Shown here: in pieces, positions 1 through 64,000 of the stretch
Layout: each line of letters starts with the position of its first letter
How positions within the stretch are numbered: the stretch's first letter is position 1
Source: Roseomonas gilardii subsp. gilardii
GTDB lineage: Bacteria > Pseudomonadota > Alphaproteobacteria > Acetobacterales > Acetobacteraceae
Assembly (NCBI RefSeq): GCF_023078375.1
Contig: NZ_CP095554.1
Location: 806,001-870,000, forward strand
DNA length: 64,000 nt
Direction: 5' to 3'
The notes under the pieces: generated by a model
The model's input: only the letters and a program-made list of their open reading frames with translations
Told to the model about the DNA's origin: nothing
The model's database searches: none
Translations under genes and position numbers: made by a program

Positions 1-159
1 GCCCGCATCCTGCACGAGCCGCGGACGAGCGGTGCCCTCGCCGCCCAGGGCCTCAGCCTGTCCGATGAATCCATGGCGGATTTCGCCGCCTGCATCCGGT
101 CGGAAACCGCGACCTGGGCCCAGGTGATCCGGGAGCGGAAGATCGAGCCGCAGCTCTGA
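1..159 (+). CDS. TctC/Bug-family solute-binding protein, C-terminal fragment
   Basis: The first 52 codons are open in frame 1 and end at TGA; the start lies outside the window. The residues DESMADFAACIRSE followed by TWAQVIRERKIEP match the usual last helix of tripartite tricarboxylate transporter binding proteins (Bug/TctC family), which end in a pattern of aromatic, R-x-E, W and K/R. Such periplasmic proteins deliver carboxylates or other small ligands to TctAB, but most Bug genes are orphans, and no tctAB is visible here. The identification rests on a short C-terminus only. Confidence 0.6.
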   Translation, partial: ARILHEPRTSGALAAQGLSLSDESMADFAACIRSETATWAQVIRERKIEPQL

Positions 160-180
160 CCGTCCCTGCGGCGATCCGGC

Positions 181-256
181 CACCAGCGAACCGGGTCCCG
201 GGCGCGCAGCGTCCTGGCGGATGGCCCCCGGGGAAAGTGGAACCTTCCCCGGGGAC
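181..256 (+). repeat. 3'-terminal fragment of the dispersed structured repeat
   Basis: This stretch between the convergent TctC and TetR genes matches the last ~75 bases of the ~300-base repeat present in full at 18.3, 32.6 and 63.3 kb. It keeps the block ACCAGCGAACCGGGTC, the spacing to GTCCTGGCGGATGG, and the closing G/C-rich hairpin (CCCCGGGGAA arm against TTCCCCGGGG). The 5' two thirds of the repeat are absent. The final hairpin may work as a terminator for the convergent genes; that is inference. Confidence 0.6.
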
Positions 257-277
257 CAAGCGGATCAGGGGCGCCCC

Positions 278-910
278 TCAGGCCGGCAGGCTGGCCGCGA
301 TCAGCGCATGGGCGGAGCTTTCCAGCGAGCGGGAGGCCGCCTCATTGCCCAGAGCGGGGGCGACGGCGAAGGCCCCCTCGATCAGCAGTTGCAGGGAATC
401 GCCCAGCGTGGCGGGGGCGCCGGCCTCGGTGCAGAGGCGGCGCAGCGTCTCGCGCATCGCCTGCTTGTGGTGGTCCGCCACCTGCCGCGCCGGATGCCCG
501 GGATCGGGGAATTCCGCGATGGCGAGGCCCAGCGGGCAGCCCCGGAAACCCGGCGTCAGCACCGTCGCCGCGGCCATGTTGACGAAGGCCAGGAGCCGTT
601 CGCGCGGGGAGAGCGAGTCATCCCCGGTGACGCAGGCCAGCTTCTCCTGCGCCTCGCAGCGTTCCTGCAGGATCGTCTCGATCAGCGCGTCCTTGGAGGG
701 ATAGGCGCGGTAGAGACCCATCTTCGTGGTGCCGGCGACCCGGCAGATCTCGTCCACGCCGGTGGCATGGATGCCCTGGCGATAGAACAGCTCGCGGGCC
801 GCCTCGCGGACACGTTGCGCCACGGGGCGCTTGTCCGGCGGTCCCGCATTCCCGGCAGCATCCCTCTCGGGTTCCCCTTTCGGGGTCTGGCCGGTCCTGG
901 CTTCGCTCAC
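278..910 (-). CDS. TetR/AcrR-family transcriptional repressor
   Basis: 210-residue TetR-type regulator. Residues ~30-77 form the N-terminal DNA-binding domain (AARELFYRQG, then GVDEICRVAGTTKMGLYRAY, the usual TetR helix-turn-helix); the rest is the ligand-binding and dimerisation domain. I chose a GTG start because GGAGG lies five bases upstream; longer in-frame starts would add unstructured residues and run into the control region. It is divergent from an RND efflux operon, the classical arrangement of a local repressor of the pump. An inverted repeat with two ACCGGT cores lies between them and is the likely operator. The inducer cannot be told from sequence. Confidence 0.88.
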   Translation of the reverse strand: MSEARTGQTPKGEPERDAAGNAGPPDKRPVAQRVREAARELFYRQGIHATGVDEICRVAGTTKMGLYRAYPSKDALIETILQERCEAQEKLACVTGDDSLSPRERLLAFVNMAAATVLTPGFRGCPLGLAIAEFPDPGHPARQVADHHKQAMRETLRRLCTEAGAPATLGDSLQLLIEGAFAVAPALGNEAASRSLESSAHALIAASLPA

Positions 911-1031
911 GGCTTCCTCCTTGCCTCCTGCACCTGAACGGGCCGGGCCTGCGAGGGAAGAGAACGACCGAGCCTCGCCGCCGGGCTCCTGGATTGCGCC
1001 CCGGGCCGAGCCATCCCACGGGCCCGACCCC

Positions 1032-1081
1032 TTGCAATGAGACTGACCGGTACGTATCAATAGGTGACGAACCGGTCGGTA
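1032..1081 (+). promoter_or_regulatory. Promoter and TetR-type operator of the RND operon
   Basis: TTGCAA (1032-1037) and TATCAAT (1055-1061), 17 bases apart, make a plausible sigma-70 promoter pointing at the efflux operon. Two imperfect inverted copies of CTGACCGGTACGT / ACGAACCGGTCGGT (about 1043-1055 and 1067-1080) overlap and follow the -10, where a bound TetR dimer would block transcription. The promoter is inferred from similarity to consensus. Binding by the adjacent repressor is inferred from gene order. Confidence 0.55.
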
Positions 1082-1103
1082 TCACCCGACCAGGAGATAG
1101 GTC

Positions 1104-2297
1104 ATGCACCCTCCCGAACGCAAGCCTCTGGTCGCCCTCCTCCTTCTCACCCTGGCGATGGCGGCTCCTTCCCTGCCGCATGCCACCCTGGCGCAGCAGC
1201 CGGGCACCGCACCCCCCGCCGTCACCGTCGCCCAGCCGCTGCGGCGGCAGGTCACCGAGTGGGACGAGCACCTCGCCCGGCTGGAACCCTCCGCCCGCGT
1301 CCAGCTCCGTGCCCGCGTCTCCGGACAGGTGGAGGCGGTGCATTTCCGCGACGGGCAGGTGGTGCGGCAGGGCGACCTGCTCTTCACCCTCGACCGCCGC
1401 CCCTTCGAGATCGCGGTGGACAGCGCCCAGGCCGAGCTGGCCCGCACCCAGGCCCAGCTCGTGCTGGCGCAGCAGGAGGTGGACCGCACCCTGCCGCTGG
1501 TCGGCAGCCGCATCGCCCCGGTGGCGCAGCTCGACGCCCGCCGCGCCGCCCTGGCGGAGGCCGTGGCGCAGCGCGACGCCGCCCAGGCCGCGCTCCGCAA
1601 GGCGCAGCTCGACCTGGAATGGAGCGAGATCCGCGCCCCGATCGGCGGCCGCATCTCCGATCGCCGGGTGGATGCGGGGAACCTGGTGCAGTCGGGCGAG
1701 ACGCTGCTGACCACGATCCTGCGGATCGACCCGATCTATGCCGTCTTCGACGCGCCGGAATCCGACTATCTCCGCCTCGCCCGGCTGGCGCGCAGCGGCG
1801 CGCGGCCCAGCGACCAGCCCACCCGCGCGGACCAGGGCAACCCGGTGGAGATCCGCCTCGCCGACGAGGACGGCTGGGATCACCAGGGGCGCATGGATTT
1901 CACCGACGTGGCGCTGGACCCGCGCAGCGGCACGGTGCGCGCCCGGGCGCTGCTGTCGAACCCGGACCTGTTCCTGACCCCCGGCGTCTTCGCCCGGCTG
2001 CGGCTGCGGACCGGGGCCTCCGACTCCCTGCTGCTGCCCGATGCCGCGGTGGCGGCGGACCAGGCCGAGCGCATGGTGCTGACCGTGGCGCAGGACGGCA
2101 CGGTGGTGCCGAAGCCCGTCTCGCTCGGGCCCCTGGTGGACGGCCTGCGCGTGATCCGCAGCGGGCTGGCGCCGGAGGACCGGGTGGTGGTGGCGGGGCT
2201 GCACCTCGCCCGCCCCGGCAGCCGCGTCACCGCCGAGGCCGGGCGCATCGGCCCCGCCAACGCGCAACTCACGCAGAACCAGACCCAGGCGCGATAG
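1104..2297 (+). CDS. RND efflux periplasmic adaptor (membrane fusion protein)
   Basis: 397-residue adaptor that links an inner-membrane RND pump to an outer-membrane channel. A Sec signal peptide spans residues 1-31 (LLLLTLAMAA core, ending near TLA-QQP). The lipoyl/barrel-sandwich half-motif RVSGQVEAVHFRDGQVVRQG follows, then an alpha-helical hairpin (about 105-165) and the second half-motif IRAPIGGRISDRRVDAGNLV, then beta-barrel and membrane-proximal domains. AGGAGA lies seven bases before the ATG. The gene is followed 27 bases later by the pump. No outer-membrane factor gene is in the window, so a TolC/OprM homologue must be supplied from elsewhere. Confidence 0.92.
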   Translation: MHPPERKPLVALLLLTLAMAAPSLPHATLAQQPGTAPPAVTVAQPLRRQVTEWDEHLARLEPSARVQLRARVSGQVEAVHFRDGQVVRQGDLLFTLDRRPFEIAVDSAQAELARTQAQLVLAQQEVDRTLPLVGSRIAPVAQLDARRAALAEAVAQRDAAQAALRKAQLDLEWSEIRAPIGGRISDRRVDAGNLVQSGETLLTTILRIDPIYAVFDAPESDYLRLARLARSGARPSDQPTRADQGNPVEIRLADEDGWDHQGRMDFTDVALDPRSGTVRARALLSNPDLFLTPGVFARLRLRTGASDSLLLPDAAVAADQAERMVLTVAQDGTVVPKPVSLGPLVDGLRVIRSGLAPEDRVVVAGLHLARPGSRVTAEAGRIGPANAQLTQNQTQAR

Positions 2298-2324
2298 CGC
2301 CGCCAGTGCCGCAGGAGCCGCGCC

Positions 2325-5300
2325 ATGCGCTTCGCCCGCTTCTTCATCGACCGGCCGGTCTTCGCCGCGGTGATCTCCATCGCCATCACCCTGGTCGGCG
2401 GCATCGCCCTGCTGCGCCTGCCGATCAGCGAGTATCCCGACATCGCGCCCCCTACCGTGACGATCACGGCGAACTATCCCGGCGCCTCCGCCGCCACGGT
2501 GGCGGAGACCGTGGCCACGCCGATCGAGCAGGAGGTGAACGGCGTGGAGGGGATGCTCTACCTGAACTCCCAGTCCACGGGCGACGGCAAGCTGTCCATC
2601 AACGTGGTGTTCCGCCAGGGCACCGACGTGGATGCGGCGCAGGTGCTGGTGCAGAACCGCGTCGCCATCGCCGAGCCGCGCCTGCCGGAGGAGGTGCGGC
2701 GGCTGGGCCTCGTGGTGCGCAAGGCCTCGCCCGACCTGATGATGGTCGTGCACATGTATTCGCCGGACGGGTCGCGCGATCAGCAATACGTCTCCAACTA
2801 CGCCACGCTGAACGTGCGCGACCGGCTGGCGCGGCTGGACGGGATCGGCGACGTGCAGGTCTTCGGCGCGCGCGACTATTCCATGCGCGTCTGGCTCGAC
2901 CCGGCCAAGGTGGCGGCGCGCGGCCTCACCGCCGGAGAGGTGGTGGAGGCGCTGCGCCGCGCCAACCTCCAGGTCGCGGCGGGCGGGCTGAACAAGCCGC
3001 CCACCGGCGGGACGGGCGCGGGCTTCGAGCTGAACATCCAGGCGCTGGGGCGCCTCTCCACGCCGGAGCAGTTCGGCGAGATCGTGGTTGCCACCAATGC
3101 GAGCGGCGCCCCGGTGCGGGTGCGCGACATCGCGCGGGTGGAACTCGGCAGCCAGGACTATTCCGTCTCCGCCTATCTGGACAATGCGGTGGCGACGGCC
3201 ATCCCGATCTACCAGCGTCCCGGCTCCAACGCGCTCGCCACCGCCGAGGCGGTGCGCCACACCATGGAGGAGCTGTCGCATTCCTTCCCGCCCGGCATCA
3301 CCTATGGCGTGGTCTATGACACCACCCGCTTCATCGAGCAGTCGATGGAGGCGGTGGTGCACACCTTCGGCGAGGCGGTGCTGCTGGTCGTCGTGGTGGT
3401 GGTGCTCTTCCTGCAATCCTGGCGGGCGGCGCTGATCCCGCTCCTGGCCATCCCCGTCTCGATCATCGGTACCTTCGCCGCCATGGCGGCGCTGGGGCTG
3501 TCGCTGAACACGCTGTCCATGTTCGGGCTGATCCTGGCCATCGGCATCGTGGTGGATGACGCCATCGTGGTGGTGGAGAATGTGGAGCGGCACCTGGCCC
3601 AGGGCGCCACGCCGCGCGATGCCGCCCGCCGCACCATGGACGAGGTGGGCATGGCGCTGGTCGCCATCGCCCTGGTGCTCTGCGCCGTCTTCGTGCCGAC
3701 CGCCTTCATCTCCGGCATCGCCGGCGCCTTCTACGGCCAGTTCGCGGTGACGATCGCGGTGGCGACGCTGCTCTCGGCACTGGTCTCGCTGACCCTCTCG
3801 CCCGCCCTGGCGGCGCTGCTGCTGCGCCCGCATGCGCATGCGGCGCCGCGCGGGCCGCTGTCCTGGATCGGGGCGCCCTTCCGCTGGTTCTTCCGGGGGT
3901 TCAACCGCGTCTTCAACGCGCTGTCGCTGGGCTATGGCGGGCTGACGCGGCGGCTGGTGCGGCTGCCGGTGATCCTGCTGCTGCTCTATGCCGGGCTGCT
4001 GCTGGCCACGGGGCAGATGGTGCGGACCACGCCCACCGGGCTGATCCCGCCGCTCGACCGCGGCTACCTGATCGCCGCCTTCCAGCTTCCGCCCGGCGCC
4101 GCCCTGTCGCGCACCGACGCGGTGATCCGCCGCGCCTCGGAGACGGTGCTCTCCGTGCCCGGGGTGGAGCATGCCATCGCCTTCACCGGCTTCGACGGCG
4201 CCACCTTCACCAACGCACCGAACACGGGCGTGATCTTCGTCGGCCTGAAATCCTTCGAGGAGCGGGCGAAGGAGAGCGTCTCCTACGGCGCCCTCATCGG
4301 CCAGATCCAGGCCAGGCTGGCGCAGGACCGGGAGGCTCTGGCGCTGGTGATCCCGCCGCCCTCCGTGCCCGGCATCGGCACGGGCGGCGGGTTCAAGCTC
4401 TATGTGCAGGACCGGGCCGGGCGCGGGCCGAGGGCGCTGGAACAGGCGACCCAGGCGGTGCTGGCGGCGGCGCGGAAGCATGGCGAGGTCGGCTTCGCCT
4501 TCTCGCTCTTCAACACCGCCACGCCCACCCTGCGGGCGGAGGTGGACCGCACCAAGGCGGAGATGCTGGGCGTGCCGCTGGACCGGGTGTCGGAAACGCT
4601 GTCGGTCTATCTCGGCTCGGCCTTCGTGAACGACTTCAACATCCTCGGCCGCACCTACCGCGTCACCGCCCAGGCGGAGGAGGCGCAGCGCCGCACCCCG
4701 CGCGACGTGGCGCTGCTGCGCACCCGCAATGCCGACGGGCAGATGGTGCCGGTCGGCGCGCTGGCCAGCTTCCGGGACGACAGCGCGGCCTATCGCGTGC
4801 CGCGCTACAACCTCTATCCGGCGGCGGAGATCCAGGGCACGCCCGCGCCCGGCGCCTCCACCGGCCAGGCCATCGCCGCGATGCAGGCGGCGCTGGAGGA
4901 GGCCCTGCCGGACGGCTTCTCCTACGAATGGACGGAGCTGGCCCTGCAGGAGACGACGCAGGGCAACACCGCGCCGCTCGCCTTCGGGCTGGCCGTGGTC
5001 TTCGTCTTCCTGCTGCTGGCCGCCCTCTACGAGAGTTGGCTGCTGCCGCTGGCGGTGGTGCTGATCGCGCCGATGTCGGTGCTGGCGGCGCTGCTCGGCG
5101 TGGTCTGGCGCGGGCTGGACAACAACGTGCTGGTGCAGGTCGGGCTGGTGGTGCTGGTCGGGCTGGCGGCCAAGAACGCCATCCTGATCGTGGAATTCGC
5201 CCGGGCGGCGGAGCGCGACGGCATGAGCCGCTGGCAGGCCGCGGAGGCCGCGGCGCGCACGCGGCTGCGGCCGATCCTGATGACCTCGCTGGCCTTCATC

Positions 5301-5498
5301 CTGGGCGTGCTGCCGCTGGCCGTGGCGACGGGCGCGGGCGCGGAGATCCGGCAGAGCCTGGGCACCGCCGTCTTCGCCGGCATGCTGGGGGTGACCCTGT
5401 TCGGCCTGCTCTTCACCCCGGTCTTCTATGTCGTCGCCAGCGCCATGGCACGGCGCCAGGACCGCCGGGCGGCCGGCGCCGTGGCACCGGCGGAATGA
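2325..5498 (+). CDS. RND efflux pump, HAE-1 (AcrB/MexB) family
   Basis: 1057-residue inner-membrane proton antiporter of the hydrophobic/amphiphilic efflux class, about the length of AcrB. It begins with the typical FFIDRPVFA cytoplasmic/TM1 segment, has twelve hydrophobic segments and two large periplasmic loops. The proton-relay residues are present: D411-D412 in GIVVDDAIVVVEN and K950 in GLAAKNAILIVEF, equivalent to AcrB D407/D408 and K940. It follows the adaptor gene under the same promoter. Likely substrates are antibiotics, dyes or plant phenolics; sequence alone does not decide. No truncation is visible. Confidence 0.95.
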   Translation: MRFARFFIDRPVFAAVISIAITLVGGIALLRLPISEYPDIAPPTVTITANYPGASAATVAETVATPIEQEVNGVEGMLYLNSQSTGDGKLSINVVFRQGTDVDAAQVLVQNRVAIAEPRLPEEVRRLGLVVRKASPDLMMVVHMYSPDGSRDQQYVSNYATLNVRDRLARLDGIGDVQVFGARDYSMRVWLDPAKVAARGLTAGEVVEALRRANLQVAAGGLNKPPTGGTGAGFELNIQALGRLSTPEQFGEIVVATNASGAPVRVRDIARVELGSQDYSVSAYLDNAVATAIPIYQRPGSNALATAEAVRHTMEELSHSFPPGITYGVVYDTTRFIEQSMEAVVHTFGEAVLLVVVVVVLFLQSWRAALIPLLAIPVSIIGTFAAMAALGLSLNTLSMFGLILAIGIVVDDAIVVVENVERHLAQGATPRDAARRTMDEVGMALVAIALVLCAVFVPTAFISGIAGAFYGQFAVTIAVATLLSALVSLTLSPALAALLLRPHAHAAPRGPLSWIGAPFRWFFRGFNRVFNALSLGYGGLTRRLVRLPVILLLLYAGLLLATGQMVRTTPTGLIPPLDRGYLIAAFQLPPGAALSRTDAVIRRASETVLSVPGVEHAIAFTGFDGATFTNAPNTGVIFVGLKSFEERAKESVSYGALIGQIQARLAQDREALALVIPPPSVPGIGTGGGFKLYVQDRAGRGPRALEQATQAVLAAARKHGEVGFAFSLFNTATPTLRAEVDRTKAEMLGVPLDRVSETLSVYLGSAFVNDFNILGRTYRVTAQAEEAQRRTPRDVALLRTRNADGQMVPVGALASFRDDSAAYRVPRYNLYPAAEIQGTPAPGASTGQAIAAMQAALEEALPDGFSYEWTELALQETTQGNTAPLAFGLAVVFVFLLLAALYESWLLPLAVVLIAPMSVLAALLGVVWRGLDNNVLVQVGLVVLVGLAAKNAILIVEFARAAERDGMSRWQAAEAAARTRLRPILMTSLAFILGVLPLAVATGAGAEIRQSLGTAVFAGMLGVTLFGLLFTPVFYVVASAMARRQDRRAAGAVAPAE

Positions 5499-5509
5499 CG
5501 CGCCTCCGG

Positions 5510-5536
5510 CAGGCCCGTCCCCCCCGGACGGGCCTG
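5510..5536 (+). terminator. Stem-loop after the RND operon
   Basis: CAGGCCCGTCC and GGACGGGCCTG form an 11-base-pair perfect stem around a five-C loop, 11 bases after the pump stop codon. There is no T tract, so it is not a textbook intrinsic terminator. It could stabilise the 3' end or act with Rho. The right arm is partly repeated just downstream. Confidence 0.45.
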
Positions 5537-5641
5537 CGGGACGGGCCTGCCGGAAATCGTGATCGCCCTCACCCCCGGCGGCGGTCTGGCGCGACACCGC
5601 CCCGCATGGGCAATGTCACGGAACCTGGCTGGAGCGTGACG

Positions 5642-6211
5642 ATGCCGAGACGGATGCTGGCGATCCTCCCCGCCCTGTTCCTCTGCGCCGGCCTGGTGCG
5701 GGCGGAGGCGGCGGTGCTGGACGGGGTGACCTTCCCCGACACCCAGACGGTCGCCGGCCGCAGCCTGGTGCTGAACGGCACCGCGCTGCGCACCTATTCC
5801 ATCCTGCATGTGCATATCTACGTGGCCGCCCTCTATCTGGAACGGCCTTCCTCCAATGCCGCGCAGATCCTGGGCTCGGACCAGGTGAAGCTGGTCCAGT
5901 TCGTCTTCTCCCGCAACATCGACGCCCCGGATGCCCGCAAGTCCTGGGAAGAAGGGCTGGCCGCCAATTGCCACGCCCCCTGCCGCCTTCAGCCGCAGGA
6001 CGTGGCCCGCTTCCTCGACGCCGTCCCGGCCGTGCACCAGGGGGAAAGCGGCTCCCTGCTCTTCACCCCGGACGGGCTGGACGTCTTCACGGATGGCCGC
6101 TTCATCGGCCGGATCACCGACCCCAACTTCTCCCGCGTCGTGCTCTCCACCTTCATCGGGCCGCAGAGCCTGCTGCCGGATGTCCGCGCCGGGCTGCTCG
6201 GACAGCGCTGA
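5642..6211 (+). CDS. Chalcone-isomerase-like secreted protein
   Basis: 189-residue protein with a Sec signal peptide (MPRRMLAILPALFLCAGLV, cleavage near RAEA). The mature part fits the bacterial chalcone-isomerase-like family: GVTFPDTQTVAGRSLVLNG, then YSILHVHIYVAALYLE, SRNIDAPDARKSWEEG and a C-terminal FIGRITDPNFSRVVLSTFIG strand region. Bacterial members have the open beta-sandwich fold; most have no known catalytic role and some are proposed to bind fatty acids. I chose the ATG seven bases after GGAG. It stands between the efflux operon and the phosphodiesterase operon with its own short leader, so its partners are unclear. Confidence 0.75.
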   Translation: MPRRMLAILPALFLCAGLVRAEAAVLDGVTFPDTQTVAGRSLVLNGTALRTYSILHVHIYVAALYLERPSSNAAQILGSDQVKLVQFVFSRNIDAPDARKSWEEGLAANCHAPCRLQPQDVARFLDAVPAVHQGESGSLLFTPDGLDVFTDGRFIGRITDPNFSRVVLSTFIGPQSLLPDVRAGLLGQR

Positions 6212-6266
6212 TCCCGCACGGCAGGCGGAAGCGACGGCACCGGACGGTTTCGGCCGGTTGCCAAAA

Positions 6267-6294
6267 TGTCACCCGATCGTCACCTGAGTATCAC
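6267..6294 (+). promoter_or_regulatory. Candidate PHO box: three direct repeats with 11-base period
   Basis: TGTCAC, CGTCAC and TATCAC begin at 6267, 6278 and 6289, exactly 11 bases apart. PhoB binds tandem TGTCA-type heptamers with this 11-base spacing. The first unit, TGTCAC, agrees with the consensus; the second and third each depart from it at the start. The array lies ~55 bases before the phosphonate/phosphodiester hydrolase, a gene class often induced by phosphate starvation. PhoB control is inference from spacing, motif and gene content. Confidence 0.5.
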
Positions 6295-6348
6295 GGCCGC
6301 GTCGTGCTGGGCGACTAAGCCGCCCGCCGAACACGTTCGGATCGGCTC

Positions 6349-7881
6349 ATGGCGTCTCAGCGTAATGTCCTTCTCATCGTGGTGGATCAGTGGCGGGCGG
6401 ATTTCATGCCCGTGCTCGGCGCGGATTTCCTGCGCACGCCGAATCTCGACCGGCTGTGCCGCGAGGGCGTCACCTTCCGCAACCATGTGACCACGGCGGT
6501 TCCCTGCGGCCCGGCCCGCGCCAGCCTGCTGACCGGCCTGTACCTGATGAACCACCGTGCGGTGCAGAACACCGTGCCGCTCGACGCGCGCCACATGAAC
6601 CTGGGTAAGGCGCTGCGCGGCGTGGGCTACGACCCGGCGCTGATCGGCTACACCACCACCACGCCGGACCCGCGCACCACCAGCCGCAACGACCCGCGCT
6701 TCTCCCTGTTGGGCGACCTGATGGACGGGTTCCGCAGCGTCGGCGCCTTCGAGCCCTCGATGGACGGCTATTTCGGCTGGCTGGCGCAGAAGGGCTATCC
6801 CCTGCCGCCGAAGCGCGATGACATCTGGCTGCCGGAAGGCATGGACGACGTGCCCGGCGCCACCGACCGGCCCAGCCGCATCACCGCCGATCTCTCCGAC
6901 ACCGCCTATTTCACCGAGCGCGCCCTGACCTATCTCAAGGGCCGCGGCGGCAAGCCCTGGTTCCTGCATCTCGGCTACTACCGCCCGCATCCGCCCTTCA
7001 TCGCGCCGGAACCCTACAACCGCATGTACCGGCCGGAGCAGATGCCCGCCCCGGTGCGCATGCCACACTGGCGGGAGGAAGCGGCGCAGCACCCGCTGCT
7101 CGATTTCTACCTGCATGGCGTCCAGCGCGGCTCCTTCTTCCACGGCGCCGGCGGCGCGGCGAACGAGATGGAGGAGGCGGAGATCCGCCAGATGCGCGCC
7201 ACCTATGCCGGGCTGATCTCCGAGGTCGATGCCGCGCTGGGCGAGGTCTTCGCCCATCTCGACGCCACGGACCAGTGGAGGAACACACTCATCATCTTCA
7301 CCTCCGACCATGGCGAGCAGCTCGGCGACCACTACCTGCTCGGCAAGATCGGCTTCCATGACGAGAGCTTCCGCATCCCCCTGGTGGTGGTGGACCCGGA
7401 CGCCCCGGAACAGGCCGGCCGCATCGAGAGCGCCTTCACCGAGAGCGTGGACGTGCTGCCCAGCATCATCGACTGGCTGGGCGGCGAGGTGCCGCGCGCC
7501 TGCGACGGGCGCTCGCTCCTGCCGCTGCTGCGCGGCCGTCGCCCCGCCGACTGGCGCGAGCATCTCTTCTACGAATACGATTTCCGCGATGTCTACTACT
7601 CGCACCCCGAGGCGCCGCTGGGCCTCGGCATGGATGACTGCTCGCTCTGCGTGGTGCAGGACGAGCAGTGGAAATACGTCCACTTCGCGGCGCTCCCGCC
7701 CCTCCTCTTCAACCTGGAGGAGGACCCGAACCAGTTCGTGAACCTGGCCGACGATCCGGCCCATGCGGCCATCGTCGCGGATTACGCGCAGCGCGCCCTG
7801 TCGCACCGCATGCGCCATGCCGAGCGCACCCTGACGCATTACCGGTCCACGCCCCAGGGCCTGGAGGAGAGACGCCGATGA
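6349..7881 (+). CDS. Phosphonate monoester hydrolase / phosphodiesterase (sulfatase superfamily)
   Basis: 510-residue alkaline-phosphatase-superfamily hydrolase. It matches rhizobial/Burkholderia phosphonate monoester hydrolases: NVLLIVVDQWRADF at the start, PNLDRLCREGVTF, and VPCGPARASLLTGLYL around C53. C53 sits in a C-x-P-x-R motif and should be oxidised to formylglycine, the nucleophile. TSDHGEQLGDH supplies late metal ligands. Characterised relatives cleave phosphonate monoesters and phosphodiesters and are promiscuous toward sulfates; a true sulfatase is the alternative. The stop overlaps the ATG of the first binding protein (ATGA), so it heads an ABC importer operon. It probably acts on imported ester, since no signal peptide is visible. 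A formylglycine-generating enzyme is not in the window. Confidence 0.82.
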   Translation: MASQRNVLLIVVDQWRADFMPVLGADFLRTPNLDRLCREGVTFRNHVTTAVPCGPARASLLTGLYLMNHRAVQNTVPLDARHMNLGKALRGVGYDPALIGYTTTTPDPRTTSRNDPRFSLLGDLMDGFRSVGAFEPSMDGYFGWLAQKGYPLPPKRDDIWLPEGMDDVPGATDRPSRITADLSDTAYFTERALTYLKGRGGKPWFLHLGYYRPHPPFIAPEPYNRMYRPEQMPAPVRMPHWREEAAQHPLLDFYLHGVQRGSFFHGAGGAANEMEEAEIRQMRATYAGLISEVDAALGEVFAHLDATDQWRNTLIIFTSDHGEQLGDHYLLGKIGFHDESFRIPLVVVDPDAPEQAGRIESAFTESVDVLPSIIDWLGGEVPRACDGRSLLPLLRGRRPADWREHLFYEYDFRDVYYSHPEAPLGLGMDDCSLCVVQDEQWKYVHFAALPPLLFNLEEDPNQFVNLADDPAHAAIVADYAQRALSHRMRHAERTLTHYRSTPQGLEERRR

Positions 7882-9524
7882 TCCTGTCCCGCCGTTCCAC
7901 GCTGCTCGGCGCCGCCGGCCTCGGCACCGCCAGCCTGCCCCGCTTCGCCATCGCGCAATCCACCAGCGTGGGCGACCAGCGCCGCAGCATCGACATCGCC
8001 GTGCAGAAGATCAGCAACTCCAACACGCTGGAGGTGCTGCGCGAGCAGTCCAATGTCGGCGAGCGCATCTTCTTCTCCTCGATCTGGGAAGGGCTGATCG
8101 GCCGCGACTGGCTGGGCGAGCTGCGCGCCGTGCCGCTGCTGGCCACGGAATGGAAGCGGCTGAGCGACAGCGCGGTGGAGCTGAAGCTCCGCCCCGGCGT
8201 GCGCTTCCACAACGGCGACGAGATGACGGCCGAGGATGTCGCCTTCTCCTTCGGCCCCGAGCGCATGTTCGGCGACACGCCCGCCACGGCGCAGGGCCGC
8301 ACCATCACGGTGAAGGGCGAAGGCATCCCGACCCGCGCCGGCCGCGAGCTGCCGCCCGAGGTGCCCGCCGTCGCGCGCCGCTCCTGGCCGGCGCTGGAGC
8401 GCGTGGAGGTGGTGGACCGGTACACGGTCCGCTTCCACAACGCATCCCCCGACGTGACGCTGGAGGGCCGCCTCGCCCGCTACGGCAGCGAGATCATCTC
8501 CCGCCGCGCCTATGTCGAGGCGCCGAGCTGGTTCGACTGGGCGCGCAAGCCCGTCACCACCGGCCCCTACATGGTCGCCGAGTTCAAGCCGGACCAGTCG
8601 CTGACCCTGGTGGCGCATGACGCCTATTGGGGCGGGCGGCCGCCGCTGAAGCAGATCCGCTTCCTGGAGGTGCCGGAGGTCTCGGCCCGCATCAACGCGC
8701 TGCGTTCCGGCGAGGTGCAGTTCGCCTGCGACATCCCGCCCGACCAGATCCCCGGCATCGAGCGCGACGCGGCCTATGAGGTCCAGGGCGGCACCATCCT
8801 GAACCACCGCCTGACCGTCTTCGACAAGAACTTCCCCGCCCTGCGGGACGCCCGGGTCCGCCGCGCCTTCACCCATGCGATCGACCGCCAGGCGATCGTG
8901 GACAGCCTCTGGAGCGGCCGCACCGTGGTGCCGCGCGGGCTGCAATGGGAATACTACGGCGACATGTTCATCGCCGACTGGTCGGTGCCGGCCTACGACC
9001 CGGCCGAGGCGAAGCGCCTGCTGAAGGAGGCCGGCTACAAGGGCGAGCCGATCCCCTATCGCCTGCTGAACAACTACTACACCAACCAGACCCCGACGGC
9101 GCAGGTGCTGGTGGAGATGTGGAACCAGGTCGGCCTGAACGTCCAGATCGAGATGAAGGAGAACTGGACCCAGATCCTGGAACGCAGCCCGGGCCGCGCG
9201 GTGCGCGACTGGTCCAACTCGGCGCCCTTCAACGACCCCGTCTCCTCCCTCGTCGCGCAGCACGGGCCGAACGGACAGCAGCAGCAGGTTGGCGAATACA
9301 GCAACGAGGAGCTGAACCGGCTCTGCGTGGAGCTGGAGACCAGCACCGACCGCCCCCGCCGCAAGCAGGTCTTCCGCCGCCTGCTGGAGATCGCCGAGCG
9401 CGAGGACCCGGCCTATACGGTGCTGCACCAGAATGCGACCTTCACCGCCAAGCGGAAGGATATCCGGTGGAAGGCCGCGCCGGCCTTCGCCATGGAGTTC
9501 CGCGCCAACAACTGGCCGGCCTGA
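7878..9524 (+). CDS. ABC importer solute-binding protein, family 5 (first of two)
   Basis: 548-residue periplasmic binding protein of the peptide/nickel/opine type (SBP_bac_5). The N-terminus MILSRRSTLLGAAGLG has an SRR-type signal, possibly Tat, with cleavage near AIAQS. Family features are LRPGVRFHNGDEMTAEDVAFSF, TGPYMVAEF and RRAFTHAIDRQAIVDSLWSG. GGAGGAGA precedes the ATG, which overlaps the hydrolase stop. It is a clear paralogue of the next gene (shared VAVQKISNSN-like start and LLNNYYTNQTPTAQVLVE) but carries about 15 extra residues after SFGPERMFGD. Given the neighbour, the ligand may be a phosphonate or phosphate ester rather than a peptide; that is inference. Confidence 0.88.
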   Translation: MILSRRSTLLGAAGLGTASLPRFAIAQSTSVGDQRRSIDIAVQKISNSNTLEVLREQSNVGERIFFSSIWEGLIGRDWLGELRAVPLLATEWKRLSDSAVELKLRPGVRFHNGDEMTAEDVAFSFGPERMFGDTPATAQGRTITVKGEGIPTRAGRELPPEVPAVARRSWPALERVEVVDRYTVRFHNASPDVTLEGRLARYGSEIISRRAYVEAPSWFDWARKPVTTGPYMVAEFKPDQSLTLVAHDAYWGGRPPLKQIRFLEVPEVSARINALRSGEVQFACDIPPDQIPGIERDAAYEVQGGTILNHRLTVFDKNFPALRDARVRRAFTHAIDRQAIVDSLWSGRTVVPRGLQWEYYGDMFIADWSVPAYDPAEAKRLLKEAGYKGEPIPYRLLNNYYTNQTPTAQVLVEMWNQVGLNVQIEMKENWTQILERSPGRAVRDWSNSAPFNDPVSSLVAQHGPNGQQQQVGEYSNEELNRLCVELETSTDRPRRKQVFRRLLEIAEREDPAYTVLHQNATFTAKRKDIRWKAAPAFAMEFRANNWPA

Positions 9525-9531
9525 GCGGATC

Positions 9532-11099
9532 ATGCCCGGACTGACCCGACGCGCCGCGCTGGCCTCGGCCGGCGCGGCCCTGTGCCTGCCGCACCTCGCC
9601 ATCGGCCAGACCACGCGCCCCGCCATCACCGTGGCGGTGCAGAAGATCAGCAACAGCAACTCGCTGGAGATGCTGCGCGAGCAGTCGAATGTGGGTGGCC
9701 GGATCTTCTACTCCTATGCCGAGCCGCTGATCGACACGGACTGGACCGGCGACCTGTCGCTGCGTCCGGGCCTGGCGAGTTCCTGGCGCCGCCTGGACGC
9801 GCGGCGGCTGGAGCTGACGCTGCGCGAGGGCGTGCGCTTCCATGACGGCCGGATGATGACGGCGGAGGATGTCGCGCATTCCTTCGGCCCGCGCATGTGG
9901 GGCGCCGAGGGCAGCCCGCGCAACCCGCCGCCCGAGGCGGTGGCCGTGGCGCGCCGTTCCTTCCCCGGCTTCGACCGGGTGGAGATCGTCGATGCCCGCA
10001 CGGTCCGCTTCGTCAACCGCACGCCCGACGTGACGCTGGAGGGCAAGCTCAGCCGCTCCCTCGCCACCATCCATTCCGCCGCCGCCTACGAGGCGGTCGC
10101 GGACTGGTCGCAATGGTCGCGCCGGCCCGTGGGCACCGGCCCCTACCGCGTCGTGGAATTCCGCCCGGACCACCATCTGGTCCTGGAGGCTTTCGACGAC
10201 TACTGGGGCGGCCGCCCGCCGCTCTCGCGCATCCGCTTCCTGGAGGTGCCGGAGGTGGCCGCCCGCATCGCCATGCTGCAATCCGGCGAGGCGGACTTCG
10301 CCTGCGACATCCCGCCCGACCAGATCGCCGAGATCGAGCGCAATCCGCGCCACGAGGTGGTGGGCGGGCTGATCGGCAACCACCGCATCCTCGTCTTCGA
10401 CAAGCATCATGCCGTCCTCGCCGATCCGCTGGTCCGCCGCGCCCTGACGCATGCGATCGACCGCGAGGCCATCGTCCAGGCGCTGTGGTCCGGCCGCACC
10501 CGCGTGCCGCCCGGCCTGCAGTTCGAGTTCTTCGGCGACATGCTGGTGCGCGACTGGACCGTGCCGAAATACGACCTGGCCGAGGCCCGGCGCCTGCTGA
10601 AGCAGTCCGGCTACAAGGGCGAGCCGATCCCCTACCGCGTGCTGAACAACTACTACACCGCGCAGACCTCGACGGCGCAGATCCTGGTCGAGGGCTGGCG
10701 CGAGGCCGGGGTGAACGTGCGCATCGAGATGCGGGAGAACTGGTCCCAGATCACCGAACCGGGGCCGGACCGCGCCATCCGCGACTGGTCCAACGGCGCC
10801 TCCTTCGGCGACCCGGTGTCGCAGACGCCGCCGAATTTCGGCCGGCAGGGCTCGGCCTGGGTCGGCGGCGAATGGCGCAACGAGGAGTTCGGCGACCTTT
10901 CCGCGGTGCTGGAGAACGGCAGCGACGCGGCGCAGCGCCGGCGCGCCTGGGCCCGCATGCTGGAGATCGCCGAGCGCGAGGACCCGGCCTGGACGGTCCT
11001 GCACCAGACCGCGAACTTCACCGGCAAGCGCCGCGACATCCGCTGGAAGCCGGCCCAGGCCTTCGTGATGGATTTCCGCGCCGGGAACTGGGGGGCCTG

Positions 11100-11100
<1 letters not shown>
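9532..11100 (+). CDS. ABC importer solute-binding protein, family 5 (second of two)
   Basis: 522-residue SBP_bac_5 protein seven bases after its paralogue. A Sec-type signal (LTRRAALASAGAALCLPHLA, cleavage near IGQ) precedes TVAVQKISNSNSLEMLREQS, nearly the same as in the upstream copy. FHDGRMMTAEDVAHSFGPR, RALTHAIDREAIVQALWSGR and VLNNYYTAQTSTAQILVEG also align. The pair looks like a tandem duplication followed by divergence, which could widen ligand range for one set of permeases. The stop overlaps the next start (TGATG), so translation of the binding protein and the ATPase is coupled. Confidence 0.88.
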
Positions 11101-12127
<1,027 letters not shown>

Positions 12128-12131
<4 letters not shown>

Positions 12132-13138
12132 GCCTTCTCCTCCAGGCGCAGGGGCTGGTGCGCCGCTACGCCATGCGGCGCGGCCTGCTGGGCCGGGTCG
12201 CCGAGGTCCGCGCCGTGGACGGCGTGTCGCTGGAGCTGCGCCCGGGCGAGACGCTCGGGCTGGTGGGCGAATCCGGCTGCGGCAAGTCCACCACCGGCCG
12301 CCTCGTGCTGGGGCTGGAAAGCCCGGATGAGGGCATGGTCCGATTCGAGGGCGCGCCGATGCCGGTGCCGGGCAGCCCGGCCTGGCGCCGCCAGCGGGCC
12401 CGGATGCAGATGGTGTTCCAGGACCCGCTGGGCGCGCTCGACCGCCGGCTGACGGTCGCCGCGCAGATCGCCGAGCCGCTGGAGATCCACGGCCTCGGCG
12501 GTGCCTCCGAACGGGCGGCGAAGGCCGAGGCGCTGCTGCGCGCCGTGGGGCTGCGCCCCGACCAGGGCGCGCGCTATCCGCATGAACTGTCCGGCGGGCA
12601 GCGGCAGCGCGCCGTGCTGGCCCGCGCCCTGGCCACCGGCCCCGCCCTGCTGGTCTGCGACGAGCCGATCAGCGCGCTGGACGTCTCGATCCAGGCGCAG
12701 GTGATGAACCTGCTCGGCGAGGTGCAGGAGCGCACCGGGATCGCCATGCTCTTCGTCAGCCACGACCTGCGCGCGGTGCGCCAGGTCAGCCGCCGGGTGG
12801 CGGTGATGTATCTCGGCCGCATCGTGGAGGAAGGCGATCCCGACGCGGTGCTGCACGACCCCGCCCACCCCTATGCCCGGGCCCTGGTCTCCGCCATCCC
12901 GCAGCCAGGGCGGCGCGGCGCCCGCATCGTGCTGCGCGGCGATCCGCCCAACCCGGCGGCGCGGCCCGCCGGCTGCGCCTTCCATCCCCGCTGCCCCGTG
13001 GCCGGCCCGCTCTGCGGGCGGGAGGCGCCGGCGCTGAAGCTGCGCGGCGACGGCCGCCTCGTCGCCTGCCACGTGGCACAGGGCGACATGCCCGCCGGCA
13101 CCGGCCTGCCGGACACACCCGTGCTGGAAGCCGCCTGA
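12128..13138 (+). CDS. ABC importer ATP-binding protein, DppF/OppF type
   Basis: 336-residue second ATPase of the importer. Walker A GESGCGKS (47-54), signature HELSGGQRQRAVLARAL, Walker B LLVCDEPISALD, then LFVSHDLRAVRQVS and a C-terminal CAFHPRCPVAGPLC cysteine region. The CDS begins inside the stop of the DppD-type gene (ATGA) and is followed directly by the permease ATG. Because each ATPase has its own full motif set, both catalytic sites of the heterodimer should be competent. Confidence 0.92.
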
Positions 13139-14071
13139 ATGCTCCGTTTCCTCGGCATCCGCCTGTTCCGCGCGCTGTTGACCCTGCTGCTGGTGGTCAG
13201 CTTCGCCTTCATCGTGCTGCGCCTGTCCGGCGACCCGGCGCTGTTGATCATGAGCGCCGATGCGCCGCCCGAGGCCATCGCCGCCTTCCGCCGCGCCTGG
13301 GGCCTCGATGACCCGCTCTGGGTGCAGTACCTGCGCTATTTCGGCGCCATCCTGCATGGCGATCTCGGGCAGTCGATGCGCGACGGCCGCTCCGCCATCG
13401 AGCTGGTGGCGGAACGTGTCCCGGCCACGCTCGCCCTCACCATCCCGGCCCTGCTGATCAAGCTCTGCCTCGGCATCCCGGCCGGCGTCTATGCCGCCCT
13501 GCACCGCAATTCCTGGATCGACCGGGGCGTGATGTTCCTGGCCGTGGCCGGCTTCACCGTACCCTCCTTCGTGCTGGGCCTGGTGCTGGTGCTGGTCTTC
13601 GCCGTGCAGCTCGGCTGGCTGCCCTCCGGCGGCCAGGACAGTTGGCGCCACGCCATCCTGCCGGTGATCACCCTGGGCCTGGGCGGCGCCGCCGTGCTGG
13701 CGCGCTTCACCCGCTCCGCCATGCTGGAGGTGCTGGGCCAGCCCTATATGCGCACCGCCCTGGCCAAGGGGGTGCCCTGGCCCGTCGCCGTGCGCCGCCA
13801 CGCCCTGCCCAACGCCGCCATCCCCACCGTGACCATCGTGGGCTTCATGGTGGGCAGCCTGCTGGCCGGCGCGGTGGTGGTGGAAAGCGTCTTCTCCTGG
13901 CCCGGCGTCGGCCGCCTGCTGGTGGTGGCGGTGGCGAACCGGGATCTCGCGGTGGTGCAGTGCATCCTGCTGCTGGTGGCCGCCACCATGGTGGCCGCGA
14001 ACCTCGCCGTGGACCTGCTCTACGGCACGCTCGACCCGCGGCTGCGGGCCGGCGCCGCCGGCGCGCATTGA
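13139..14071 (+). CDS. ABC importer permease, DppB type
   Basis: 310-residue inner-membrane permease with about six hydrophobic segments. It starts with the DppB pattern MLRFLGIRLFRALLTLLLVV and AFIVLRLSGDPA, contains the periplasmic loop GDLGQSMRDGR, and ends with the coupling EAA-like loop RTALAKGVPWPVAVRRHALPN. The ATG directly follows the preceding stop codon. It pairs with the DppC-type gene to form the channel. Confidence 0.92.
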   Translation: MLRFLGIRLFRALLTLLLVVSFAFIVLRLSGDPALLIMSADAPPEAIAAFRRAWGLDDPLWVQYLRYFGAILHGDLGQSMRDGRSAIELVAERVPATLALTIPALLIKLCLGIPAGVYAALHRNSWIDRGVMFLAVAGFTVPSFVLGLVLVLVFAVQLGWLPSGGQDSWRHAILPVITLGLGGAAVLARFTRSAMLEVLGQPYMRTALAKGVPWPVAVRRHALPNAAIPTVTIVGFMVGSLLAGAVVVESVFSWPGVGRLLVVAVANRDLAVVQCILLLVAATMVAANLAVDLLYGTLDPRLRAGAAGAH

Positions 14072-14082
14072 GGCCCCGCCGC

Positions 14083-14964
14083 ATGTCCGACCTCGCCCTC
14101 CCCACGGCCCCGGCCACCCTGGCCCCACCCGCGCCGAAGCGCGCCCCGGTCCCCTGGCCCGTGCGGCTCGGCCTGGGCTGGGTGGCGCTGATGCTGGCGG
14201 TGGCCCTCACGGCGGAATGGATCAGCCCCTTCCCCATCACCGCGCTCGACCTGCGCGCCCGCCTCGCCCCGCCGGTCGGGCTGGGGGGCACCTGGCTGCA
14301 CCCGCTGGGCACGGACGAACTGGGCCGCGACGTGCTGAGCCGGCTCATCGCCTCGATCCGCATGAGCCTGCTGATCGCCTTCGGCGCCACCGCCATCTCG
14401 GCGGTGCTGGGCACGGCCCTGGGCTTCCTGGCCGCGCATTTCCGCGGGCTGGTGGAACAGGCGGTGATGGCGCTGGTGGATTTCCAGGCGGCCATGCCCT
14501 TCCTGATCCTGGCCCTCGCGGTGCTGGCCTTCTTCGGCAACAGCCTGCCGCTCTTCATCTGCCTGCTCGGCCTCAACGGCTGGGAACGCTATGCCCGCAT
14601 CGCCCGCGGCCTCGCCATCAGCGCCGGCGCGCAGGGCTACGCGGCGGCGGTGCGGCAGCTCGGCGCCTCGCCCTGGCGCATCTATGGCCGGCACGTGCTG
14701 CCCAACATCGCCTCCACCCTGATCGTGTCGATGACCCTGGCCTTCCCGGAGATCATCCTGCTGGAAAGCGGGCTCTCCTTCCTCGGCCTGGGCGTGCAGC
14801 CGCCCATGACCTCGCTCGGCAACATGGTGGGCTATGGGCGCGAATACCTGACCCGCGCGCCCTGGATCCTGCTCGCCCCCTCCGTCGTGATCGTGCTGAC
14901 CACCCTCTCGGTCAGCCTGGCCGGCGACTGGCTGCGCGACCGGCTGGACCCGACGCTGCGGTAG
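14083..14964 (+). CDS. ABC importer permease, DppC type
   Basis: 293-residue permease partner. The N-terminal Pro-rich cytoplasmic tail is followed by a first TM helix (VALMLAVALTAEW), the conserved LGTDELGRDVLSRLIAS loop typical of DppC/OppC, and the EAA loop YAAAVRQLGASPWRIYGRHVLPN. It is the last gene of the seven-gene operon and is followed by a G/C hairpin and a long non-coding gap. Confidence 0.92.
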   Translation: MSDLALPTAPATLAPPAPKRAPVPWPVRLGLGWVALMLAVALTAEWISPFPITALDLRARLAPPVGLGGTWLHPLGTDELGRDVLSRLIASIRMSLLIAFGATAISAVLGTALGFLAAHFRGLVEQAVMALVDFQAAMPFLILALAVLAFFGNSLPLFICLLGLNGWERYARIARGLAISAGAQGYAAAVRQLGASPWRIYGRHVLPNIASTLIVSMTLAFPEIILLESGLSFLGLGVQPPMTSLGNMVGYGREYLTRAPWILLAPSVVIVLTTLSVSLAGDWLRDRLDPTLR

Positions 14965-14981
14965 GCTTCGCGGCCGGCCCC

Positions 14982-15006
14982 GGGAGAGAGGCCCTGCCTC
15001 TCCCCT
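14982..15006 (+). terminator. Stem-loop at the 3' end of the ABC operon
   Basis: GAGAGGC and GCCTCTC pair around a CCT loop, with further G-C pairing possible outside. It lies 17 bases after the DppC stop. It has no T run, so it may be a Rho-linked or RNA-stabilising 3' structure. The same hairpin theme (AGGCAGGGCCT within G/C runs) ends the dispersed repeats. Confidence 0.4.
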
Positions 15007-15378
15007 AGGGCCACGCACCCTGCCGCCCGCGCCCGAACACCTCTTGCATCCCGAAGCTCACCCGGGATATGGGAATATAATCAGAATCCGCTCATGCGAC
15101 CCGCACCACCCCTCTGCCAAGTTGAAAAAGCCCGGAAACCGCCCAGGCGGCTAAAAGATTAAAATCCTAAAATCCTAAAGGAACCCGTCCGGTAGGCCCC
15201 GGCCCACAAAGGCGATGGGTGGACGGCGTGTGGCACCTCCAAGGGTCCAGCATTCCGCTGTTCGTATGATACGTTCCGTCCCGCCCCGCGGGAGGCAGCC
15301 CTGCGAATCCGCCAAGCCGGCGCAATCCGGCACGGCCCGCCCTTTCCCTTCGCCTTGGCGCGGGGCAAGGAGGGCATT
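15007..15378. other. Intergenic region before the aromatic amino acid operon
   Basis: No convincing gene. It holds AT-rich patches unusual for this genome: a TATAAT at 15076-15081 and a direct repeat of AAAATCCTA (15160-15178) after a small hairpin CCGCC-CA-GGCGG. These are likely promoter and leader elements of the downstream operon. I found no leader peptide rich in Phe, Tyr or Trp codons, so classical attenuation is not supported. AAGGAGG precedes the chorismate mutase ATG. Confidence 0.4.
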
Positions 15379-16283
15379 ATGGGTTCGCCGGATATCATGA
15401 CCGACCTGCCGTCGCCCGATCTGTCATCGCCCGACCTGGCGTCGCTCCGTGCCGAGATCGATTCGATCGACGACGCGATGCACGACCTGCTGATGCGCCG
15501 GGCGGCCCTGTCCGCCCGCATGGCCGCCAGCCGGGTGAAGAACGGCAGCTTCCCCTATCGCCCGGGCCGCGAGGCCGGAATCCTGCGCCGCCTCCTGGCC
15601 CGCCACCATCCCCCCTCCCGGCCGGTACGGTGGTCCGGGTCTGGCGGGAGATCATCGCCGCCTCCCTGTCGCAGCAGGGGCCGCTGTCCCTCGCGGTGCT
15701 GCAGCCGCAGCGGGAGAATCCGGGGGAAGCTCTGCTTTCCGCGCTGGCGCGGGCGCATTTCGGCGAGGGCAGCACGCTGCGCCTGCACGCGACGGCGGGC
15801 CGGGTCCTGGCCGCGCTCTCCGCCGGGGAGGCGAATCTCGCCATCCTGCCGATGCCGGACGAAGGCGACCTGACCGAGGCCGCCTGGTGGCTGCGGCTGG
15901 AGGCGCCGCGCCTGCATGTGGTGGCGGCGCTGCCCTTCCTCGCCACACCGGGGCAGCGGCCGCAGGCGCTGGTGGTCGCCGCCATGGCGCCGGAGGCCAC
16001 GGGGCGCGACCGCTCCCTGCTGCGCGTGGCCCATGCGCCGGACATGTCGCGCGACGCGCTCGCCGCCGCCCTGTCGGCGGCGGGGCTGAAGGTGCTGCGG
16101 CTGATCCCCTTCCGCGACCTGCCGCACCCGCATGAGACGGGTGCCGCGCGCGGCGCCGACAGGGGGGCCGAAGGCTGTGCCCTGGCCGAGATCGAGGGGT
16201 TCCTCACCCCCGACGACCCCCGCCTGAAGAATCCACGCGCCGATCTGCTCGGCGCCTATGCCGAGCCGGAGAGCCTGCCATGA
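15379..16283 (+). pseudogene. Chorismate mutase, interrupted by a one-base deletion in a C run
   Basis: The first frame gives an AroQ-class chorismate mutase domain: LASLRAEIDSIDDAMHDLLMRRAALSARM, then REAGILRRLLARHHPP. At the six-C run 15610-15615 the frame breaks. Adding one C restores PPLPAGTVVRVWREIIAAS and continues for ~200 residues to a stop that overlaps hisC (ATGA). The repaired protein is ~301 residues: mutase plus a C-terminal region resembling a degenerate prephenate-dehydratase-like binding fold, without an obvious TRF catalytic motif. The operon (mutase, aminotransferase, dehydrogenase) is the phenylalanine/tyrosine branch. AAGGAGG supports the ATG. A sequencing error in the homopolymer is as likely as a real null allele. 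Confidence 0.75.
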
Positions 16284-17362
16284 CCGTGATGCCCCGCCCC
16301 TCCATCCTCGCCGTCGAACCCTATGTCGGCGGCGAATCCAGGATCCCGGGCGTGAACCGCATCGTGAAGCTGTCCTCCAACGAGGGCGCCTTCGGCCCGC
16401 CGCCCAGCGCGGTCGAGGCGATCCGGAAGATGGCCACGGAGGCGCACCGCTATCCCGATGGCGGGGCGAAGGCACTGCGCGAGGCGATCGGCGCGGCGCA
16501 TGGGCTGGACCCGGCGCGCATCGTCTGCGGCAACGGATCGGACGAGCTGATCGCGCTGCTGATCATGGCCTATGGCGGCGAGGGCACGGAGCTCGTCATG
16601 TCCGCCTACGGCTTCCAGATGTATGAGCTGACCGGGCTCTGGGCCGGCTGCCGCGTCATCAAGGTGCCGGAGCGCGACCTGACCGCCGATGTGGACGCCA
16701 TGCTGGCCGCGGTCGGTCCGCGCACGAAGCTGGTCTTCCTCACCAACCCGAACAACCCGACCGGCACGCTGCTGCCGCAGAGCGAGGTCGAGCGCCTGCG
16801 CGCAGGGCTGCGCGGCGACATCCTTCTGGCGCTGGATTCCGCCTATGCGGAATACGTCACCGCGCTGGGCTACGACGCCGGCGCGAAGCTCGTGGATGCC
16901 AGCGACAACACGGTGATGCTGCGCACCTTCAGCAAGATCTACGGGCTGGGCGGGATGCGGCTGGGCTGGGCCTATGCCTCGTCCGCCATCGTCGATGTGC
17001 TGGGCCGCGTGCGCGGGCCGTTCAACGTGAACGCCGCCGCCGCCGCCGCCGGCATCGCCGCCCTGGCCGAGCCGGGCTGGATCGAGAGGAACGTCGCGCA
17101 CAACAGCGCCTGGCGCGCGAAGCTCAGCGCGGCGCTGGAGGCGGCCGGCCTGCCGGTGCGGCCGAGCGAGACCAATTTCGTGCTGGTGGATTTCGGCAGC
17201 CCCGAGCGCGCCAAGGCCGCCGACGCGCATCTGCGTGCGCGCGGGCTGATCGTGCGCGCCATGGGCGGCTATGGCCTGCCGCGCTATCTCCGCGTCACCA
17301 TCGGCAATGCCGAGGAATGCGAGATGGTGATCGAGGCGCTCACCGGCTTCGCGCGCGGATGA
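16280..17362 (+). CDS. hisC: Histidinol-phosphate / aromatic amino acid aminotransferase
   Basis: 360-residue class I/II PLP aminotransferase of the HisC family. [19 protein letters not shown] opens the fold, [22 protein letters not shown] binds cofactor phosphate, [14 protein letters not shown] is the family loop, and K219 in [15 protein letters not shown] is the Schiff-base lysine. The operon places it between chorismate mutase and an arogenate/prephenate dehydrogenase, so it may transaminate prephenate or phenylpyruvate as well as imidazole-acetol phosphate. It overlaps both neighbours by four bases. Confidence 0.9.
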
Positions 17363-18246
17363 GCGACCCTCTCTTCCGCCGCCTCTGCATCATCGGCGCG
17401 GGGCTGATCGGCTCCTCCCTCGCCCGGCTGATCCGGGAACGGGGCGACATCGCCCGGCACCTGGTGGTGCATGACAGTTCCGCCCCGGTGATCGGGCGGG
17501 TCCGGGAACTGGGCCTCGCCGATACGGTGGAGCCCAACCCCGTGCGCGCCGTGGAAGGCTGCGACGCGGTCATCCTCTGCGTTCCCGTGGGCGCCTATCA
17601 CGGGGTGATGTCGGTGATCGCGCCGCATCTCGCCCCCGGCTGCGTGCTGAGCGATGTCGGCAGCACCAAGAGCAGCGTGCTGCGCGACCTGGTGCCGCTG
17701 CTGCCGGAAGGGGTGCATCTGGTGCCGGGGCATCCCATGGCGGGCACCGAATTCTCCGGCCCCGATGCCGGCTTCGCCGCGCTGTTCCAGGGCCGCTGGG
17801 TGATCCTGACGCCGCCGCCCGGCACCGATCCGGCCGCGGTGGAGAAGGTCGCGGAGATGTGGCGCCGCGCGGGTTCGACGCTGGAGGTGATGGACGCCGC
17901 CAAGCACGACAAGGTGGTGGCCATCGTCTCCCACCTGCCGCACCTGATCGCTTTCACCATCTGTTCCACCGCCGACGATCTGGCGCAGGAGACGCAGGAC
18001 AACATCCTGCGCTTCGCCGCCTCTGGCTTCCGCGACTTCACCCGCATCGCCGCCAGCGACGTGGCCATGTGGCGCGACATCTTCCTGAACAACCGCGAGG
18101 CGCTGCTGGAAATGCTGGCGCGCTTCACCGAGGACGCCCAGGCCCTGGGCCGCGCGGTGCGCTGGGGCGAGGCGGAGTTCATCGAGGACCGCATCCAGCG
18201 CGGGCGCAAGGTCCGGCGCTCGCTGATCGAGATGAAGCAGGCCTGA
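17359..18246 (+). CDS. tyrC: Prephenate/arogenate dehydrogenase
   Basis: 295-residue NAD(P)-dependent dehydrogenase of tyrosine synthesis. Rossmann motif [14 protein letters not shown] starts at residue ~9. The substrate region has [19 protein letters not shown], then [14 protein letters not shown] and [22 protein letters not shown], all typical of the TyrA/TyrC family. There is no fused mutase or ACT domain, which fits the separate mutase gene upstream. The ATG overlaps the hisC stop. Arogenate versus prephenate preference cannot be told from sequence. Confidence 0.9.
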
Positions 18247-18264
18247 GGCGGGGGTCTGGCGGAT

Positions 18265-18567
18265 GCCCCGGGCGGAGGCTCCGCCTCCCCCGGCCCCCCT
18301 CCGCTGGGGGGATGGTATCCCCCCAGGCCCCGCCTTTCGTTGGCACGGGCGGCAAGGTCAGCCCCCTGGCCCGATCCCTGGGAGCAGGCGGATCAGCGGG
18401 GCTCCCAGAAGCAGAAAAACCTTGTCCACGCTGGTGGCGCCCGCAGTCGCCGGAGAGCATCGCTCTCCGGCGTGACCCCGCATCAGCAGGAACCAGCGAA
18501 CCGGGTCCAGGGCCCGCAGGGTCCTGGCGGATGGGGGGCCGGGGGAAGGCAGGGCCTTCCCCCGGGA
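18265..18567 (+). repeat. Dispersed structured repeat, full copy A
   Basis: A ~300-base non-coding unit that fills the gap after tyrC. It can be aligned end to end with copies at 32567 and 63294. Successive self-complementary blocks are GGAGGCTCCGCCTCC; CTGGGGGGAT/ATCCCCCCAG; a GATC-containing arm pair (CGATCC...GGATCAG); a perfect GCCGGAGAGC/GCTCTCCGGC hairpin at 18449-18471; GGGTCCAGGGCCCGCAGGGTCC; and a closing GGGGGAAGGC/GCCTTCCCCC stem. Short open frames inside it are products of its composition. Function unknown: MITE-like element, terminator cluster or structured RNA. Confidence 0.75.
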
Positions 18568-18665
18568 GGGAGGCCGCCGGGCAAAGCCTTTGGACCCCCA
18601 CCCTGGCCCGGAGGGCGCGGAGGGCCTATCTAGGGGCTCCCACCTTCCAGCAGGCGAGCGATCCG

Positions 18666-18890
18666 ATGCGCGACAGCGGCTACACCGGCTATACCCCCCA
18701 TATCGTGCCCGGCGTGACGCCGGAGGATAAGGTCACGGTGGAAAGCCGGGTGGTGGCCTGTGACGGCGGCAAGGGCGCGCTGGGGCACCCCACCATCTAC
18801 ATGCGGATCGAGGACCGGGAGGTCACCTGCCCCTACTGCTCGCGCACCTATGTGCTGGCCGAGGGCGCCGGGGATGACGGCCACCACTGA
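18666..18890 (+). CDS. CHCC zinc-finger domain protein
   Basis: 74-residue protein of the zf-CHCC family, which is related to the mitochondrial complex I subunit NDUFS6. The ligands are visible as C36 in VVACDGG, H45 in [10 protein letters not shown], and the CPYC pair at about residues 57-60, followed by [11 protein letters not shown]. Small alphaproteobacterial members accompany NADH dehydrogenase and are thought to be accessory zinc proteins. Here it lies 35 bases before polA and after repeat A, with no complex I genes near. Confidence 0.85.
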
Positions 18891-18925
18891 GGCGTCTGGC
18901 AGGAACGAGGACGGAAGGGGCGGCG

Positions 18926-21823
18926 ATGACCGAGGATGCGCCCTCCGGGACCCCCCATGACAGCACGGGTCCGGAGCAGGAAGCGGCCACGGCCGCCGTC
19001 ACCAACATGCCGGGCGCGGCGGGCGACGTGCCGGCCACGCCCCGGGGCGAGCGGCACCTGATCCTGGTGGACGGGGCCGGCTACATCTTCCGGGCCTTCC
19101 ATGCCCTGCCGCCGATGACCAATCCGGAGGGCGTGCCAGTGAACGCCGTCTTCGGCTTTTCCGGCATGCTGTCGAACTTCCTGTCCAGGCATGTGGGCAG
19201 CCACATCGCCGTGGTCTTCGACGCCTCCCGCACCACCTTCCGCAACGAGATCTACCCCGACTACAAGGCGCACCGGCCCGAGCCGCCGCCGGAACTGGTG
19301 CCGCAGTTCAGGATGATCCGCGAGGCCACGGCGGCCTTCGGCGTCGCCTGCGTGGAGCAGCAGGGCTATGAGGCGGACGACATGATCGCCTCCTATGCCA
19401 CCGCCTTCGCGCGGGATGGCGGACGGGTGACGATCGTCTCCTCCGACAAGGACCTGATGCAGCTCGTGGACGAGCGTGTCGAGCTGCTGGACCCGATCAA
19501 GCAGAAGCCGATCCGCGCCGCCGAGGTGATGGAGAAGTTCGGCGTGCCGCCGGAGAAGGTGGTCGAGGTGCAGGCGCTGGCCGGCGATCCCACCGACAAC
19601 GTGCCGGGCGTGCCGGGCATCGGCATCAAGACCGCCGCCCAGCTCATCGAGACCTATGGCGACGTGGAGACGCTGCTCTCCCGCCTATCCGAGATCAGGC
19701 AGCCCAAGCGCCGCCAGACGCTGGAGGAGAATGCGGAGAATGCCCGCATCAGCCGCCGGCTGGTGGAGCTGGACCGCAACGCTCCCCTGCCACATCCGGT
19801 GGAGGAATTCGTCACCCGGCCGCCCGAGCCGGCGCGGCTGAGCGGCTTCCTGGAGCGCAACGGCTTCCGCTCGCTGCAGCACCGGCTGGGGCTGAATCAG
19901 GACGGGCTGCGCGACAGCGGGGCGCGCCGCCCGCCAGCCGCGCTGGAGGCGCCTGTGCCGGCGGAGCCGTTGGCGGTGCCGGCCGAGGCCGCGCCCTTCG
20001 GCCCCTATGAGACGATCACCGACCTCGCCACGCTGGAGGGCTGGATCGCCCGGGCGCGCGAAGCCGGGGTGGTGGCGGTGGACACGGAGACGGACAGCCT
20101 GGACGCGCTGGCGGCCAATCTGGTGGGCGTCTGCCTCGCCGTGGCGCCGGGACAGGCGGCCTATCTGCCGCTGCGCCATGCCTCGGGCGACCTGTTGCAG
20201 CCGGCGCCGCAGCAGGTGCCCTTCGAGGAGGCCATCGCCCTGCTGCGCCCGCTGCTGGCCGAGCCCGGCACGCTGAAGGTGCTGCACAACGCGAAATACG
20301 ACACCGAGGTCCTGGCGCGCCCCGAGAATGGCGGCCTCACGGTCGGGCCGGTGGACGACACCATGCTGCTCTCCTACAGCCTCGATGCCGGGCGGCATGG
20401 GCATGGGATGGATGAGCTGTCCCGCCGGCACCTCGCGCACCAGCCGATCACCTATGACGAGGTGACCGGCACGGGCCGGGCGCGCAAGCCCTTCGCCCAG
20501 GTGCCGCTGGACCAGGCCACCGCCTATGCCGCCGAGGATGCGGATGTCACGCTGCGCCTCTGGCTGGCGCTGAAGCCGCTCCTGCGCGAGCGCAAGGCGC
20601 TCGCCCTCTACGAGCAGGTCGAGCGCCGCATGATCGCCGTGCTGCGCGACATGGAGACGGCCGGCATCAAGGTGGACGGCGTGGAGCTGGCGCGGATCGG
20701 CGAGGATTTCTCGCAGCGCATGGTGGCGCTGGAGGCGGAGATCCATGGCCTCGCCGGCCGCGCCTTCAATGTCGGCTCCCCCAAGCAGCTCGGCGAGATC
20801 CTGTTCGGCGAGATGGGCCTGCCCGGCGGCCGCAAGGGCAAGACCGGCGCCTATTCCACCGATGTCTTCGTGCTGGAGGAACTGGCGGCGCAGGGCCACG
20901 AGCTGCCCCGCAAGGTGCTGGACTGGCGGCAGCTCTCCAAGCTGAAATCCACCTATGTGGAGGGGCTGCAGGCGCAGATCGCCGCCGATGGCCGCGTACA
21001 CACCGATTTCAGCATGGCCATCACCTCCACCGGCCGGCTGTCCTCCACCGAGCCCAACCTGCAGAACATCCCCATCCGCACGGAGGAAGGCGCCAGGATC
21101 CGCCGCGCCTTCGTGGCGGAGCCGGGCCATGTGCTGCTGGCGGCGGATTATTCGCAGATCGAGCTGCGGCTGCTGGCCCATATGGCTGACGTGCCGACGC
21201 TGCGCGAAGCCTTCAGCAAGGGCGAGGACATCCACACCCGCACGGCGCGGGAGATCTTCCGCCTGCCGGAGGGGGCGCCGGTGGACCGTGAGTTGCGCCG
21301 CCGGGCCAAGACGGTGAATTTCGGCATCATCTACGGCATCTCGGCCTTCGGCCTGGGGCCGCGGCTGGGCATTTCCCCGGGCGAGGCGCGGGGGATCATC
21401 GACGCCTATTTCGCGCAGTATCCGGGCATCCGCGACGCGATGGAGGCAATCAAGGAGGAGGCCCGGATCAACGGCTTCGTCCGCACCTCCTTCGGCCGGG
21501 CGCTCTGGATTCCCGACATCACCGCCAAGCAGGCACAGATCCGCGCCAATGCCGAGCGGCAGGCGATCAACGCCCCCTTCCAGGGGGGCGCGGCGGAGAT
21601 CATCAAGCGCGCCATGGTCCGCATGCCGCTGGCGCTGCGCGAGGCCGGGCTGTCGGCGCGGATGCTGTTGCAGGTGCATGACGAACTGCTCTTCGAGGTG
21701 CCGGAGGGCGAGGTCGAGGCGACCGCGACGCTGGTGCGGGAGGTGATGGAGGGCGTGGCGACCCTGCATGTCCCCCTCTCCGTGGAGGTCGGCACGGGGC
21801 ATTCCTGGGCCGAGGCGCACTGA
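18926..21823 (+). CDS. polA: DNA polymerase I
   Basis: 965-residue repair and Okazaki-fragment polymerase with all three domains. Residues ~45-330 are the 5'-3' exonuclease (LILVDGAGYIFRAFHALPP, YEADDMIASYA, SSDKDLMQLV, DPTDNVPGVPGIGIKTAAQL). Residues ~360-560 are the 3'-5' proofreading domain, intact by DTETDSLDAL, LHNAKYDTEVL and YAAEDADVTLRLW. The rest is the polymerase with TSTGRLSSTEPNLQNIP, LLAADYSQIELRLLAH, RRRAKTVNFGIIYG and LLQVHDELLFEVP. A ~40-residue N-terminal extension is longer than in E. coli. No sign of decay. Confidence 0.97.
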   Translation: MTEDAPSGTPHDSTGPEQEAATAAVTNMPGAAGDVPATPRGERHLILVDGAGYIFRAFHALPPMTNPEGVPVNAVFGFSGMLSNFLSRHVGSHIAVVFDASRTTFRNEIYPDYKAHRPEPPPELVPQFRMIREATAAFGVACVEQQGYEADDMIASYATAFARDGGRVTIVSSDKDLMQLVDERVELLDPIKQKPIRAAEVMEKFGVPPEKVVEVQALAGDPTDNVPGVPGIGIKTAAQLIETYGDVETLLSRLSEIRQPKRRQTLEENAENARISRRLVELDRNAPLPHPVEEFVTRPPEPARLSGFLERNGFRSLQHRLGLNQDGLRDSGARRPPAALEAPVPAEPLAVPAEAAPFGPYETITDLATLEGWIARAREAGVVAVDTETDSLDALAANLVGVCLAVAPGQAAYLPLRHASGDLLQPAPQQVPFEEAIALLRPLLAEPGTLKVLHNAKYDTEVLARPENGGLTVGPVDDTMLLSYSLDAGRHGHGMDELSRRHLAHQPITYDEVTGTGRARKPFAQVPLDQATAYAAEDADVTLRLWLALKPLLRERKALALYEQVERRMIAVLRDMETAGIKVDGVELARIGEDFSQRMVALEAEIHGLAGRAFNVGSPKQLGEILFGEMGLPGGRKGKTGAYSTDVFVLEELAAQGHELPRKVLDWRQLSKLKSTYVEGLQAQIAADGRVHTDFSMAITSTGRLSSTEPNLQNIPIRTEEGARIRRAFVAEPGHVLLAADYSQIELRLLAHMADVPTLREAFSKGEDIHTRTAREIFRLPEGAPVDRELRRRAKTVNFGIIYGISAFGLGPRLGISPGEARGIIDAYFAQYPGIRDAMEAIKEEARINGFVRTSFGRALWIPDITAKQAQIRANAERQAINAPFQGGAAEIIKRAMVRMPLALREAGLSARMLLQVHDELLFEVPEGEVEATATLVREVMEGVATLHVPLSVEVGTGHSWAEAH

Positions 21824-22223
21824 TGACGGCCGGCGGGCGGGCGTGGGTTCCCCCCGACCCGCTGCCGCATGGCCTCAACGGAGCGATGCGGCCCCTCTGA
21901 ATCTGGAGGCGGCGTGACACCGGTGTAGGCACAGCGTCCGCCGGGTGCCTGCGAGCGCCTCATTTTCACCCCAGGTTGTGTTTTTCCTCCATCGCCTCGG
22001 CCATCGGGCGCAGGCGACCCCCTGATGTCATGAGTGACTTGTTGTTGATTTGGAAGGAAGAATCCCGGCGGGCAGTTTGTTCTCCAGAACAACCCCTGGC
22101 TGAATATTTTATAATCGTATCGCAACGACAATCCGTGCCACGGTCGCCCCGTCCTGTCAGCCGGGGTTATAACCGTGCCGGGAGGAGGGTTTCCCCGGCT
22201 CTCCGACGTTCTGGATCGTACCC
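21824..22223. other. Intergenic region upstream of the hybrid kinase
   Basis: No gene found in 400 bases. The right half is AT-rich for this genome. It contains a dyad TTGTTCT-CC-AGAACAA at 22077-22092 and a TATAAT at 22110-22115, likely control elements for the downstream sensor kinase, though no well-spaced -35 is visible. GGGAGGAGGG at about 22180-22190 lies too far from the GTG start to be its ribosome site. Confidence 0.4.
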
Positions 22224-24905
22224 GTGGCCTCACCTTTACGCTGGGTCGTTGCCCGGCTCCGCCGCCGTCCCGACAAGGAACACGAGATCGCCCTGAACCG
22301 GGTGGCGATCGCCCTTTGCGCGCTGGTGTACTTCTTCCTGGTGGTGCCCTCCGACGCCTCGCTGGAGGAGGCGCGGCGGCTCTGCGCCGTCTTCGCCGTC
22401 GCGACCTTGCTGATCTTCGGGCATCTGATGCTCCGCCCCGGGGTTTCCGTGCTGCGGCGCCTGGCGGGGATCGTGCTGGATCTCGGCATCCTGTCAGGTG
22501 GGCTGCTCACCGGCGGGGTCTATGTGGCCGCGCTCTACCCGCTCTATCTCTGGGTGATCTTCGGCAACGGCTTCCGCTTCGGCATCGCCTATCTCGGCTT
22601 CGCGGCGGGCCTGTCCATCCTGGCCTTCGGCACCATCATCCACGTCTCGCCCTATTGGCAGGCCAATTATCCCCTGGGCCTGGGCCTGCTGGCGGGGCTG
22701 ATCGTCCTGCCCGGCTATGCCGCCATGCTGATCCGCAAGCTGTCCCTGGCGCGGGACCAGGCGGAACAGGCCAGCCAGGCGAAGAGCCTCTTCCTGGCCA
22801 GCGTCAGCCACGAATTGCGCACGCCGGTCACCGCCATCATCGGCATGAACGACCTGCTGCGCCGCACGCCGCTGCAGCCGGAACAGCGGGAGATGACGGG
22901 GACGATCCAGACCTCCACGCGCGCTCTGATCTCGCTGATCGACGACCTGCTGAACCTGTCGCGGCTGGATGCGGGCCGCGTCAGCTTCGAGCAGGTGGTC
23001 TTCGATCCGGTGGCGGTGCTGCGCGATGCGGCACGGCTGGTCACCGCCCAGGCGCTGGAGAAGGACCTGCGGCTCGGCTTCCATGTCACGCCGCGCAGCA
23101 CCGGCCTGCTGCGCGGCGATCGGCGGCGCCTGGGCGAGGTGCTGCTGAACCTGACCGGCAACGCGGTGAAGTTCACCCATCAGGGCGGGGTGGTCCTGGC
23201 GCTGGACATGCAGGAGCAGGCGGGAAACATCCTGCTGCGGCTGGAGGTGTCGGATACCGGGATCGGCATCGCGCCCGAGGCCCAGGAGCGGATCTTCGAG
23301 AGCTTCACCCAGGCGCATGAGCGGATCGCCAATGATTTCGGTGGCACGGGGCTGGGCCTGTCCATCTCCCGCCGCCTGGTCCGGGCGCAGGGGGGCGAGA
23401 TCGGGGTACGCAGCCGCCTGGGCCGCGGCAGCACGCTCTGGCTCATCCTGCCCATGGAGCGTGTGGGCGCCGAGGACCTTCCTCCGCCCACCCCCTGGCA
23501 TGCGGTGGTGCTGGTTCACGATGCCAGCCTGCTGCCGGCCCTGGAACAGGCGGCGGGGCCTGCCGGTCTGTACCTCGCCGTGGCGTGGAGCCGCGACGAG
23601 GCCCGCCGGCTCCTCGCCGCCTCCCCCTTCGGCCCTTCCATGGTTCCTCCGCTGGCATCGCCGGGCGATGGGCCGCGGATGCTGATCCTGCTGGGCGAGG
23701 AGTCCGCCACCCCGGCGGAACAGGCCCTGGAGGACCCGGCGCCGCCGGCCTTTCCCGATCTGCCGCCGGAGGCTGCGCGCCTGCCTGTCCTGCTGATCCG
23801 GCCCGATACGCTGCCCGGGCTCCCGGAACCTTCGCGGCGCTTCGGGGCCTTCGCCATCCTGTCGGCGCAGCGCCTGGCCACGGAACTGCCGCCCGTGCTG
23901 CGCGCCGCCCATACGCTCTGGCGGGTGGGGACGGAGGAGGAGCAGGCGCTGGCCAGCCGGCGTGTGCCCGGCCGGCATATCCTGGTGGTGGACGACAACC
24001 GGGTGAACCAGAAGGTGCTCTCGCGGATGCTGGAAACCGGCGGCCATGTCGCCACCCTGGCCAGCAACGGGGAGGAGGCGCTGGACCTGCTGGAGCGGGA
24101 CAGCTTCGACCTCGTCCTGATGGATATCAACATGCCGGTCATGGGGGGGCTGGAGGCGACCAAGCTCTACCGCATGGCCTCGCTCGGCCAGCCGCACCTG
24201 CCCATCGTCGCCCTGACCGCCGATGCCACCAGCCAGGCACGGGAGAGGGCGCTGGAGGCCGGCATGGATGCCTGCCTGACCAAGCCGATCGATCTGGAGA
24301 CCCTACTGGATCTCGTGGAACGCCTTCTGGACGACAAGCCGCCCGCAGCGTCGCCGGCTGGGCGCCGGGCCGCTCCGTTGGCCCTGGTCCCGCCGGACGG
24401 AGCCCCGCTCCGGCCCGCCGCGGTTGCGCCGCCCTGGACCGTCTATGAGAATCCGAGGCCGCAGGCGGAGTCCACACCGGCTCCGGCCCCGCCCCCTGTT
24501 CCTCCTGCCCATGGAGGAGGGCCCGCTGTGGCCGGCCTGCCGCTGCTCGATGAAACGATGCTGGACAATCTGGAGACGCTGGGCGGCGCCGGCTTCGTCG
24601 CTGACGTGGTTGCCTCCTTCGTCACGGAAGCGGCCGCCCATCTGGAGGAGGTGCGGAAGGCCGTCCTCCGGGATGACGGCGCGGCATTCCGGGACAGGGT
24701 GCATGCCCTGCGCAGCAGCGCGGCCAATGTCGGCGCGCTGGTTCTGCCGGAACTCTGCCGCGACTGGCAGTTCGCCAGCGACGAGACGGTGCGCCGGAAC
24801 GGCACGGAGATGGCGGCGCGGCTCGTCGCCGAGTTCGAGGCGGTGCGGGCGGCGCTGCTGCGGCGCCAGGCCATGCCGCCCGTGCTGGTGACCCGGCGGG
24901 ACTGA
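22224..24905 (+). CDS. rpfC: RpfC-like hybrid sensor histidine kinase (HisKA-HATPase-REC-HPt)
   Basis: 893-residue membrane hybrid kinase. Residues ~25-172 hold five or six hydrophobic segments including YPLYLWVIFGNGFRFG, the hallmark of RpfC-type input modules. Then come HisKA with H196 (ASVSHELRTPV; Xanthomonas RpfC uses H198), HATPase_c with NLTGNAVKF, DTGIGIAPEA and GGTGLGLSIS, a receiver domain with D634 (LVLMDINMPVMGG), and a C-terminal HPt with H827 (VHALRSSAANVGA). This is the RpfC architecture that senses diffusible signal factor and relays phosphate to RpfG. An RpfF-like DSF synthase is convergent 114 bases away, which strengthens the call. No HD-GYP partner is in the window. The start is GTG with a weak ribosome site. 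Confidence 0.82.
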   Translation: MASPLRWVVARLRRRPDKEHEIALNRVAIALCALVYFFLVVPSDASLEEARRLCAVFAVATLLIFGHLMLRPGVSVLRRLAGIVLDLGILSGGLLTGGVYVAALYPLYLWVIFGNGFRFGIAYLGFAAGLSILAFGTIIHVSPYWQANYPLGLGLLAGLIVLPGYAAMLIRKLSLARDQAEQASQAKSLFLASVSHELRTPVTAIIGMNDLLRRTPLQPEQREMTGTIQTSTRALISLIDDLLNLSRLDAGRVSFEQVVFDPVAVLRDAARLVTAQALEKDLRLGFHVTPRSTGLLRGDRRRLGEVLLNLTGNAVKFTHQGGVVLALDMQEQAGNILLRLEVSDTGIGIAPEAQERIFESFTQAHERIANDFGGTGLGLSISRRLVRAQGGEIGVRSRLGRGSTLWLILPMERVGAEDLPPPTPWHAVVLVHDASLLPALEQAAGPAGLYLAVAWSRDEARRLLAASPFGPSMVPPLASPGDGPRMLILLGEESATPAEQALEDPAPPAFPDLPPEAARLPVLLIRPDTLPGLPEPSRRFGAFAILSAQRLATELPPVLRAAHTLWRVGTEEEQALASRRVPGRHILVVDDNRVNQKVLSRMLETGGHVATLASNGEEALDLLERDSFDLVLMDINMPVMGGLEATKLYRMASLGQPHLPIVALTADATSQARERALEAGMDACLTKPIDLETLLDLVERLLDDKPPAASPAGRRAAPLALVPPDGAPLRPAAVAPPWTVYENPRPQAESTPAPAPPPVPPAHGGGPAVAGLPLLDETMLDNLETLGGAGFVADVVASFVTEAAAHLEEVRKAVLRDDGAAFRDRVHALRSSAANVGALVLPELCRDWQFASDETVRRNGTEMAARLVAEFEAVRAALLRRQAMPPVLVTRRD

Positions 24906-24957
24906 CCCCGCCGCCGCAAGCCTTGTCCCGGCTGACAGCCTGGAAGGGCGGAGCCGC

Positions 24958-24974
24958 CGGGGAGGGCCTCCCCG
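24958..24974. terminator. Symmetric hairpin between convergent rpfC and rpfF
   Basis: CGGGGA and TCCCCG pair around GGGCC, midway between the two stop codons. It could end transcription from both sides. It lacks a T tract on either strand, so confidence is low. Confidence 0.35.
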
Positions 24975-25019
24975 CCGGTCCTTCTCCTTTGCCCGGTGTC
25001 ATGGGCATGGGACGGGTCG

Positions 25020-26012
25020 TCACTCGGCCGCGATGCCGATCCCCCGGTCCCGGCTGGTCCGGCGCTCCTGTGCCGCGGCGAGGCGCTCCATCTTGCGCAG
25101 GTCCGCCGGGGTCAGGCGCATCGCCGCGTCCACCCAGACATCGACGATGTCACGCAGCTCCTTCAGCGTCACCGGGGCGGCGATGTGGCGGGCACGGAAC
25201 ACCGCCTGCATCGCGTTGTGCCGGCGGCCCTGCCCGGCGATGTACTGGCGCAGCTCCTCGTCGCCCTGGCCCGGGGTCAGCAGCATGTCCACCAGGCCCA
25301 GCTCATGCAGCTCCTCGGCGGTGTAGATGCGGCCGCTCAGGATCATGCGCTCGGCCTGCACGGCGCCGATGCGGCGGGCGATCAGGCTGTAGGCGCCCAT
25401 GCCGGGGAAGAGGTTGAACAGCACCTCCGGCAGGCCGAACTTGGTGCCCCGTTCCGCCGCGATCAGGTTGCAGGACAGCGCCGTCTCAAAGCCGCCGCCC
25501 AGGGCGTCGCCCTGCACCAGCGCGATGGTCACGACCGGGGCGCCGTAGCTGACGAGGTTGTTGTAGACCACATCGATGCAGCGATGCGCGTAGTGCTGCA
25601 GCAGCACCCGCTGCTCCTTGCGCACCGCATCGGCGAAGAGCTTCAGGTCCCCGCCCATGTTGAAGATGCCGGGGATGCCCGAGGCGACGACGAAATAGTC
25701 GAAAGGACGCTTCTCCTCGCCGGCCTGGGCCAGCCAGTGGGCGACATCCGCCTGCATCTCGGTCAGGTCGCGCAGCACACCCGGGGAGACGCAGGGCCGG
25801 CCCTGCGGGGTCAGGCGGCACCAGAAGGTGCGGGCCTCGGCATCCAGCCGGACGCGGATATCGGCGAAGTCCTTGTCCAGGACCAGGCTGCCATCCCTGG
25901 CGACGGGGCTGAGGCCCTGGACCTCCATACGGGCGGACACCAGCTGGTGCTGCACCGGCGAGCTGGAGAAGGAGGCCGGGTTGGAGAAGGAAGTGGTGGG
26001 GAAGTAGGTCAT
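25020..26012 (-). CDS. rpfF: RpfF-like DSF synthase (crotonase superfamily)
   Basis: 330-residue crotonase-fold enzyme with the motif string of diffusible-signal-factor synthases: IFNMGGDLKLF, then IALVQGDALGGGFE, LSCNLIAAERGTKFGLPEVLF, NLFPGMGAYSL and ILSGRIYTAEELHELGLVD. E176 and E196 are 20 residues apart, as are the catalytic E141 and E161 of Xanthomonas RpfF, which dehydrate and thioesterify 3-hydroxyacyl-ACP to cis-2-unsaturated fatty acids. An ordinary enoyl-CoA hydratase lacks the QGDALGGGFE-LPEVLF combination. I chose the ATG after GGAAAGG; a GTG ten codons upstream is possible. It is convergent with the RpfC-like kinase, unlike the usual tandem rpf order. The ~40 extra N-terminal residues are low-complexity. 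Confidence 0.84.
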   Translation of the reverse strand: MTYFPTTSFSNPASFSSSPVQHQLVSARMEVQGLSPVARDGSLVLDKDFADIRVRLDAEARTFWCRLTPQGRPCVSPGVLRDLTEMQADVAHWLAQAGEEKRPFDYFVVASGIPGIFNMGGDLKLFADAVRKEQRVLLQHYAHRCIDVVYNNLVSYGAPVVTIALVQGDALGGGFETALSCNLIAAERGTKFGLPEVLFNLFPGMGAYSLIARRIGAVQAERMILSGRIYTAEELHELGLVDMLLTPGQGDEELRQYIAGQGRRHNAMQAVFRARHIAAPVTLKELRDIVDVWVDAAMRLTPADLRKMERLAAAQERRTSRDRGIGIAAE

Positions 26013-26451
26013 GGGGAAGCCTTTCCAAAGGAACGCGGACACCTCTTTCGCCCGGCGAGCGGGCAGGGAGGCATCGGCATTCTGAATAAGGCCCTCCTCG
26101 CCGTCTTTGCCCGCAATGCTTCGTGCGAAAGGAATTGTGTGACAGGGGAAGAAGCAGGAAGCGCCGATATTTGTTTCCTATAGGAAACAAAATGGCGAAT
26201 GCTTCGTGTTCCCCCGTGGATGCCGGTGCCAGGTGCTTCGGGGGCCATGGGGCCCGATCCGGCCGCAAGGGGGACGCAATCCCCGGCACCGGGGTTCCGC
26301 TTCGATGTCGGAGCTCTTCCCGTGCGCTCCATCTCGGCGCTCTTTCGCTCGATGGCTGGCGGATGGTGCCGGGCCGCCGTCTTGGCCGGGCCTGGATGTC
26401 CCCGGACGGCGGGTGACGGTGGCGCCTGTGGGCATCACCGTCGGAGATGGC
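26013..26451. other. Long intergenic region between rpfF and rfbC
   Basis: Open frames here are composition shadows without family features. Besides the palindrome above, a hairpin GACGGTG...CACCGTC (26415-26442) follows the rfbC stop and may be its 3' structure. The region around 26080-26200 has lower GC than its surroundings and probably carries the rpfF promoter. Confidence 0.4.
26170..26191. promoter_or_regulatory. Perfect 22-base palindrome upstream of rpfF
   Basis: The arm TTTGTTTCCTA is followed at once by its exact complement TAGGAAACAAA. It lies ~160 bases before the rpfF start in an AT-richer patch and is a strong candidate operator for a dimeric regulator. I do not recognise the family with certainty. 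It could act on rpfF (minus strand) or be a remnant control site for a lost plus-strand gene. Confidence 0.55.
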
Positions 26452-26988
26452 TCAGGCCCCTGTCCCGAACGGGGCCCAGGCCAGATCCTTCTCGGCCACC
26501 AGGCTGGGGGCGGCGGGCCATTCGATGGCGAAGCCCGGATCGTCATAGCGGAACCCGTCCGCGAAACCCGGGGCGAAGGGTGTGGACATGCTGTAGGTCA
26601 CTTCCACATCGTCGGTCAGGGTCAGGAAGCCATGGGCACAGCCGGTGGGGATATAGAGGCTCAGATCCTCATCCTGCCCCAGGTGGAACCCCTGCCACTT
26701 CCCGAAGCTTGGCGAATCCCGCCGGACATCCGCCACCACGTCGAAGATCGTGCCACGGACGCATCGCACGAGCTTCACTTCCTCATAGGGCGGACGCTGG
26801 TAGTGCATGCCCCGGAGCGTCCCGGCCCGCCGCGTCACGGAGGTGCTGCTCTGCACGAAGCGGCCGTTGAGGCCCCGCTCGGTGAACTCCTTCTCGCAGA
26901 AGGTGCGGCCGAAGGAGCCCCGCTCGTCGCGGTGGCGCTCGATCACAATGGCCCAGAGGCCTTCGATCCTGGTAGATTGGAAGATCAT
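26452..26988 (-). CDS. rfbC: dTDP-4-dehydrorhamnose 3,5-epimerase family protein
   Basis: 178-residue cupin-fold epimerase. Family motifs are HRDERGSFGRTFCEKEF, the catalytic-base segment LRGMHYQRPPYEE, DVVADVRRDSPSFGKW and IPTGCAHGFLTL. The enzyme epimerises dTDP-4-keto-6-deoxyglucose at C3 and C5 on the way to dTDP-L-rhamnose or a related sugar. No rfbA, B or D is present, so the rest of the pathway is elsewhere or the substrate differs. It is divergent from a DUF4910 gene with only 46 bases between starts, suggesting a shared promoter region for surface-sugar functions. Confidence 0.88.
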   Translation of the reverse strand: MIFQSTRIEGLWAIVIERHRDERGSFGRTFCEKEFTERGLNGRFVQSSTSVTRRAGTLRGMHYQRPPYEEVKLVRCVRGTIFDVVADVRRDSPSFGKWQGFHLGQDEDLSLYIPTGCAHGFLTLTDDVEVTYSMSTPFAPGFADGFRYDDPGFAIEWPAAPSLVAEKDLAWAPFGTGA

Positions 26989-27034
26989 TTTATTGTCTTT
27001 ATACCAATATTGAGATGAAGCGAAGGGTTTTCCG

Positions 27035-28363
27035 ATGAGCGGGCTGGGTCAGGAAATGCAGGGGCATGTGGAGGCGCTGTTCCCGATCTGCCGGAGCATC
27101 ACCGGGGCGGGCCTCCGGCAGACGCTGCGCTACATCTCCGACCGGATCGGACTGGAGATCCACGAGGTGCCCAGCGGTACGCCGGTGCTGGACTGGGAAG
27201 TGCCGGAGGAGTGGACGGTGCGGGGCGCCCGGATCGAGCGCCTGAACGGCGAGACCGTGGTGGATTTCCGCGACAACAACCTGCATCTCGTGCAGTACAG
27301 CCTGCCGGTGGACCGGGTGGTGCCACGGGATGAGCTGGAGCGGCACCTGCACAGCCTGCCGGAGCAGCCCGGCCTCATCCCCTACCGCACCGGCTACTAC
27401 GCCCGGAGCTGGGGGTTCTGCCTGTCGCAGAACCAGCGCGACGCGATGCGGGACGAGGCCTATCGCGTCGTGGTGGACACCACCCTGGCGCCGGGCGCGC
27501 TCAGCTATGGCGAGCTGTTCCTGCCGGGCGAGAGCGGGGAGGAGTTCCTCTTCTCCATCCATTGCTGCCACCCCTCGCTGGCCAACGACAACCTTGCCTC
27601 CATCGCCGTGGCCATGGCGCTGGCGGATTCGCAGAAGCGGCGGAACGGCCGGAAGCTGGGCCTGCGCTTCGTCTTCCTGCCCGGCACGATCGGCGCCATC
27701 ACCTGGCTGGCGCGCAACCGCGACACGGTCGGGCGGGTCCGGCACGGGCTGGTGCTGAGCTGCCTGGGTGATGCCGGGGGGCTGACCTACAAGCGGTCCC
27801 GCCGCGGCGATGCACGGGTGGACCGTTACGCCACGCATGTGCTGGCGGAGGAAGGCTTCGCCGAGCGCGTGCTGCCCTTCATCCCCTATGGCTATGACGA
27901 GCGGCAGTACTGCTCGCCCGGCTTCAACCTGCCGGTCGGCTGCCTGATGCGCTCGCCCAACGGTACCTTCCCGGAATACCACACCTCCGCCGACAACCCT
28001 TCTCTGGTGAAGCCGGAATCACTGGAGCATTCGCTGATGGCGCTGGAGCGGATCGTGGCGATGGCGGAGGCGGACTACATACCGCTGAACACCCAGCCCT
28101 ATGGCGAGCCGCAGCTCGGCCGGCGCGGCCTCTACAAGGCCATCGGCGGCCAGCACGACCAGGAGGATGCACGCGCCCGCTTCGACCAGATGACCGTCTT
28201 CTGGGTGCTGAACCTCGCCGACGGCACGCACTCCCTGCTGGATATCGCGGAGCGGGCGGGCAAGCCCTTCCCGGCCGTGGCGGCGGCGGCACGGGCCCTG
28301 TCGGAGGCCGGGCTGCTGGTGCCGGCAGAAGGCCGGGTGATCGGGCAGGACACGGCAGGCTGA
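27035..28363 (+). CDS. DUF4910 aminopeptidase-like protein with C-terminal winged helix
   Basis: 442-residue protein of the DUF4910/DUF2172 group, built on an M28-like zinc peptidase fold. FPICRSITGAGLRQTLRYI opens the family. HCCHPSLANDNLASIAVAM contains the putative metal-binding His and Asp, and PEYHTSADNPSLV a late His/Asp pair. The last ~80 residues (FWVLNLADGTHSLLDIAERAG onward) resemble a winged-helix domain. Members sit in polysaccharide or lipopolysaccharide modification loci, and their true substrates are not established. It faces away from rfbC, which fits a sugar-nucleotide or cell-surface context. Confidence 0.75.
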   Translation: MSGLGQEMQGHVEALFPICRSITGAGLRQTLRYISDRIGLEIHEVPSGTPVLDWEVPEEWTVRGARIERLNGETVVDFRDNNLHLVQYSLPVDRVVPRDELERHLHSLPEQPGLIPYRTGYYARSWGFCLSQNQRDAMRDEAYRVVVDTTLAPGALSYGELFLPGESGEEFLFSIHCCHPSLANDNLASIAVAMALADSQKRRNGRKLGLRFVFLPGTIGAITWLARNRDTVGRVRHGLVLSCLGDAGGLTYKRSRRGDARVDRYATHVLAEEGFAERVLPFIPYGYDERQYCSPGFNLPVGCLMRSPNGTFPEYHTSADNPSLVKPESLEHSLMALERIVAMAEADYIPLNTQPYGEPQLGRRGLYKAIGGQHDQEDARARFDQMTVFWVLNLADGTHSLLDIAERAGKPFPAVAAAARALSEAGLLVPAEGRVIGQDTAG

Positions 28364-28466
28364 CGGCCGGCCGCACGTCCTGGCCGTTGCGCGTCATGGC
28401 GGCCTGTCGTGGGAGAGGCAGGGCCTTGCCCCCCGGGGGCCGCCATCAGGAACCGGGCCGGGCTGC

Positions 28467-29240
28467 TCAGGAATGGTCACCGCCCGCGAGGAAGCGCCGC
28501 AACCGCTCCGAACGTCCGGCGCCGAAGATCTCCGCCGGCTTGCCTTCCTCCTCGATCAGCCCCTGGTGCAGAAAGACGACACGCGAGGAGACGTCGCGGG
28601 CAAAGCCCATCTCATGCGTCACCACCAGCATGGTGCGTCCTTCCTCCGCCAGGGAACGCATGACGCGCAGGACCTCGCCCACCAGTTCCGGGTCGAGGGC
28701 CGAGGTCGGCTCGTCGAAGAGCATCACCTCCGGCCGCTGTGCCAGGGCGCGGGCGATGGCGGCGCGCTGCTGCTGACCGCCGGAGAGATGCGCCGGATAG
28801 TGGTCGCGCTTGTCGGCGATGCCGACGCGTTCCAGCAGTGCCTCCGCCTCGGCGATGCATTCCGCGCGCGGGCGCTTCTGCACATGTACCGGCACCTCGA
28901 TCAGGTTCTCCAGCACCGTGCGATGGGACCAGAGATTGAAGCTCTGGAAGACCATGCCGATGCGCGTGCGCAGGCGGTTCACCTGCCGCATATCCGCCGG
29001 GCGTGTGCCATGCCGCGTGTGGCGCAGGGCGATCGCCTCGCCCGCGATGCTGACCTCGCCGCTGTCGGGCACCTCCAGCATGTTGATGCAGCGGAGCAGG
29101 GTGGACTTGCCGGAACCGGAGGAACCGAGGATCGACAGCACCTCGCCCCGCCTTGCCTCCAGCGAGATGCCTTTCAGCACCTCCAGCGGACCGAAGCTCT
29201 TGCGCAGGTCCCGCAGCCGGATGACGGGCACCTTGCTCAT
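28467..29240 (-). CDS. Polar amino acid ABC transporter ATP-binding protein
   Basis: 257-residue ATPase of the HisP/ArtP/OccP group. Walker [10 protein letters not shown]-loop [13 protein letters not shown], signature [16 protein letters not shown], Walker [22 protein letters not shown]-loop [21 protein letters not shown] precedes the ATG, which overlaps the stop of the upstream permease. It is the last gene of a set that contains two permeases but no binding protein. Confidence 0.9.
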
Positions 29241-29956
29241 GCGGTCCCTCCCTTCCCGATGGTGAGCGCCAGGGATGCGGGCCGTCCGGGATTCAGCCGG
29301 CGCTCCAGCGCATGCACGAGGCGCGTCAGCACGAAGTTGATGGCGAGGTAGATCGCCCCCGCCACGGCGAAGACCTCGATGGTGCGATAGCTCTGCGCGA
29401 TCAGCTTCGCCGCGATGCCGGTGATCTCCATCAGCGTGATGATCGAGGCGAGCGAGGTGGCCTTCACCATCAGGATCAACTCGTTGCCATAGGCGGGCAG
29501 GGCCTGCCGCAGCGCCAGAGGCATCACCACGCGCCGCAGCAGCAGCCAGCGCCCCATCCCGGCGGCCCGCGCGGCCTCCATTTGCCCTTGCGGCACCGCG
29601 GCGAGGCCGCCGCAGATGATCTCTCCGCCATAGGCGGCGGTGTTCAGGGTCAGCGCGATCACCGCGCACCAGGTGGGATCGCGCAGAACCGGCCAGAGGA
29701 AGGTCGAGCGGATCTCCCGGAACTGGCTGAGGCCGTAATAGATCAGGAAAAGCTGTACCAGCAGCGGCGTGCCGCGAAAGACGAAGATGTAGAGGCGCGC
29801 CGGCCAGTCCAGCCAGCGCCGGCCGGACCGCCGCATCGCCGCCAGCAGCAGCGCCAGCACCGCGCCGAGGGCGACCGAGCTCGCCGCCAGTTGCAGCGTC
29901 AGCGGCACCCCGGCCAGCAGGCGCAGGAAGGTGTCGGCGAGGAAGGGCAGGTCCAT
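29237..29956 (-). CDS. Polar amino acid ABC transporter permease (HisM type)
   Basis: 239-residue permease with five or so hydrophobic segments. [16 protein letters not shown] is the typical amino-acid permease start of the core. [29 protein letters not shown] is the EAA coupling loop region. It overlaps the next gene by four bases and begins at the last base of the other permease. Substrate is probably a polar or basic amino acid or opine. Confidence 0.88.
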
Positions 29957-30675
29957 CAGCCTCTCCGCAGCCCGCGCAGGGCCTGCCGCTCGGCACGCCG
30001 CAGGCCCCAGCCGGAGAGGGAGGAGATGACAAGATAGAGGATCGCCGCCCCCAGGAAGAAGCTGAAGGGCTGCCGTGTCGAACCGGCGCCGATCTGCGCC
30101 TGCCGCATCAGCTCCACCACGCCGGTGACGGAGATCAGGGCGGTGTCCTTCAGCACGATCTGCCAGACATTTCCCAGCCCCGGCAGGGCATGGCGCAGCA
30201 CCAGCGGCGCGACGACGCGGCGCAGGCGCAGCAGGCGGGGCATGCCGGCGGCCAGCGCGGCCTCGATCTCGCCAACGGGCACGGCGCGGAAGGCGCCGCG
30301 CAGCACCTCGGTGTGATAGGCGCCGCAGACCACTCCCACCGCCAGCGTGCCGGCGAGGAAGCCGGGCAGGCTGAAAAAGCCTCCGGCGCCCAGGAGATGC
30401 GCGAGCGGCGTCAGCACGGCGGAGGAGCCGAAATAGAAGAGGTAGATCACCAGCAGCTCAGGAATGCCGCGCAGCACCGTCGTATAGGCATCCGCCAGGG
30501 TCCGCAGCAGCCTTCCGCCACCGAGCTTGGCCCAGGCACCCAGCGCCCCGATCGCCAGCCCCACCAGGAAGCCGGACAGGGCGACCGCGAGCGTCACCAG
30601 TGCGGCCAGCAGCATGGCGCTGCCCCAGCCCTGCGGGCCGAATCCCATCAGATCGAGGAAGCCCGGGGGGGTCAT
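29956..30675 (-). CDS. Polar amino acid ABC transporter permease (HisQ type)
   Basis: 239-residue partner permease. It carries [19 protein letters not shown], the short G-rich core segment, and the coupling loop [30 protein letters not shown]. Its stop overlaps the start of the HisM-type gene by one base. Upstream on the same strand, 81 bases away, is a sugar-phosphate isomerase gene instead of the expected periplasmic binding protein. Confidence 0.88.
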
Positions 30676-30756
30676 GTGGCTCCTGTTCCTGCGCCATCAG
30701 GCCGCAGACGGAGCCTGGGAGCAAGAATCAAGCGGGAGGGGCGGCCTGGGACACCC

Positions 30757-31575
30757 TCACCACCAGCGCCTCCGTTCCGCGGTGTCCAGGGCCGTTTCCA
30801 GATCGGGCAGGTCGCGATGCCAGAGGCGTTCCCATTCCAGGCTCAGCAACCCGGCATAGCCATCCGCCCGCAGGGCGGCCATCAGCGCCTGCATGGGGAA
30901 TTCTCCCTCCCCCGGCAGGACATAGCTGTAGTCGAAGCGCTCGCTGGGCCGCGAGAGGCTGTCCTTCACATGGATATGCGCGACATGCGGGCGCAGCATC
31001 CGCCAGAGTTCGGCCGGATGCGCGCCGCCCTTGCGCCAGGTGTGATGGGAGTCCCAGAGGATCGGGCAGCCGGGCTCCATCTCCAGGAAGCGGCGCAGCG
31101 CCGTGGGATCGGCCAGCGCATCATGCGTCTCGACGGCGATCTCCGCCCGCCTGCCCCGCTCCCGCCGTAGTCTCCGCCACCAGGACAGGGCCTCCCGCGC
31201 CTCCTCCAGCCCCGCCACATCCCCGATGCGGCCGCCATCGAAGACGCGCAGGCTGTCCACACCCATCGCCTCGGCCCAGGGCAGGAAACGGAGGAAGGCC
31301 CCCCGGTCCTCCAGCGTGTTGCCGATCAGGCGCAGAGAGGTGCCGATCGACACCACCCGTGCCGGCGCCTCCGCCAGCCGTGCCGCGAGGCGCTCCGGGC
31401 TGCCATAGCGTCTCTCGAACAGGGTGGGCAGCTTCACCGTGCCCTCCAGCGCCCGCAGCTCCACGCAGGGGATGCCGTGCCGCGCGGCGAGGGCCAGGAC
31501 TTCTTCCAGCGCCAGCTCCGCGCAACCCAGCGTGGAGAAGGCGCGCCGCATCGTGGGCTTCCCGGGTTCCGCCAT
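30757..31575 (-). CDS. Sugar phosphate isomerase/epimerase family protein
   Basis: 272-residue TIM-barrel protein of the AP-endonuclease-2-like (xylose isomerase) family. FSTLGCAELALEEVLALAARHG is the usual first strand-helix. Metal-site candidates are E in EIAVETHDALAD, D and H in ILWDSHHTWRKGG, HIHVKDS and a late E in LSLEWERLWH. Substrates in this family vary widely (inosose, hydroxypyruvate, keto sugars). A second start, MRRAF, eight codons in, is equally plausible. It probably leads the transcript containing the amino acid transporter genes. Confidence 0.78.
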   Translation of the reverse strand: MAEPGKPTMRRAFSTLGCAELALEEVLALAARHGIPCVELRALEGTVKLPTLFERRYGSPERLAARLAEAPARVVSIGTSLRLIGNTLEDRGAFLRFLPWAEAMGVDSLRVFDGGRIGDVAGLEEAREALSWWRRLRRERGRRAEIAVETHDALADPTALRRFLEMEPGCPILWDSHHTWRKGGAHPAELWRMLRPHVAHIHVKDSLSRPSERFDYSYVLPGEGEFPMQALMAALRADGYAGLLSLEWERLWHRDLPDLETALDTAERRRWW

Positions 31576-31706
31576 GGTCAGGGCAGTGCCGGGCCGTGGG
31601 GCGGCAGGCCGCGCCGGGTGATGCAGGATGCCTGCATGACGTTCTCCCTCGCGGTTCTGGCCGTCTTTTCCCCAGGCCGATGCCCGGCGCGGCCGTTTCC
31701 GCCGAA

Positions 31707-31738
31707 GTAACCGTAGGGTTACCTATCAACCCGGTCAA
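31707..31738 (-). promoter_or_regulatory. Promoter with GTAACC palindrome before the isomerase-ABC operon
   Basis: On the minus strand TTGACC (31738-31733) is followed after 17 bases by TACGGT, a weak -10. A palindrome GTAACC-N4-GGTTAC (31707-31722) covers the -10. That geometry suits a repressor, possibly TetR-like. The regulator gene is not in the neighbourhood. Confidence 0.42.
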
Positions 31739-31781
31739 TGAAGCGCCGGCCCCTGCAACAGGCCGCCCACACGCCCTGCCC

Positions 31782-32546
31782 CTATCCCGGCAGGAACTGC
31801 ACCAGCAGCCGCCCATGCAGGGCCGAGACCCCCACCCGCGCCCGCACGCCGAAGACCTCCTCGATGCGCTCCTCGGTCAGCACCGCCTCGGGCCTGCCGG
31901 CGGCGACCACGCGGCCACCCTGCATCAGCGCCAGCTCGTCGCAGAACATGGCGGCGAGGTTCAGGTCGTGCAGCGCCACGATGCTGGTCACCGGCAGCCG
32001 CGCCACCAGCCGCAGCAGGTCGAGCTGGTGCCGGATGTCCAGATGGTTGGTCGGTTCGTCCAGCAGCAGCTCGGTCGGTGTCTGCGCCAGGGCGCGGGCG
32101 ATCTGCGCGCGCTGCCGTTCGCCACCGGAGAGGGTCTGCCAGCGCTGCTCGCGCAGCGCCTCCAGCCCCACCTGCCGCAGCGCGGCGTTCACCGCGGCTT
32201 CGTCCGCCTCCGTCCAGCCGGACAACGGGCCGCGATGCGGCACGCGGCCGAGCCGCACCACGTCGAGCACGGTGACCGGCGCCTCGGTCACGGCATGCTG
32301 CTCGACGAAGGCGGCGCGCCGGGCGATCGCGGCGCGCGACAGGCGTGCGATATCCTCGCCGCCCAGCGTCACCACGCCGCTCGCCGTGTGGCGCAGCCCG
32401 GCGAGCAGGCGCAACAGGCTGGACTTGCCCGAGCCATTGGGGCCGAGCAGCCCCAGCATGCGACCCGGCCGGGCGGCCAGCGTCACGCCATCCACGATCA
32501 TCCGCCGACCGCTGCCCCAGGAGACGCGCTCCGCCACGATGCTCAC
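31782..32546 (-). CDS. btuD: Corrinoid/iron-siderophore-type ABC ATP-binding protein
   Basis: 254-residue ATPase of the FecE/BtuD group: Walker A GPNGSGKSS, signature TLSGGERQRAQIARAL, Walker B ELLLDEPTNHLD, H-loop IVALHDLNLAAMFCDEL. By itself it could serve siderophore or B12 uptake. The riboswitch upstream of the operon favours a corrinoid. The start is GTG. It is separated from the permease gene by a full copy of the dispersed repeat, which leaves a 352-base gap inside what should be one transcript. Confidence 0.85.
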   Translation of the reverse strand: MSIVAERVSWGSGRRMIVDGVTLAARPGRMLGLLGPNGSGKSSLLRLLAGLRHTASGVVTLGGEDIARLSRAAIARRAAFVEQHAVTEAPVTVLDVVRLGRVPHRGPLSGWTEADEAAVNAALRQVGLEALREQRWQTLSGGERQRAQIARALAQTPTELLLDEPTNHLDIRHQLDLLRLVARLPVTSIVALHDLNLAAMFCDELALMQGGRVVAAGRPEAVLTEERIEEVFGVRARVGVSALHGRLLVQFLPG

Positions 32547-32566
32547 CGGTGGGGCACCCTTGTCAG

Positions 32567-32875
32567 GCCCCGGGGGAGGCTCCGCCTCGCCCCGGCCCCC
32601 CTCCGCTGGGGAGATGGTATCTCCCCAGACCCCGCCTTGAGTGGGCGCCGGGTGACAAGGTCAGCCCGTGGCCTGATCCCGGAGGGCAGGTGGATCAGCG
32701 GGGCTCCCGAAAAGAAGAAAAACATCTTGTCCGCGCTGGCGGCACCGGCAGTCGCCGGAGAGCGATGCTCTCCGGCGCGCTCCGGCGTCAGCAGGCGCCA
32801 ACGAACCGGGTCCAGGGCCCGCAGGGTCCTGGCGGATAGGGGGTCCGGGGGAAAGGCGGAGCCTTCCCCCCGGGA
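32567..32875 (+). repeat. Dispersed structured repeat, full copy B, between btuC and btuD
   Basis: Second full copy, aligned over its whole length with copy A. Blocks: GGAGGCTCCGCCTC; CTGGGGAGAT-GGT-ATCTCCCCAG; CTGATCC...GGATCAG; the perfect hairpin GCCGGAGAGC-GAT-GCTCTCCGGC (32754-32776); ACCGGGTCCAGGGCCC; and a closing GGGGGAAAGGC/GCCTTCCCCC stem. In copy A the hairpin loop reads ATC, here GAT. The unit lies in the btu operon in antisense orientation. It fills the gap between btuC and btuD and leaves no gene in it. Confidence 0.75.
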
Positions 32876-32898
32876 TGCCCGACGCAGCACCACCGGTT

Positions 32899-33999
32899 TC
32901 ATGCCGAACGGCGCGACCGGCAGAGGATCACGGCGAAGGCCGGGGCGCCGAACAGGGCCGTCACCACGCCGATCGGCAGGGTCTGCTGCGGCACCAGGAT
33001 ACGCGACAGGATATCCGCCATCACCGCCAGGATCGCCCCCATGATCAGCGAGGCCGGCAGCAGCCGCGCATGGGAGGGGCCGACCAGGAAGCGCGCGGCA
33101 TGCGGCACCACGAGGCCGACGAAGCCCACCGTGCCGGTGATGCTCACCAGCACCGCGGTCATCGCCGCCGTCACCGCGAAGAGCAGGGCGCGCACCCGCC
33201 CCACCGGGATGCCCAGCGTCATCGCCGCATCGGCGCCGAAGGTGAAGGCATCCAGCGCCCGGGCCTGGAACAGGCAGACGAGGCTCGCCGCCAGCACGGC
33301 GGGCGCCGCGAGGGCGAGGTCGGGCCAGCGCACGCCGCTGAGATTGCCGAGCAGCCAGAACATCACCCCGCGCGCCTGTTCCGCATTCGCCGCGGTGGTG
33401 ACGACATAGGCGGTGATGGCGTTGAAGAGCTGCGAGGCGACGACGCCGGCCAGGATCACCCGCTCCGCCCCGCCGCCGGAGGCCGAGGCCAGGGCGGCCA
33501 CGGCCAGCAGCGCGGCCAGCGCCCCGAAGAAGGCGCCGCCGGAGAGCGAGACCAGCCCGCCGCCCAGGCCGAGCACCACCACCGCCACGGCCCCGGTCGA
33601 GGCCCCGGCGGAGATGCCCAGCACATAGGGCTCCGCCAGCGGGTTGCGCAGCAGCGCCTGCAGCACCGCCCCCGCCACCGCCAGTCCGCCGCCCAGGCAG
33701 GCCGCCATCAGGGCGCGGCTGAGCCGGTAGTCCCAGATCACCCCCTCCTGGATGCGGCTGACCTCGTAGCCCGCGCCGAGGAGCCGGTTGGCCAGCGCCT
33801 TGAACGTGGTGGCGAGAGGCACCGGCATTTCGCCCAAGGAGACGGCCAGGGCGACGCAGAGGCCGAGCAGCAGCAGCGCCAGCAGGGCCAGCACGAGCCG
33901 GGCGGCCTGGCCGGTGGTGCCGGGCCGGGCCGTCACCAGGCCGCGGATCGCCGGCCGGGTGGCCTCCAGCGGCAGGCCGTCGCTGGCCAGGCCGCTCAC
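32899..33999 (-). CDS. btuC: FecCD-family ABC permease, probable corrinoid importer
   Basis: 366-residue permease with about ten hydrophobic helices. Family segments: DYRLSRALMAACLGGGLAVAG, LLRNPLAEPYVLGISAGAST, TGTVGFVGLVVPHAARFLVG and ADILSRILVPQQTLPIGVVTALFG. Its start overlaps the binding-protein stop (ATGA). Homologues transport vitamin B12, haem or ferric siderophores. A cobalamin riboswitch ahead of the operon points to B12. Confidence 0.88.
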   Translation of the reverse strand: MSGLASDGLPLEATRPAIRGLVTARPGTTGQAARLVLALLALLLLGLCVALAVSLGEMPVPLATTFKALANRLLGAGYEVSRIQEGVIWDYRLSRALMAACLGGGLAVAGAVLQALLRNPLAEPYVLGISAGASTGAVAVVVLGLGGGLVSLSGGAFFGALAALLAVAALASASGGGAERVILAGVVASQLFNAITAYVVTTAANAEQARGVMFWLLGNLSGVRWPDLALAAPAVLAASLVCLFQARALDAFTFGADAAMTLGIPVGRVRALLFAVTAAMTAVLVSITGTVGFVGLVVPHAARFLVGPSHARLLPASLIMGAILAVMADILSRILVPQQTLPIGVVTALFGAPAFAVILCRSRRSA

Positions 34000-35126
34000 G
34001 GCTTCGTCCCGCTTCCCTGGGATGGGGCTCCTGCGCCCTGGCCGGCCGGGCCCTGCTCTCCCAGAGCCTGGATGCCCCTGGCCACGGCCTCGATTCCGTC
34101 GATGGTGCGCAGCGTCGGGTTCATCGACTGCGCACCCACCACCACGAAGCGCCTCGCCCGCACCGCCGGCATCTGGCTGGTGACCGGGTCCGTCTCCAGG
34201 AAGTGCCGCTTGACGTTCACGTCATCGGCGGGGAAGCGGCGGCGCGTCATCTCGCCCATCACGATCACCGAGGGGTTGGCGGTGGCGATGGCCTCCCAGC
34301 TCACGGTCGGCCATTCCTCGGTCGTGTGGATGACGTTGCGCAGGCCCAGCAGCCGCGCGATGTAGCCCGGCGCGCCATTGGCGCCGGCGACGAAGGCATC
34401 GCCCTTCACGTCGCGGCTGGAGAACCAGAAGACCACCGGCAGGCCCTGCGCCTTCACCGAGGCGACGGCTGCCACGGCATCGGCCTCGCGCTTCCTCAGT
34501 TGCGCCACCAGCGCGGCGCCGCGGTCCTGCACGTCGAAGATCGCGGCGAGCTCCTCGATCTCCTGGTAGAGCAGCTCCATCGTGTAGGGCTGGCTCCGCA
34601 CCCCGTCGCCGCTGCCGGAATTGTCCTTGCCCGTGCAGTCCGAGGGCGAGATGTAGGTGGGAATGCCGAGATCGGTGAACTGCTCCCGCCGCCCGACCCG
34701 GCCACGCGGCCCGACATGCCATTCGAGCTGCACGGTGACGAGATCCGGCTCCTGGCCCACCACGGATTCGAAGCTCGGATCATTGTCCGCGAGGCGGCGG
34801 ACCTTGGCGTCCTCCCCGGCGAATTGCGGCAGCACCGGCTCCACCCAGAGCGCGGTGCCGGCGATCCGGTCGCCCAGGCCGAGGGCGTAGAGGATCTCCG
34901 TCTCCGACTGGCCGATGGAGACCACCCGGCGCGGCGCCTTCGGAAAGGTCAGGTCCAGCCCGCAGTTGCGGATGTGCAGCGGGTAGCGGGTCGGCTCCGC
35001 GTCCGCCGGACGCACCATGGCGCCGGACAGGGCAAGGCCCACCCCGACGGCGAGGGCGGCCAGGCGCCGCAGCGGCCTGCCCCGGCGCGTACCGGCCTGG
35101 GCGGAAAGCATCGGAAAGGACGGCAT
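33996..35126 (-). CDS. btuF: Periplasmic corrinoid-binding protein, BtuF/FepB type
   Basis: 376-residue class III binding protein. The N-terminal signal (RRLAALAVGVGLALSGAMV, cleavage near ADA-EP) precedes a PRRVVSIGQSETEILYALGLGDRIAGT lobe, PDLVTVQ, and a long linker helix (about 185-225). It is longer than E. coli BtuF, with an insert around SPSDCTGKDNSGSGDG. The gene directly follows a cobalamin riboswitch on the same strand. The ligand is inferred from that switch. Confidence 0.86.
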   Translation of the reverse strand: MPSFPMLSAQAGTRRGRPLRRLAALAVGVGLALSGAMVRPADAEPTRYPLHIRNCGLDLTFPKAPRRVVSIGQSETEILYALGLGDRIAGTALWVEPVLPQFAGEDAKVRRLADNDPSFESVVGQEPDLVTVQLEWHVGPRGRVGRREQFTDLGIPTYISPSDCTGKDNSGSGDGVRSQPYTMELLYQEIEELAAIFDVQDRGAALVAQLRKREADAVAAVASVKAQGLPVVFWFSSRDVKGDAFVAGANGAPGYIARLLGLRNVIHTTEEWPTVSWEAIATANPSVIVMGEMTRRRFPADDVNVKRHFLETDPVTSQMPAVRARRFVVVGAQSMNPTLRTIDGIEAVARGIQALGEQGPAGQGAGAPSQGSGTKP

Positions 35127-35129
35127 GAA

Positions 35130-35858
35130 TCAGGCTCCCGCCTCCGGAGCACCCCGCCCGGCGGCCTGGTGAAGCGACGACGGCAGGTCTCCTGGCTCGC
35201 GGCTTCCGGCAGCGGCGCGGGGCGCCATGCCGGCTTCGCCAGCCCTGTCTTCCCGGGCCCCGGCCTCCTCGCGGAGGGACGAAGGCTCAGTGACCCGCCA
35301 GGCCGCATCCGGAAGGGGCGGCAGGGCGGACGGGCCAGCGGAGAACCGCTGACAGTTGCGGGGGCAGCGGCCGACTTGCTCCCGGGCGCGAGGCCCGGCC
35401 GGAGCGCACGGCCTTCCCTTTTCACCCGCTCGCGCGGGACCGTCGACGGGCCAACCTATCCCGCGCAGGGGCCGGCGGGCAAGGCGAAGCCGCGTCGGCC
35501 GTGGCGCGCCATTCCCCGCTCCTTCATGCCTCGTGCCATCGCGCAGCACGGGCACGCCGGCCAGCACATGCGGCAGGCCCGTGCCATAGCGCTGCCGGTG
35601 CGCGGCGTCGAAACCCGCGCGCTCCAGCGCCTCGCAACGGTCGAGATGACGCAACAGCAGGCGCTCCGCCCGTTCCGAGGAGGCATGGCGCCGCCGCCAC
35701 AGCCGCCAGAGGAGATGCGCGTTCACCGCCCAGGCATCATAGGCATGCTCCCGCATCCGCCGGCGCACGGCGGGCGGCAGGGCATCGAAGCAGGCCCATC
35801 CGTCGCCATCCCAGCGGCGCCAGACCGCCTCCCGGACGGTGTTGTCGTTCCCCGCCAC
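35130..35858 (-). CDS. DUF6525-like protein; frame continues through the riboswitch
   Basis: The first ~105 residues resemble DUF6525-type alphaproteobacterial proteins of unknown function: REAVWRRWDGDGWACFDALPP, REHAYDAWAVNAHLLWRLWRR, AERLLLRHLDRCEALERAGFD and LPHVLAGVPVLRDG. Relatives end there. Here no in-frame stop occurs and the frame reads on through the cobalamin riboswitch, giving ~140 residues that are just translated RNA structure. A one-base shift would end the protein at 35456, just before the switch, so a frameshift near residue 110 is possible. I chose GTG, 17 bases after the COG0523 stop; coding of the second half is doubtful. Confidence 0.5.
   Translation of the reverse strand: MAGNDNTVREAVWRRWDGDGWACFDALPPAVRRRMREHAYDAWAVNAHLLWRLWRRRHASSERAERLLLRHLDRCEALERAGFDAAHRQRYGTGLPHVLAGVPVLRDGTRHEGAGNGAPRPTRLRLARRPLRGIGWPVDGPARAGEKGRPCAPAGPRAREQVGRCPRNCQRFSAGPSALPPLPDAAWRVTEPSSLREEAGAREDRAGEAGMAPRAAAGSREPGDLPSSLHQAAGRGAPEAGA
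35178..35460 (-). promoter_or_regulatory. Cobalamin riboswitch
   Basis: Reading the minus strand: GATAGGTTGG at the 5' end, GGTGAAAAGGGAAGGCC, a GTGCG segment, the core CCCCCGCAACTGT, GGGAAGACAGGGCT, and the B12 box GAGCCAGGAGACCTGCC (about 35200-35182). The order and spacing are those of an AdoCbl-type riboswitch. It ends ~50 bases before btuF, so ligand binding should shut down the import operon. The whole switch lies inside an uninterrupted minus-strand reading frame that continues from the DUF6525 gene. Confidence 0.93.
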
Positions 35859-35874
35859 GCCGCTCAGCCCCCAC

Positions 35875-37080
35875 TCAGTTCCAGGCCGGGAAAGGGTCCG
35901 GCAGCCGCGCCCAGGCGCGCGAACCACCCCGCATCTCCGCCTCCGTCAGCAGGCAGGCATCGAGCCGCCGGCGCAGTGCCGCCTCATCCATGCCGGCGCC
36001 GATGAAGACCACCTCCTGCCGCCGGTCGCCGAAAGGCTCCTGCCATTGCGCGCGGATACCGTCCCGCCATGGCGGATCGTCCGGCCAGCGGGATGGGTCC
36101 ACCGCCGCGAACCAGTAGCCCGCCGCCTCGTGCCGCCCGACCTGCCCGGCCAGTTGCCAGGAGCCCGCCCAGTTCATGCGCGTGGCCAGCCAGAAGAAGC
36201 CCTTGGCCCGCACAACGCCCGGCAGGTCGGATTCGATGAGGGCCTTCCAACGTGCCGGATGCAGCGGCCGCCGCGCCCGCCAGACGAAGGAGCGGATGCC
36301 GAATTCCTCGCTTTCCGGCAGATGCCCGCCCGCCAGGGCCTGGGCCCAGCCCGCCGCGCGCTGCGCCCGCGCGAAGTCGAAACGCCCGGTCCCCAGCACC
36401 TCGGGCAGCGGGACGCGGCCGTGGTCGGCGGCGATGATGGCGGCCCCGGGGTTGAAGGTGGCGAGCAGCGCGGCCAGCCGCTCCCGCTCCGCCATGTCCA
36501 TGCGGTCGGTCTTGTTGATCACCAGCACGTCGGCGAACTCGACCTGCTCCACCAGCAGGTCCACCAGCAGCCGGTCATCCTCCTCGCCCGCCGTTTCCCC
36601 CCGGGCGCGCAGCGTGTCGGCGGAGCCGTAGTCGCGCAGGAAGGCCGGGCCATCGACCACCGTCACCATCGTGTCCAGCCGCGCCAGGTCCCCCAGGCCG
36701 CGCCCTTCCTCATCGCGGAAGTCGAAGGTGGCGGCCACCGGCATGGGCTCCGCGATGCCGGTGCTCTCGATCACCAGCGCGTCGAAGCGCCCTTCCCGCG
36801 CCAGGCGCGCGACCTCCACCATCAGGTCCTCGCGCAAAGTGCAGCAGATGCAGCCGTTGCTCATCTCCACCAGCTTCTCGCTGGTGCGGGTCAGCATCCC
36901 TTCCGCCGAGGGCGCACCGGCGACGAGCGCGGCATCGATGTTCACCTCGCTCATGTCGTTGACGATGACGGCGACACGCTTTCCCTCGCGGTTGGCGAGG
37001 ATGTGGTTCAGCAGCGTCGTCTTGCCCGCGCCCAGGAAGCCGGACAGCACGGTGACGGGGAGGCGGGTGTCAGAGGTCAT
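35875..37080 (-). CDS. COG0523 GTP-dependent metallochaperone, ZigA/CobW family
   Basis: 401-residue G3E GTPase. Walker [10 protein letters not shown] (14-22), metal-binding CxCC motif at C77-C80 ([12 protein letters not shown]), [17 protein letters not shown], and a C-terminal CobW_C domain ([15 protein letters not shown]). COG0523 members shuttle zinc (ZigA/ZNG1) or cobalt. A Zur-box-like site ahead of the preceding DUF1826 gene, whose end overlaps this start, argues for zinc starvation. Proximity to B12 import is a reason to keep cobalt as an alternative. Confidence 0.88.
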
Positions 37081-37714
37081 GGAGCGGAATCCGTCCGGCT
37101 TCGTCGAGGCAGAGGAGCAGCCGGGGCACGGGAGCGCCGTCCATCGGCGGGGAGCGGTGCACCAGCCCGCGGCCGGGTGCGGCGGGATGCGCGTCGCCCT
37201 TGAGGATCGCGGCATCGCCGGTGCCCAGGCGTGCGGGAGCAGGGCCACAGCATGGATCATGGGCACGCGCGGCCTCCGCCCCGAACAGGGGGAGCCATTC
37301 CGTGCCCGCCCCGGCATAGGTGCAGAGCAGGCGCAGCCCCACCGCATCGGCATGGAAACGGCGGCAGGCATCGCCGGTGATGCCCTCCAGCCTCGCCTGG
37401 AGGCGCTTCCGGCCCAGGATCACGGAGAAGCTGACGCAGAGCCAGCGGATGTCGCGCAGCAGGGCGGACGGCAGGGCTGTTGGCAGCTTCGCGGCGAGGC
37501 GAAGGGCGCAATCCTCGGCCAGATCCTCCACCGCGACGCGGAAGGGAGCGAGGCGCAGCAGGGGCTGCAGGCCGCCGGGTTCGGGCGGCGGCCGCTGCCA
37601 GATGGCGAGCGGCACGTCAGGCCGGCGCACCTCCATCAGCACGCCAGGATCGGCGGCGGCCAGGATGCGGAAGGCGCCTTCATCGGGCGCGGTCAGGGCT
37701 TCGCTGAGGAACAC
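37070..37714 (-). CDS. DUF1826 protein, zinc-starvation associated
   Basis: 214-residue protein of the DUF1826 family, genes commonly found beside COG0523 in Zur regulons. Recognisable parts are [44 protein letters not shown] and [23 protein letters not shown], which contain conserved His and Cys residues that could bind metal. No catalytic activity is known. Start is GTG, very close to the promoter, so the transcript is nearly leaderless. It overlaps the COG0523 gene by eleven bases. Confidence 0.82.
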
Positions 37715-37723
37715 GCCCTGAGG

Positions 37724-37750
37724 TTTATACAGAACGTTATAACATTACAA
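37724..37750 (-). promoter_or_regulatory. Zur box within the promoter of the DUF1826-COG0523 operon
   Basis: On the minus strand TTGTAA (37750-37745) and TATAAA (37729-37724) form a promoter with a 15-base spacer. The dyad AATGTTATAACGTT (37746-37733), centred on GTTATAAC, fits the alphaproteobacterial Zur consensus with the TTATAA core. A bound Zur dimer would sit between -35 and -10 and block transcription when zinc is ample. Confidence 0.75.
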
Positions 37751-37793
37751 TACCCGGAACGCCGAGCCGTTCCCCCGGCTCGCTCGCTGCCCG

Positions 37794-39329
37794 CTACCAG
37801 CTCCGCAGGCGGCGCAGGCGCGGGGTCTTCTTGTGCTGGTGCTCGCCCATGCGCCCGAGCAACGAGTCCAGCTCGGCGATGGCACGGTGCAGATAGGGGC
37901 CCTTGTTCAGCATGACGCATTCGGCCCGCGCCGCCATCGCCGCATCGGTCATCTCGCCGCGCGAGGGGGCGCCCTTCTTGATCAGCCGTTCCAGCACCTG
38001 GGTCGCCCAGATCACCGGCACATGCGCGGCCTCGCCCAGCCAGAGGATTTCCTCCTGCATCTCGGCCATCCGGGCGAAGCCGATCTCCACCGCCAGGTCG
38101 CCGCGCGCGATCATGACCGCCGTCGGCTGCTGCCCGGCGGCGCGGGTCAGGATGGAGGGCAGGGCGCGAACGGCCCGCGTGGTCTCGATCTTCAGGATCA
38201 GTGACAGGCTCCGCCAGTCATCGGGCCGGCGGCGCTCCAGCTCCTCCTGGAGCAGGGCCACATCCTGGGCCGACTGCACGAAGGAATAGCCGATGCCGTC
38301 GGCATGCTGCGCGACGAAGTCCAGATCCCGCCGGTCCTGGTCGGTCAGCGCGGCACAGTGCAGGTCGGTGTCGGGGAAGTTGATGCCCTTTTCCGTCTTC
38401 AGTTTGACGCTGCCGCCCGCCGCGGCGGTGACGCGCGCCACCAGCCCCCAGGGCTCCACCCGCTCGATGCTGGCGCCGAGCTTGCCGTCGTCGATGAACA
38501 GCCGCTCCCCCGGCCGGGCCATGGCCAGCACCTCGCCCAGGGTGCATTCCACCGCCGCATGGGGCCCTTCCAGCGCGACCGCCCCGAGGCCGCCGGGCGC
38601 GGTGACGGCCAGCCGGTCGCCTTCCGCCACGCGGTGCGAGCCGGCCACCCGCACCTCACCGGTACGGATCTTCGGGCCGCCCAGATCCATCAGCACCTTC
38701 ATGCGCCGGCCGGTGGCGGCCTCCGCCGCATGGACATGCGCGATCATGCGCTGCCAAGCCTCGCGGCCATCATGGGCGCAGTTGATCCGCACCGCCTCGA
38801 CGCCACGCTCGGCCAGCCTCCGCATGAAGGCGGGATCGTCGGCGGCCTCGCTCGGGCAGGTGACCAGCAGATGCACCGGCCGCTGCGGCGAGGCCGGGCC
38901 GAGCACCGTCCGCGTCCGTTCCGCCAGCCGGCGCTCCCCCTCGAAGAAGGCCGCCGGCGACACCGGCGGCTCCTCGGGCGGCCGTCCGGCCAGCGCCGCC
39001 AGGGCGCGCTCCACGCTTTCCAGCACGGGCAGCACGCGGCTTTCCAGCCGGCCCAGCGAGGACAGGCCCAGCAGCATCAGCGGCCGCTGCAAGGGGCGCA
39101 GATCCCGGTGCCGCAGCGCGAGATAGCAGGCGAGGTTCGCCGCGCCCGGCCGGAAGTCGGGCTGGTGGAGCGAGCCCTCCCATTGCCGCACCAGGCCGTG
39201 CCCTTCCTCGCGCACCGCCTTCAGCAGGGCCCGGATCTCGGCATGCAGGGCCGGCACGTCCACCGGCTGGTCCTCTTCGGGGAGCGGCTGTTCGGCGGCT
39301 TCGGAAGACCGGACGGGATCATCGGACAT
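37794..39329 (-). CDS. Atypical pyruvate kinase: N-terminal extension, no C-terminal regulatory domain
   Basis: 511-residue protein whose residues ~155-500 form a pyruvate kinase barrel: LMDLGGPKIRTGEV, FIDDGKLGASIE, TEKGINFPDTDL, LILKIETTRAV, MIARGDLAVEIG, IWATQVLERLIKKGAPSRGEMTDAA and CVMLNKGPYL. About 150 extra N-terminal residues precede it. The usual C-terminal allosteric domain is missing, since the frame ends after the helix following LNKG. Activation by sugar phosphates at the usual C-domain site is therefore not expected. AGGAGA lies seven bases before the ATG. It may be a second, specialised isozyme. Its position beside the aromatic catabolic operon could be chance. Confidence 0.83.
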   Translation of the reverse strand: MSDDPVRSSEAAEQPLPEEDQPVDVPALHAEIRALLKAVREEGHGLVRQWEGSLHQPDFRPGAANLACYLALRHRDLRPLQRPLMLLGLSSLGRLESRVLPVLESVERALAALAGRPPEEPPVSPAAFFEGERRLAERTRTVLGPASPQRPVHLLVTCPSEAADDPAFMRRLAERGVEAVRINCAHDGREAWQRMIAHVHAAEAATGRRMKVLMDLGGPKIRTGEVRVAGSHRVAEGDRLAVTAPGGLGAVALEGPHAAVECTLGEVLAMARPGERLFIDDGKLGASIERVEPWGLVARVTAAAGGSVKLKTEKGINFPDTDLHCAALTDQDRRDLDFVAQHADGIGYSFVQSAQDVALLQEELERRRPDDWRSLSLILKIETTRAVRALPSILTRAAGQQPTAVMIARGDLAVEIGFARMAEMQEEILWLGEAAHVPVIWATQVLERLIKKGAPSRGEMTDAAMAARAECVMLNKGPYLHRAIAELDSLLGRMGEHQHKKTPRLRRLRSW

Positions 39330-39425
39330 GCGGTGTCTCCTGCGGGACAACCACCTTTCTAGCGCGGCCCGCCCGGCTCCCGCATGAAGCTGCCGTGACG
39401 CAATGCCGGCGCGGCGCCCCCGGGA

Positions 39426-41285
39426 TCAGCCCCGCTTGGCCTGGGCCGCCATGCGCACCGTGGCATTGGCCGCACCGAAGCCGGTGGCGCCACGGCGCTC
39501 GATCATCTCGAAGAAGAAGCGGTGCTCGAAGGCGCGCAGGTAGAAATGCAGCAGCTCGCCACCCGCGTCGCGGTCATAGAGCACGTCATGCTGCTGCAGC
39601 TTGCGCAGGAACTCGTCGTCCAGTCCCCATTTCGCCTGCAGGTCGTCGTAGTAGTTCGCCGGCACGGAAAGGGTTTCCGCGCCGCGCCGCCGCACGTCGC
39701 GCACGCTGGCGAAGATGTCCTTCGTGTCGAAGGCGATGTGGTGCACGCCGGCCCCGGCGAAGGCCGTGACGAAGCGGCCGGTGGAGGTCTTCTGCCCCTC
39801 CGAGATGTTCAGCGGCAGGCGCAGCGCGCCATTGCCGGACACCACCGCGCGGCTGCGCACCAGTCCCTGCGGATCGGCGAGATCCCAGATCGACTGCGGC
39901 TCCAGCCCGAAGACGCTGCGCCAGAACAGCACCGCGGAATCCATCGTGCCGTTGGGCAGGGCGAGCGCGATGTGGTCGCAGCCGGTGAGGCCGCTGTCGG
40001 CAACCTCCGCACCTTCCTCCAGCATCACGAAATCGTCCTGCCAGCTCCCGCCGCCGGGGCGCGGCGCCTCGACCAGCAGGATCAGCGTGCCGTCGGTGTT
40101 GCGGATGCCGGAAATCGGCAGCTCACCCTCGCCGCGATGCTCCTGCCAGTCGGAGCAGAGCAGCTTGCGGGCGCGCGTCAGCGCCTGCTCCACATTGTCC
40201 ACCCGCACGGCGAAGGCGCAGACCGAAGGGCCGTGCAACTGGAAATGCTCGGAGGCGGCGCTGTCCTGCTCGCTGTTCAGCACCAGGGAGACATCGCCCT
40301 GGCGGTAGAGGTCCACATCCTTGCTGCGGTGCCGGCCGACACGGCGGAAGCCGGTGCGCTCCAGATAGGTGGCGAGCTTGCGCCGCGCGCCCTCATCCAC
40401 CGCGAATTCTAGGAACTCCACCCGCTCCACCACGGGGGGCGGCGGCAGGTCGAGCACGCCGGTGCGGGATTCGGTGAAGATCAGCGAGCGCAGCCCGTCG
40501 CGCGCATTGGTGCGGGCCGGAAGGGTGCGGAAATCGTCGTTGAAGATTTCCAGCGACAGCGGGCCGCGATAGCCGGAGGCCACCACCGCGTGGGTGAAAT
40601 CCTCGACCGGCAGGTCGCCCTGGCCGGGGAAGTTGCGGAAATGCCGGCTCCAGGACAGCACGTCCATGGTCAGCTTCGGCGCGTCGGCGAGTTGCACGAA
40701 GAAGATGCGCTCGCCGGGCACCTGGGCGATGCCGGAGGGGTCGTCGCCCAGGGAAAGGGTGTGGAAGCTGTCGAGGATCAGCCCCAAAGCGGGATGGTCC
40801 GCCTGCTGCACGATCTTCCAGGCATGGCTCCAGCGCCGGATGTTCTGGCCCCAGGCCAGGGCCTCGAAACCGACGCGCAGGCCCCGCTTCGCCGCCCGCT
40901 CCGCCATCTCCCGCAGATCGGCGGCGGCCCGGGCATCGTCGTCCAGGCTGTGCGGCTGGGTGTTGGAGCAGACCAGCACGAGGTCGGTGCCCAGCGCCTG
41001 CATCACGTCGAACTTGCGCTCGGCCCGGTCCATATTGCGGGCACGCTGCGGCTCCGGCATCGCCTCGAAGTCGCGGAAGGGCTGGAAGATGGTGATCTCC
41101 AGCCCCAGGTCCCGCGCCGCCTTGCGCACATCCGCGGGCGTGCCCTCGAAGGTGAGCAGGTCGTTCTCGAAGATCTCCACGCCGTCGAAGCCGGCCGCGG
41201 CCGCCGCCTCCAGCTTGTCGAGCAGGTTTCCGCTCAGCGAGACCGTGGCGATCGAGCGGGCGAAGCGCGACTTCGTGGGCAGCAT
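39426..41285 (-). CDS. quiC: 3-Dehydroshikimate dehydratase, fused isomerase-like and HPPD-like domains
   Basis: 619-residue bifunctional-architecture enzyme. Residues ~1-285 are an AP-endonuclease-2-like TIM barrel (KSRFARSIATVSLSGNLLDKL, DGVEIFENDLLTFEGTPADV, LVLVCSNTQ, ILDSFHTLSLGDDP, LEIFNDDFRTLPAR). Residues ~290-619 are two VOC modules like 4-hydroxyphenylpyruvate dioxygenase (CDHIALALPNGTMDSAVLF, VHHIAFDTKDIF, HFYLRAFEHRFFFEMIERRG). This layout is that of QuiC/AroZ-like dehydratases making protocatechuate from 3-dehydroshikimate. Only the N-terminal barrel is needed for that step; the role of the VOC half is uncertain. It is the last gene of the quinate-protocatechuate operon, which supports the assignment over a plain HPPD. 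Confidence 0.88.
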   Translation of the reverse strand: MLPTKSRFARSIATVSLSGNLLDKLEAAAAAGFDGVEIFENDLLTFEGTPADVRKAARDLGLEITIFQPFRDFEAMPEPQRARNMDRAERKFDVMQALGTDLVLVCSNTQPHSLDDDARAAADLREMAERAAKRGLRVGFEALAWGQNIRRWSHAWKIVQQADHPALGLILDSFHTLSLGDDPSGIAQVPGERIFFVQLADAPKLTMDVLSWSRHFRNFPGQGDLPVEDFTHAVVASGYRGPLSLEIFNDDFRTLPARTNARDGLRSLIFTESRTGVLDLPPPPVVERVEFLEFAVDEGARRKLATYLERTGFRRVGRHRSKDVDLYRQGDVSLVLNSEQDSAASEHFQLHGPSVCAFAVRVDNVEQALTRARKLLCSDWQEHRGEGELPISGIRNTDGTLILLVEAPRPGGGSWQDDFVMLEEGAEVADSGLTGCDHIALALPNGTMDSAVLFWRSVFGLEPQSIWDLADPQGLVRSRAVVSGNGALRLPLNISEGQKTSTGRFVTAFAGAGVHHIAFDTKDIFASVRDVRRRGAETLSVPANYYDDLQAKWGLDDEFLRKLQQHDVLYDRDAGGELLHFYLRAFEHRFFFEMIERRGATGFGAANATVRMAAQAKRG

Positions 41286-41320
41286 GGCTGTCTTCCGGAT
41301 GCTCGGGGCGGATGCTCAGG

Positions 41321-42160
41321 TCAGGCGGCGGAGACCTGCGGGATCTTCAGCATATCACGGGCCTGCCGCGCCGTCGCGACCGGCCGGCCGTACTGCGCGC
41401 ACAGCTCCGCCACCCGCTTCACGAGCTGGGCATTGCTGTCCGCCAGGGTGTTCTTGTCCCAGCGGATATTGTCCTCCAGCCCGGTGCGGACATGGCCGCC
41501 CATCTCCAGCGCCCAGTGGTTGACCTCCAGCTGGTGGCGGCCGATGCCGGCGGCGGTCCAGGTGGCGTCGGGCAGCATCTCGCGCAGCTTCTGGACCTCG
41601 AATTCCAGGATGTCGCGCTTGGCCGGCAGGGCGTGCTTCACGCCCAGCACGAACTGCACATGCGGCGGCGGCTTCAGCAGCCCCTGCTTCACCATGTCCA
41701 CCGTGTTGTAGAGCATGGCGAGGTCGAAGGCCTCGATCTCCGGCTTGATGCCGTAATCGAGCATCTGCTGCGCCAGGTGGCGCACGAAATCCGGCGGGTT
41801 CTCATAGACGATGGTGGGGAAGTTCACCGAGCCGGTGGCGAGCGAGGCCATGTCCGGCTTCAGGTAGAGCATCGCCCCGCGCTGATCCATCGAGCGCCCC
41901 CGGCCACCGGTCGAGAACTGGATGATGATGTCCGGGCAGTGCTTGCGGATGCCCTCCTGCAAAGCCGCGAACTTCTCCGGGTCGGAGGAGGAGCTCTCAT
42001 CCTCGTTGCGGACATGGACATGGACCAGGGCGGCCCCGGCCTCATAGGCGGCCTGGGTGGATTCCACCTGTTCCGGAATGGTGATCGGAACGGCGGGGTT
42101 GTCCTTCTTGCGCGGCACCGAGCCGGTGATGGCCACGCTGATGATGCAAGGCTCGCCCAT
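41321..42160 (-). CDS. Beta-keto acid cleavage enzyme (BKACE, DUF849)
   Basis: 279-residue zinc-dependent TIM-barrel enzyme of the BKACE family, which condenses a beta-keto acid with acetyl-CoA to give acetoacetate and a CoA ester. CIISVAITGSVPRKKDNPAVPITPEQ-like start (here TIPEQ), the metal motif LVHVHVRNEDESSSSDPEKF, IIQFSTGGRGRS and VLGVKHALPAKRDILEFEV are typical. The substrate class cannot be read with certainty. In this operon beta-ketoadipate is the obvious candidate, which would give succinyl-CoA and acetoacetate and bypass the CoA-transferase/thiolase pair encoded next door. That is inference. Confidence 0.85.
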   Translation of the reverse strand: MGEPCIISVAITGSVPRKKDNPAVPITIPEQVESTQAAYEAGAALVHVHVRNEDESSSSDPEKFAALQEGIRKHCPDIIIQFSTGGRGRSMDQRGAMLYLKPDMASLATGSVNFPTIVYENPPDFVRHLAQQMLDYGIKPEIEAFDLAMLYNTVDMVKQGLLKPPPHVQFVLGVKHALPAKRDILEFEVQKLREMLPDATWTAAGIGRHQLEVNHWALEMGGHVRTGLEDNIRWDKNTLADSNAQLVKRVAELCAQYGRPVATARQARDMLKIPQVSAA

Positions 42161-42205
42161 GGTTCCGTTTCCTCCCTGGTCCCGTCCGTTCCCGGACGCC
42201 TTCGA

Positions 42206-43408
42206 TCAGACTTTCTCGATGAGGGCCGCGATGCCCTGACCGACGCCGATGCACATGGTGGCGATGGCGCGCCGGCCGCCCAGCGTCTCCAGCGCGTTCA
42301 CCGAGGTCAAGGCGATACGCGCCCCGGAGGCGCCCAGCGGATGCCCCAGCGCGATGGCGCCGCCATGCGGGTTCACCTGCGGCGCGTCGTCCGGCAGGCC
42401 GAGGTCGCGCGTCACCGCCAGCGCCTGGCTGGCGAAGGCCTCGTTCAGCTCGATCACGTCGATCTCGCCGATCGACAGGCCGGTGCGGGCCAGCAGCTTC
42501 CTGGTCGCGGGCGCCGGGCCGAAGCCCATGATGCGCGGCTCGACGCCGGCGGTGGCCATGCTCACCACCCGGGCGCGCGGGGTCAGCCCGTATTTCCGGG
42601 CCGCCGCCTCGCTGGCGATGATCAGCGCCGCGGCGCCGTCATTCACGCCGGAGGCATTGCCCGCCGTGACCGTGCCGGGGGTGCGGAAGGGGGTCTTGAG
42701 CTTGGCCAGCCCTTCCAGCGTCGTGTCGGGGCGCGGATGCTCGTCCAGCTCCACCACCGTGTCGCCCTTGCGGCCGGGGATGGTGACGGGGATGATCTCG
42801 CGGGCGAAGAAGCCCGCCTCCTGCGCCGCCTTGGCCTTCTGCTGGGAACGATAGGCGAAGACGTCCTGGTCCTCGCGCGAGATGCCGAACTGCTCCGCCA
42901 CGTTCTCGCCCGTCTCGGGCATGGAATCCGTGCCGTAGGTCTTCTTCATCATCGGGTTGACGAAGCGCCAGCCGATGGTGGTGTCCTCGATCTTCGCCTC
43001 GCGCGAGAAGGCCGTCGCCGCCTTGCCCATCACGAAGGGCGCGCGGGTCATGCTTTCCACGCCGCCGGCGATCACCAGCTCGGCATCGCCGGCGCGGATC
43101 ATGCGCGCCGCCGTGCCCACGGCATCGAGGCCCGAGCCGCAGAGCCGGTTCAGCGTCGAGCCCGGCACCGCCACGGGCAGGCCGGCAAGCAGCACCGCCA
43201 TGCGGGCCACGTCGCGGTTGTCCTCGCCCGCCTGGTTGGCGCAGCCGACATAGCAGTCGTCCACCGCTGCCCAGTCCACGCCCTTGTTGCGCTCCACCAG
43301 GGCGCGGAAGGTATGGGCCAGCAGGTCGTCCGGCCGCACATCCTTCAGCGCGCCGGCATAGCGGCCGATCGGGGTGCGGACGAAATCGCAGATATAAGCG
43401 TCAGCCAT
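42206..43408 (-). CDS. pcaF: Beta-ketoadipyl-CoA thiolase
   Basis: 400-residue thiolase that cleaves 3-oxoadipyl-CoA to succinyl-CoA and acetyl-CoA. It starts DAYICDFVRTPIGRYAGAL, has the nucleophile Cys in NRLCGSGLDAVG, and ends with the GGAIALGHPLGASGAR and CIGVGQGIAAL signatures (second catalytic Cys). Length and the N-terminal DFVRTPIGRYAG sequence favour the PcaF subfamily over general acetyl-CoA acetyltransferases, as does position right after pcaIJ. Confidence 0.93.
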   Translation of the reverse strand: MADAYICDFVRTPIGRYAGALKDVRPDDLLAHTFRALVERNKGVDWAAVDDCYVGCANQAGEDNRDVARMAVLLAGLPVAVPGSTLNRLCGSGLDAVGTAARMIRAGDAELVIAGGVESMTRAPFVMGKAATAFSREAKIEDTTIGWRFVNPMMKKTYGTDSMPETGENVAEQFGISREDQDVFAYRSQQKAKAAQEAGFFAREIIPVTIPGRKGDTVVELDEHPRPDTTLEGLAKLKTPFRTPGTVTAGNASGVNDGAAALIIASEAAARKYGLTPRARVVSMATAGVEPRIMGFGPAPATRKLLARTGLSIGEIDVIELNEAFASQALAVTRDLGLPDDAPQVNPHGGAIALGHPLGASGARIALTSVNALETLGGRRAIATMCIGVGQGIAALIEKV

Positions 43409-43420
43409 GGTTCGCTCCCC

Positions 43421-44080
43421 TCAATCCGCCTGGTGCAGCTTCGCGCCGGTCCTGGCCTGCAGCGTGTCGAAATCCAGCCCCGGCACCATCTCGCGCACCA
43501 CGAAGCCCTGCGCCGTGATGTCGATCACCGCGAGGTTGGTATAGACCCGCGTCACCGCGCGTCCGGCCGTCAGCGGATAGGAGCATTCCTCCACCAGCCG
43601 CGGCCGCCCGTCCTTGGTCGTGTGTTCCATCACCACCCAGAGACGCTTGGCGCCCACCGAGAGGTCCATGGCCCCGCCCACGGCCGGGGCGCTGTCATTG
43701 GCCGAGGTCGCCCAGTTGGCGATGTCGCCGTTCTGCGCCACCTCGAAGGCCCCGAGCACGCAGAGGTCCAGATGCCCGCCGCGGATGATCGAGAAGCTGT
43801 CGGCATGGTGGAAGAAGCTGCCGCCCGGCGTCAGCGTCACATGCTGCTTGCCCGCGTTGATCAGCCAGGGATCGACCTTGCCTTCCTCCGGTGCCGGGCC
43901 CATGCCCAGCAGCCCGTTCTCGGAATGGATCACCACCTCGTGGCCCGCCGGGATCTGGTCGGCCACCAGGGTCGGCACACCGATGCCCAGGTTCACGTAC
44001 CAGCCCTCGGGAATGTCCCGCGCCACGCGCGCCGCCATCTGCGGGCGGCTGAGCGGCCTGAAGTTCAGGGTCTCCGACAT
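43421..44080 (-). CDS. pcaJ: 3-Oxoadipate CoA-transferase, subunit B
   Basis: 219-residue beta subunit. GIGVPTLVADQIPAGHEVVIHS is followed by ENGLLGMGP, whose Glu carries the covalent CoA-thioester intermediate. GGHLDLCVLGAFEVAQNGDIANW and VMEHTTKDGRPRLVEECSYPLT complete the family pattern. The ATG with GGAGGAG upstream was preferred over a longer start. The complex transfers CoA from succinyl-CoA to beta-ketoadipate. Confidence 0.92.
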   Translation of the reverse strand: MSETLNFRPLSRPQMAARVARDIPEGWYVNLGIGVPTLVADQIPAGHEVVIHSENGLLGMGPAPEEGKVDPWLINAGKQHVTLTPGGSFFHHADSFSIIRGGHLDLCVLGAFEVAQNGDIANWATSANDSAPAVGGAMDLSVGAKRLWVVMEHTTKDGRPRLVEECSYPLTAGRAVTRVYTNLAVIDITAQGFVVREMVPGLDFDTLQARTGAKLHQAD

Positions 44081-44109
44081 GTCTCGCTCCTCCGCCTCAG
44101 CGGGCCTTC

Positions 44110-44793
44110 TCAACTCTGGGGATCGCCATAGGGAACATGCACCACGCGGTCGGTGAAGATTCCGGGCGTGACGATGGTCTCCGGGTCCAGCCTCCGCTCA
44201 TCCTCGCAGAGATGCTGGGTCTGCACGACGGTGCATTTGCCCGCCATGGCCATCACCGGATTGAAGTTCCGGCCGGACTCCCGGTAGACGAGGTTGCCCC
44301 AGCGGTCCGCCCGCCAGGCCTCGACCAGGGCGAGGTCGCCCGGCAGCGCCTCTTCCAGGATGCAGGGGCGGCCATTGTACTCGCGCACCTCCTTGCCCTT
44401 GGCCAGCAGCGTGTTGGCGCCGGTCGGGGTGAAGAAGGCCGGCACGCCCGCGCCCGCGGCGCGCAGCCGCTCCGCCAGCGTGCCCTGAGGCACGATCTCC
44501 AGCTCGATCTTTCCGGCCTTGTAGAGCTCCTCGAACACTACCGAGCCGGCCGAGCGCGGGAAGGAGCAGATGATCTTGCGCACCCGCCCCAGCTCCATCA
44601 GCCTCGCCAGGCCGGTATGGCCGGTCCCCGCATTGTTGGCGACGACGGTGAGGTCCTTCGCCCCCTGCTCCGCCAGACCCTCGATCAGGGCATTGGGCTG
44701 CCCCACCGAGCCGAAGCCACCAATGAGCACGGTGGACCCGTCCTTGACCCCTTCCAGCGCCTCCGCGATCGAGCGGACGAATTTGTTGATCAT
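44110..44793 (-). CDS. pcaI: 3-Oxoadipate CoA-transferase, subunit A
   Basis: 227-residue alpha subunit with SIAEALEGVKDGSTVLIGGFGSVG, NNAGTGHTGLARLMELG and the CoA-binding GAGVPAFFTPTGANTLLAKGKEV region. The start overlaps the pcaB stop by four bases. It is followed by pcaJ with ~30 bases between, giving an equimolar heteromer. Confidence 0.92.
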   Translation of the reverse strand: MINKFVRSIAEALEGVKDGSTVLIGGFGSVGQPNALIEGLAEQGAKDLTVVANNAGTGHTGLARLMELGRVRKIICSFPRSAGSVVFEELYKAGKIELEIVPQGTLAERLRAAGAGVPAFFTPTGANTLLAKGKEVREYNGRPCILEEALPGDLALVEAWRADRWGNLVYRESGRNFNPVMAMAGKCTVVQTQHLCEDERRLDPETIVTPGIFTDRVVHVPYGDPQS

Positions 44794-46166
44794 GCAGACT
44801 TCCCGTTGCGGCGCGGAAGGGGCGCCGCCTGCTGCAGCACCCGGTCGATGAAGAGGCTGGTCGCGCCCAGATAGCCAGCCGGATCGGTGAGGGCCTCGAT
44901 CTTCTTCTTGTCGAGGCGGGAGGACACCTCCTCCTCCCGCGACAGCGCCTCGGCGAGGGGGATACCCTCCTTCAGCGCCACGTCGCAGGCATGGTGGACG
45001 GCGTGATGCGCCTGCTCGCGCCCCAGCACGGGGGCGAGGCCCATCATCACCGCCTCGGCCATGATCAGCCCGCCGGTGCTGTCGAGGTTGCGGCGCATGC
45101 GCGCGGCATCCACCGTCATCCCCTCGGCCACCAGCACGGCCTGCTCCAGGGCGCCATGCGTCAGCAACAGGCTCTGGAAGATCGCCAGCGGCTCGGCCTG
45201 CCAGGGGCCGGTGCCGCGCTCCTGGTCATGCGGCAGGGCGGCCAGCATCTGCGGCACCAGCGCGCTCACCCCGCGCGCCTGGGCGATCACGTATTCGCAG
45301 GCGATCGGGTTGCGCTTCTGCGGCATGGTGGAGGAGCCGCCGCGCCCGGGGGCATGCGGCTCGGCCACCTCGGCCACCTCGGTCTGCATCAGCAGCATGA
45401 CATCGGTGGCGAACTTGCTGAGCGAACCGGTGAGCAGCCCGCACCAGGAAACCAGCTCGGCGAAGCCGTCATGCGCGACATGCCAGGGGATCTCCGGCTC
45501 GGCGAGGTCCAGCTCCTGCGCCAGGCCGGCCAGCACCTCCGCTCCCCGGTCGCCCAGTGAGGCCAGGGTGCCCACCGCGCCGCCGAATTCCACCCGCAGC
45601 ACGCGCGGCCGCAGCTCCGCCAGGCGCTCCCGCATCCGCAGCAGCGGCGAGAGCCAGACGGCGCATTTGTAGCCGAAGGTCACCGGCAGGGCGTGCTGGA
45701 GATGCGTGCGGCCGGCCATCACCGTGCCACGGTGCTCCTCCGCCCGCTGCGCCAGGGCGGCGCAGACCCGGTCCAGGTCCCGCCCGATGATCGCCAGCGC
45801 GTCGCGGATCACCAGCACCGTGGCGGTGTCGAGGATGTCCTGGGTGGTGGCACCCCAATGGGTCCAGCGCCCGGCTTCCGCCCCGGCGGCCTGGGAAAGC
45901 TGCTTCACCAGCCCCACCACCGGATAGCCCGTGTTGCGGGTGGAGACGGCGAGGGCGGCCATGTCGAGATTCTCGGCGCGCGCCGCCGCGGTGATGGCGG
46001 GCGCGGCCTCGGCGGGGATCAGCCCCAGCCGGGCCTCGACCCGGGCCAGCGCCGCCTCCACGTCCAGCATGCGCTGCAGCCAGGCATGGTCGCCCGCCAC
46101 CTCGCGCAGCGCCTCGCTGCCATAGAGGGCGCCGAAGACGGCGCTGTCGGCCGGGTTGACGGTCAC
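44790..46166 (-). CDS. pcaB: 3-Carboxy-cis,cis-muconate cycloisomerase
   Basis: 458-residue fumarase/aspartase-superfamily enzyme that lactonises 3-carboxymuconate. Landmarks are SAVFGALYGSEALREV at the start, THWGATTQDILDTATVLV, MAGRTHLQHALPVTFGYK, and the superfamily signature GGSSTMPQKRNPIACE. The GTG start overlaps the stop of the pcaD-pcaC fusion gene (GTGA). Within this superfamily the residues around HALPVTFGYK and the gene context favour PcaB over adenylosuccinate lyase. Confidence 0.92.
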   Translation of the reverse strand: MTVNPADSAVFGALYGSEALREVAGDHAWLQRMLDVEAALARVEARLGLIPAEAAPAITAAARAENLDMAALAVSTRNTGYPVVGLVKQLSQAAGAEAGRWTHWGATTQDILDTATVLVIRDALAIIGRDLDRVCAALAQRAEEHRGTVMAGRTHLQHALPVTFGYKCAVWLSPLLRMRERLAELRPRVLRVEFGGAVGTLASLGDRGAEVLAGLAQELDLAEPEIPWHVAHDGFAELVSWCGLLTGSLSKFATDVMLLMQTEVAEVAEPHAPGRGGSSTMPQKRNPIACEYVIAQARGVSALVPQMLAALPHDQERGTGPWQAEPLAIFQSLLLTHGALEQAVLVAEGMTVDAARMRRNLDSTGGLIMAEAVMMGLAPVLGREQAHHAVHHACDVALKEGIPLAEALSREEEVSSRLDKKKIEALTDPAGYLGATSLFIDRVLQQAAPLPRRNGKSA

Positions 46167-47332
46167 GGCGCTTCCTCCGCCATCTCCTTGAGCGTCTTCT
46201 TGGCCAGCTTCAGCGCATGGTTGGCCGCCGGCACGCCGGCATAGGCGCCGACCTGGAGCAGCACCTCCGCGATCTCCTCCGGCGAGACGCCCGTGTTGCG
46301 CGTGGCGCGGACATGCAGGACGAACTCGTCCTCCCGCCCCAGTGCCGCCATCATGGCCAGGGTGAGCAGGGAGCGCGTGTGCCGCGGCAGGCCCGGGCGG
46401 GTCCAGATCTGCCCCCAGACGTTGCGCGTGATGTAGTCCTGGAAGGGCTGGTCCAGCGGCGTCACCGCGGCGCTGGCGCGGGCGACATGCGCCTCGCCCA
46501 GCACGGATTTCCGCACCGCCAGCCCGGCGGCATAGGCATCGCCGCCGGAGGCCGGAGCCTGCGCGCCCAGGAAGCCGCGCATGGCGGCGGTCACCGCTTC
46601 GGGGCGCTCCATGGTCGGGATATGGGCGGCGTCGGGGATCACCTCCAGCCGCGCGCCGGGGATGGTGTCGCGCAGCGCCTCGGCGCTGGCCAGCGGCGTC
46701 GCCTGGTCGCCATCGCCGACCAGCACCAGGGTCGGCACCGCGATGCGGCGGGAGGTCTCGGTCAGGTCGGCGGCGGCGATCGCCTCGGCGGCGCCGGCAT
46801 AGCCCTCGGGATCGGTCCGGCGCAGCATGGCACGCAGCGCGTCGGTGCGCGGCTCGCCCAGCGAGGCCGGGGTTACCCAGCGCGCCACCACCGTCTCCAC
46901 CAGCGGCGCCATGCCCTCGGCGCGCACCGTGGCGGCGCGGTCGGTCCAGGTCTGGGCGGGGGGGATGGCCAGGGCCGTGTCCACCAGCGTCAGGCTGCGC
47001 ACCCGGCCGGGCGCCTGGGCGGCGAGCGACTGGGCGATCATCCCGCCGATGGAGATGCCGGCGACATGGGCGCTTTCCACCCCCATCAGGTCCAGCAGCC
47101 CCAGCATGTCGCGGGCCATGCCCTCGATGCTGTAGGGGCCGGGGGTGACGCCACTCATTCCATGGCCGCGCAGGTCCGGGCGGATGACGCGGTAGCGGTT
47201 CGAGAAGGCCTGGGCCGGCTCCTCCCAGATCCCGGCATTCGTGCCCAGCGAGTGGAGCAGGAACAGGACCTCGCCATTGGCGGGGCCGGAGACCTGCGCC
47301 TGAAAGGTGGTGCCGTCCAGACGGAGAAACAT
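46163..47332 (-). CDS. pcaL: Fused 3-oxoadipate enol-lactonase / 4-carboxymuconolactone decarboxylase
   Basis: 389-residue two-domain enzyme. Residues 1-~262 are the PcaD alpha/beta hydrolase (HSLGTNAGIWE, RPDLRGHGMSGV, nucleophile S94 in AGISIGGM, base His in PDAAHIPTME). Residues ~275-385 are the PcaC decarboxylase (RKSVLGEAHVARASAAVTP, FQDYITRNVWGQIWTRPGL, LLTLAMMAALGREDEF, HVRATRNTGVSPEEI). The fusion couples two consecutive steps to beta-ketoadipate, as in PcaL of actinobacteria. It starts a new segment of the operon after a 144-base gap with a large hairpin. Confidence 0.93.
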   Translation of the reverse strand: MFLRLDGTTFQAQVSGPANGEVLFLLHSLGTNAGIWEEPAQAFSNRYRVIRPDLRGHGMSGVTPGPYSIEGMARDMLGLLDLMGVESAHVAGISIGGMIAQSLAAQAPGRVRSLTLVDTALAIPPAQTWTDRAATVRAEGMAPLVETVVARWVTPASLGEPRTDALRAMLRRTDPEGYAGAAEAIAAADLTETSRRIAVPTLVLVGDGDQATPLASAEALRDTIPGARLEVIPDAAHIPTMERPEAVTAAMRGFLGAQAPASGGDAYAAGLAVRKSVLGEAHVARASAAVTPLDQPFQDYITRNVWGQIWTRPGLPRHTRSLLTLAMMAALGREDEFVLHVRATRNTGVSPEEIAEVLLQVGAYAGVPAANHALKLAKKTLKEMAEEAP

Positions 47333-47407
47333 CGTGAGCCTCCCGAAAGCCTAGCTGGGACAAAGCCGCCCGGTCACGGCTTCGCCCTTTCGCGCCGGCT
47401 CCGCAAG

Positions 47408-47440
47408 CCCCTTTTTCGGAAAGTTTTTCCAGAAAAGGGG
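47408..47440. repeat. 33-base interrupted dyad between aroE-like gene and pcaL
   Basis: CCCCTTTT, TC, GGAAA, GTT, TTTCC, AG, AAAAGGGG: both arm pairs (8 and 5 bases) match perfectly around a three-base loop, with one two-base internal mismatch. It lies in the only sizeable gap of the operon. Transcribed, it would fold into a strong stem-loop on either strand. It may attenuate, protect mRNA ends or be a REP-type unit. Confidence 0.6.
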
Positions 47441-47476
47441 CCCCATGGCCTCCCCGACGCCGGAGTTCCCTGGGGA

Positions 47477-48340
47477 TCAGCCCGGCCTGTTGCCCACCAT
47501 CTCCGCGAAGTGCCGCAGCATCCGCTCCGGATCGGGCTCGCGCCCGGTGAAGAGGCGGAAGGCCTGCACCGCCTGGAAGACAGCCATGCCGCCGCCGCTC
47601 AGCGTCCGGCAGCCCAGCGCGCCGGCGGTGCGCAGCAGTTCCGTTTCCAGCGGGAAATAGACGATCTCGGACACCCAGAGCGCAGGGCGCAGCAGTTCCG
47701 CCGGCAGCGGCAGGCCGGGATGCGCGGCCATGCCGGTCGGGGTGCAGTGAACCAGCCCGTCCGCCGCCGCCATGGCGGCCGGCAGGTTGGCGCAGGCCAC
47801 CGCCCGCCCCGCACCGAAACGCTCCGACAGGGAGGCGGCGAGCGCCTGGGCCCGGGCGGGGTCCATGTCCTGGATGGTCAGCTGCCCGACGCCCATGGTC
47901 AGCAGCGCATGCGCCACCGCCGCCCCGGCCCCGCCGGCGCCGAGTTGCACCACGCGGTCCAGCGCCACGCCTTCCATGTTGCGGCGGAAGGCCTCGGCAT
48001 AGCCGGACCAGTCGGTGTTGTGGCCGATCCGCTTCCCGTCCCGCAGCAGCACGGTGTTCACCGCGCCCAGCGCCGCCGCGTCGGGGGACAGTTCGTCCAG
48101 CAGCGGGATCACCGCCTGCTTGCAGGGGTGGGTGATGTTGAGCCCGGTGAAGCCCATGCGCTCCGCCGCCTGCAACAGCTCCGGCAGCGCCTCCACGCCC
48201 AGGCCCAGGGCATGCAGGTCGATCAGTTTGTACAGGGAGCGCAGGCCCTGCTCGTCGCCCTCGCGCTCATGCATCGACGGGGTCAGCGACGCCTGGATGC
48301 CATGGCCGATCAGCCCGCATAGAACCGCCTGGCGCGCCAT
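47477..48340 (-). CDS. quiB: Shikimate/quinate dehydrogenase family protein
   Basis: 287-residue AroE-superfamily enzyme. The substrate loop IQASLTPSMHEREG, catalytic Lys in GLNITHPCKQAVIP, Asp in GHNTDWSGYAEAF and nucleotide site LGAGGAGAAVAHAL are present. The SLTPxMHExEG form is that of catabolic relatives found in quinate/shikimate degradation clusters, in contrast with the HSxSPxMHN of biosynthetic AroE. It should oxidise shikimate or quinate to the 3-dehydro acid. ATG chosen because GGAGAG is six bases upstream; it overlaps the aroQ stop by one base. Confidence 0.86.
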   Translation of the reverse strand: MARQAVLCGLIGHGIQASLTPSMHEREGDEQGLRSLYKLIDLHALGLGVEALPELLQAAERMGFTGLNITHPCKQAVIPLLDELSPDAAALGAVNTVLLRDGKRIGHNTDWSGYAEAFRRNMEGVALDRVVQLGAGGAGAAVAHALLTMGVGQLTIQDMDPARAQALAASLSERFGAGRAVACANLPAAMAAADGLVHCTPTGMAAHPGLPLPAELLRPALWVSEIVYFPLETELLRTAGALGCRTLSGGGMAVFQAVQAFRLFTGREPDPERMLRHFAEMVGNRPG

Positions 48341-48786
48341 CACTTGCTCTCCCCGATCAGGCGGGCGACCCGTTGCAGGGCCAGCGTGTAGCCCTGGGTG
48401 CCGAAGCCCGCGATCACCCCGCTGGCGGCCAGTGTCACATAGGAATGGTGCCGGAAGCTCTCGCGCTGGTGCACGTTGGAGATATGCACCTCGATGATCG
48501 GCCCCTCGAAGGTCTTCAGCGCATCGAGGATGGCCACCGAGGTATGGGTGAAGGCGGCCGGGTTGATGACGATGCCCGCCGCGGTCTCACGGGCCTCGTG
48601 GATCCAGTCGATGATCTCGTATTCGCGGTTGCTCTGGTGGAAGCGGATCTCCAGCCCCAGCCCGTCCGCGGTGGCCCGGCAATCCCGTTCCACATCGGCC
48701 AGGGTCTCGTGGCCATAGATCTGCGGCTGCCGCTTGCCCAGCAGATTCAGGTTGGGTCCGTTCAGGACATAGACCAAGCGCGTCAC
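48340..48786 (-). CDS. aroQ: Type II 3-dehydroquinate dehydratase
   Basis: 148-residue dodecameric-type dehydratase, typical length. Motifs: [23 protein letters not shown] (active Tyr and Arg loop), [36 protein letters not shown]. It interconverts 3-dehydroquinate and 3-dehydroshikimate. In this operon the catabolic role (QuiA) is most likely, though it could also serve biosynthesis. GTG start with GGGAGAG upstream; it is the first gene of the operon. Confidence 0.92.
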
Positions 48787-48869
48787 TGGACACTCTCCCT
48801 ATCGGATCTGGAATCCATGGCCACCGGGCGTTCCGATCCGGCATTCCGGCCTGGGACGGCCCCGGGTGT

Positions 48870-48894
48870 GGACTAACCGGTTAATCCAAGTCAA
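48870..48894 (-). promoter_or_regulatory. Promoter and palindromic operator of the quinate-protocatechuate operon
   Basis: On the minus strand TTGACT (48894-48889) is a good -35. Just downstream lies GGATTAACCGGTTAGTCC (48887-48870), an 18-base dyad with a perfect TAACCGGTTA core and one mismatched pair. A repressor here would cover the promoter spacer. The -10 is not clear. The regulator is unknown and no regulator gene is adjacent; an IS630 element begins only 19 bases upstream of the -35. Confidence 0.5.
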
Positions 48895-48926
48895 CGGAAA
48901 ACTCTCTCTTTTAGAGTCTGTCAGGT

Positions 48927-49577
48927 TCAAATAGAAGCATAGCCGGCATGGCGGAGGTATGCGGCGCATTCGTCGGCGGTGAAGGTCAAGAGCAAGTCGC
49001 CGATCTTGCGCCAGGTGGCATCGATGGAGCGTTCATCGGCCTTTCGCAGGAGGGTCTTGAGCTTGGCGAAGACCATCTCGATCGGGTTGAGGTCGGGGCT
49101 GTAGGGCGGCAGGAAGAGCAGCCTGGCACCGACGCTCCGGATCGCATCGCGGGCTGGTTTTCCCTTATGACTGCCAAGGTTGTCGGCGATGACGATGTCT
49201 CGCGGCCCGAGGGTCGGCAGCAGGAACTGTCGCACCCATGCTGTGAAGGACAAGCCGTTGATCGGTCCGTCGATGACGCAGGGGGCGACGATGCGATCGT
49301 GCCGCAATCCGGCCAGGAACGTCAGCGTCTTCCAGTGCCCGTGCGGCACCTTGGCCAGGAGCGGCGCCCCGCGCAGGCTCCAGCCTCGTGTGCGGGTCAT
49401 GTTGGTCTTCACCCATGTCTCGTCAATGAAGACCAGGCGGGCCGGATCAAACCGATGTTGACGGGTCCGCCAACGGGCCCTCAGACGCGCCAGGCTCGGC
49501 CGTTCCGTCTCGCTTGCCAGCAAAGTTTTTTTTGAAGGTGAGGCCTTGGCGGCGCATAAAACGCCAGACCGTGTCAT
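48927..49577 (-). CDS. IS630 transposase, catalytic (DDE) part, second frame
   Basis: 216-codon frame with LVFIDETWVKTNMTRTRGW (first Asp), IVIADNLGSHKGKPARD (second Asp) and FLPPYSPDLNPIEMVFAKLK (Glu), the IS630/Tc1 catalytic triad. Its N-terminal residues before SKKTLLASE are not expected to be made separately. Joining it to the upstream frame at the eight-A run (T8 at 49526-49533 on the plus strand) by a +1 shift gives the uninterrupted FKKTLLASE seen in relatives. Transcriptional slippage on A8 or a one-base insertion are both possible. Confidence 0.85.
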   Translation of the reverse strand: MTRSGVLCAAKASPSKKTLLASETERPSLARLRARWRTRQHRFDPARLVFIDETWVKTNMTRTRGWSLRGAPLLAKVPHGHWKTLTFLAGLRHDRIVAPCVIDGPINGLSFTAWVRQFLLPTLGPRDIVIADNLGSHKGKPARDAIRSVGARLLFLPPYSPDLNPIEMVFAKLKTLLRKADERSIDATWRKIGDLLLTFTADECAAYLRHAGYASI

Positions 49578-49881
49578 GCGACACGTCGATGCCGCCGGCC
49601 TTCAGGTCGGCGGCAAGTGCCCGCACGGTCCAATCCGACTTCGCCGCAAGGCGGCTGGTCAATGCTTCGGTCGCATCCAGCAGTCTCGGCCGACGATTGC
49701 CCCCCACCTTGCGGGCCGCCAGACCATGCCCGGATCGGGCAAGTTGACCAATCCGTACCGCACTGGCGACCGAGACGCCAAAGCGTTTCGCCGCTTCTCG
49801 AACCGTCGACCCACCAGCCAACGCAGCTGCCACACGGATCCGCAAATCCAGGGAAAGGGCTCGAGCCATCGCCGCTGGCCT
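49447..49881 (-). CDS. IS630 transposase, helix-turn-helix part, first frame
   Basis: N-terminal frame of the transposase: ARALSLDLRIRVAAALAGGSTVREAAKRFGVS-type helix-turn-helix, a second paired-like segment WTVRALAADLKAGGIDVSHDTVWRFMRRQG, then the A8 shift site in LTFKKNF. Beyond that point the frame is out of phase and ends after ~30 unrelated residues. I placed the start at the ATG before ARALS, about 80 bases inside the element's right end, since longer starts run into the inverted repeat. Confidence 0.78.
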   Translation of the reverse strand, partial: RPAAMARALSLDLRIRVAAALAGGSTVREAAKRFGVSVASAVRIGQLARSGHGLAARKVGGNRRPRLLDATEALTSRLAAKSDWTVRALAADLKAGGIDVSHDTVWRFMRRQGLTFKKNFAGKRDGTAEPGASEGPLADPSTSV

Positions 49882-49964
49882 CCCATCCAGCAGCCATCTT
49901 GAATCACGGCCGCCCCGCGTCGCAGAAGTCAATTCTCGATTCAGAAACAATCTGACAGACTCTA

Positions 49965-50286
49965 GATGTCTTCATACTCCCGCCCCGGCCCGAGAGCGAT
50001 GGCCGGGAACGCGCGCCGGCGTCAGGCCGCGGGATCGCGAAGTCTTTTGAAGGTCTGGGGAAAGTCATGCAGGCGCCGCGGGCCAGGGCGGCCGCGCCGC
50101 AGGGTCAGGGAGGGCAAGACCACCGCCCGCCCTTCCGGTCAGGGCAGGGGTAAGTCCCCTGCTGCTCCCGCCAGCCCGGAAGCGACGAGGCGTGGGCATC
50201 CCGATCCACGCCCTGCGGTCCGCGAAGAAAGCTGCGGACGCGCCCGCCCGCTCCCTGAAGCAGCGGGCCCGCCTGGAATACGGAGA
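49965..50286. other. Non-coding stretch right of the IS630 element
   Basis: About 320 bases without a credible gene. The frames that stay open on the plus strand are Arg/Pro-rich composition artefacts. I see no regulator gene or gene remnant that the IS could have separated from the quinate operon. The region ends at the stop codon of the proline-rich protein gene. Confidence 0.4.
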
Positions 50287-50532
50287 TCAGTAACGCCGGG
50301 GTGGCGGCGGCGGACGGCGATGGACATGCCGGCGGCGGCGATGACGGGGAGGAGGCGGCGGATGGCGGGGTGGCGCCGAGGGGCGATGCGGCGGGCCACC
50401 CGAGGGGCCGCCTGAAGGACCACCCGGGGGGCCACCCGGTGCGGGCTGGGCTGCTGCCTCCGGCGCGGTCAGCGCCACCGGCGCGGCCAGCAGGCCCGTC
50501 AGAAGGCCGAATAACAGGCGGCGTCGTTCCAC
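50287..50532 (-). CDS. Small secreted Pro/Arg/His-rich protein
   Basis: 81 residues starting at GTG six bases after AGGAG. Residues 1-~29 are a signal peptide (RRRLLFGLLTGLLAAPVALTA, cleavage near EAAAQ). The rest is low-complexity: GGPPGGPSGGPSGG, then runs of P, R and H (RHRRRRHVHRRPPPPP). No domain is recognisable. The composition is that of exported, possibly wall- or metal-interacting tails. A signal peptide and good ribosome site argue that it is real. Confidence 0.6.
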   Translation of the reverse strand: MERRRLLFGLLTGLLAAPVALTAPEAAAQPAPGGPPGGPSGGPSGGPPHRPSAPPRHPPPPPRHRRRRHVHRRPPPPPRRY

Positions 50533-50669
50533 GAAAATCTCCTGCGGTCCTGCGGCCATGATACCGGCCGGGCGCTCGAATCCGCGCCTGCATCGCAGAT
50601 TACGCCATCCGCCACGCGAACAGGACCCCATCCCGACCCGTCCCACGCGGATTCCGGTGTGGCGATCCG

Positions 50670-51422
50670 CTAGCGCCGCAGCGTGACGAGGCTGCCATGG
50701 ACCCAGCCTTCGGGGCTGGAAGCCCCGACCTGATACCAGCCCCCCGGAGCGGTCCCGAAGATCGTCAGGCTGGTCCCGGCCGGCACCACCCGCAGGACCT
50801 GCCCGCCGCCATTCGGATGCTCGCGGAGATTGCCCGGCTGCCGCATCGAAAGCGTGCCGGAGGCACTCTGCGCCGCCGCTCCGGGGGCCGCCTGCTGCAC
50901 CTGGTCCTTCGCTCCCTGCGGCACCACCACCGTGGTCGTCACCTGCGTCACCTGCGGCAGGTTGGTCGGGATCGGGGGCAGGAGCGGCGGGGCGGCCTGC
51001 CGCAGGGTCGGCTTCGGGCCGCCTTCCTCCCGGCAGCGGGAGACGGTCTCGACATAGACGCGCGTCGCCTCGACATCCGACAGGGCGATGTGCTGCTCCA
51101 GCACCGGCTCCGCGCCCTCGGAATAGGTCACCACCGTCACGAAGGGCACGAAGGCGCCGCTGGCTCCCTTCGCATTGACCTGGCCGCAGACGGCCACCGT
51201 GTTCGGCATCGCCTGCGCATAGCCTTGCACCGCGCGGATCTGCGGCTGGCCATAGGAGGCGAGCCCGGCGCGCAAGGCGGCCTCCGTCGCCGCCTGGGCC
51301 TGCGCCAGGCGATCGGGCGCGCTCTCGCTCTTGGCGTCCTTCTCATTGCAGGCGGCCAGTGCGGCCAGCAGGAGCAGGCCGGTGCAGGTGCGAAGGATCC
51401 CCGACCCGATGGCGGCGTTCAC
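50670..51422 (-). CDS. Lipoprotein with C-terminal SH3-like domain
   Basis: 250-residue putative lipoprotein. GTG start, AGGAGG upstream. The signal ends in the lipobox LAAC (LLLLAALAACNEK). The middle part (GYAQAMPNTVAVCGQVNAKGASGAFVPFVTVV) resembles a small surface-exposed domain of unknown function. A Pro/Val-rich linker leads to a C-terminal bacterial SH3-like domain, SMRQPGNLREHPNGGGQVLRVV, GWYQVGASSPEGWVHGSLV. SH3b domains bind cell-wall or protein ligands. No partner genes are evident. Confidence 0.72.
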   Translation of the reverse strand: MNAAIGSGILRTCTGLLLLAALAACNEKDAKSESAPDRLAQAQAATEAALRAGLASYGQPQIRAVQGYAQAMPNTVAVCGQVNAKGASGAFVPFVTVVTYSEGAEPVLEQHIALSDVEATRVYVETVSRCREEGGPKPTLRQAAPPLLPPIPTNLPQVTQVTTTVVVPQGAKDQVQQAAPGAAAQSASGTLSMRQPGNLREHPNGGGQVLRVVPAGTSLTIFGTAPGGWYQVGASSPEGWVHGSLVTLRR

Positions 51423-51710
51423 GGCACCCAATCCTCCTGTCTCGTCACGGGCCTCCGCACATGGCGCGGCGAGGCGCTGGCCACGCCGGGACGGCGTCGC
51501 CACGCCCCACAGGCCGGCCATCGGGTGCAGAACGCCGTGACCGCAACAATGTTTGGGCGGGCCGGGAGAAATTCACCGGCTGGCGCGACGAGACCCGCCC
51601 CGGTTCCGGCATGCCAGCTGGGGGCGGGGAACACGGCACCGCGCCATGCCCCCCTCCTTCAAGCGGTCAGCACGGCCGGGCGCGTTCCGGCGGCCGCGCG
51701 GCCGGCTGTT

Positions 51711-52124
51711 TCAGAGCAGCGACTTGGCGCGCTGCAGCACCTGCTCGCAGAGCTTCTGTCCGAGCTCGCTCTTCAGGCTGGCGAGGTCGAAGCTCTTGCC
51801 CTGCGCGTCCAGCACGCCCTTGGAGCCTTCGGCGAAGCCCGGATTGCTGCTCTGCTTCGCGGTGCCGCCGAGCTTGCCCAGGAGCTGGTCCTTCACCGAA
51901 GTCGCCTCCGTGCCGCTGACCAGGCGCTGCTGCACGCAGTACTGCATGAGCCCCGCGATGTTGCTGCTGCTGGCGGCGGCCGGGGACGGCACCGCGATGC
52001 CGCCGAGGCTGTTGCCCGCGGCATTCTTCAGCGTGTCCATCAGCTGCGCCCGCGCGGGGGTGACGGCGGCGGGCGCGGCGGCCAGCAGGGCCATGGCGGC
52101 GAGCCCTGTCACGAGATGGCGCAT
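51711..52124 (-). CDS. DUF2501 family secreted protein
   Basis: 137 residues: signal peptide (RHLVTGLAAMALLAAAPAAV, cleavage near ARAQ), then a small helical domain typical of DUF2501 (IAGLMQYCVQQRLV, DQLLGKLGG, LGQKLCEQVLQRAKSLL). Two Cys residues could form a disulphide. Function unknown. AAGGAG is five bases before the ATG. Monocistronic by context. Confidence 0.75.
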   Translation of the reverse strand: MRHLVTGLAAMALLAAAPAAVTPARAQLMDTLKNAAGNSLGGIAVPSPAAASSSNIAGLMQYCVQQRLVSGTEATSVKDQLLGKLGGTAKQSSNPGFAEGSKGVLDAQGKSFDLASLKSELGQKLCEQVLQRAKSLL

Positions 52125-52271
52125 CGGCGTCTCCTTACCTTCCGGGAGACGGTGACGGAGCACAGGCCGCCCCATGGCACAACCCGGGCCCCCTACAGGA
52201 TTTCGTGCGCGGCCAGGACCGGGCGGATGGGGCGGGGGCACAGGAAGCCCCCTGCCTGCCCCGCGCCGGAG

Positions 52272-53378
52272 CTATTTCACCGTCTGCGCCGCGGTGAAGG
52301 CGAAGTTGGCATAGCTCTGCTCGGCCACGCGGAACCACAGGAACTCCTCGTCGCGATACTTGCGGTAGCTGTCCCAGATCCGCTTGAAGCGCTCGTTCCG
52401 GTTGCCGATCTCCTCGTAGAGCTCGTTCGCCGCCTTCCAGGCCGCGGTCATGACGTCGCGCGGCCAGGGGCGGAGCTGCGTGCCCGCCCCCACCAGCCGC
52501 CGCAGCGCCTCCGGATTGCTCTGGTCGTAGCGCGAGAGCATGTCGGTGTTCGCCTCGGCGCAGGCCGCCTCCAGCGCCGCGCGGTAATGCGGCGGCAGCG
52601 CGGCCAGGGCACGCTGGTTGACCAGCAGATGCGTCTGCGCGCAGGGCTCGAAGAAGCCGGGATAGTAGTAATAGGGCGCGACGCGGGCGAAGCCGAGCTT
52701 CTCGTCGTCATGCGGGCCGACGAACTCCACGGCGTCGATCGTGCCGCGCTCCAGCGCCGGATAGATGTCGCTGGCCGCGAGTTGCGTCGGCACCGCGCCC
52801 ATCTTGGCGAACATGTCGCCCGCCAGCCCGGCGATGCGGAACTTCAGCCCCTTCACATCGTCGAGGCCCTTGATCTCCTTGCGGAACCAGCCGCCCATCT
52901 GCGCGCCGGTATTGCCCAGCATGAAGGGCACGGCGTTGTAGTCCTTCAGCAGCTCCTCCAGCAGTGCCTGGCCGCCGCCCTGCTGGTACCAGCTCGTCTG
53001 CTGCCGGTCGTTCATGCCGAAGGGGACGACGGTGAAGAAGGCGAAGGCCGGGTCCTTGCCCGTGTAGTAGTAGGTGGCGGTGTGGCAGGCCTCCACCGTG
53101 TTGTTCTGCACGGCATCCAGTGCCTGCAGCCCGCCCACGATCTCCCCCGCCGCGAAGAGCCGGATCTGGAACTTGTTGTCGGTGAGCTGCGACACGCGCT
53201 TCGTCATCTTCTCGGCCGTGCCGTAGAGGATGTCGGTGGAGCGGGGGAAGGAGCTGGTCAGGCGCCAGCGGACCTCCGGCATCGCCTCCGTCCCGCCGGT
53301 GGGGGCTGGGGCTTGCGCGGCGGCAGGCAGGGCGGGGGCGGCCGCCATGGCGGCAGTCAGCAGGGCACGGCGTTGCAT
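52272..53378 (-). CDS. TRAP transporter solute-binding protein, DctP family (orphan)
   Basis: 368-residue periplasmic binding protein. Signal peptide MQRRALLTAAMAAAPALPAAAQ. Family pattern: WRLTSSFPRSTDILYGTAEKM, FQIRLFAAGEIVGGLQALDAV, MGGWFRKEIKGLDDVKGLKFRIAG and the ligand-binding Arg in that KFRI segment. It looks like the subgroup that binds alpha-keto or aromatic acids (YYYTGKDPAFAFFTVVPFGMN). No DctQ/DctM permease genes are adjacent, so the membrane part is elsewhere. GGGAGGA supports the ATG. Confidence 0.88.
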   Translation of the reverse strand: MQRRALLTAAMAAAPALPAAAQAPAPTGGTEAMPEVRWRLTSSFPRSTDILYGTAEKMTKRVSQLTDNKFQIRLFAAGEIVGGLQALDAVQNNTVEACHTATYYYTGKDPAFAFFTVVPFGMNDRQQTSWYQQGGGQALLEELLKDYNAVPFMLGNTGAQMGGWFRKEIKGLDDVKGLKFRIAGLAGDMFAKMGAVPTQLAASDIYPALERGTIDAVEFVGPHDDEKLGFARVAPYYYYPGFFEPCAQTHLLVNQRALAALPPHYRAALEAACAEANTDMLSRYDQSNPEALRRLVGAGTQLRPWPRDVMTAAWKAANELYEEIGNRNERFKRIWDSYRKYRDEEFLWFRVAEQSYANFAFTAAQTVK

Positions 53379-53558
53379 GGAATCCTCCCGGAGCCGGTTC
53401 TTTCCGCAACAGCAGCAGAGAACGGGCCGAAGCGCCAGGGGTGGGCGCGCCGGCAGGGCTGGTCTGCCCCCGGCCCCCCTGCCACCGCCACCGATCTGCC
53501 ATAGCCTGCCCAGGATGACGCAGATCCATGCGGCCCCGCCACCCCGGCCTCCCCGCCC

Positions 53559-54473
53559 GTGAACATGTGGCTCGACGCCTTTGTACCAGCCTTCGGCCTG
53601 ATCGCCCTCGGCATGGTCCTGAAGCGGCGCATGCTGCGCGATGACGCGGTCTGGGCCGGGATGGAGCGGCTGATCTTCCACCTGCTGATGCCGGCCCTGC
53701 TGGTGTCCTCGATCGCCTCGGTGGACCTGCACAGCCTGCCCCTGGGCGGCATGGCGGCCAGCATCTGGATCACCCTGCTGCTCGGCACCGCCCTGTCGCT
53801 GCTGCTGGCGCGGCTGATGGGGCAGGCGCATCCCGCCGCGACCTCGGTGATGCAGGGCGGCATCCGCTTCAACAACCTCGTCGCCTTCGCCGTCACCGGC
53901 GGCGTGCTCGGCGCGCCGGGGGTGGCGCTGGGTGGGGTGACGACCGGGCTGATCGTGCCCTGCGTGCAGCTTCTGCTCACCGTCGTCTTCGCCATGGGCG
54001 GCGAACGCGGCTGGCCCCGCCCCAGCGCCGTGCTGCGTCAGGTCGCGCGCAACCCGCTGATCCAGGGCTGCCTCATCGGCTTCGCCTTCTCGCTGATGGG
54101 CGGCCTGCCGCCTGGGCTCGGGCCGCTGCTGCGGGCCCTGGGCGGCGCCTCCGTGGCGCTCGGCCTGCTGGCGGTCGGCGCGGCGCTGACCCCGGGCGCG
54201 ATGCGCGACCGGCCCCTGCTGCAGAACATGGTGGCGGCGCAGAAGCTGCTGCTGATGCCGCTGCTCACCCTGTGCCTGGCCCGGCTGCTCGGGCTGGAAG
54301 CCCTGCCCGCCGCCGTGGCGGTGCTGTTCATGGCCATGCCCACGGCCACCACGGGCTATGTGATCGCCCGTGCCATGGGGGGCGACGCTCCGCTGATCGC
54401 CGCCATGACCACGGGACAGCATGTCCTGGCCATGCTGAGCCTGCCCCTCTGGGTCTGGCTGCTGCTGCCCTGA
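53559..54473 (+). CDS. AEC family transporter (auxin efflux carrier-like)
   Basis: 304-residue membrane protein with about ten hydrophobic helices in two halves. N-terminal WLDAFVPAFGLIALGMVLKRR, RFNNLVAFAV after the first half, LGLLAVGAALTPGA, and the closing MAMPTATTGYVIARAMGGDAPLIAAMTTGQHV match AEC/malate-type transporters. Possible cargo is a dicarboxylate or aromatic acid. It is divergent from the TRAP binding protein. GTG and an ATG two codons later are both possible starts. Confidence 0.85.
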   Translation: MNMWLDAFVPAFGLIALGMVLKRRMLRDDAVWAGMERLIFHLLMPALLVSSIASVDLHSLPLGGMAASIWITLLLGTALSLLLARLMGQAHPAATSVMQGGIRFNNLVAFAVTGGVLGAPGVALGGVTTGLIVPCVQLLLTVVFAMGGERGWPRPSAVLRQVARNPLIQGCLIGFAFSLMGGLPPGLGPLLRALGGASVALGLLAVGAALTPGAMRDRPLLQNMVAAQKLLLMPLLTLCLARLLGLEALPAAVAVLFMAMPTATTGYVIARAMGGDAPLIAAMTTGQHVLAMLSLPLWVWLLLP

Positions 54474-54594
54474 TGGACCGACGCCGGCTTTCCCGGGCGG
54501 CGTCGTGCTGTCCCCGGGGGAGAAGGTTCCGCCCTGTCCCCCGGGAAGCGAAACGGGCGCCGATGACGGGGCGGCCGGAAAGCCGCCCATCCCA

Positions 54595-55203
54595 TCAGAA
54601 GCGGCGCTCGAAGACGTTGATCACGTCGCCGGGCTGGATCAGGCTCTGACGGGACACGAGACCCTCCTGGCCCTTGCCGTCGGTGATGCGCACCACGGAG
54701 GCGCGGTCGGTCACGGCGCGGTAGGTGAAGCCGCCGGCCACCGCCACGGCGGTCAGCATGGTCATGCCGGGGCGGTAGGGGTACTCGCCGGGCTTCGCCA
54801 CCTCACCCAGCACGAAGACCGGGCGATAGGTCTGCACCTGGGCCACCACGTTCGGGTCGCGCAGCAACTGGCGGCGCTTCATCTCGGCGGCGAGCTGGGT
54901 CGAGAGTTCCGAGGAGGTCAGCCCGGCCGCCTTGACGTTGCCGAGCAGCGGGAAGGCGATGTTGCCGGCGTCGTTCACCCTGAAATCACCGCCGAGCTGG
55001 TCCTCGCCGAAGGTGGTCACGCGGATCTCGTCACCGACGCCGAGGCGGTAGGCGGAGGGCTGGGCCTCGGCCAGCGGCTGCAGGTCACGGCCCGGGGCGC
55101 AGGCGCTGGCCATCAGGCTCAGGCCGAGCACGGCGGCGGTGGCCATGCGGAAGGGCCGGCGGGGCCGCGCTCGCGTGGCGGAAGAAGAGGAAGAGTGCGG
55201 CAC
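54595..55203 (-). CDS. Polysaccharide export lipoprotein, Wza/GumB type
   Basis: 202-residue outer-membrane export protein. From the GTG after GGAGGAAC, residues 1-35 form a basic n-region and lipoprotein signal ending MASAC. Poly_export domain: YRLGVGDEIRVTTFGEDQLGGDFRVNDAGNIAFPLLG. A SLBB repeat follows: VFVLGEVAKPGEYPYRPGMTMLTAVAVAGGFTYRA. It forms the periplasmic entry and outer-membrane conduit for exopolysaccharide. It is the short, GumB-like form. The GTG start is preferred because the later ATG would leave no positive n-region. Confidence 0.86.
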   Translation of the reverse strand: MPHSSSSSATRARPRRPFRMATAAVLGLSLMASACAPGRDLQPLAEAQPSAYRLGVGDEIRVTTFGEDQLGGDFRVNDAGNIAFPLLGNVKAAGLTSSELSTQLAAEMKRRQLLRDPNVVAQVQTYRPVFVLGEVAKPGEYPYRPGMTMLTAVAVAGGFTYRAVTDRASVVRITDGKGQEGLVSRQSLIQPGDVINVFERRF

Positions 55204-55324
55204 GGACAGAGGTTCCTCCGAGGGGTTGAGGGCAGGAAGGCTCCCCGGCCCGGGCCGGCCGGAGCCAGCCGGAGGGGAGCATGGGTGAGGGGTGCCGGTG
55301 CGCCGGGGGGACGCTGTCCGGGCC

Positions 55325-56641
55325 TCACAGGCCGAATCCCACCCGCAGCAGCGCGAGGTGGCGATCGTAATTGGAATTGGTGCCGCTGCCGCTGCCATCA
55401 CGGTTGGTGAAGTCGTAGCTGAGGCGCAGCGAGATGTTGCGGTTCATGAACCAGGTGGCATAGGCGCCGGTGCCGATCACGGTGCTGTCGCCGCCGCCGG
55501 TGAACTTGGCATGCAGGTAGTCGGCCCGCGCGCCGATCAGCACGTTGCGCAGCAGCTCGTGGTCCACCGCGATCTGGGCCTGGTTGTAGGTATAGCCTTG
55601 CAGCGTGTCGGTGGAGGTGTCCTCGATCCGGCGGGAGGCGAGGCCGCTGATCGTGGTCAGCCGCGTCGGCGACCAGGCGACCGCCGCCTCGAAGACCGGC
55701 GAGGAGCGGTCCTTCGCGCCCGTCGCGTCGAAGAAGCGGACCTGGTAGCCGACCAGGGCGCGGTAGCGGAACACGGCGCCGCTGCTGTCGTCGAAGCCGG
55801 CCAGGGCGAGCACCGTGTCCGAGCCCAGCTTGCCGTAGGTGGGGTCGTAGTTCACGTAGTCGGAACGGCCGCCGCGCACCACGAAGACCAGGTCGCGCCG
55901 GGGGGCCACGGCATAGCGCGTGGTGATGCCGCCATTATAGACGTTCCGGTCGCGCAGCTTCTGATTGAAGGTGCTGCCATCGTCGAAGGCATCCACGAAG
56001 CGGAAGGCCTGGAAGATGAAGTCCGGCGTGATGGAGACGTTGCTGAAGGTCGCGCGGTAGGCGGCGCGGAGATCATAGGCGTTGAAGGCGCGCGGCTCGG
56101 CCACCGTCTGGGCGTCGAAGGCCGTCGCTTCCTCATGCAGGCGGAAATAGGAGGCGCTGGCCGAGAAGGTGTCGCGGCCGATGTCGTAGGAGCCGCCGAC
56201 CGTGGTGTTGAAATTGGTGCGGCTGGGATCGGGCGTTCCCGCATTGCGCCCGGTCACGCGGCGGTCATCCACGCCGGCGGTGGCATAGAGGCTGTCGCGC
56301 GCCCAGTTCGAGCGCAGGTCCAGCGCGGCATCGGTGCTGAAGGTGCCGATCGTGTCGCCCCGGCTGGTGCCGAGCGGGTTGGTGTCGACACCCATGGCCT
56401 CGCCCAGGCTAGGGCGGAGGGTGAAACCCCCGAGCCGGACGCCGAGCGGCTGCACCTCGGGGCGCGGACGCTGGGTGACGTCCATGTCCTCCGGCCGCAC
56501 GTTCTCGGGAAAGGCTTCCAGGGAGAAGCGGGAGTAGTAGTTGTTGGGCAGGTACTGGTCGAGCAACTGGGCATGGGCGGGGGCCGGGCCGAGGAGCGCG
56601 GCGGCACCCAGGATGGTGGCACCCAGGCCGGTCGCCTTCAG
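55325..56641 (-). CDS. Outer-membrane beta-barrel protein of the exopolysaccharide locus
   Basis: About 440 residues of beta-barrel (alternating strands, ending LALLRVGFGL with terminal hydrophobic residues, as outer-membrane barrels do). It resembles the BBP2-like proteins beside exopolysaccharide export genes in Acetobacteraceae. A signal peptide, KATGLGATILGAAALLGPAPAHA, reads in frame, but between the upstream stop (56677-56675) and that signal no ATG, GTG or TTG occurs. CTG at 56641 is the only candidate; the TTG at 56566 lies after the signal. An ATG exists one frame over, so a sequence frameshift at the 5' end is possible. Confidence 0.75.
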   Translation of the reverse strand: MKATGLGATILGAAALLGPAPAHAQLLDQYLPNNYYSRFSLEAFPENVRPEDMDVTQRPRPEVQPLGVRLGGFTLRPSLGEAMGVDTNPLGTSRGDTIGTFSTDAALDLRSNWARDSLYATAGVDDRRVTGRNAGTPDPSRTNFNTTVGGSYDIGRDTFSASASYFRLHEEATAFDAQTVAEPRAFNAYDLRAAYRATFSNVSITPDFIFQAFRFVDAFDDGSTFNQKLRDRNVYNGGITTRYAVAPRRDLVFVVRGGRSDYVNYDPTYGKLGSDTVLALAGFDDSSGAVFRYRALVGYQVRFFDATGAKDRSSPVFEAAVAWSPTRLTTISGLASRRIEDTSTDTLQGYTYNQAQIAVDHELLRNVLIGARADYLHAKFTGGGDSTVIGTGAYATWFMNRNISLRLSYDFTNRDGSGSGTNSNYDRHLALLRVGFGL

Positions 56642-56915
56642 GGCGAGGCCGGCGCCATCCCGCCGGGGGTCTCGTCAGACGTGACAACCCAGGCTCTGCC
56701 CCGGTTCCCGCCTGTTCGACTGCGCCGTGTCCCGCTTCCGCCCCTCAAAAACATCCCATGATCCACGATTCGTTTCATCCGGAGAGACACAGCTTACAGC
56801 ATATGCCGTCCCTGGGGGACAGAATCCGGAGGAATAATAGAGTCGTAACGTTCTGCGACGGCGGTTATGGCTTTCCGGCCACAGATGCCGCGTTGACACG
56901 CGCAGGTAGCGGGTT

Positions 56916-58106
56916 TCAGCTCCCCTGCCGCTGGCGGACTTCCCGCACCACGGAGAGCACACCCTCCCGCATGCGGTCCTCGCTGAACAAGGCAAGGGCG
57001 CGGCGCTCGCCCGCCTCGATTCGGGCCTGGGTGGCGGCGGGATCCTGCCGGATCTCCCGCAGCGCCGCCGCCAGGGCGGAATCGTCGCCCGGGGGGACCA
57101 GCAGCCCGGCCTCGTTGTCGCCGGCGATCTCCGGGATGGCGCCGGCCGAGGCGGCGACGAGCGGCGTGCGGCAGAGCATGGCCTCCACCAGGGTGCGGCC
57201 GAAGGGTTCCGGGTCGGTGGAGGGATGCACCACCACATCCATGGCCCGCATCAGCGCCGGCACGTCGTGGCGGTGGCCGAGGAAGCGGACACGGTCGGCG
57301 ATGCCCAGCTCCTCCGCCAGCCGCCGCAGGCTGGCGGCGTAGTCATCCTCGCCGAACAGGGCGTCGCCGGTGATGATGCCCACCGCCCCGGGCACCTTCG
57401 TCACGGCGCGCAGCACCACGGCCTGGCCCTTCCAGGGCGAGAGGCGGCTGAACACGCCGACCAGGAAGCCCTCTCCGGGCAGGCCCAGCGCCGCGCGGCG
57501 TTCCGCCATGCCGGCGCCAGCCATCGGGTCGGGCGGCAGGGTCACGCCATTGGGCACCACCCGCACCCGGTCCGCCCGGCCGCAGAGCGTGGTGAAGGCA
57601 TCGGCGGCGGCCTGGGAGGGCACGATCACCCGCGTGGCGAGCGGCGCCAGGGTGCGCAACAGCCTGAGCTGTCCGCCGCCGAAATGCGCTGGCGTCAGGA
57701 TGTCGTGCAGGTGCCAGACCAGGGGCCGCCCGGCCAGCTTCGCCGCCAGGGCGGAAAGCACGAAGGCCTTCTGCGAATTGGCATAGACCATGTCGTGCCG
57801 CCGCGCGGCGGCGGCGATCTCGCGCACCATGCGCAGCATGCCGCCCAGCATCGGCAGCGCCGCGCGCGCCATGCCCTGGTCGCGCTTGATGTCGGTGAAG
57901 CCAGAGGGACGCGAGGGCATCAGCACCCGCGGCGGGTGATCGGCCAGGGCGGTTTTCAACGGCCCGTCCTCGAACAGCCAGACGGAGGAATTCGCCCCGA
58001 AGGCGCGCAGGTTGGCGAGCAGGATGAACTCCGCCCCACCGGTGCGGCTGGAATGGTTGACGAAGAGCACGCGCGGGGTGTCCGAGGGGAGGTCGTGGCC
58101 GTCCAT
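56916..58106 (-). CDS. Glycosyltransferase family 4
   Basis: 396-residue GT-B glycosyltransferase. N-terminal acceptor domain VLFVNHSSRTGGAEFILLANL; C-terminal donor-site motifs VGVFSRLSPWKGQAVVLRAV, RFLGHRHDVPALMRAMDVVVHPSTDPEPFGRTLVEAML and the E-x7-E pattern around EPFGRTLVEA. It retains sugar configuration and most likely adds one residue to the lipid-linked exopolysaccharide repeat on the cytoplasmic face. Which sugar is unknown. Confidence 0.88.
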   Translation of the reverse strand: MDGHDLPSDTPRVLFVNHSSRTGGAEFILLANLRAFGANSSVWLFEDGPLKTALADHPPRVLMPSRPSGFTDIKRDQGMARAALPMLGGMLRMVREIAAAARRHDMVYANSQKAFVLSALAAKLAGRPLVWHLHDILTPAHFGGGQLRLLRTLAPLATRVIVPSQAAADAFTTLCGRADRVRVVPNGVTLPPDPMAGAGMAERRAALGLPGEGFLVGVFSRLSPWKGQAVVLRAVTKVPGAVGIITGDALFGEDDYAASLRRLAEELGIADRVRFLGHRHDVPALMRAMDVVVHPSTDPEPFGRTLVEAMLCRTPLVAASAGAIPEIAGDNEAGLLVPPGDDSALAAALREIRQDPAATQARIEAGERRALALFSEDRMREGVLSVVREVRQRQGS

Positions 58107-58179
58107 GCCGTGTCCAGTGCCCTATCCGGTTCTGGCCCGCGCCGGATCGGGCGCGGACGCGGGGTTGCGAGGGGGGTGT

Positions 58180-59535
58180 TCAGCGCGGGGTGAGGCGCAG
58201 CAGCGTGACCTGGGCCGTCACCGGCAGGGTGATGCCGCCGCCGGAAAGGGCGGCCTCCTGGAAGCGGGCATCCTCGTTGGGGCGGTTCACGGCGGCCTGG
58301 CGGACCCGGTCGCCGAAAGCGATCCGCACCTCCTGCGGTGGCACCGGCGTCTCGGTGAAGCTGTGCACGTCCCAGAGCGACTTTGCCAGCCAGAGGGCCA
58401 GGAGGAAGCTGCCGTCGCGCTTCTGGAACAGGCAGGTTTCCAGCCCCTCCGTCTCGCCGGACAGGTTGACCGGCAGCCGGGCGGGGGCGAAGGCGGGGCC
58501 GGGGTCGGAGAAGGCGGCGATCAGGTTGCGCATGGCGTGGAAGGCCGGCTTGCGCGACCCGTCATGCCGCAGCCAGCCGAAATTCTGCTCTGGATCGTCC
58601 TTGTCCGTGCCCTGGTCGAAGAACTCGTACTTGAAGCTGCGCGCCACGCCGAAGCGGCGGTAGTACAGGAAGAGGCGCGGTTCATAGGCGGCGGAGACGG
58701 GTTCCGGGCAGCCGGAATGTGGGTTGGTGGTCCGCGCCTTCTGCGTGATCGCGTTGTGGTAGCCGACTTCGGTGGCGACGAAGGGCGCCTTGGCGCCCAG
58801 CAGCGGCGTGACCAGCAGGTCGCGCGCCCAGCGCAGGCTGCCATAGCCGTTGTCGCCCCAGCCCCCGGTCTCCGGCATGCGGCCGGCCGGATAGGGGTGG
58901 ATATTGCCATACTCGGCATAGGGGGCCTGCCGGGCGAAGCGCGCCCGGTTGCCCGCCTGGATCAGAGCCGAGGCGATCACCGGGATGTCCCGCGCCCGGC
59001 CGATCCCGGACAGGATGCGCTGATGGTCGATCGCCATCTCCGGCGTGTGCCCCGGGCGGCCGCCCCACCAGCCATCGGGCTCGTTCACGCCCTCCAGCAT
59101 GGCGATGTTCTCGCGGCCGACCTCATCCAGCGCCCGGGACAGTTCCACCGAGGAGGTTGCCTCCGGCCCGCTGAGCAGGGTCAGCCGGATGCCGAGCTGG
59201 GCCACCTGCCGCAACCTGGTCAGGACGCCACGATCCAGGCCGACACCATCGCGCGCGTGGCGGATGCGCAGCTCCCGCAGTGCCGGCAGGATCACCTTCT
59301 CCCAGCGGTCGCCCTCGATATAGCTGTTGCCGGGCCAGCAATGGATGTTGACGCCGATGCTGTCCACGAGCGAGTCGGCGGCCATGGCCTGCATGCCCTG
59401 GCCCTCCGCCCCACCGGCACCGGGCGCGGCGCGGGCCGGGGCGATCCACCCCGCCGCAGCCCCGGCCGAGGCCGCCAGCAGGCCCGCGCCGATCCGCCGC
59501 CGCGTCAGGCCGGGGAGGTTGCGCCGCACCGTCAC
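58180..59535 (-). CDS. Secreted clan GH-A glycoside hydrolase-like protein
   Basis: 451 residues with a Tat-like signal (TRRRIGAGLLAASAGAAAGW). The barrel DSIGVNIHCWPGNSY ... RIRHARDGVGLD ... LLSGPEA carries E152 in the NEP motif (LEGVNEPDGWW), the usual GH-A acid/base, and E256 in FVATEVGYHN, the usual nucleophile. The last ~110 residues form a beta-sandwich (SFLLALWLAKSLWDVHSF). The nearest family is perhaps GH39 or GH5-like, not certain. Inside an exopolysaccharide locus it may trim or release polymer. Its start overlaps the stop of the following transferase gene. Confidence 0.72.
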   Translation of the reverse strand: MTVRRNLPGLTRRRIGAGLLAASAGAAAGWIAPARAAPGAGGAEGQGMQAMAADSLVDSIGVNIHCWPGNSYIEGDRWEKVILPALRELRIRHARDGVGLDRGVLTRLRQVAQLGIRLTLLSGPEATSSVELSRALDEVGRENIAMLEGVNEPDGWWGGRPGHTPEMAIDHQRILSGIGRARDIPVIASALIQAGNRARFARQAPYAEYGNIHPYPAGRMPETGGWGDNGYGSLRWARDLLVTPLLGAKAPFVATEVGYHNAITQKARTTNPHSGCPEPVSAAYEPRLFLYYRRFGVARSFKYEFFDQGTDKDDPEQNFGWLRHDGSRKPAFHAMRNLIAAFSDPGPAFAPARLPVNLSGETEGLETCLFQKRDGSFLLALWLAKSLWDVHSFTETPVPPQEVRIAFGDRVRQAAVNRPNEDARFQEAALSGGGITLPVTAQVTLLRLTPR

Positions 59536-60773
59536 GAGCGGGCGGGCTCCGGGGCCGGTTGCGGGGCCGGCTCCGTCAGCGCCAACCCCGCCCCGGGCAC
59601 CGGGCCGCGAAGGACCTCGCCTCCATGCAGCCCGGCGGGCGCCTGGGCCCGGGCGCGCTCCAGCGCCTCGTCCACCACGGCCTTGAAGCGGCTGCGGAAA
59701 CGCTCGGTGGAGAAGCGCCGCGCATTGGCCAGGCAGTTCTCCGGCGTGAAGCGTGCCCGGCTGCCCTCGAAGGCATGGACGGCCGCGATCACCGCCTCTT
59801 CCGTCTGCTCCGCGAAGAAGAGGCCGGTCGGGTCGGCATGGTCGGGGCCCAGCACGGTCTCCGCCAGGCCGCCGGCGCCATAGGCGATCACCGGCGTGCC
59901 GGCGGCCTGGGCCTCCACCGCGGTGATGCCGAAATCCTCGATGCCGGCGAACAGGAAGGCCTGCGCCCCGGCCAGGAGGCGATGCACCTCCGGCGTCGGC
60001 ACGCGGCCCAGGACCTCGACATTCGGCACCTTCATCTCCCGCAGGCGCTTCAGCTCCGGCCCGTTGCCGACGATCTTCAGGCGCTTCTCCGGCATACGGG
60101 CGAAGGCGCGCGCCAGGAGCTCCACGCGCTTATAGGGCACGAGCCGGCAGACGGAGAGGTAGTAATCCTCCTTCTCCACCGAACCGAGCGGCGGCAGTGT
60201 GTCCACATAGACCGGGGGGTGCACCACCCCGGCTTCCCGCCGGTGCGTGCGGCGCAGGCGGTTGGCCACGAAGGCGGAATTGGCCACCATCGTTTCGGGC
60301 CGCTGCGCCGCGCAGAAGTCCCAGATCCGGGCGGAATGCAGCATGCGCCGGGCCAGCCAGCTCTTCGGCCCGCGTTCCATCTTCGCCTCACGCAGGTATT
60401 CGTGCTGCAGGTCCCAGGCATAGCGCATCGGCGAATGCACGTAGGACACATGCGGCTGGTCGGGCCGCGTGAGCACGCCGTAAGCCACGCTGTGGTGGCT
60501 GGTGATCACAAGATCGTAGCCGGTCACGTCAAATTGTTCGACGGCGAGCGGCCAGAGCGGCAGCAATGAGCGATACAGGCGCTCGATCTTCGGGATCTTC
60601 TGGAGAAAGGACGTCCGCACCGGCCGCCCGCCCAGGAAGGCCCGCTGATCGGGTGGCACCACATCCACCACGGCGAAGATGTCTGCCTGCGGATAAAGCG
60701 CCAGGATCTGCTCGATCACCCGCTCCGCGCCGCCATAGGCGGAAATCGAGTCGCTCACGAGGGCTATTCGCAT
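59532..60773 (-). CDS. Glycosyltransferase family 4
   Basis: 413-residue GT-B enzyme. RIALVSDSISAYGGAERVIEQIL and DLVITSHHSVAYGVL in the acceptor half; donor half SVCRLVPYKRVELLARAFARM, KIVGNGPELKRLRE, GIEDFGITAVEAQAAGTPVIAY with the conserved Glu pair. YVHSPMRYAWDLQHEYL is typical of mannosyl- or rhamnosyl-type enzymes in acetan-like clusters. AGGAAA supports the ATG. It closes with a Pro-rich tail, PAPQPAPEPARS. Confidence 0.88.
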   Translation of the reverse strand: MRIALVSDSISAYGGAERVIEQILALYPQADIFAVVDVVPPDQRAFLGGRPVRTSFLQKIPKIERLYRSLLPLWPLAVEQFDVTGYDLVITSHHSVAYGVLTRPDQPHVSYVHSPMRYAWDLQHEYLREAKMERGPKSWLARRMLHSARIWDFCAAQRPETMVANSAFVANRLRRTHRREAGVVHPPVYVDTLPPLGSVEKEDYYLSVCRLVPYKRVELLARAFARMPEKRLKIVGNGPELKRLREMKVPNVEVLGRVPTPEVHRLLAGAQAFLFAGIEDFGITAVEAQAAGTPVIAYGAGGLAETVLGPDHADPTGLFFAEQTEEAVIAAVHAFEGSRARFTPENCLANARRFSTERFRSRFKAVVDEALERARAQAPAGLHGGEVLRGPVPGAGLALTEPAPQPAPEPARS

Positions 60774-60800
60774 TGTCGGTTTCCTGTTGAGGACGGTCAC

Positions 60801-61128
60801 CCGGCTTGTTCGCCTTCCATAGGACGTTCCTTGATCGGCCCGAAGATGGGCGATTCAACGGCCGTGCATGTTTCATCCATCGATCACAGGCAATCCAAGA
60901 TCAACTACGAGTTGAATGAAGTAAAAAATCATCAACCTAAAGTAAGAGTTGTTTTCGAAAAATGATCCGAGTATCTTTATCAAGATTGTTCGAAAAGTTT
61001 TGCTCGCTTTTGCCCATATTGCGGTGCAAAAGATAGGGCGACCCCACGAACCACGACAGCACGACAGCACGAGAAGTCGGACATCCGGTTCGTGTTCAAC
61101 TGACCGGTATTGTGTTGAGGGATACAAC
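60801..61128. other. AT-rich intergenic region between divergent exopolysaccharide genes
   Basis: About 330 bases with no gene; frames open on the plus strand lack family features. From ~60890 to 61030 the sequence is markedly AT-rich against this genome, with CAACT-ACG-AGTTG (60902-60914) as a small dyad. It should hold divergent promoters for the GT4 gene on the left and the sugar-phosphate transferase on the right. GAGGG eight bases before the ATG is the latter's ribosome site. Confidence 0.45.
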
Positions 61129-62583
61129 ATGGGCGACCCAAGACGCATTAAGACCAATCCGGCGATCCGGAAGATGCTGTCTCAGCCGGCGGCCTTTCGT
61201 CCGCAGCGACGCCAGCGGCCCCGCCGGGGCACGCTTCGGCTGTTCATGGCGATTGGTGACTATGCACAGGTCATGGCGGTGGGGCTGGCGCTTTGCCTCG
61301 TCTTCCAGGCCGCACCGACGCCGGATCTGAACCTGAGCCTGGGCCGTGTGGCCGGCGTCGGGATGCTGGCGGCGACGCTGGCGCTCTTCGTGCGCCGTGG
61401 CCTGCGCCGCACCAGCGCCCATCATGTCGGCTCCACCTATGTTTCCTCCGTCCGCAGCGCGGCGGCGGTGGTGATCGCCTTCGGCGGCATCGCCATGGGC
61501 CGTCTGCTGCTGGGCGCCGCGACCGGCCTGGGCGGCGACCTGCTGCTGCTGGCGAGCTGGGCCGTCATCTCCACCGCGCTGGCCGCGGCGCTGCGCCTGG
61601 TGGGCACGCGGCTGATCGCCGGGCCGGAAAGCCTGACCACCAATATCGTGGTCCTCGGCCCCTCGCCCCAGGCCGGCGCCCTGGCGCGCATCCTGACCGA
61701 GCGCAGCCGAGGCCATCGCCAGGTTCTGGCGGTGCTGCAGGACGACCTGCCCGAGAACATGGTCATGCTCGACCAGCTGATCGAGCAGGGCGAGGTGGAC
61801 ATCATCGCCCTGGCCGGCATGGACGCCGAGGGCATCCAGGCCATCTGCGAGGAGTTCGGCGACCGCCCGGTGCATATCTGCGTCGGCTTCGACGCGGTGG
61901 CGCTGGAGCGTGCCGCCCGCGGCTCCAGCCACCTGGACGATCCGGTCCTGCTGCGCCTGCTGCCGGGCCAGTTCGACGACTGGCGTGATTCGGTGAAGCG
62001 GGGCCTCGACATCGCCCTGGTGCTCGCCTCGCTGCCGCTCATCGCGCCGGTGCTGATCCTGGCGGCCATCGCCATCAAGCTGGACTCGCCCGGCCCGGTC
62101 TTCTTCCGCCAGTGGCGCTTCGGCCTCGGCACGCAGCCCGTGCAGATCCTGAAGTTCCGGAGCATGTACACGGACAGGGGCGACACCACCGGCGAGGCCC
62201 GGACCACGGCCCGCGATTCACGCGTGACCCGGGTCGGCCGCATCCTCCGCCGCACCAGCATCGACGAGCTGCCGCAGCTCCTGAACGTGCTGCGGGGGGA
62301 TATGTCCCTGGTCGGGCCGCGGCCGCATGCGACGCATATGAAGGTCGAGGGCAACTACTACTTCGAGGCCGTGGAGCACTATCGCCTCCGTCACCGCGTG
62401 AAGCCGGGCCTGACCGGCTGGGCGCAGGTCAACGGTTCCCGTGGCGAGGTGGATACGCTGGACAAGGCCTATCGCCGCGTGGATCTCGATCTCTGGTACA
62501 TCGACAACTGGTCGATCACCCTGGACCTGAAGATCATCTTCAAGACCGTGTTCGGCGGCTTCGCGACGCTGAAGGCCGACTGA
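61129..62583 (+). CDS. Undecaprenyl-phosphate sugar phosphotransferase (initiating enzyme)
   Basis: 484-residue polyprenol-phosphate hexose-1-phosphate transferase. About four N-terminal hydrophobic helices, a nucleotide-binding-like central region (TNIVVLGPSPQAGALARIL), then the C-terminal catalytic bacterial sugar transferase domain: SVKRGLDIALVLASLPL, SPGPVFFRQWRFG, ILKFRSMYTD, GRILRRTSIDELPQLLNVL, GDMSLVGPRPHA, KPGLTGWAQVNG. It loads the first sugar, probably glucose-1-phosphate as in AceA/GumD, on undecaprenyl phosphate. It starts assembly of the polymer handled by the neighbouring transferases and exporter. Confidence 0.92.
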   Translation: MGDPRRIKTNPAIRKMLSQPAAFRPQRRQRPRRGTLRLFMAIGDYAQVMAVGLALCLVFQAAPTPDLNLSLGRVAGVGMLAATLALFVRRGLRRTSAHHVGSTYVSSVRSAAAVVIAFGGIAMGRLLLGAATGLGGDLLLLASWAVISTALAAALRLVGTRLIAGPESLTTNIVVLGPSPQAGALARILTERSRGHRQVLAVLQDDLPENMVMLDQLIEQGEVDIIALAGMDAEGIQAICEEFGDRPVHICVGFDAVALERAARGSSHLDDPVLLRLLPGQFDDWRDSVKRGLDIALVLASLPLIAPVLILAAIAIKLDSPGPVFFRQWRFGLGTQPVQILKFRSMYTDRGDTTGEARTTARDSRVTRVGRILRRTSIDELPQLLNVLRGDMSLVGPRPHATHMKVEGNYYFEAVEHYRLRHRVKPGLTGWAQVNGSRGEVDTLDKAYRRVDLDLWYIDNWSITLDLKIIFKTVFGGFATLKAD

Positions 62584-62687
62584 GATCAAGGGAAAGCCGG
62601 CGCGGCGACACTTCGCCCCTCCGCGTCTCGGATTTCACCAGACAGGCTCAGGCACGAATGCCTGCGACCATCCGGACCTGCCGGTCC

Positions 62688-62719
62688 CCCCCCTTCCTGA
62701 CCAGAAGGGGGGATTTTTT
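62688..62719 (+). terminator. Rho-independent terminator
   Basis: CCCCCCTTC pairs with GAAGGGGGG around a CTGACCA loop, followed by ATTTTTT. This is a textbook intrinsic terminator ~105 bases after the sugar transferase stop. On the opposite strand the T tract is missing, so it serves the plus strand. Confidence 0.92.
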
Positions 62720-62720
62720 G

Positions 62721-62969
62721 TCAGAACAGCCGATAAACCACGAAGCCGGTCACAAGCCAGAAGACCGCCCCCAGCGCGGATGCCCAGGCCAGCCCCCGCC
62801 ATAGCGATCCGCCTTCTTCCTCATGGGCCCTGTCGGGGGTGATGGCGGGATTTTCGCCTTGCCGTGGCTTGGGCCAGGGAAAGGGGTAGGTCGAGTTCCG
62901 TGACAAGGGGCGCCGGAGCTGGTCCGGCTGGTTTGGGGCACGGGGTGACAGATCCAATGCGTCCGTCAC
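62721..62969 (-). CDS. Small tail-anchored membrane protein
   Basis: 82 residues from a GTG seven bases after GGAGA; an upstream TTG would add 19 residues without a ribosome site. The N-terminal ~55 residues are Pro/Arg-rich and soluble. A single C-terminal membrane helix, WASALGAVFWLVTGFVVYRLF, ends the protein. No family is recognised. It is convergent with the exopolysaccharide transferase across the terminator. Confidence 0.5.
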   Translation of the reverse strand: MTDALDLSPRAPNQPDQLRRPLSRNSTYPFPWPKPRQGENPAITPDRAHEEEGGSLWRGLAWASALGAVFWLVTGFVVYRLF

Positions 62970-63293
62970 GATGATGTCTCCGGCACGAGGCTCACTGGAT
63001 TTAATCCCCAGCACGCGAAAACGCAAAGACTAAATACAACTATAGGAAGTGATATAAAAGTCTCAAGACCCGGCTGGAAACTTCGTCCAGGGAGTGGCCA
63101 TGCGGTGGCGGCAGATATCCATGGCCAGGATCATCCGCGATGGCGGTTGAGAAAACGTTAAGGGCCGGCTTCAGGCGCCCTGTCCCCTTTCCGGATAAAG
63201 ACAGGCCGGAAGTGGATGCCGGGTACTGCGTCAGGCGAGAGCCCGCCTTATCCGGACGGTGGGCTTTGGCGCCGCTTTCGTGGCTAGGCTGAT

Positions 63294-63556
63294 GGAGGCT
63301 CCACTTCGCCCCGGCCCCGCCTTTGGTTGGCGCGGCATGCGAAGTCGGCCTCTGGCCTGATCCCTGGAAACAGATGGATCAGCGGGGCTTCCGGACAAGA
63401 AAAATCACCATCTTTGCGCCGGTGGCGTCCACAGCCGCAGGAGAGCCAGGCTCTCCGGCGCGATCCGGTCGCAGCAGGCGCCAACGAATCGGGTCCAGGG
63501 CGCGCGACGTCCTGGCGGAGTGGGGGCTTGGGGGCGAGGCGGAGCCTTGCCCCCAA
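63294..63556 (+). repeat. Dispersed structured repeat, copy C (lacks one hairpin module)
   Basis: Third long copy, aligned with A and B: GGAGGCTCCACTTCGCCCCGGCC, CTGATCC...GGATCAGCGGGG, GGAGAGC-CAG-GCTCTCC, CAACGAATCGGGTCCAGGG, and the closing GGGGGCGAGGC/GCCTTGCCCCC stem. The CTGGGGAGAT/ATCTCCCCAG hairpin of A and B is cleanly missing between the GGCCCC and GCCTTTGG blocks. The hairpin arms hold together through paired changes while the loop differs (ATC, GAT, CAG in A, B, C), as expected of selected RNA or DNA structure. Confidence 0.7.
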
Positions 63557-63621
63557 AGGACAGCGAAACCAGAACAGCCAGGAGCGGGAGAAAGCCGCTG
63601 AGCGCCTTGTGTGGCCGCTCA

Positions 63622-63657
63622 ATTTTCGCTTGAGAACATTTTTTCTTCGCTTATCTT
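63622..63657 (+). promoter_or_regulatory. glpD promoter with TTCGCTT direct repeats
   Basis: TTGAGA (63630-63635) and TATCTT (63652-63657), 16 bases apart, make a good promoter. TTTCGCTT at 63624-63631 and CTTCGCTT at 63645-63652 recur 21 bases apart, two helical turns, on the same DNA face. DeoR-type GlpR repressors commonly use such repeats. GlpR control is inference. Confidence 0.5.
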
Positions 63658-63729
63658 CCTTTTGCGGGGCCTGACGTCCTGTGATGCCGCGCGGCCGCCG
63701 CAAAGGCGGCAGGGAGAGGAGCGAGGAAC

Positions 63730-64000
63730 TTGGCCAGCCAGACGGATTACGATCTTCTCGTCGTTGGCGGCGGCATCAACGGCGCCGGCATCGCCCGCGA
63801 CGCGGCCGGGCGGGGGCTGAAGGTCCTGTTGGTCGAGCAGGACGATTTCGCCCGCCATACCTCGTCCGCCAGCACCAAGCTGATCCATGGCGGGCTGCGT
63901 TACCTCGAATATTACGAATTCCGGCTGGTGCGGGAGGCGCTGATCGAGCGCGAGCGCCTGCTGGCCGCGGCGCCGCATATCATCTGGCCGCTGCGCTTCG
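63730..64000 (+). CDS. glpD: Glycerol-3-phosphate dehydrogenase, N-terminal part (cut by window end)
   Basis: The first 90 codons from a TTG preceded by GAGGAGCGAGG. YDLLVVGGGINGAGIARDAAG is the FAD-binding dinucleotide fold. EQDDFARHTSSASTKLIHGGLRYLEYYEFRLVREALIERERLL is the highly conserved GlpD segment. The enzyme oxidises sn-glycerol-3-phosphate to dihydroxyacetone phosphate at the membrane and feeds electrons to ubiquinone. The gene continues past the window. Confidence 0.93.
   Translation, partial: MASQTDYDLLVVGGGINGAGIARDAAGRGLKVLLVEQDDFARHTSSASTKLIHGGLRYLEYYEFRLVREALIERERLLAAAPHIIWPLRF

Follow-up and report, generated by a model that had tools for sequence, protein, structure and literature searches.

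Two core DSF circuits, RpfC-RpfG and RpfR, are distinguished in two reviews (PMC4504480, PMC13220807). In Xanthomonas, rpfF and rpfC converge (PMC4504480) and the RpfF synthase is bound by the RpfC receiver (PMC13220807), a pair that has been solved (3m6m). For Xanthomonas RpfC, PMC5391125 reports five membrane helices and gives R15, D17, S18, E19 and Q22 as the DSF-sensor residues. The RpfR residues that contact BDSF are listed in PMC6361424 as S169, N172, Y183, R187 and N202. We found no description of an alphaproteobacterial RpfF-RpfC pair with a GGDEF-EAL regulator in open-licence literature, as far as its available text goes; subscription papers lie outside this scope and may hold one.

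Here we analysed a gene pair in a DNA stretch of 64,000 nucleotides (the window), which a sequence-only reading had proposed to encode an RpfC-like kinase and an RpfF-like synthase. This proposal was supported by the domains, the input-domain alignment and the RpfF tree, and family membership of the two genes, an RpfC-type hybrid kinase and an RpfF-type DSF synthase, is confirmed at the level of sequence.

A converging rpfC-rpfF pair

The features of the pair are as follows:

22224..24905, plus strand: rpfC-type hybrid sensor kinase gene (893 aa, GTG start) with input domain, HisKA, HATPase, receiver and HPt
22263..22778, plus strand: membrane input domain, spanning residues 14-185 and including the conserved YLWVIFGNGFRFG segment, from an alignment of 53 input domains
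22266..22289, plus strand: N-terminal sensor motif RPDKEHEI, occupying residues 15-22, where Xanthomonas RpfC has its five sensor residues
22809..22811, plus strand: codon of H196, HisKA phospho-acceptor
24123..24125, plus strand: codon of D634, receiver phospho-acceptor
24702..24704, plus strand: codon of H827, HPt phospho-acceptor
24906..25019, no strand: gap of 114 bases between the two converging genes, from the ORF ends
25020..26012, minus strand: rpfF-type DSF synthase gene (crotonase fold family, 330 aa)
25485..25487, minus strand: codon of E176, first catalytic Glu
25425..25427, minus strand: codon of E196, second catalytic Glu

The kinase unites a membrane input domain, HisKA (186-251), HATPase_c (298-412), Response_reg (586-698) and Hpt (795-875) in a single protein, each Pfam domain scoring above its cut-off, so that the RpfC-type order proposed earlier is borne out. 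The three phospho-acceptors had also been placed correctly: in an alignment of 83 kinases (that of the window and 82 from relatives) D634 and H827 were found in all 83, and H196 in 82 with one gap. When the own genome was searched with an RpfC input-domain profile, the 22224..24905 locus was the only match at E <= 1e-15. Within this domain, the W, the three G and the R of YPLYLWVIFGNGFRFG were invariant in all 53 aligned input domains. Ahead of residue 170, a hydropathy scan showed six peaks that are candidates for membrane segments (centres 31, 61, 92, 103, 130 and 161), of which those at 92 and 103 perhaps represent one helix. Set against the DSF-sensor residues listed for Xanthomonas RpfC, three of the five (R, D and E) are kept, S18 being replaced by K and Q22 by I; Q22 itself is retained in just 11 of 76 distinct kinases.

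The synthase gene runs from an ATG at 26012 to a stop at 25020, and its reading frame remains open further, to a GTG at 26042. The paired catalytic glutamates that the earlier reading had pointed out hold: counted on the 330-aa protein, E176 and E196 show no exception among the 37 aligned relatives (the window protein is one of the 37), and they align with the Glu pair of the solved Xanthomonas RpfF 3m6m at the RpfF spacing. Could the protein nevertheless be a housekeeping enoyl-CoA hydratase, placed by chance beside an unrelated hybrid kinase? Pfam finds ECH_1 only, and the score falls below the NCBIfam RpfF equivalog cut-off (235 vs 550 bits), which seems to be set for xanthomonads. PRK08788, on the other hand, is passed with 368 vs 177 bits, and the match to 3m6m reached 1.3e-58, compared with 7.8e-17 for the best ordinary hydratase. 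The phylogeny suggested as a check was built from 37 relatives and three PDB sequences against six enoyl-CoA hydratases. In this tree 3m6m is RpfF by its PDB name, and we take 7zq7 and 5fus to be RpfF-type. The window synthase grouped with solved RpfF, apart from the six hydratases tested, with support of 100/100. On the 3m6m match and the tree, we reject a housekeeping identity for the synthase. The neighbourhood argues against chance as well: the two genes converge within 500 bp in 62 of the 80 fetched relatives as in the window, and RpfC was present in 21/21 strong-RpfF genomes of a 100-genome family set. The combined alternative is thus hardly credible.

The convergence of the two genes had been taken as a departure from the paradigm. 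Since it is the Xanthomonas arrangement (PMC4504480) and recurs in these 62 of 80 relatives, it is no departure, and we reject it as an oddity. Elsewhere in the window, reading of the translations identified exopolysaccharide genes at about 54.6-62.6 kb, which the earlier reading had named as a plausible target; as a target of this pair they are hypothetical.

A distinct receiver, in most relatives fused to PAS-GGDEF-EAL

No HD-GYP (HD_5) match was obtained in the own genome at E <= 0.001, and no RpfG was found, linked or unlinked to the window pair. The local absence of RpfG noted previously therefore stands, its scope now being genome-wide for HD_5. Among 50 relative genomes with RpfF, HD_5 was absent from 36 and present in 14; three of the 50 (those holding L102, L107 and L112) have, in addition to the main receiver, places with an RpfG-like REC-HD_5 arrangement.

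In 51 of the 80 relative loci, the fetched stretch holds a distinct receiver fused to PAS-GGDEF-EAL, usually 5′ of rpfC. Some relatives carry other fusions of the same receiver, with HisKA or with PAS and nothing else, and for 12 of the 80 loci no receiver lay in the stretch fetched. The own genome also encodes this receiver, unlinked at another place on the chromosome, about 420 kb from rpfC. The expectation that the output branch would be different or unlinked is thus supported by a distinct GGDEF-EAL-type receiver at that distance, and by the absence of HD_5.

Presence of the receiver followed that of the kinase closely. RpfC was detected in 24 of 100 family genomes; the receiver scored above 150 bits in 23 of these, the 24th having a truncated one, and in none of the 76 genomes without RpfC. 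Both lie on one contig, about 3 kb apart or less, in 22 of the 24. RpfF accompanies RpfC in 21 of the 24, and three genomes (G031, G082 and G087) hold RpfC and the receiver but no strong RpfF. Fisher tests of the co-occurrence of RpfF, RpfC and receiver over the 100 genomes gave 1e-18 to 1e-21, values to be read with the reservation that related genomes are not independent. Within the genus, all three occur in the same 8 of 15 genomes. Of another 50 genomes with RpfF, 49 again contained the receiver, although at least 17 of these receivers come from loci behind the model; the one exception, the genome of locus L068, has RpfF and no receiver match.

These observations bear on whether, in all these genomes, RpfC might signal to a different, unrecognised receiver, the REC-PAS-GGDEF-EAL protein being a frequent neighbour only. 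Many other receivers exist in the own genome, with dozens of weaker matches, the same receiver is fused to HisKA or to PAS alone in some relatives, and its pairing with RpfC is read from sequence. Against this, co-occurrence is near-perfect even where the genes are unlinked, and the unlinked regulator has a like tree placement. We regard such an unrecognised partner as quite unlikely.

The PAS domain could, alternatively, bind the fatty acid directly as in RpfR, making RpfC and the regulator two DSF receptors. The order PAS-GGDEF-EAL is identical, and the PAS domain aligned with that of RpfR (6dgg) at 3.5e-5 over nearly its full length, fifth of 127 chains. But better PAS matches exist (3ewk, 1.4e-14), and 0 of the 5 BDSF-contact residues are kept in the consensus built from 26 PAS domains, on inspection by eye with a numbering offset derived by hand. 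An RpfR-type PAS receptor is not supported, and this scheme appears very improbable.

The regulator in the window's lineage

The window lineage grouped with Aureimonas in the trees of RpfF (100/99), RpfC (96) and the regulator (96, from the sister species). In the own assembly, the receiver and output parts of the regulator lie in different frames, so either this strain may have lost the link from RpfC to the regulator, or the assembly may contain an error at this point. In two sister species the regulator is one intact ORF of 734-736 aa, and in the own copy GGDEF, EAL-type and other motifs are still present; any decay would therefore be recent, or reflect an assembly error.

The unlinked gene, with its parts in different frames, raises another scenario for the strain: its main action would be feedback of RpfC on signal synthesis by RpfF, with the phosphorelay idle or directed to another receiver and the distant GGDEF-EAL regulator a decaying remnant. 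The binding of RpfF by the RpfC receiver known from Xanthomonas would fit, whereas the single ORF of the sister species and the motifs kept in the own copy do not. We consider this scenario unlikely.

A proposed DSF to c-di-GMP circuit

The pair is probably part of a DSF-type quorum-sensing module that signals to c-di-GMP via the REC-PAS-GGDEF-EAL protein rather than RpfG. Directly read in the sequences are both gene families, the lack of an HD-GYP match, the three-part co-occurrence with like tree placement and the intact motifs; from these we infer the DSF chemistry, the phosphotransfer, the direction of the c-di-GMP change and the targets. RpfF would produce a cis-2-unsaturated fatty acid, and RpfC would sense this compound with the short sensor at its N terminus together with the membrane input domain. 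The kinase would then autophosphorylate at H196 and pass the phosphate to D634 and H827, from where HPt would hand it to the dedicated receiver, with PAS-GGDEF-EAL in place of the HD-GYP of RpfG. As this receiver carries PAS-GGDEF-EAL and not HD-GYP, the signal would be expected to alter the c-di-GMP level through the GGDEF-EAL protein.

On balance we lean towards a broader proposal for Alphaproteobacteria, a third core DSF wiring distinct from RpfC-RpfG and RpfR. It would combine RpfF, RpfC and a module of PAS and a dedicated receiver from which the usual Lys is missing, joined to outputs that can be exchanged (GGDEF-EAL in most cases, HisKA or HisKA_2 parts in others, or nothing more); the window lineage would have taken up an Aureimonas-like set, its regulator now lying far from rpfC. 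If true, a conserved alphaproteobacterial circuit with neither RpfG nor RpfR would bring many environmental and plant-associated genera within the reach of DSF signalling, and would offer a test case for keeping a kinase-receiver interface while the output enzyme is swapped.

Comparison with known DSF systems

The window pair resembles the RpfF-RpfC-RpfG system of Xanthomonas campestris in its RpfF-family synthase with the Glu pair, in the kinase domains from membrane input to HPt, in the convergence of rpfF and rpfC and in an output predicted to act on c-di-GMP. It differs in that the own genome gave no HD-GYP match, the regulator is unlinked and most relatives have the receiver fused to PAS-GGDEF-EAL; moreover, the ORFs read beside the pair include no rpfB or rpfH. 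The rpfF-rpfC-rpfG cluster of Leptospirillum is another case, beyond the xanthomonads, of rpfF and rpfC accompanied by a c-di-GMP regulator, but it is one-directional and has an HD-GYP RpfG (PMC8357829). With the RpfF-RpfR system of Burkholderia cenocepacia, the present one shares RpfF and a PAS-GGDEF-EAL protein. RpfR has an FI domain and itself binds BDSF (PMC6361424); Pfam found no N-terminal FI domain in the regulators scanned, but a receiver instead. Unlike that system, the present one includes an RpfC kinase, and its PAS consensus retains none of the BDSF-contact residues.

The rpfF/rpfC pair

Judged from their sequences, the two genes are well supported as a DSF-type quorum-sensing pair:

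22224-24905, + strand: rpfC-type hybrid kinase (HisKA, HATPase_c, receiver and HPt all above Pfam cut-offs)
25020-26012, - strand: rpfF-type DSF synthase (PDB matches, NCBIfam PRK08788, tree)

Four PDB sequences of RpfF type matched the synthase at 1e-56 to 1e-58, the best ordinary hydratase reaching 8e-17; two of the four are named RpfF, and we take the remaining two to be RpfF-type. It scored above the cut-off of NCBIfam PRK08788 (368 vs 177 bits) and below that of the NCBIfam RpfF equivalog (235 vs 550 bits). A maximum-likelihood tree (46 proteins) set 37 relatives (the window's protein and 36 hand-picked from 80 loci) and three PDB sequences apart from six hydratases of the family with 100/100 support; seven hydratase loci had been tried, one being left out because no ORF fitted. 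PDB matches and tree split thus confirm a real, RpfF-type gene, as proposed in the sequence-only reading, and speak strongly against a housekeeping hydratase.

The kinase gene, with H196, D634 and H827 as relay residues, proved equally real by its Pfam domains and an alignment of 83 kinases, in which D634 and H827 were kept in all and H196 in 82, the remaining one showing a gap. By its sequence, the input domain is RpfC-like. PMC5391125 names R15, D17, S18, E19 and Q22 as Xanthomonas RpfC sensor residues; placed by the spacing reported there, the window kinase reads RPDKEHEI from residue 15, with R, D and E the same, S18 replaced by K and Q22 by I. Across 76 distinct kinases, retention falls from E (73) through D (55), R (43) and S (28) to Q (11).

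Read by eye, window 54595-62583 carries exopolysaccharide-type genes: a Wza-like export protein, an outer-membrane-type protein, two glycosyltransferases, a glycosidase-like protein and a GumD/WbaP-like sugar transferase.

A candidate output regulator

HD_5, the Pfam model matched by RpfG-like HD-GYP proteins, had zero matches in the window's genome (97.6% complete), so the lack of RpfG noticed near the pair extends genome-wide. Among 50 RpfF-bearing genomes (50 of the best 80 of 580 loci), HD_5 was absent in 36 and present in 14, two of them Psychromonas.

In many relatives, the gene 5′ of rpfC encodes a response regulator with REC, PAS_4, GGDEF and EAL. Using a receiver model (A2) built from 25 such regulators, two of them with HisKA, a receiver above 120 bits was found in 68 of the best 80 of 580 loci and not in the other 12. 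Outputs in these 68, assigned from motifs and length, with 12 of them also scanned against Pfam, were GGDEF-EAL (51), short REC-PAS only (7), HisKA (5), HisKA_2 (2) and HD-GYP (3, all gammaproteobacterial). A further output type occurs in the window's genus (L248, genome G158), where receiver and PAS are joined to GAF and PAS_3 in a 614-aa ORF. Position 106 of the model, which we take to be the site of Lys in canonical receivers, is Ser in 23 and Thr in 2 of the 25; it is Thr in the own-genome copy and Arg in the two gammaproteobacterial RpfG-like receivers inspected. Besides the main receiver, the genomes with loci L102, L107 and L112 contain RpfG-like REC-HD_5 places that reach 132-149 bits with the receiver model, so there is no sharp line between the RpfC-partner receivers and those of RpfG.

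In the window's genome, the receiver and a PAS-GGDEF-EAL stretch lie here:

contig 1 406,035-408,139, - strand: receiver + PAS-GGDEF-EAL stretch (194 bits receiver, 720 bits PAS-GGDEF-EAL)

This REC-PAS-GGDEF-EAL protein is the likely partner of RpfC; with no HD_5 in the genome and this likely partner ~420 kb from rpfC, the suggestion of a different or unlinked output branch appears sound. Its receiver and PAS-GGDEF-EAL parts, taken as assembled and uncorrected, lie side by side in different frames, third-position GC switching frame between them. Scanned separately, they gave REC, and PAS_4, GGDEF and EAL, and all catalytic motifs searched for were present. In two sister species (RpfF 97% identical), the regulator is a single ORF of 734-736 aa, also located away from rpfC. 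The split therefore reflects either an assembly error at the regulator or the loss of the receiver-output connection in this strain.

Co-occurrence of the three parts

Co-occurrence of RpfF, RpfC and the receiver is tight. In a set of 100 genomes from the window's family, RpfF was strong (>170 bits) in 21, the RpfC input domain present in 24 and a receiver >150 bits in 23 (next best genome, 135 bits); the other 76 were without any of the three at these levels. RpfC accompanied all 21 strong RpfF, and the receiver 23 of 24 RpfC, the remaining genome (G093) having a receiver cut off in a short frame. Fisher values were 1e-18, 7e-17 and 1e-21, for related and hence non-independent genomes. RpfC and receiver lay on one contig, within ~3 kb, in 22 of 24, the exceptions being the window's genome and G058. 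Strong RpfF was missing from three genomes that do have both RpfC and the receiver: G082 and G087, rated <85% complete, and G031, rated complete, yet in 380 contigs. G088 (L050), one of the 21 with strong RpfF, seems to have its rpfF split into two overlapping ORFs that differ in frame, adjoining an intact-looking rpfC.

Within the genus, RpfF, RpfC and receiver are found in the same 8 of 15 genomes. The receiver was found in 49 of 50 further RpfF genomes (lowest 157 bits), which supplied many rows of the receiver model. Places and scores of G150, G156 and G157 coincide with the genomes of L117, L111 and L089 (Roseomonas aerilata, R. nepalensis and R. pecuniae), which probably puts the window in the genus of these species. 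Rhodopila genome G112 (locus L068) has RpfF, but neither a kinase reaching 250 bits in that locus nor a receiver at 1e-25.

Grouping with Aureimonas

The window RpfF groups with that of Aureimonas (100/99), a member of another family and indeed another order. So does RpfC (SH-aLRT 96; quick tree, 47 chosen kinases), and the sister species' regulator groups with the Aureimonas regulator (SH-aLRT 96; quick tree, 41 chosen regulators). Because all three trees place the lineage with another family, RpfF, RpfC and the unlinked regulator seem to share one history, and this like placement is the strongest argument we have for assigning the distant regulator to the window's RpfC.

Comparison with RpfR and the Xanthomonas rpf locus

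The regulator PAS resembles that of RpfR, the Burkholderia BDSF receptor (3.5e-5), but lacks its BDSF-contact residues: of the five named in PMC6361424, none is kept in the aligned regulator PAS consensus, read by eye. An RpfR-like receptor role is therefore not supported, as far as these five residues go.

Convergence of rpfF and rpfC had been regarded as a departure from Xanthomonas. It is canonical there, rpfGHC being convergent to rpfF according to PMC4504480, and it recurs, with <500 bp between the genes, in 62 of the best 80 of 580 related loci, some near-identical. Of the remaining loci, 3 carry both genes on one strand and 4 have them divergent at a greater distance; in the other 11 the fetched stretch, in some cases short or truncated where the contig stops, shows no kinase of at least 250 bits. 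In Inquilinus-like genomes, extra proteins with an RpfC input domain and HisKA only adjoin rpfC (L058:11818-13927, L060:4145-5068 and L063:11740-13487) and resemble RpfH, HisKA being confirmed by Pfam in one of them. The convergent rpfF/rpfC arrangement of the window is thus a likeness to the Xanthomonas locus.
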